A stretch of 10,737 nucleotides of DNA from Chloroflexota bacterium (GTDB taxonomy: Bacteria > Chloroflexota > Anaerolineae > Ardenticatenales > Ardenticatenaceae), in the NCBI GenBank assembly GCA_003520455.1, contig DOUV01000385.1:1-10737 (forward strand), in the 5' to 3' direction. Under the pieces are notes generated by a model. That model was given only the letters and a program-made list of their open reading frames with translations, searched no databases and had not been told where the DNA came from. Positions 1-10,737 of this stretch are shown here, one piece after another. The translations under genes were made by a program, and so were the position numbers. Each line of letters begins with the position of its first letter. Within the stretch, counting starts at the first letter, position 1.

Positions 1-1
1 G

Positions 2-316
2 GCCCGCCAGGAATTGGCCCTTTATTTGGGTGTGGTTCTGGCTCTCGACCGGACCGGGCCACTCGACCCGGAGGAGGCAACCCGCGTGCGGGCGGCCCTC
101 GCGCGTGGCGATGGGGTGGCAGCGGCCGAGGTGCTCAGCGACGAGAGCCTGCGCCGCTTCGCGCTGGCCGGCACCCCCCAGGAGGTGGTCCGCCAGGTCA
201 TCGATCTGTTCGATGCCGGCGCCGGTCGGGTCGAGTTCGGCACGCCGCATGGGCTCAGTGAGCTCGAGGGGATCCGCCTGCTGGGCGAGCGGGTGCTCCC
301 GGCGCTGCGAGACTGA
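2..316 (+). CDS. LLM-class flavin/F420-dependent oxidoreductase, C-terminal part (5' truncated by window)
   Basis: The reading frame is open from the window edge (first full codon at base 2) to a TGA at 314-316, giving 104 residues of a longer protein. The tail has the typical C-terminus of bacterial luciferase-like monooxygenases of the methylene-tetrahydromethanopterin reductase (Mer) type. It reads 'SDESLRRFALAGTP', then 'EEVV'-like helix residues, an 'RVEFGTPHG' strand, and a closing 'LLGERVLPALRD' helix. Such enzymes are cytoplasmic TIM barrels using FMN or F420 for hydride transfer. The flavin-binding and substrate residues lie outside the window, so the substrate cannot be named. The TTG at 14 is only an internal in-frame codon, not a real start. 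The next gene begins 17 bases downstream on the same strand, which suggests co-transcription. Family assignment is fairly sure; specific function is unknown. Confidence 0.82.
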   Translation, partial: ARQELALYLGVVLALDRTGPLDPEEATRVRAALARGDGVAAAEVLSDESLRRFALAGTPQEVVRQVIDLFDAGAGRVEFGTPHGLSELEGIRLLGERVLPALRD

Positions 317-333
317 CGAGAGGAAGAAGTGCA

Positions 334-696
334 ATGAGCGAGCATGAAGCGCCGCCCGCCGACGAGTTTGTTTTGTGGGATTTACGCGTAGTGGTCGAGT
401 CGATTTCCGGGAATTGCACGTGCGGCATGGCCGTCGGGGACTACTTCGAGCTCAAAGGGGGGAAGCTCTTTCTCCCCGACGGGAAGTACTTCTGCGTCTA
501 CGCGCTGGCGTCCACCCTCCCGCTCCTCCCGGCCAAGCAACGCCCGCTCCACCGCGCTGACTGGATGCAAACCGACACACGCATCGCTTGCCCCGACCCC
601 ATCTGCCAGCTGGTGATGCGCGCCGACCGGGTTGCTCCTCGCCGCCTGCGGCACGACGACGTGAGTGGGGTGCCGTTGGAGGCACAGGGCGAATGA
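334..696 (+). CDS. Small Cys-containing protein, TIGR04076-like family, function unknown
   Basis: A 120-aa protein with an ATG at 334 preceded by an AGGA-type ribosome site at about 321-324. Its pattern fits the TIGR04076 family of small conserved hypothetical proteins. A beta-strand lead-in (residues 16-25) is followed by a 'GNCTCGMAVGDYFEL' segment (Cys28, Cys30), then 'FCVYALASTLPLLPA' (Cys54), then 'IACPDP' (Cys86, Cys91) and a final strand 'QLVMRADRV'. Family members typically share a G-x-C...VGD lead, a Cys in the middle and a C-x-D near the end. I know of no established biochemical role; the cysteines could bind a metal or be redox-active, which is inference. The gene follows the oxidoreductase by 17 bases, so the two are probably one transcription unit. 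The last 20 residues are charged and probably disordered. The protein has no signal peptide or membrane segment. Confidence 0.72.
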   Translation: MSEHEAPPADEFVLWDLRVVVESISGNCTCGMAVGDYFELKGGKLFLPDGKYFCVYALASTLPLLPAKQRPLHRADWMQTDTRIACPDPICQLVMRADRVAPRRLRHDDVSGVPLEAQGE

Positions 697-707
697 GGGG
701 TTGGGGT

Positions 708-720
708 GAGGAGAATCCTC
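708..720 (+). other. Short hairpin downstream of the TIGR04076-like gene
   Basis: GAGGA-GAA-TCCTC forms a perfect 5-bp stem with a 3-base loop, starting 11 bases after the stop codon at 694-696. No run of T follows (next bases TTGCGCG), so it is at best a weak terminator or mRNA 3'-end structure for the plus-strand pair. Confidence 0.25.
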
Positions 721-819
721 TTGCGCGAACTCGAGGGAGCTCGGGAGCTGGCTGGTCCGCGATTGAGGGTCGAGGTAGGATGATGAGTTGCCATTTCACG
801 AAGGAGAACTTGTTGTCTT

Positions 820-854
820 GCCCTCGCGGTGACCGGCAGGGCCGCCGCGAGGGC
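820..854. terminator. GC-rich inverted repeat at the convergent junction (possible operon-end hairpin)
   Basis: GCCCTCGCGG (820-829) and CCGCGAGGGC (845-854) are perfect 10-bp inverted repeats around a 15-base loop. The element lies 18 bases past the stop of the minus-strand small protein (873-1154) and between converging gene ends. That position suits a terminator for the long minus-strand cluster. Neither side has the T-run of a classical intrinsic terminator, so its role as a terminator is inferred. The rest of 697-872 shows no convincing gene. Confidence 0.4.
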
Positions 855-872
855 GCCCTCTGTGCGGCTGCC

Positions 873-1154
873 TCAGGCCGGCTTGCCCTCCAGCACCACG
901 TAGCCGTGTTTCTCTAAATCCTCGAAGATCTCCGCCACGAACGCCGGTGAGACCGGACTGATCTCGTAGCCGACGATGCGTGCAATCTCGGCGATAGTCC
1001 GGCTGCCGTCGCTGAGGTTCATTAACTCGGCCATTCGGTCCATGAACTGGGGGTCGCGGGACGCGTATTTCGGTCCAAAGGCGATGGCCTGGTATTTCAT
1101 GTTGATCAGCCCCGGCCGGAGTTTGCGGGGCCGTCTGCTCAGTTGTTCTTCCAC
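873..1154 (-). CDS. Small winged-helix-like protein A (peptidase-associated; HTH_47/PqqD-like)
   Basis: A 93-aa cytoplasmic protein, the last gene of the minus-strand cluster. I chose the GTG start at 1154 because AAAGGAG sits 9 bases upstream (1164-1170). It is a paralogue of the two small proteins at 4495-4848 and 4865-5155. All share a basic lead-in with 'G-[LM]-[IV]-x-MK' (here 'PGLINMK', residues 14-20) and a conserved Tyr at residue 30. They also share an 'S-[DN]-G-x-R-[TS]-[IL]-x-x-I' helix-turn (here 'LSDGSRTIAEIARIVGYEI') and a closing 'DLE-x-x-G-[YF]' helix-strand. This looks like a small winged helix, similar to the C-terminal winged-helix domain of DUF4910/DUF2172 aminopeptidase-like proteins and to PqqD-type folds. 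It follows M28 peptidase A by 84 bases. I infer a partner or adaptor for that enzyme. DNA binding is not excluded, but three copies each beside a peptidase argue for a protein-level role. Confidence 0.78.
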   Translation of the reverse strand: MEEQLSRRPRKLRPGLINMKYQAIAFGPKYASRDPQFMDRMAELMNLSDGSRTIAEIARIVGYEISPVSPAFVAEIFEDLEKHGYVVLEGKPA

Positions 1155-1163
1155 GGGGGGGTG

Positions 1164-1170
1164 CTCCTTT
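1164..1170 (-). promoter_or_regulatory. Ribosome binding site deciding the GTG start of small protein A
   Basis: Read on the minus strand this is AAAGGAG, 9 bases before the GTG at 1154. The next in-frame ATG is 18 codons in and would remove the conserved basic lead-in, so the GTG is preferred. Confidence 0.6.
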
Positions 1171-1198
1171 CTAAAGGCGGGCGGGGCGGTTGCGCGAC

Positions 1199-1217
1199 CG
1201 GGCGGGTGGGACGCCCG
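1199..1217. repeat. G/C-rich inverted repeat between M28 peptidase A and small protein A
   Basis: CGGGCG (1199-1204) and CGCCCG (1212-1217) form a 6-bp stem around a 7-base loop within a very GC-rich 84-base spacer (1155-1238). A second, overlapping pair, TGGGA (1207-1211) and TCCCA (1221-1225), is also possible. No T-run follows. It may be a partial attenuator or simply a dispersed GC-rich palindrome; I cannot tell which from one copy. Confidence 0.25.
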
Positions 1218-1238
1218 CGCTCCCAGGGGGTGGCCTGT

Positions 1239-2996
1239 CTATGAGGGGTGCGTGTCTAACGTGGACAGCGAGCCGGCCATGTCGCGGAGGGCTCGGGCCT
1301 CAGCTTCGGCCCTCGCGAAGAGCTTCTCAGAGAGTTGCTCGGCCTGGTCTCGGAGGGTCGATTGCAGGGCGACCGCGTCGTGGCGGACGAGCGTGAGGCA
1401 CGAGGCAATCGCCTGGCTGTCGCGCTCGGCGTTGTAGCGCAATTCGTCCTCCAAGCGCTCGACGAAGGAGTCGGTCGCCGCCGCGTCGGCGGCCAGCATT
1501 TCCTGGCGCGCCCGCCGCGCGACCGCGCCCAGCCGGTGCTGTGCGTCTGAAGCCACATCGTACATCCAGGCCAGTGCCTGCCGGGGCCCCGCCGCCGCCA
1601 CCTGATAGCTCATGACGGCGGTCGCCCAGGCGCAGCGGGCCATCTCGCCCGGGTCGAGCTTGTCGACGGTGTCGTACTGGGTGTGCCAGATAATGCTCGG
1701 CCACTGAAATATACCGACGGCTGGTACCCCCCACCCGGCGATACACGAGTTGTCGCTGTGGATGCCGTAGGGCAGAACCTCGAACTTGAATGGTGACGTT
1801 CCTGTCTGGGCCTGGATCAGTGAATCCGACGACACGCCTGTGGCCTGGGGCTCACTGCCGAGAGCCGTGTACCAGTGGCAGGACTCCTTCAGCAGGTGGA
1901 CGCCCAGATCGTTCAGGAAGGTAGGTGTCGCGGCCGAGGCGCGGGTGAGAATCAGGGGCCCGCCGACGACATGGGGCCTGGCGCCGACCGTGTCGGCGGT
2001 CCACGAGCCGATGATGTTCCTCACGTCCTCGCCGAGCGAATGCGGATAGACGTTGGACATATGGCCCTCGGGTCCGAACAGGAAGCGGATCGAGCGGCGC
2101 GGGCGCGGGAGCGTTCCCGCCTTGATCAACCGGTTGATCGAGTCTGCGGCCTCCAGCAGCACGGCACAGCCGGAGTTGTTGTCCATCGCGCCGGGGCGGT
2201 AGTGGTCGAGATGGGCCATACAGAGGAATTCTTCCTCCGGCAACTCCTCGCCCTCGATAGTGCCGAGGACATTCTCCATGACACCATCGAAGGTGCGAGC
2301 ATCGATCTGGCAGTAGCCCGTCACCGGTCCTTGTGCCAGTAGCCCCCGCAGATAATCGCCCATCCGGGGCGAGATTGAGAGGCCCCAGCCTTTGAGCCTG
2401 CCTCCGCTCCCGAATTCGCGCTCAAAGAAAGTGTACCAGAGAACCATGTCGGGGTACTGCTCGCGGGTCTTGACGTGCGGGATCGCGAGGATGTCGTCCG
2501 AGATGTAGCCCAGGGCCCCGCGTTTCTCAATCGCGTGCAGGTACACCAGCCAGGTGGCCCCGCGGTCGGCGAAGATGATCTTGCCACGCACATCTTTGCC
2601 CTCGTAATCCTCGTCGGATGTTCCGTTCCCCACGTAGACAATCTCGGCGGTCACGCCCTCGGGTGGAGTCGCTGCCGACCAGGGGTGGATGCAGGTGGGC
2701 GTGTTGAAGAAATTGACGAGGGTCTTCTCTTCAGGGGATAGCACCTTGAAGAGGCCGGCATGCGGCTCCCAGGCGTAGGGCACGTCCCAGTTCCACGGCA
2801 CGGGCGTGTTGTCCATCGGCCAGGTGACGACATCCCGTTCGAGGCCCAGTCTCCCGAGCGTCGCCAGCACGTACTCGGCCGCTTCGTGGTAGCCGCGCGA
2901 CCCCAGGCTACGATCGTACCGGCTCAGCTCGCGCACGTGGGCGAGGCAGCGGCGTCCGTCGATCGTGTTGGCCATGATCTCACCAGGTGACGGCAT
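1239..2996 (-). CDS. M28/DUF4910-like zinc metallopeptidase A with PA-type insert
   Basis: A 585-aa cytoplasmic enzyme, probably an aminopeptidase acting on imported peptides. The start at 2996 is supported by AAGGAG 8 bases upstream and by colinearity with paralogue B. Residues 1-60 form a helical lead-in. Residues ~115-235 resemble a PA (protease-associated) domain, with 'GKDVRGKIIFADRG' and 'KRGALGYISDD'. The catalytic core follows. 'AHLDHYRPGAMDNNSG' supplies His262 and bridging Asp272. 'FLFGPEGHMSNVY' supplies Glu310, 'TADTVG' supplies Asp335 as the likely third ligand, and 'SDN' Asp415 is conserved. 'WHTQYDTVDK' supplies His438. Classical M28 enzymes have Glu-Glu where this one has Pro-Glu-Gly, as DUF4910 proteins do (from memory). 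The C-terminus (~455-575) is helix-rich and Glu/Ala/Arg-rich, and includes 'ERDSQAIASC', conserved in paralogue B. There is no signal peptide. The fold is confident; the substrate is inferred from the neighbouring peptide importer. Confidence 0.88.
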   Translation of the reverse strand: MPSPGEIMANTIDGRRCLAHVRELSRYDRSLGSRGYHEAAEYVLATLGRLGLERDVVTWPMDNTPVPWNWDVPYAWEPHAGLFKVLSPEEKTLVNFFNTPTCIHPWSAATPPEGVTAEIVYVGNGTSDEDYEGKDVRGKIIFADRGATWLVYLHAIEKRGALGYISDDILAIPHVKTREQYPDMVLWYTFFEREFGSGGRLKGWGLSISPRMGDYLRGLLAQGPVTGYCQIDARTFDGVMENVLGTIEGEELPEEEFLCMAHLDHYRPGAMDNNSGCAVLLEAADSINRLIKAGTLPRPRRSIRFLFGPEGHMSNVYPHSLGEDVRNIIGSWTADTVGARPHVVGGPLILTRASAATPTFLNDLGVHLLKESCHWYTALGSEPQATGVSSDSLIQAQTGTSPFKFEVLPYGIHSDNSCIAGWGVPAVGIFQWPSIIWHTQYDTVDKLDPGEMARCAWATAVMSYQVAAAGPRQALAWMYDVASDAQHRLGAVARRARQEMLAADAAATDSFVERLEDELRYNAERDSQAIASCLTLVRHDAVALQSTLRDQAEQLSEKLFARAEAEARALRDMAGSLSTLDTHPS

Positions 2997-3004
2997 TGTA
3001 TCAG

Positions 3005-3010
3005 CTCCTT
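3005..3010 (-). promoter_or_regulatory. Ribosome binding site for M28 peptidase A
   Basis: AAGGAG on the minus strand, 8 bases before the ATG at 2996. It favours this start over the internal ATG seven codons later. Confidence 0.65.
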
Positions 3011-3091
3011 CATTGATCCAGTCGGAAGTGACTCAAAATGGCTGTGGCGCGCCGCGCATGAGACGGTTCGAAAGCAGTAGACGTCGCACCA

Positions 3092-3118
3092 CCAACTGCT
3101 GTTGGCTGGGCCAGCCCA
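3092..3118. other. Overlapping alternative hairpins after the M20 gene
   Basis: Two stems share a strand. CCAAC (3092-3096) pairs with GTTGG (3101-3105) around TGCT. TTGGCTG (3102-3108) can pair, with one bulge, with 3111-3118 (CCAGCCCA region). They are mutually exclusive. They lie just past the stop of the M20 gene, in the 125-base gap before peptidase A. Short stems and no T-run make a regulatory role uncertain. I found no convincing promoter in 2997-3121. Confidence 0.22.
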
Positions 3119-3121
3119 AGA

Positions 3122-4498
3122 TCAGGTCTGACCGGCGTGGCTGTATTCCCAGAAGGTGGCCGCCACCCATTTGATGCCATTCAGGTAATAGGGAACAGTG
3201 ATGTGCTCATTGGGGAAGTGCGCGCGCCGGTCGGGGTCGGCTACCCCGATCAGGGCACCCTCGACGCCGAGTCGCTGCCCGATCCAGCACCACTTGTCAC
3301 CGAATTCGAAGCTGTGCGGCAGGAGGTAGGTGCTCACGCCGACCTGGCCGGCGCCGCGCAGCAGCGCCTGGCCCAGCGGCGAGTCGGCCGAGCCTGGGAT
3401 TGGCTTGAAGCGGCGCAGCACCTCGATCTCGATATCGCCGAATCCGTGGCGGTCCAGGTGGTGCCGGAGCTTCGCCAGGATGTCGTCGGGATCTTGCTCG
3501 GGGACCAGGTGAAAGTTGACCCAGGCGCGGGCCGCACACGGGATCAGGCTGGTCGCGTTCGGCCGGTCGAGCCCAGGTTCGATGCCGTGGATCGAACAGG
3601 TCGGCTCGTAGAGGAGCCGGCGAATCGCCTCGACCCCCCGCGCGCCGGTGACGAACTGCGGGATGCCCCAGAACTCGAGCTCGCTCTCATCGTGCCAGGG
3701 GTACTCGGCCATCAGCGCCAGCTCGGCCGGCGTCGCGGCCTGGACGTTGTCGTAGAACCCCTCGACGCAGACGCGCTCGTCGGCGTCTTTGAGAGTGGCG
3801 AGCGCCCAGACCAGGCGGAAGGCCGCGTCGGGGATGAGCTGGGTCCAGATAAAGTAGGGCTCTTTGGTGCCAGTCCTGGCCTGTAGCTCGACTGCCAGGG
3901 AGCCGGCCGTGCCCAGGTGGATCGGACTGTTGCCGTCGCGGGTGAACCCGGCGTCCAACAGGAGGACGGCGTCGGCCCGGAGCAACTCGCGGTGGGCGTC
4001 GACGAACTCGCCCAGGTGGCCGGTTTCGCTCTCGTCGTCGCCCTCGATCATGAACTTCAGGTTGACCGGCAGGTCGCCGGCCGCCTCGATCCAGGCCTGG
4101 GCGGCCTTGAGCCCGGCGGCGAGATTCCCCTTGGGATCGGCGGCGCCCCGTCCGATGATATCGCCGTCGCGACGCTCGGCGGCGAAGGGCGGGCTGATCC
4201 AGTCCTCGTCCGGCCCCGGGGAAACGACATCGTAGTGGCCCGTGATGAGCAGCGTAGGTCGCTCCGGCCGCTGGGCGCTCCGGCCGACGACCACCGGGTT
4301 ATGTCTCGACGGGAGCACCTCGGCGTCCAGGCCAATCTCGCCCATCATCATCGCCGCCACCAACTCAGCGCAGGCCTCACAATCGGCCTCGTTCTCGGTC
4401 ACGCTGGGCTGGCGCATGACGCGCTGAAGGTCCGCGATAAACAGTTCGGCGCGGTCGTCAACGGTATGGAGGACTGCTTCCAGTGGTGTTGCTCTCAC
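3122..4498 (-). CDS. M20-family zinc metallopeptidase (ArgE/DapE/CPG2 type) with Asp at the catalytic Glu position
   Basis: A 458-aa cytoplasmic protein of the usual M20 length. Members hydrolyse dipeptides, N-acyl amino acids or related amides with two zinc ions. Visible motifs are 'LLITGHYDVV' (ligand His88, Asp90), 'GRGAADPKGN' (bridging Asp121), 'IEGDDESET' (Asp155, ligand Glu156), 'LLLDAGF' (Asp182) and 'AHFPNEH' (final ligand His427). The dimerisation (lid) domain spans roughly residues 195-370. In characterised relatives such as CPG2 and PepV the catalytic Glu is 34 residues after the bridging Asp. Here that position is Asp155, so activity may be altered. The GTG start at 4498 overlaps the TGA of the preceding small protein by four bases (GTGA), and AGAGGA lies 6 bases upstream. 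This points to translational coupling. The substrate cannot be stated; a role in trimming imported peptides is inferred. Confidence 0.9.
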   Translation of the reverse strand: MRATPLEAVLHTVDDRAELFIADLQRVMRQPSVTENEADCEACAELVAAMMMGEIGLDAEVLPSRHNPVVVGRSAQRPERPTLLITGHYDVVSPGPDEDWISPPFAAERRDGDIIGRGAADPKGNLAAGLKAAQAWIEAAGDLPVNLKFMIEGDDESETGHLGEFVDAHRELLRADAVLLLDAGFTRDGNSPIHLGTAGSLAVELQARTGTKEPYFIWTQLIPDAAFRLVWALATLKDADERVCVEGFYDNVQAATPAELALMAEYPWHDESELEFWGIPQFVTGARGVEAIRRLLYEPTCSIHGIEPGLDRPNATSLIPCAARAWVNFHLVPEQDPDDILAKLRHHLDRHGFGDIEIEVLRRFKPIPGSADSPLGQALLRGAGQVGVSTYLLPHSFEFGDKWCWIGQRLGVEGALIGVADPDRRAHFPNEHITVPYYLNGIKWVAATFWEYSHAGQT

Positions 4499-4848
4499 GT
4501 CCCATCCTCTCGGGCGTCGATCACGGTCATGAAGCCCAAGCGCTCCAAATCCCTCACCATGCGGGCCAGAACGTCAACTTCAATTGGGCCGATCTCGTGG
4601 CCCAGGACGCGGGCAATCTGGCCCAGGCTTCGTTGGCCGTCACTGTGATTGAACAATTCGTACAGGTAGCCAAGCCAGCCCCGGCGGCCGAGCCGGCTTT
4701 CCGGGATCACCGTCGTGTACGCCTCGTCCAGGGCGATGGTCAGGCGCTTCATCTCGATCATGCCGAGCTGCTTACGCAGCGGCTTGATCAAGGCCAGCGG
4801 GGACTTCGGGCCGCCACGAAGGTCGTTGACTTCCAGCGGAGGGTTCAT
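4495..4848 (-). CDS. Small winged-helix-like protein B2 (peptidase-associated; HTH_47/PqqD-like)
   Basis: A 117-aa protein if started at the ATG at 4848, 16 bases after the end of small protein B1. A TTG at 4863, directly after the B1 stop, would add five residues but has no better ribosome site. After a ~20-residue extension it carries the shared pattern. This comprises 'IKPLRKQLGMIEMKR' (residues 21-35), Tyr44, 'HSDGQRSLGQIARVLGHEI' and 'DLERLGFMTV'. Residues 57-66 ('GWLGYLYELF') are an aromatic helix also found in B1 ('GFLGYMYEIC') but not in protein A, so B1 and B2 are closer to each other. Its stop overlaps the M20 start by four bases, so its translation is coupled to that peptidase. I infer a partner or adaptor role. 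It has no catalytic motif, signal peptide or membrane segment. PqqD-like RiPP-recognition is the main alternative. Confidence 0.8.
   Translation of the reverse strand: MNPPLEVNDLRGGPKSPLALIKPLRKQLGMIEMKRLTIALDEAYTTVIPESRLGRRGWLGYLYELFNHSDGQRSLGQIARVLGHEIGPIEVDVLARMVRDLERLGFMTVIDAREDGT
4505..4510 (-). promoter_or_regulatory. Ribosome binding site inside small protein B2, serving the M20 GTG start
   Basis: AGAGGA on the minus strand, 6 bases before the GTG at 4498 and within the last codons of small protein B2. With the 4-base GTGA overlap it supports termination-reinitiation coupling. Confidence 0.5.
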
Positions 4849-4864
4849 GGGATCGCCACCCAAA

Positions 4865-5155
4865 TCACGGGCTGATGGTCATGTAGCCCATGGTTTCGAG
4901 ATCACAGACCAGGCCGTAGATGGCTTCGATCGGCAGCGGCCAGAGCTCGTGGCCCAGGGCCCGCTGGATCTCGGCCAGGGTCCGCTCGCCGTTGCTGAAG
5001 TTGCAGATCTCGTACATGTAGCCCAGGAAGCCGAGCTGGCTCAGATGCCCACCTTCCATCTGGTCGTACTTCGGTGCCAGACGGACGGTCACTCGCTTCA
5101 TCTCGACCATGCCCCGTTGCTTCATGCAGGGCTTGAGCTGTTCGATGCGTGCCAT
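4865..5155 (-). CDS. Small winged-helix-like protein B1 (peptidase-associated; HTH_47/PqqD-like)
   Basis: A 96-aa cytoplasmic protein. The ATG at 5155 follows the peptidase B stop (5159-5161) by three bases. Its GGGAGG ribosome site (5163-5168) lies inside the end of the peptidase B gene, so the two are tightly coupled. The sequence carries 'LKPCMKQRGMVEMKR' (residues 7-21), Tyr30, 'GFLGYMYEICNFSNGERT' (42-59), 'AEIQRALGHE' and 'DLETMGYMTI' at the C-terminus. The 'KPCMKQRGMVEM' lead-in is reminiscent of the 'CEPQLGKRGLYP' lead-in that I recall before the C-terminal winged helix of DUF4910/DUF2172 proteins. This is the best single clue that these small proteins are detached versions of that domain. 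No catalytic residues are seen. Cys10 and Cys51 are not shared with protein A or B2. Confidence 0.82.
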   Translation of the reverse strand: MARIEQLKPCMKQRGMVEMKRVTVRLAPKYDQMEGGHLSQLGFLGYMYEICNFSNGERTLAEIQRALGHELWPLPIEAIYGLVCDLETMGYMTISP

Positions 5156-5158
5156 GGA

Positions 5159-6871
5159 TCAGCCTCCCACCCGTCCGGCCCGCAGCAGCCGGGCGTAGGC
5201 AACGAGGTCCTGCTCTTCCTCGCGCTGTTTGCGTTCGAGGCGCGTGACCAGGGCCTGCCGCGCGGTCGCCAGGCGGTCACGCGCCTCCGCCGGATCGTGC
5301 CGCACCAGCTCCTCGCACGAGGCAATCGCCTGGCTATCGCGCTCACTCAGATAGCGGAGCAGGTCCACCCTGGTGTCGAGCGTCGTCTGAAGGTTGCCAT
5401 CGCCGGCATCGAGCAGCGCCTCGCGGGCCAGGTGGGCAGCCTCGCTCTGGCGGGCCATCGAGCGCGCGGCGACGTTGTGCATGAGCGAGAGTGCCTCGGC
5501 CGGGCCGGCATTGGCGACGAACCAGGCTGCCGTGGCGAAGACCCAACTCACCTTGAGGAACTCCTCCGGGCTGCACTTGTCGACGGTGTCATACTGGGTG
5601 TGCCAGAAGATGTTGGGCTTGCGGTACAGCTCGATGCCGGGGATCCCCCAGGCGACAATCTGGAGGCTGTCACCGCCCATGAAGCGGGGATCGACACGGA
5701 AGGAGAATGGCGTCCGCGCTCGCGGGCCGGGCGCCGGGAACTGCACCGAGACTTCCTCCAACAAGTGGGTCAACAGGTCATCGATGTAGTGGGGGCGCGC
5801 CGGCGTCGTCCGGGTCAGCACCAGCGGCGCGTGGAGTTGCTCCGGGTCGCCGCCGCAGTGGGACGAGAGGCCCATCATCACATCGGAGAGCCGCCCGGCC
5901 TTCTCCATGTGGGCGCCATAGACGTTGGTGTGATGGCCCTCAGGCCCGTAGAAGGAGAGGATCGTGCGCTTCGGCCGGGGCAGATCCCCCCGTTCGACCA
6001 GGGCGTGCAGCGCGCGGAGGGTCTCCGTGATGTGCGCGCAGCCGGCGGCATTGTCGATCGCGCCCGGCCGCGTGTGGCAGATGTGTGCCGCCATCAGGAT
6101 TTCTTCCTGCGGATAGGTGTTGCCGACCAGCCGGCCCATGGGGTTCTCCATGATCCCTTCGAAGGTGCGCGTCTCGACTCTGGCGTACACCTTGACCGGG
6201 CCTTGCTGGAGAAGGCCACGCAGGTAGTCGCCCATGCGCGGGGAGATGGTCAGACCAAATCCCTTGAGGTAGCCGCCCTCTTCATCCCGCTCGTAGAGGG
6301 TGTTCCACATGACCACATCGGGGAAGGTCTCGCGCGTTTTGAGCGGCGGCATCGCGATCACGTCGTCGTTGACGAAGCCCAGGGCACCGTATTTCTCGAC
6401 GGCCAGCGGATGGGTCCGCCAGGCATAGCCTTTCTCGACCAGGCAGATCTTCCCGCGGACATCCCTGCCCTCGTAGTGCTCGTCGCGATCGCCTGGACCG
6501 ACGGAGACCAACTCGGCGGTGACCCCGCCGGCTGGCGTCGCACCCGACCAGGAGTTGATGCAGGTTGGCGTCTCGGCGAAGGTCACCACGACGCGCTCCT
6601 CCGGTTCGATCACTTTGAAGATCGCATCGCGCGGCTCCCAGGCCGGGGGAACAATGTAGTTGCCGATGCGGGTCTTGTTATCCAGCGGTGCGTCGAGGCT
6701 GTCCACCTCGATATTCTGGCCGCGGAGATAGCGGCGGACGTACTCGCAGGCCTCATGGTACTCACGAGAACCCAGGCTACGGTGGTACTGGGTGATCTCG
6801 GCCACATGGGCCATACAGTTCTCACCGTTCAATTCGTCGGCTATCAGATTTTTCACATGCGGGCTGATCAC
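5159..6871 (-). CDS. M28/DUF4910-like zinc metallopeptidase B with PA-type insert
   Basis: A 570-aa paralogue of peptidase A, colinear throughout. The GTG start at 6871 is supported by AAAGGAGG 4 bases upstream and by N-terminal alignment with A ('RSLGSREYHEA' in B, 'RSLGSRGYHEA' in A). The PA-like region is at ~118-235 ('GRDVRGKICLVEKG', 'EKYGALGFVNDD'). Catalytic motifs are 'AHICHTRPGAIDNAAG' (His263, Asp273), 'SFYGPEGHHTNVY' (Glu311), 'GGDS' (Asp401) and 'FWHTQYDTVDK' (His424). The 'HICH' and 'GPE' forms are closer to DUF4910 proteins than to classical M28. Where A has Asp335, B has 'SHCGGD', so His338 may replace that ligand. The helical C-terminus ends with a charged, possibly coiled segment (~540-560) and contains 'ERDSQAIASC'. 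No signal peptide is seen, so it is probably a cytoplasmic aminopeptidase-type enzyme. It is the first gene after the permeases and is coupled to small protein B1. Confidence 0.88.
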   Translation of the reverse strand: MISPHVKNLIADELNGENCMAHVAEITQYHRSLGSREYHEACEYVRRYLRGQNIEVDSLDAPLDNKTRIGNYIVPPAWEPRDAIFKVIEPEERVVVTFAETPTCINSWSGATPAGGVTAELVSVGPGDRDEHYEGRDVRGKICLVEKGYAWRTHPLAVEKYGALGFVNDDVIAMPPLKTRETFPDVVMWNTLYERDEEGGYLKGFGLTISPRMGDYLRGLLQQGPVKVYARVETRTFEGIMENPMGRLVGNTYPQEEILMAAHICHTRPGAIDNAAGCAHITETLRALHALVERGDLPRPKRTILSFYGPEGHHTNVYGAHMEKAGRLSDVMMGLSSHCGGDPEQLHAPLVLTRTTPARPHYIDDLLTHLLEEVSVQFPAPGPRARTPFSFRVDPRFMGGDSLQIVAWGIPGIELYRKPNIFWHTQYDTVDKCSPEEFLKVSWVFATAAWFVANAGPAEALSLMHNVAARSMARQSEAAHLAREALLDAGDGNLQTTLDTRVDLLRYLSERDSQAIASCEELVRHDPAEARDRLATARQALVTRLERKQREEEQDLVAYARLLRAGRVGG

Positions 6872-6875
6872 GTTG

Positions 6876-6883
6876 CCTCCTTT
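6876..6883 (-). promoter_or_regulatory. Strong ribosome binding site deciding the GTG start of peptidase B
   Basis: AAAGGAGG on the minus strand, 4 bases before the GTG at 6871. The strong match compensates for the non-ATG start and suggests substantial translation. Confidence 0.6.
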
Positions 6884-6998
6884 CGTCTCACAGCTCGGCT
6901 CTCCTTGCAGGGGGGCTCACACGTGGGCCCCGGCAGGTGCGACACCCCTTTGTCGTAGTCTGAGGGCTTGCGGACGGCCACCTGACACTCCGGCTGCG

Positions 6999-7029
6999 CC
7001 CTCGCGGAGGGTATAGGCGCGTCGCGCCT
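6999..7029. other. Tandem hairpins between the dppC-like gene and peptidase B
   Basis: Two adjacent inverted repeats lie in the 186-base gap. CCCTC-GCG-GAGGG spans 6999-7011. AGGCGCG-T-CGCGCCT spans 7015-7029; it folds as ~5-6 bp with a small loop. They begin about 28 bases after the dppC-like stop in the minus direction. No T-run follows, so this could be an attenuator, an mRNA-stabilising element or a processing site. A possible promoter in the gap would be TTGTCC...TATACC over about 7035-7010, but its spacer is only 14 bases, so I do not call it. Confidence 0.3.
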
Positions 7030-7057
7030 GGACAATTGCGCGGCCCTGGCTCCACAC

Positions 7058-8020
7058 CTAGACGCCCTGTCTCAGACGTGGGTCGAGGGCGTCTCTCAAG
7101 CCATCACCCAGAAAATTGAGGCTGAGCAGGGTCACGAAAATGAACACACCCGGAAAGATGGCGATCCAGGGATTGTTCCACAAGTAGGTCTGAGCGTTGA
7201 ACAACAGGTTGCCCCAGCTCGGCGTAGGTGGCTGGATACCCAGGCCCAGGAAGCTCAGCGCCGACTCCACGTTGATGGCGGCTCCGGCCCCTAACGTCGT
7301 CGCGACAATCATCGGGGCCATCGCGTTGGGCAGCAGGTGCTGCAGCACGATCCGGTGGCGCGGGACGCCCACGCAGCGGGCGGCCAGAACGAAATCCTGC
7401 GCCTGGATCGATAGAACAACGCTGCGAACGATCCGGGCGACCCCAGTCCAGGAAAACGCAACCAGAATCAAGACGATATTCCAGAAGCCGCCCTTGATTC
7501 CCAATTGAAGGCGCAACACCTGGGCAAGCACGATGAGGACAGCCAGCGCCGGGAGTGAGCGCACCACGTCTACGATCCGCATGGTCACTTCGTCGAAGGC
7601 GCCGCCGATGTAGGCTGCGGTGGCACCGATGAGTCCGCCGAGGCCCACGCCGAGCAGGGCGACGACGAAACCGACCGCCAGCGAGATCCGTCCGCCGTAG
7701 AGAACGCGCGTGAAGACGTCGCGGCCGAGTTCATCCGTGCCCATCCAATGGCTGTGGTTGGGCGGCTGAAACCGTTCGCGCAGGCTGGTTTTATTCGGGT
7801 CGTACGGGCTCAGTGGTGCCAGGACAGAGAGCAGTACCAGGAGGACCAGGACCCACAAGCCCACCATGGCCAGGCGGTGCCGCCGAAGTTGAAACCAGGC
7901 CCGTCGCCATTCACTCTCGCCCGCCGATGGCCGGGGGATGCCGTGGAGCGCCTCACCAAGCGCACCTCTCTCCCCAGCCGTCGGGCTACTGGTAGCGGAT
8001 TCTCGGATCGAGGAAGCCAT
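7058..8020 (-). CDS. Peptide-type ABC transporter permease (DppC/OppC family)
   Basis: A 320-aa inner-membrane permease. After a ~48-residue cytoplasmic N-terminus comes the first membrane segment (~51-70). The family signature 'HWMGTDELGRDVFTR' is at 91-105, and further hydrophobic segments lie at about 113-138, 155-170, 180-195, 235-258 and 285-303. The cytoplasmic EAA loop is 'DFVLAARCVGVPRHRIV', then 'HLLPNAMAPMIV' (~209-239), the contact site for the ABC ATPase. The C-terminus 'LGDGLRDALDPRLR' is typical. The ATG at 8020 lies inside the end of the dppB-like gene (35-base overlap in another frame). There is no strong ribosome site, so translation is probably coupled to the upstream permease. 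It pairs with the dppB-like permease to form the channel. The substrate is likely peptides, but related clusters carry other solutes. Confidence 0.92.
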   Translation of the reverse strand: MASSIRESATSSPTAGERGALGEALHGIPRPSAGESEWRRAWFQLRRHRLAMVGLWVLVLLVLLSVLAPLSPYDPNKTSLRERFQPPNHSHWMGTDELGRDVFTRVLYGGRISLAVGFVVALLGVGLGGLIGATAAYIGGAFDEVTMRIVDVVRSLPALAVLIVLAQVLRLQLGIKGGFWNIVLILVAFSWTGVARIVRSVVLSIQAQDFVLAARCVGVPRHRIVLQHLLPNAMAPMIVATTLGAGAAINVESALSFLGLGIQPPTPSWGNLLFNAQTYLWNNPWIAIFPGVFIFVTLLSLNFLGDGLRDALDPRLRQGV

Positions 8021-8954
8021 AAGTGATATCTGCGAGTAAGTTCAAGAAGACTACCAGGAATGCCAGCAACATGAGAATGGCCATCGAAACGGAGAAATCG
8101 TTGCCGAGCACCGAGTCGTAGAGCAGCTTGCCGACGCCGGGGTAGGAGAAGACGGTCTCGACCAGAATCGAGCCGCCGATGAGGGCCGGCAGGGTGTTGG
8201 CCAGCAGCGTCACCATTGGGATCAGGGCATTCTTCAGCGCGTGACGATAGAGGATGACGTGCTCGCTCAGCCCCTTGGCTCGTGCGGTTTGGATGTAGTC
8301 CTGTCGGACGACCTCGAGCAAGCTCGAACGCATATAGCGCGCCCACGTTGCCATTGAGCCGAGTGCAAGAACGAACACAGGCATCACCAGGTGACTGATA
8401 CGATCGGACAGGCTATTGGCAAAGCCGGGCTGGACGTCCGCGCGGACGATCCCACCGGCCGGGAACCAGTGAAGGCGCACCGCGAAGACGATGATCATCA
8501 CCAGACCCAGCCAAAACGCTGGCACCGCGTAGCCGACGAAGGCAAAGATGGTTGCAACGTAATCTCCGAGTGAGTAGGGCCGCAGCGCTGAGTAGATCCC
8601 GAGTGGGATCGAGACCACCAGACTGATCGTGAGGGCCAGCCCCGCCAGGATGAGAGTGTTGAGAATGCGCGAGCCGACCAGGTTGGTGACCGGAATCCGG
8701 TAGGCACGCGAGTAGCCCAGGTTCCCCTGGAGCACCTGGCCCATCCATTTGGCATAGCGGACTGGAAACGGATCGTTCAGGCCGTAAAGATCCTTCAACC
8801 GCTCAATATCGGCCGGTGTGATGCTCGGGTCGCCGAGGACGAGCAGGTCCAAGGGATCGCCTGGCATCGAGACCAGGAGTGCAAAGCTCAACACCGAGAT
8901 GAGCGCCAGAACTGGGATCAAGAAGACGATCCGGCGCAGAATGAAACGGGACAT
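7986..8954 (-). CDS. Peptide-type ABC transporter permease (DppB/OppB family)
   Basis: A 322-aa inner-membrane permease starting at the ATG at 8954 ('MSRFILRRIVFLIPVLALIS'), the canonical start for the family. An in-frame extension to 9113 runs through the hairpin-containing spacer and into the preceding gene, so it is rejected. Membrane segments are at about 9-30, 98-123, 132-160, 187-205, 244-266 and 288-312. The large periplasmic loop after the first segment contains 'MPGDPLDLL' and 'YGLNDPFPVRY', typical of this family. The EAA loop is 'DYIQTARAKGLSEHVILYRH', then 'ALKNALIP' (~219-246). The C-terminus 'YGFLDPRIRY' is standard. It forms the channel with the DppC-like partner, whose start lies within this gene's last 35 bases. 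Weak ribosome site (AGG ~5 bases upstream). Confidence 0.92.
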   Translation of the reverse strand: MSRFILRRIVFLIPVLALISVLSFALLVSMPGDPLDLLVLGDPSITPADIERLKDLYGLNDPFPVRYAKWMGQVLQGNLGYSRAYRIPVTNLVGSRILNTLILAGLALTISLVVSIPLGIYSALRPYSLGDYVATIFAFVGYAVPAFWLGLVMIIVFAVRLHWFPAGGIVRADVQPGFANSLSDRISHLVMPVFVLALGSMATWARYMRSSLLEVVRQDYIQTARAKGLSEHVILYRHALKNALIPMVTLLANTLPALIGGSILVETVFSYPGVGKLLYDSVLGNDFSVSMAILMLLAFLVVFLNLLADITYGFLDPRIRYQ

Positions 8955-9004
8955 AAGCCTGTGCTCGCGCGTCTCCGTTCGAAAGCGGGGGTGGGGTATC
9001 GGTC

Positions 9005-9037
9005 GGAGGGTGCCCACCCTCAGGATGGGCACCCTCC
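9005..9037. repeat. Perfect 12-bp inverted repeat between the substrate-binding and permease genes
   Basis: GGAGGGTGCCCA (9005-9016) and TGGGCACCCTCC (9026-9037) are perfect 12-bp arms around a 9-base loop. The element sits 29 bases past the substrate-binding protein stop in the minus direction. No T-run follows. Stable hairpins at this point in ABC importer operons (for example the malE-malF REP region) protect the binding-protein mRNA and lower permease expression. The same role here is inference. Confidence 0.55.
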
Positions 9038-9045
9038 CCGCACAC

Positions 9046-9062
9046 CCACCACCCGCTGGTGG
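9046..9062. other. Second hairpin immediately after the substrate-binding protein stop
   Basis: CCACCA (9046-9051) and TGGTGG (9057-9062) form a 6-bp stem with a 5-base loop, four bases beyond the TAA at 9067-9069. With the 12-bp repeat next to it, it makes a double-hairpin intergenic region. Confidence 0.35.
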
Positions 9063-9066
9063 TGAC

Positions 9067-10737
9067 TTATTTGCTAATATCCCACTCGTGGACGTTGTAG
9101 AGCCAGCCCTCATTTGTGCCGGACGGCTGGACCCCGGTGACGCCCGTACGAATGGTGACGGACTCTGACTTGAAGTAGAGCGGTAGGAGCGGTAGATCGC
9201 GTGTCCAGATTGTCATCAACTTCGCGACGATTTCCTCACGCTCCTTGACATCCAACGTCTGGTCGATCGGCTTGGCGTTCCAGGCATCCTCGTATTCCTT
9301 GCTGCAATAGTCTCCCAGGTTGCCACCCGACCAGTTATTGGCTTCGCTGGGAATATCCTGGCAGCGGAAGTCTTCGGACAAGACGTTGGGGTTGCCACCA
9401 AAGTTGAACAGGAAGACACTCGGCCAGCCAAAGTGGAAGAGGTGGCTCGGGTCGTAGATCAGCTGCGGCGGCAGATTATCGATATCGACCTGCACGCCCG
9501 CCTGCTTCCAATAGTCGGCCACGATGGCCTCCGCGGCTTCTTTGGTCTTGTCGCCGGCGACCGTACGGATGCTGACGGCAAATTTCTCGCCCTTATCGTT
9601 GGTCAAAATGCCGTCCGCCCCTTTTTCCCAGCCAGCTTCGGCGAACAGTTCGGCTGCCTTGTCGGGGTCGTAGGGATAATGCATGATGTGCGCCTTTACC
9701 TCCTCAGTGAGGAGCGGGTGGCGCGGTGAGAGCCAAGATTCGGCCACGGGATTCCGACCCTGGAACAAAGCGTCGACCATTTCTTCGCGGTCGATGGCAT
9801 AGAGCAACGCCTGGTGGATCCGCACGTCGCCCAGCTTCGGGTCTTTCTGGTCGTTGAGGGCGATCCAGTCCCATCCAAAGCCTGGAATGGTGACGACCTT
9901 CCCGCCGCCATTGGCATCCCACTGCTGTTGGATGGTCTGGGCCTGATCGATTGTAATGTTCGGGATGACGGTCACATCGACCTCGCCCGAGAGGATATTC
10001 GCCACCAGTGTATTCGTGTCTGAGAAGAACTTCCAGACGATCCGGTCGATCTTGGGCTTGCCCAGGAAGTAGTCGGGGTTGGCCTCAAGTGTCATGTGCG
10101 ATCCGGGGACCCACTCGACGAGTTTGTATGGACCCGTGCCGATGAACTTCGTGGTCCAGTAGGGATCGTTCTTGAACTTCTCCTTGTCGCTCTTGTACTC
10201 CTCTTCCAGGATATGCCGTGGTAGCGGGCGAGCCGTTGTACTGAGTTGCGGGAGACCCTGGTCGGCGAAGACGTACTTCTCTTTCCAGTAGACCTTGAAG
10301 GCGCGATCGTCAATCTTCTCGATCTTCGAGATCTTCTGCGCGTCGCCCTTGCCGTAGGCCGGGATATCCGGATCGACCATGATCTGCCAGCCGAAAATGA
10401 CATCCTCGACGGTCAACGGTGTGCCGTCGTGCCACTTGATGTTGGGGCGGAGTTTCCAGGTCACTTCCATCGTGCCGTCGGGATTCACTACCCAGTCGCC
10501 GTCCTTGATCGAAGGAATTTTCTCGACCAGCCAGGGCTGGACGTTGAGGTCGGCGTCGCGGTAGGTCCAGTAGGCGTTCAGGGATTGTTCGGCTTCGATG
10601 GCCGCAATCTGGGCGATCATCACGCCGAAGCCTTTTGGCTCCTGCGACATGCCGATGGTCAACGTCTTCATCGCGGAGGCCGGCGCAGCGGTCGCCGCGG
10701 GGGCTTCGGTCGGTGCGGCGGCCTGGGTTGGTGCGGG
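9067..10737 (-). CDS. Peptide-type ABC transporter substrate-binding lipoprotein (SBP_bac_5), 5' truncated
   Basis: 556 codons are visible, open to the window edge. The ATG at 10671 is internal: the frame continues upstream as an Ala/Pro/Thr-rich linker ('APTQAAAPTEAPAATAAPAS'), the usual spacer after a lipobox Cys. The signal peptide and true start therefore lie beyond 10737. The body is a family 5 (cluster C) extracellular binding protein. It shows 'WKLRPNIKWHDGTPLTVEDV', 'IGTGPYKLVEWVPGSHM', 'NPDYFLGKPKIDRIVWKFF', 'LSGEVDVTVIP', 'ALLYAIDREEMVDALFQG' and 'YDPDKAAELFAEAGW'. Such proteins capture di- and oligopeptides, nickel or other solutes outside the membrane and deliver them to the DppBC-type channel encoded next. 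The peptidases downstream favour a peptide ligand. The stop is TAA at 9067-9069, followed by hairpins. Confidence 0.93.
   Translation of the reverse strand, partial: PAPTQAAAPTEAPAATAAPASAMKTLTIGMSQEPKGFGVMIAQIAAIEAEQSLNAYWTYRDADLNVQPWLVEKIPSIKDGDWVVNPDGTMEVTWKLRPNIKWHDGTPLTVEDVIFGWQIMVDPDIPAYGKGDAQKISKIEKIDDRAFKVYWKEKYVFADQGLPQLSTTARPLPRHILEEEYKSDKEKFKNDPYWTTKFIGTGPYKLVEWVPGSHMTLEANPDYFLGKPKIDRIVWKFFSDTNTLVANILSGEVDVTVIPNITIDQAQTIQQQWDANGGGKVVTIPGFGWDWIALNDQKDPKLGDVRIHQALLYAIDREEMVDALFQGRNPVAESWLSPRHPLLTEEVKAHIMHYPYDPDKAAELFAEAGWEKGADGILTNDKGEKFAVSIRTVAGDKTKEAAEAIVADYWKQAGVQVDIDNLPPQLIYDPSHLFHFGWPSVFLFNFGGNPNVLSEDFRCQDIPSEANNWSGGNLGDYCSKEYEDAWNAKPIDQTLDVKEREEIVAKLMTIWTRDLPLLPLYFKSESVTIRTGVTGVQPSGTNEGWLYNVHEWDISK

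Follow-up and report, generated by a model that had tools for sequence, protein, structure and literature searches.

Putative detached winged-helix domains beside M28-like proteins in a Chloroflexota gene array

In the sources available to us, two described systems come closest to the locus analysed here. The first is CA_C2195 (PDB 3k9t), a fused 434 aa protein built of DUF4910, DUF2172 and HTH_47 (Das et al. 2014, PMC4000134). That description places the genes of the fused CA_C2195 family in a sugar modification context, leaves the function of DUF4910/HTH_47 open, and only proposes the winged helix as a peptide reader (PMC4000134). The second is lasso-peptide biosynthesis, in which the B protein is also known split into segregated B1 and B2 proteins (PMC10368454). 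The 3k9t paper mentions that methionine aminopeptidase-2 carries a winged-helix insert and that the transferrin receptor is a non-peptidase (PMC4000134). Methionine aminopeptidase-2 belongs to the M24 family and has its winged helix inserted, whereas the domain described below is detached. Structural matches show that the transferrin receptor and glutamate carboxypeptidase II share an M28 core, a PA domain and a helical part with the proteins studied here; however, they are eukaryotic membrane proteins and lack the winged helix.

Our window, the whole 10,737-nucleotide stretch of DNA that was analysed, comes from a Chloroflexota contig. Compared with CA_C2195, the domain is here a separate gene and lies in a peptide transporter array instead of a sugar modification context, and M28-B is predicted to have extra helices (model residues 457-563) ahead of the domain. 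We consider it probable that the three small proteins of this array, A, B1 and B2, are C-terminal domains detached by gene fission. As predicted winged helices, they would attach in trans to the M28-like protein beside them and read imported peptides. Among the open-access papers searched on DUF4910, DUF2172, HTH_47, CA_C2195 and M28 with winged helix, no split M28/winged-helix pair came up.

A transporter array with three small paralogues

All genes of the array lie on the minus strand, with an oligopeptide-type substrate-binding protein and two permeases first and the M28, small and M20 genes behind them. The substrate-binding protein of a peptide-type ABC transporter (9067..10737; PF00496, E 2.2e-74) is truncated at the window edge, and its best NCBIfam match is Opp4A, under that model's cut-off. 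It is followed by two permeases identified as ORFs (7986..8954, with a start at 8954 inferred from start codon context, and 7058..8020), which, judged by their sequences, are putatively DppB-like and DppC-like, respectively. Next come M28-B, an M28/DUF4910-like protein of 570 aa (5159..6871; PF04389 4.8e-11, DUF4910 E 0.013), small B1 of 96 aa (4865..5155) and small B2 of 117 aa (4495..4848), whose gene end overlaps by 4 bases with the gene of a 458 aa M20 peptidase-like protein (3122..4498; PF01546 4.7e-23, PDB 4mmo 2.7e-48). The array ends with the M28-like protein M28-A of 585 aa (1239..2996; PF04389 7.7e-17) and small A of 93 aa (873..1154). Homologues, fused tails, a structure model and a tree mark B1 as the putative winged-helix domain that the M28-B line has detached; for small A, a sub-cut-off HTH_47 match, its reading frame and the tree point to the same for the M28-A line.

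The three small proteins are paralogous, with local BLOSUM62 scores of 118 (A-B1), 129 (A-B2) and 208 (B1-B2), lying 25, 23 and 42 SD over shuffled sequences (300 each). M28-A and M28-B are paralogous to each other as well. A sequence-only reading of this DNA had placed three small paralogues next to M28-A, M28-B and M20, and both the coordinates and the shuffle-tested scores agree with it; the motifs that it quoted, G[LM][IV]xMK, a Tyr, S[DN]GxR[TS] and DLExxG[YF], are present in A, B1 and B2. Its statement that small protein and enzyme were duplicated together fails for B2. On paralogy scores, homologues and the tree, B2 is sister to B1 and comes without a separate M28; the neighbouring M20 belongs to another family, and the tie between the two is positional only.

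Fused relatives and the direction of change

In relatives of the two M28-like proteins that measure about 670-690 aa, the same domain is fused at the C-terminus, and a survey found M28-like proteins with such a C-terminal domain across many bacterial and archaeal lineages. Of the 77 proteins retrieved with M28-B, 26 end in a tail of the small-protein type; against a profile built without them, the 10 most distant tails reach 8 to 32 bits. Species genomes supplied 80 loci for comparison. With a profile trained on 13 of these loci the domain lies in the same frame in 65, and with a profile trained on none, in 35. At two further loci it occupies a separate ORF, and 13 are without it at 1e-3, including two cut by contig ends (L017, L079) and one that reaches its contig end (L062). 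Two loci were not counted as proof of splitting, as sequencing error, frameshift or decay could explain either: in Bacillota (L006) a 577 aa M28 gene is overlapped by a 140 aa winged-helix ORF, and in KSB1 (L042) an in-frame TGA stands ahead of the helical part. Within Chloroflexota, relatives of M28-B at 1e-30 occur in 8 of 400 genomes, all in frames of 662-701 aa, and the small-protein profile matches two of the 400, once within a 667 aa frame and once in a 253 aa frame. Plasmid records gave one match in 72,556, with 24.6% identity.

The small-domain tree (81 rows, leaving out P0026, P0104, P0106, P0139 and P0144) falls into two halves with SH-aLRT of 99, the A half holding 22 small proteins together with 6 tails, the B half 43 small proteins together with 10 tails. 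Its topology matches that of the M28 tree: small A sits among the M28-A-line tails, and B1 and B2 sit among those of the M28-B line. The M28 tree comprises 78 rows, with proteins labelled as fused when their tail measures 75 aa or more and with P0027, P0038, P0057, P0058, P0064, P0067, P0086 and P0097-P0103 left out. Common ancestry of A, B1, B2 and the fused tails is shown.

Since 65 of the 80 distant relatives are fused, fission is the likely direction, with the fused C-terminal domain splitting off into a separate gene one or more times in each of the A and B lines. Were the small genes instead separate from the outset and later fused to M28 genes in several lineages, many independent fusions at one and the same place would be needed, and the distant tree rows, the genome loci and 3k9t are all fused. 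Counting changes on the tree favours neither order, and the M28-A line has no resolved base; we regard later fusion as unlikely. A detached-domain origin of the small proteins is well supported.

Fold of the small proteins and linkage of the split pairs

The model of B1 has the element order strand, four helices, strand, and its predicted fold is a winged helix in the circularly permuted form of 3k9t and HTH_47. Its first PDB match is to residues 349-434 of 3k9t, the HTH_47 domain of that protein, at a weak E of 0.11; Foldseek returned no match at E<=0.001, and in VIA-align GATOR1 winged helices tie with 3k9t. Small A reaches 20.6 bits (E 3.3e-4) against HTH_47 (PF16221), short of the Pfam cut-off of 27.1 bits, and B1 and B2 have no Pfam match in the scan of the window proteins. 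HTH_47 is seen at E<=0.1 in 19 of 65 small proteins (best 2.7e-4), and none reaches the cut-off. Profile comparison by hhalign of the small proteins with 6 HTH_47 members gave a probability of 74% and E 2.8e-5 for one comparison over 50 columns. The stretch of the type EPQLGKRGLYP, which the earlier reading had cited, is real in 4 of the 6 HTH_47 proteins found, and B1 has KPCMKQRGMVEM at the corresponding place. With the fused relatives, the 3k9t match and the sub-cut-off HTH_47 scores, the proposal that the small proteins are the winged helix once carried at the C-terminus by M28/DUF4910-like proteins is supported. PqqD is absent from the Pfam matches of the window proteins and of the 65 small proteins, though kinship with it may exist even so. 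The B1 model departs from the order of the RiPP recognition element, given as three strands followed by three helices (PMC12710340); the split of the lasso-peptide B protein is comparable, but with another element order than that of the small proteins. Modelled as one read-through chain, M28-B and B1 gave a pLDDT of 93.1 and a pTM of 0.92, values from a single chain that forces the parts together and comes with no PAE. How B1 folds, and how it packs on M28-B in one chain, is predicted by model only.

Winged helices are frequent in regulators and some small proteins have weak matches to HTH families, so they might be DNA-binding regulators of the operon that share only the fold. We hold this to be quite improbable, as in each line their nearest kin is the domain at the C-terminus of M28-like proteins, and an operon would not usually hold three copies of such a regulator.

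Outside the window, linkage was judged from the equal length of contigs, not from DNA. Small/M28 pairs on contigs of equal length (at least 3 kb) number 22, whereas 400 shifts gave 0.08 on average and never more than 4; the counted pairs share contigs and are not independent. A cognate small protein is found on a contig of equal length for 10 of 28 split M28 proteins versus none of 13 fused ones (Fisher p 0.017). The count left out P0021, P0068 and P0138, for which no contig is given, as well as P0026, P0027, P0139 and P0083-P0103. One exception is the A-type small protein P0143, on a contig as long as that of the fused B-type M28 P0043, and the split proteins P0044 and P0046-P0049 showed no partner in this comparison. 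For six presumed pairs per line, identities co-vary (r 0.83 and 0.85; 2/720 and 4/720 permutations), which could stem from shared history alone. Split cognate pairs are recurrently linked on contigs of equal length, in agreement with the sequence-only reading.

In both pairs of the window the small gene lies in the reading frame of its M28 gene: a single TAG and 28 open codons stand between M28-A and A, and a single TGA and one codon between M28-B and B1. This arrangement is weak evidence by itself because two of two in frame is expected at about 1 in 9. It could suggest that the split genes are still partly made as fused proteins by stop read-through; A and B1 each have their own Shine-Dalgarno-like stretch and start codon, however, and split proteins recur as separate database entries, making read-through very unlikely. 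The small genes are short and their neighbours' active sites are eroded, but that they are what is left of a domain in decay is scarcely credible, given seven invariant positions in the alignment of 65 small proteins and their recurrence across many contigs.

Active sites and possible peptide handling

M28-A (62.1 bits) and M28-B (43.2 bits) pass the PF04389 cut-off of 21.3 bits, and the M20 assignment passes the Pfam curated cut-off. The DUF4910 (PF16254) cut-off of 26.6 bits is missed by M28-B (14.8 bits), and M28-A has no match; 4 of the 10 fused relatives scanned (P0050, P0059, P0062, P0088) exceed it. In M28-B, Cys replaces the catalytic Asp and Pro the general-base Glu; M28-A keeps the catalytic Asp and likewise has Pro for the general base. 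None of 71 aligned family members has the general-base Glu (64 Pro, 3 Ala, 3 Leu, 1 Asp). Since the general base is missing in both, the label of peptidase, and with it the zinc peptidases of the sequence-only reading, is doubtful for M28-A and M28-B. The M20 protein has Asp at its general-base position; 3 of its 20 relatives (L109, L110, L118), picked in a wrong frame, were not counted.

Under the fission reading, each detached small protein may bind its M28-like neighbour in trans. By analogy with methionine aminopeptidase-2 and lasso-peptide B1, the winged helix might recognise peptides that the array's own transporter imports, with B2 a candidate second specificity subunit; the lasso-peptide B protein is presumably of a different peptidase family from the M28-like bodies here. 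The M28-like parts would perform some chemistry without the usual general base, and M20 would trim the peptides. No relatives of the transporter or of M20 were found near any of 80 distant loci (blastp 1e-8, frames of at least 100 aa), a lower bound as many loci are short; therefore the peptide context is not general. We put forward only tentatively, as a rather doubtful possibility, that the operon imports peptides and handles them in modular fashion, base-less M28-like bodies being served by the exchangeable winged-helix readers A, B1 and a spare B2, with trimming by the altered-site M20.

That all 71 aligned proteins lack the standard general base suggests that they have a non-classical chemistry in common or serve in binding. 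If the modular reading is true, one protein body could be fitted with different peptide readers. The natural split pairs would allow body and winged helix to be tested apart, and A, B1 and B2 to be swapped on either body.

Organization of the gene array

The array lies on the minus strand of the window and begins, in transcription order, with the gene of a peptide-type substrate-binding protein, truncated at the edge of the window, and two permease genes. They are followed by the gene for M28-B, an M28/DUF4910-like protein (5159-6871), the small genes B1 and B2, the M20 peptidase-like gene (M20; 3122-4498), the gene for the second M28-like protein, M28-A (1239-2996), and finally small A. M28-B and B1 are separated by 3 bases (5156-5158) and B1 and B2 by 16, B2 and M20 overlap by 4 bases, and the M20/M28-A and M28-A/A gaps measure 125 and 84 bases (the latter at 1155-1238). 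Near-identical database proteins were found for M28-A (P0064, 3 differences in 585 residues) and B2 (P0104, 1 difference in 117 residues). The opposite, plus strand carries a TIGR04076 family gene (334-696, E = 2.6e-19) and, at 2-316, the last part of a gene for an F420-dependent luciferase-like oxidoreductase.

Small proteins and the C-terminal domain of fused relatives

The small proteins A, B1 and B2 are paralogues, with pairwise scores 23 to 42 SD over shuffles. A search with M28-B yielded 77 proteins, mostly of two size classes (~555-600 and 640-720 aa) with some fragments besides; 26 of the 77, forming the longer class, have a C-terminal domain resembling the small proteins. The break between M28-B and B1 falls within the linker of these fused proteins, a linker of similar length, and the stretch from M28-A to A is longer than its counterpart in fused A-type proteins. 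Each of the two paired small genes, A and B1, shares the reading frame of its M28 gene, a single in-frame stop and no second one standing between them; both nevertheless have their own start sites. The main idea of the sequence-only reading, that the small proteins are a detached domain, is right for A and B1; B2 is such a domain in kind, but a spare copy rather than M20's own. The fused form is already known, as is a segregated B1/B2 pair in another system, lasso-peptide biosynthesis.

When 65 small proteins and 16 fused tails were placed in one tree, two halves emerged (SH-aLRT 99), A with 22 small proteins and 6 tails and B with 43 and 10, in agreement with the M28 tree. B2 is the sister of B1 with modest support (82). 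On the M28 tree the fused and split states require five changes, four of them forced by starred branches. This tree alone gives no direction; fission is the likely one, because its distant rows are fused. If so, detachment of the domain from the chain took place independently in the A line and in the B line.

In the M28-B model, the M28 core is followed by an extended helical part (residues 457-563); structural matches to transferrin receptor and glutamate carboxypeptidase II span ~420-490 residues. B1 was packed in a single-chain model with M28-B (pTM 0.92), in which the link was forced and which came without PAE.

Linkage and distribution of the split form

Linkage near the window's clade was read from longest contigs of equal length, so that a shared contig is presumed from length. 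Small/M28 pairs on equal-length contigs numbered 22, whereas 400 shifts gave 0.08 on average and never more than 4; the pairs are not independent. The 36,067 group unites B1, B2, A, M28-B and M28-A, and the 15,451 group B1, B2, A and M28-A. A cognate small protein was present on an equal-length contig for 10 of 28 split M28 proteins versus 0 of 13 fused ones; partners were not found for three other split groups (P0044 with P0046-P0049; P0060 with P0065; P0083-P0085). Co-variation was seen in six presumed small/M28 pairs per line, which shared history alone could yield. By the same criterion of length, one contig may hold three fused M28 paralogues (31,595 group: P0045, P0052, P0054), and a split B-type M28 may lie beside a fused A-type one (22,838 group: P0035, P0069).

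The close relatives found come from metagenomic or partly named data. Among 80 loci of bacterial and archaeal species genomes, the best of them 33-35% identical to M28-B, a profile whose training included 13 of these loci placed the domain in the same frame in 65 and in a separate ORF in 2, and did not detect it at 1e-3 in 13; a profile trained on none of them found it in 35. Two further M28 genes, in L006 (10001-12102, plus strand) and L042 (6520-8634, plus strand), have their winged helix in a separate ORF, which overlaps the M28 gene in the former and follows an in-frame TGA in the latter; each may be a real split or an error. On a Heimdallarchaeota contig (L021), a frame of 83 codons that matches the winged helix (13733-13981, plus strand) lies downstream of a fused M28 gene.

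Active sites and possible role of the array

Alignment of 71 M28/winged-helix family proteins, including M28-A and M28-B, showed the zinc His, the zinc Glu and the last His to be invariant. The general-base position holds Glu in none of them (64 Pro, 3 Ala, 3 Leu, 1 Asp). The catalytic Asp is retained in 21, M28-A among them, and replaced by Cys in 33, including M28-B. The general base is likewise lost in the fused relative CA_C2195, according to its published description (PMC4000134). M20 has Asp at its general-base position, where all 17 readable Chloroflexota relatives (20 fetched) have Glu. Thus, all three 'peptidases' of the array depart from the norm at the same functional site.

Inspection by eye showed no signal peptide, and we therefore regard the proteins as cytoplasmic, standing behind the uptake system. 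The genes published as neighbours of the fused family belong to sugar modification (PMC4000134), which counts against a general peptide role. According to Das et al. (PMC4000134), the winged helix makes the trimer contacts of the CA_C2195 structure (PDB 3k9t), so assembly is an alternative role for it. Peptide reading has been proposed for the CA_C2195 winged helix by analogy with MetAP2 (PMC4000134). In the array, an M28-like body would likely bind its own winged helix in trans, and the winged helix may, by analogy with CA_C2195, read peptides.
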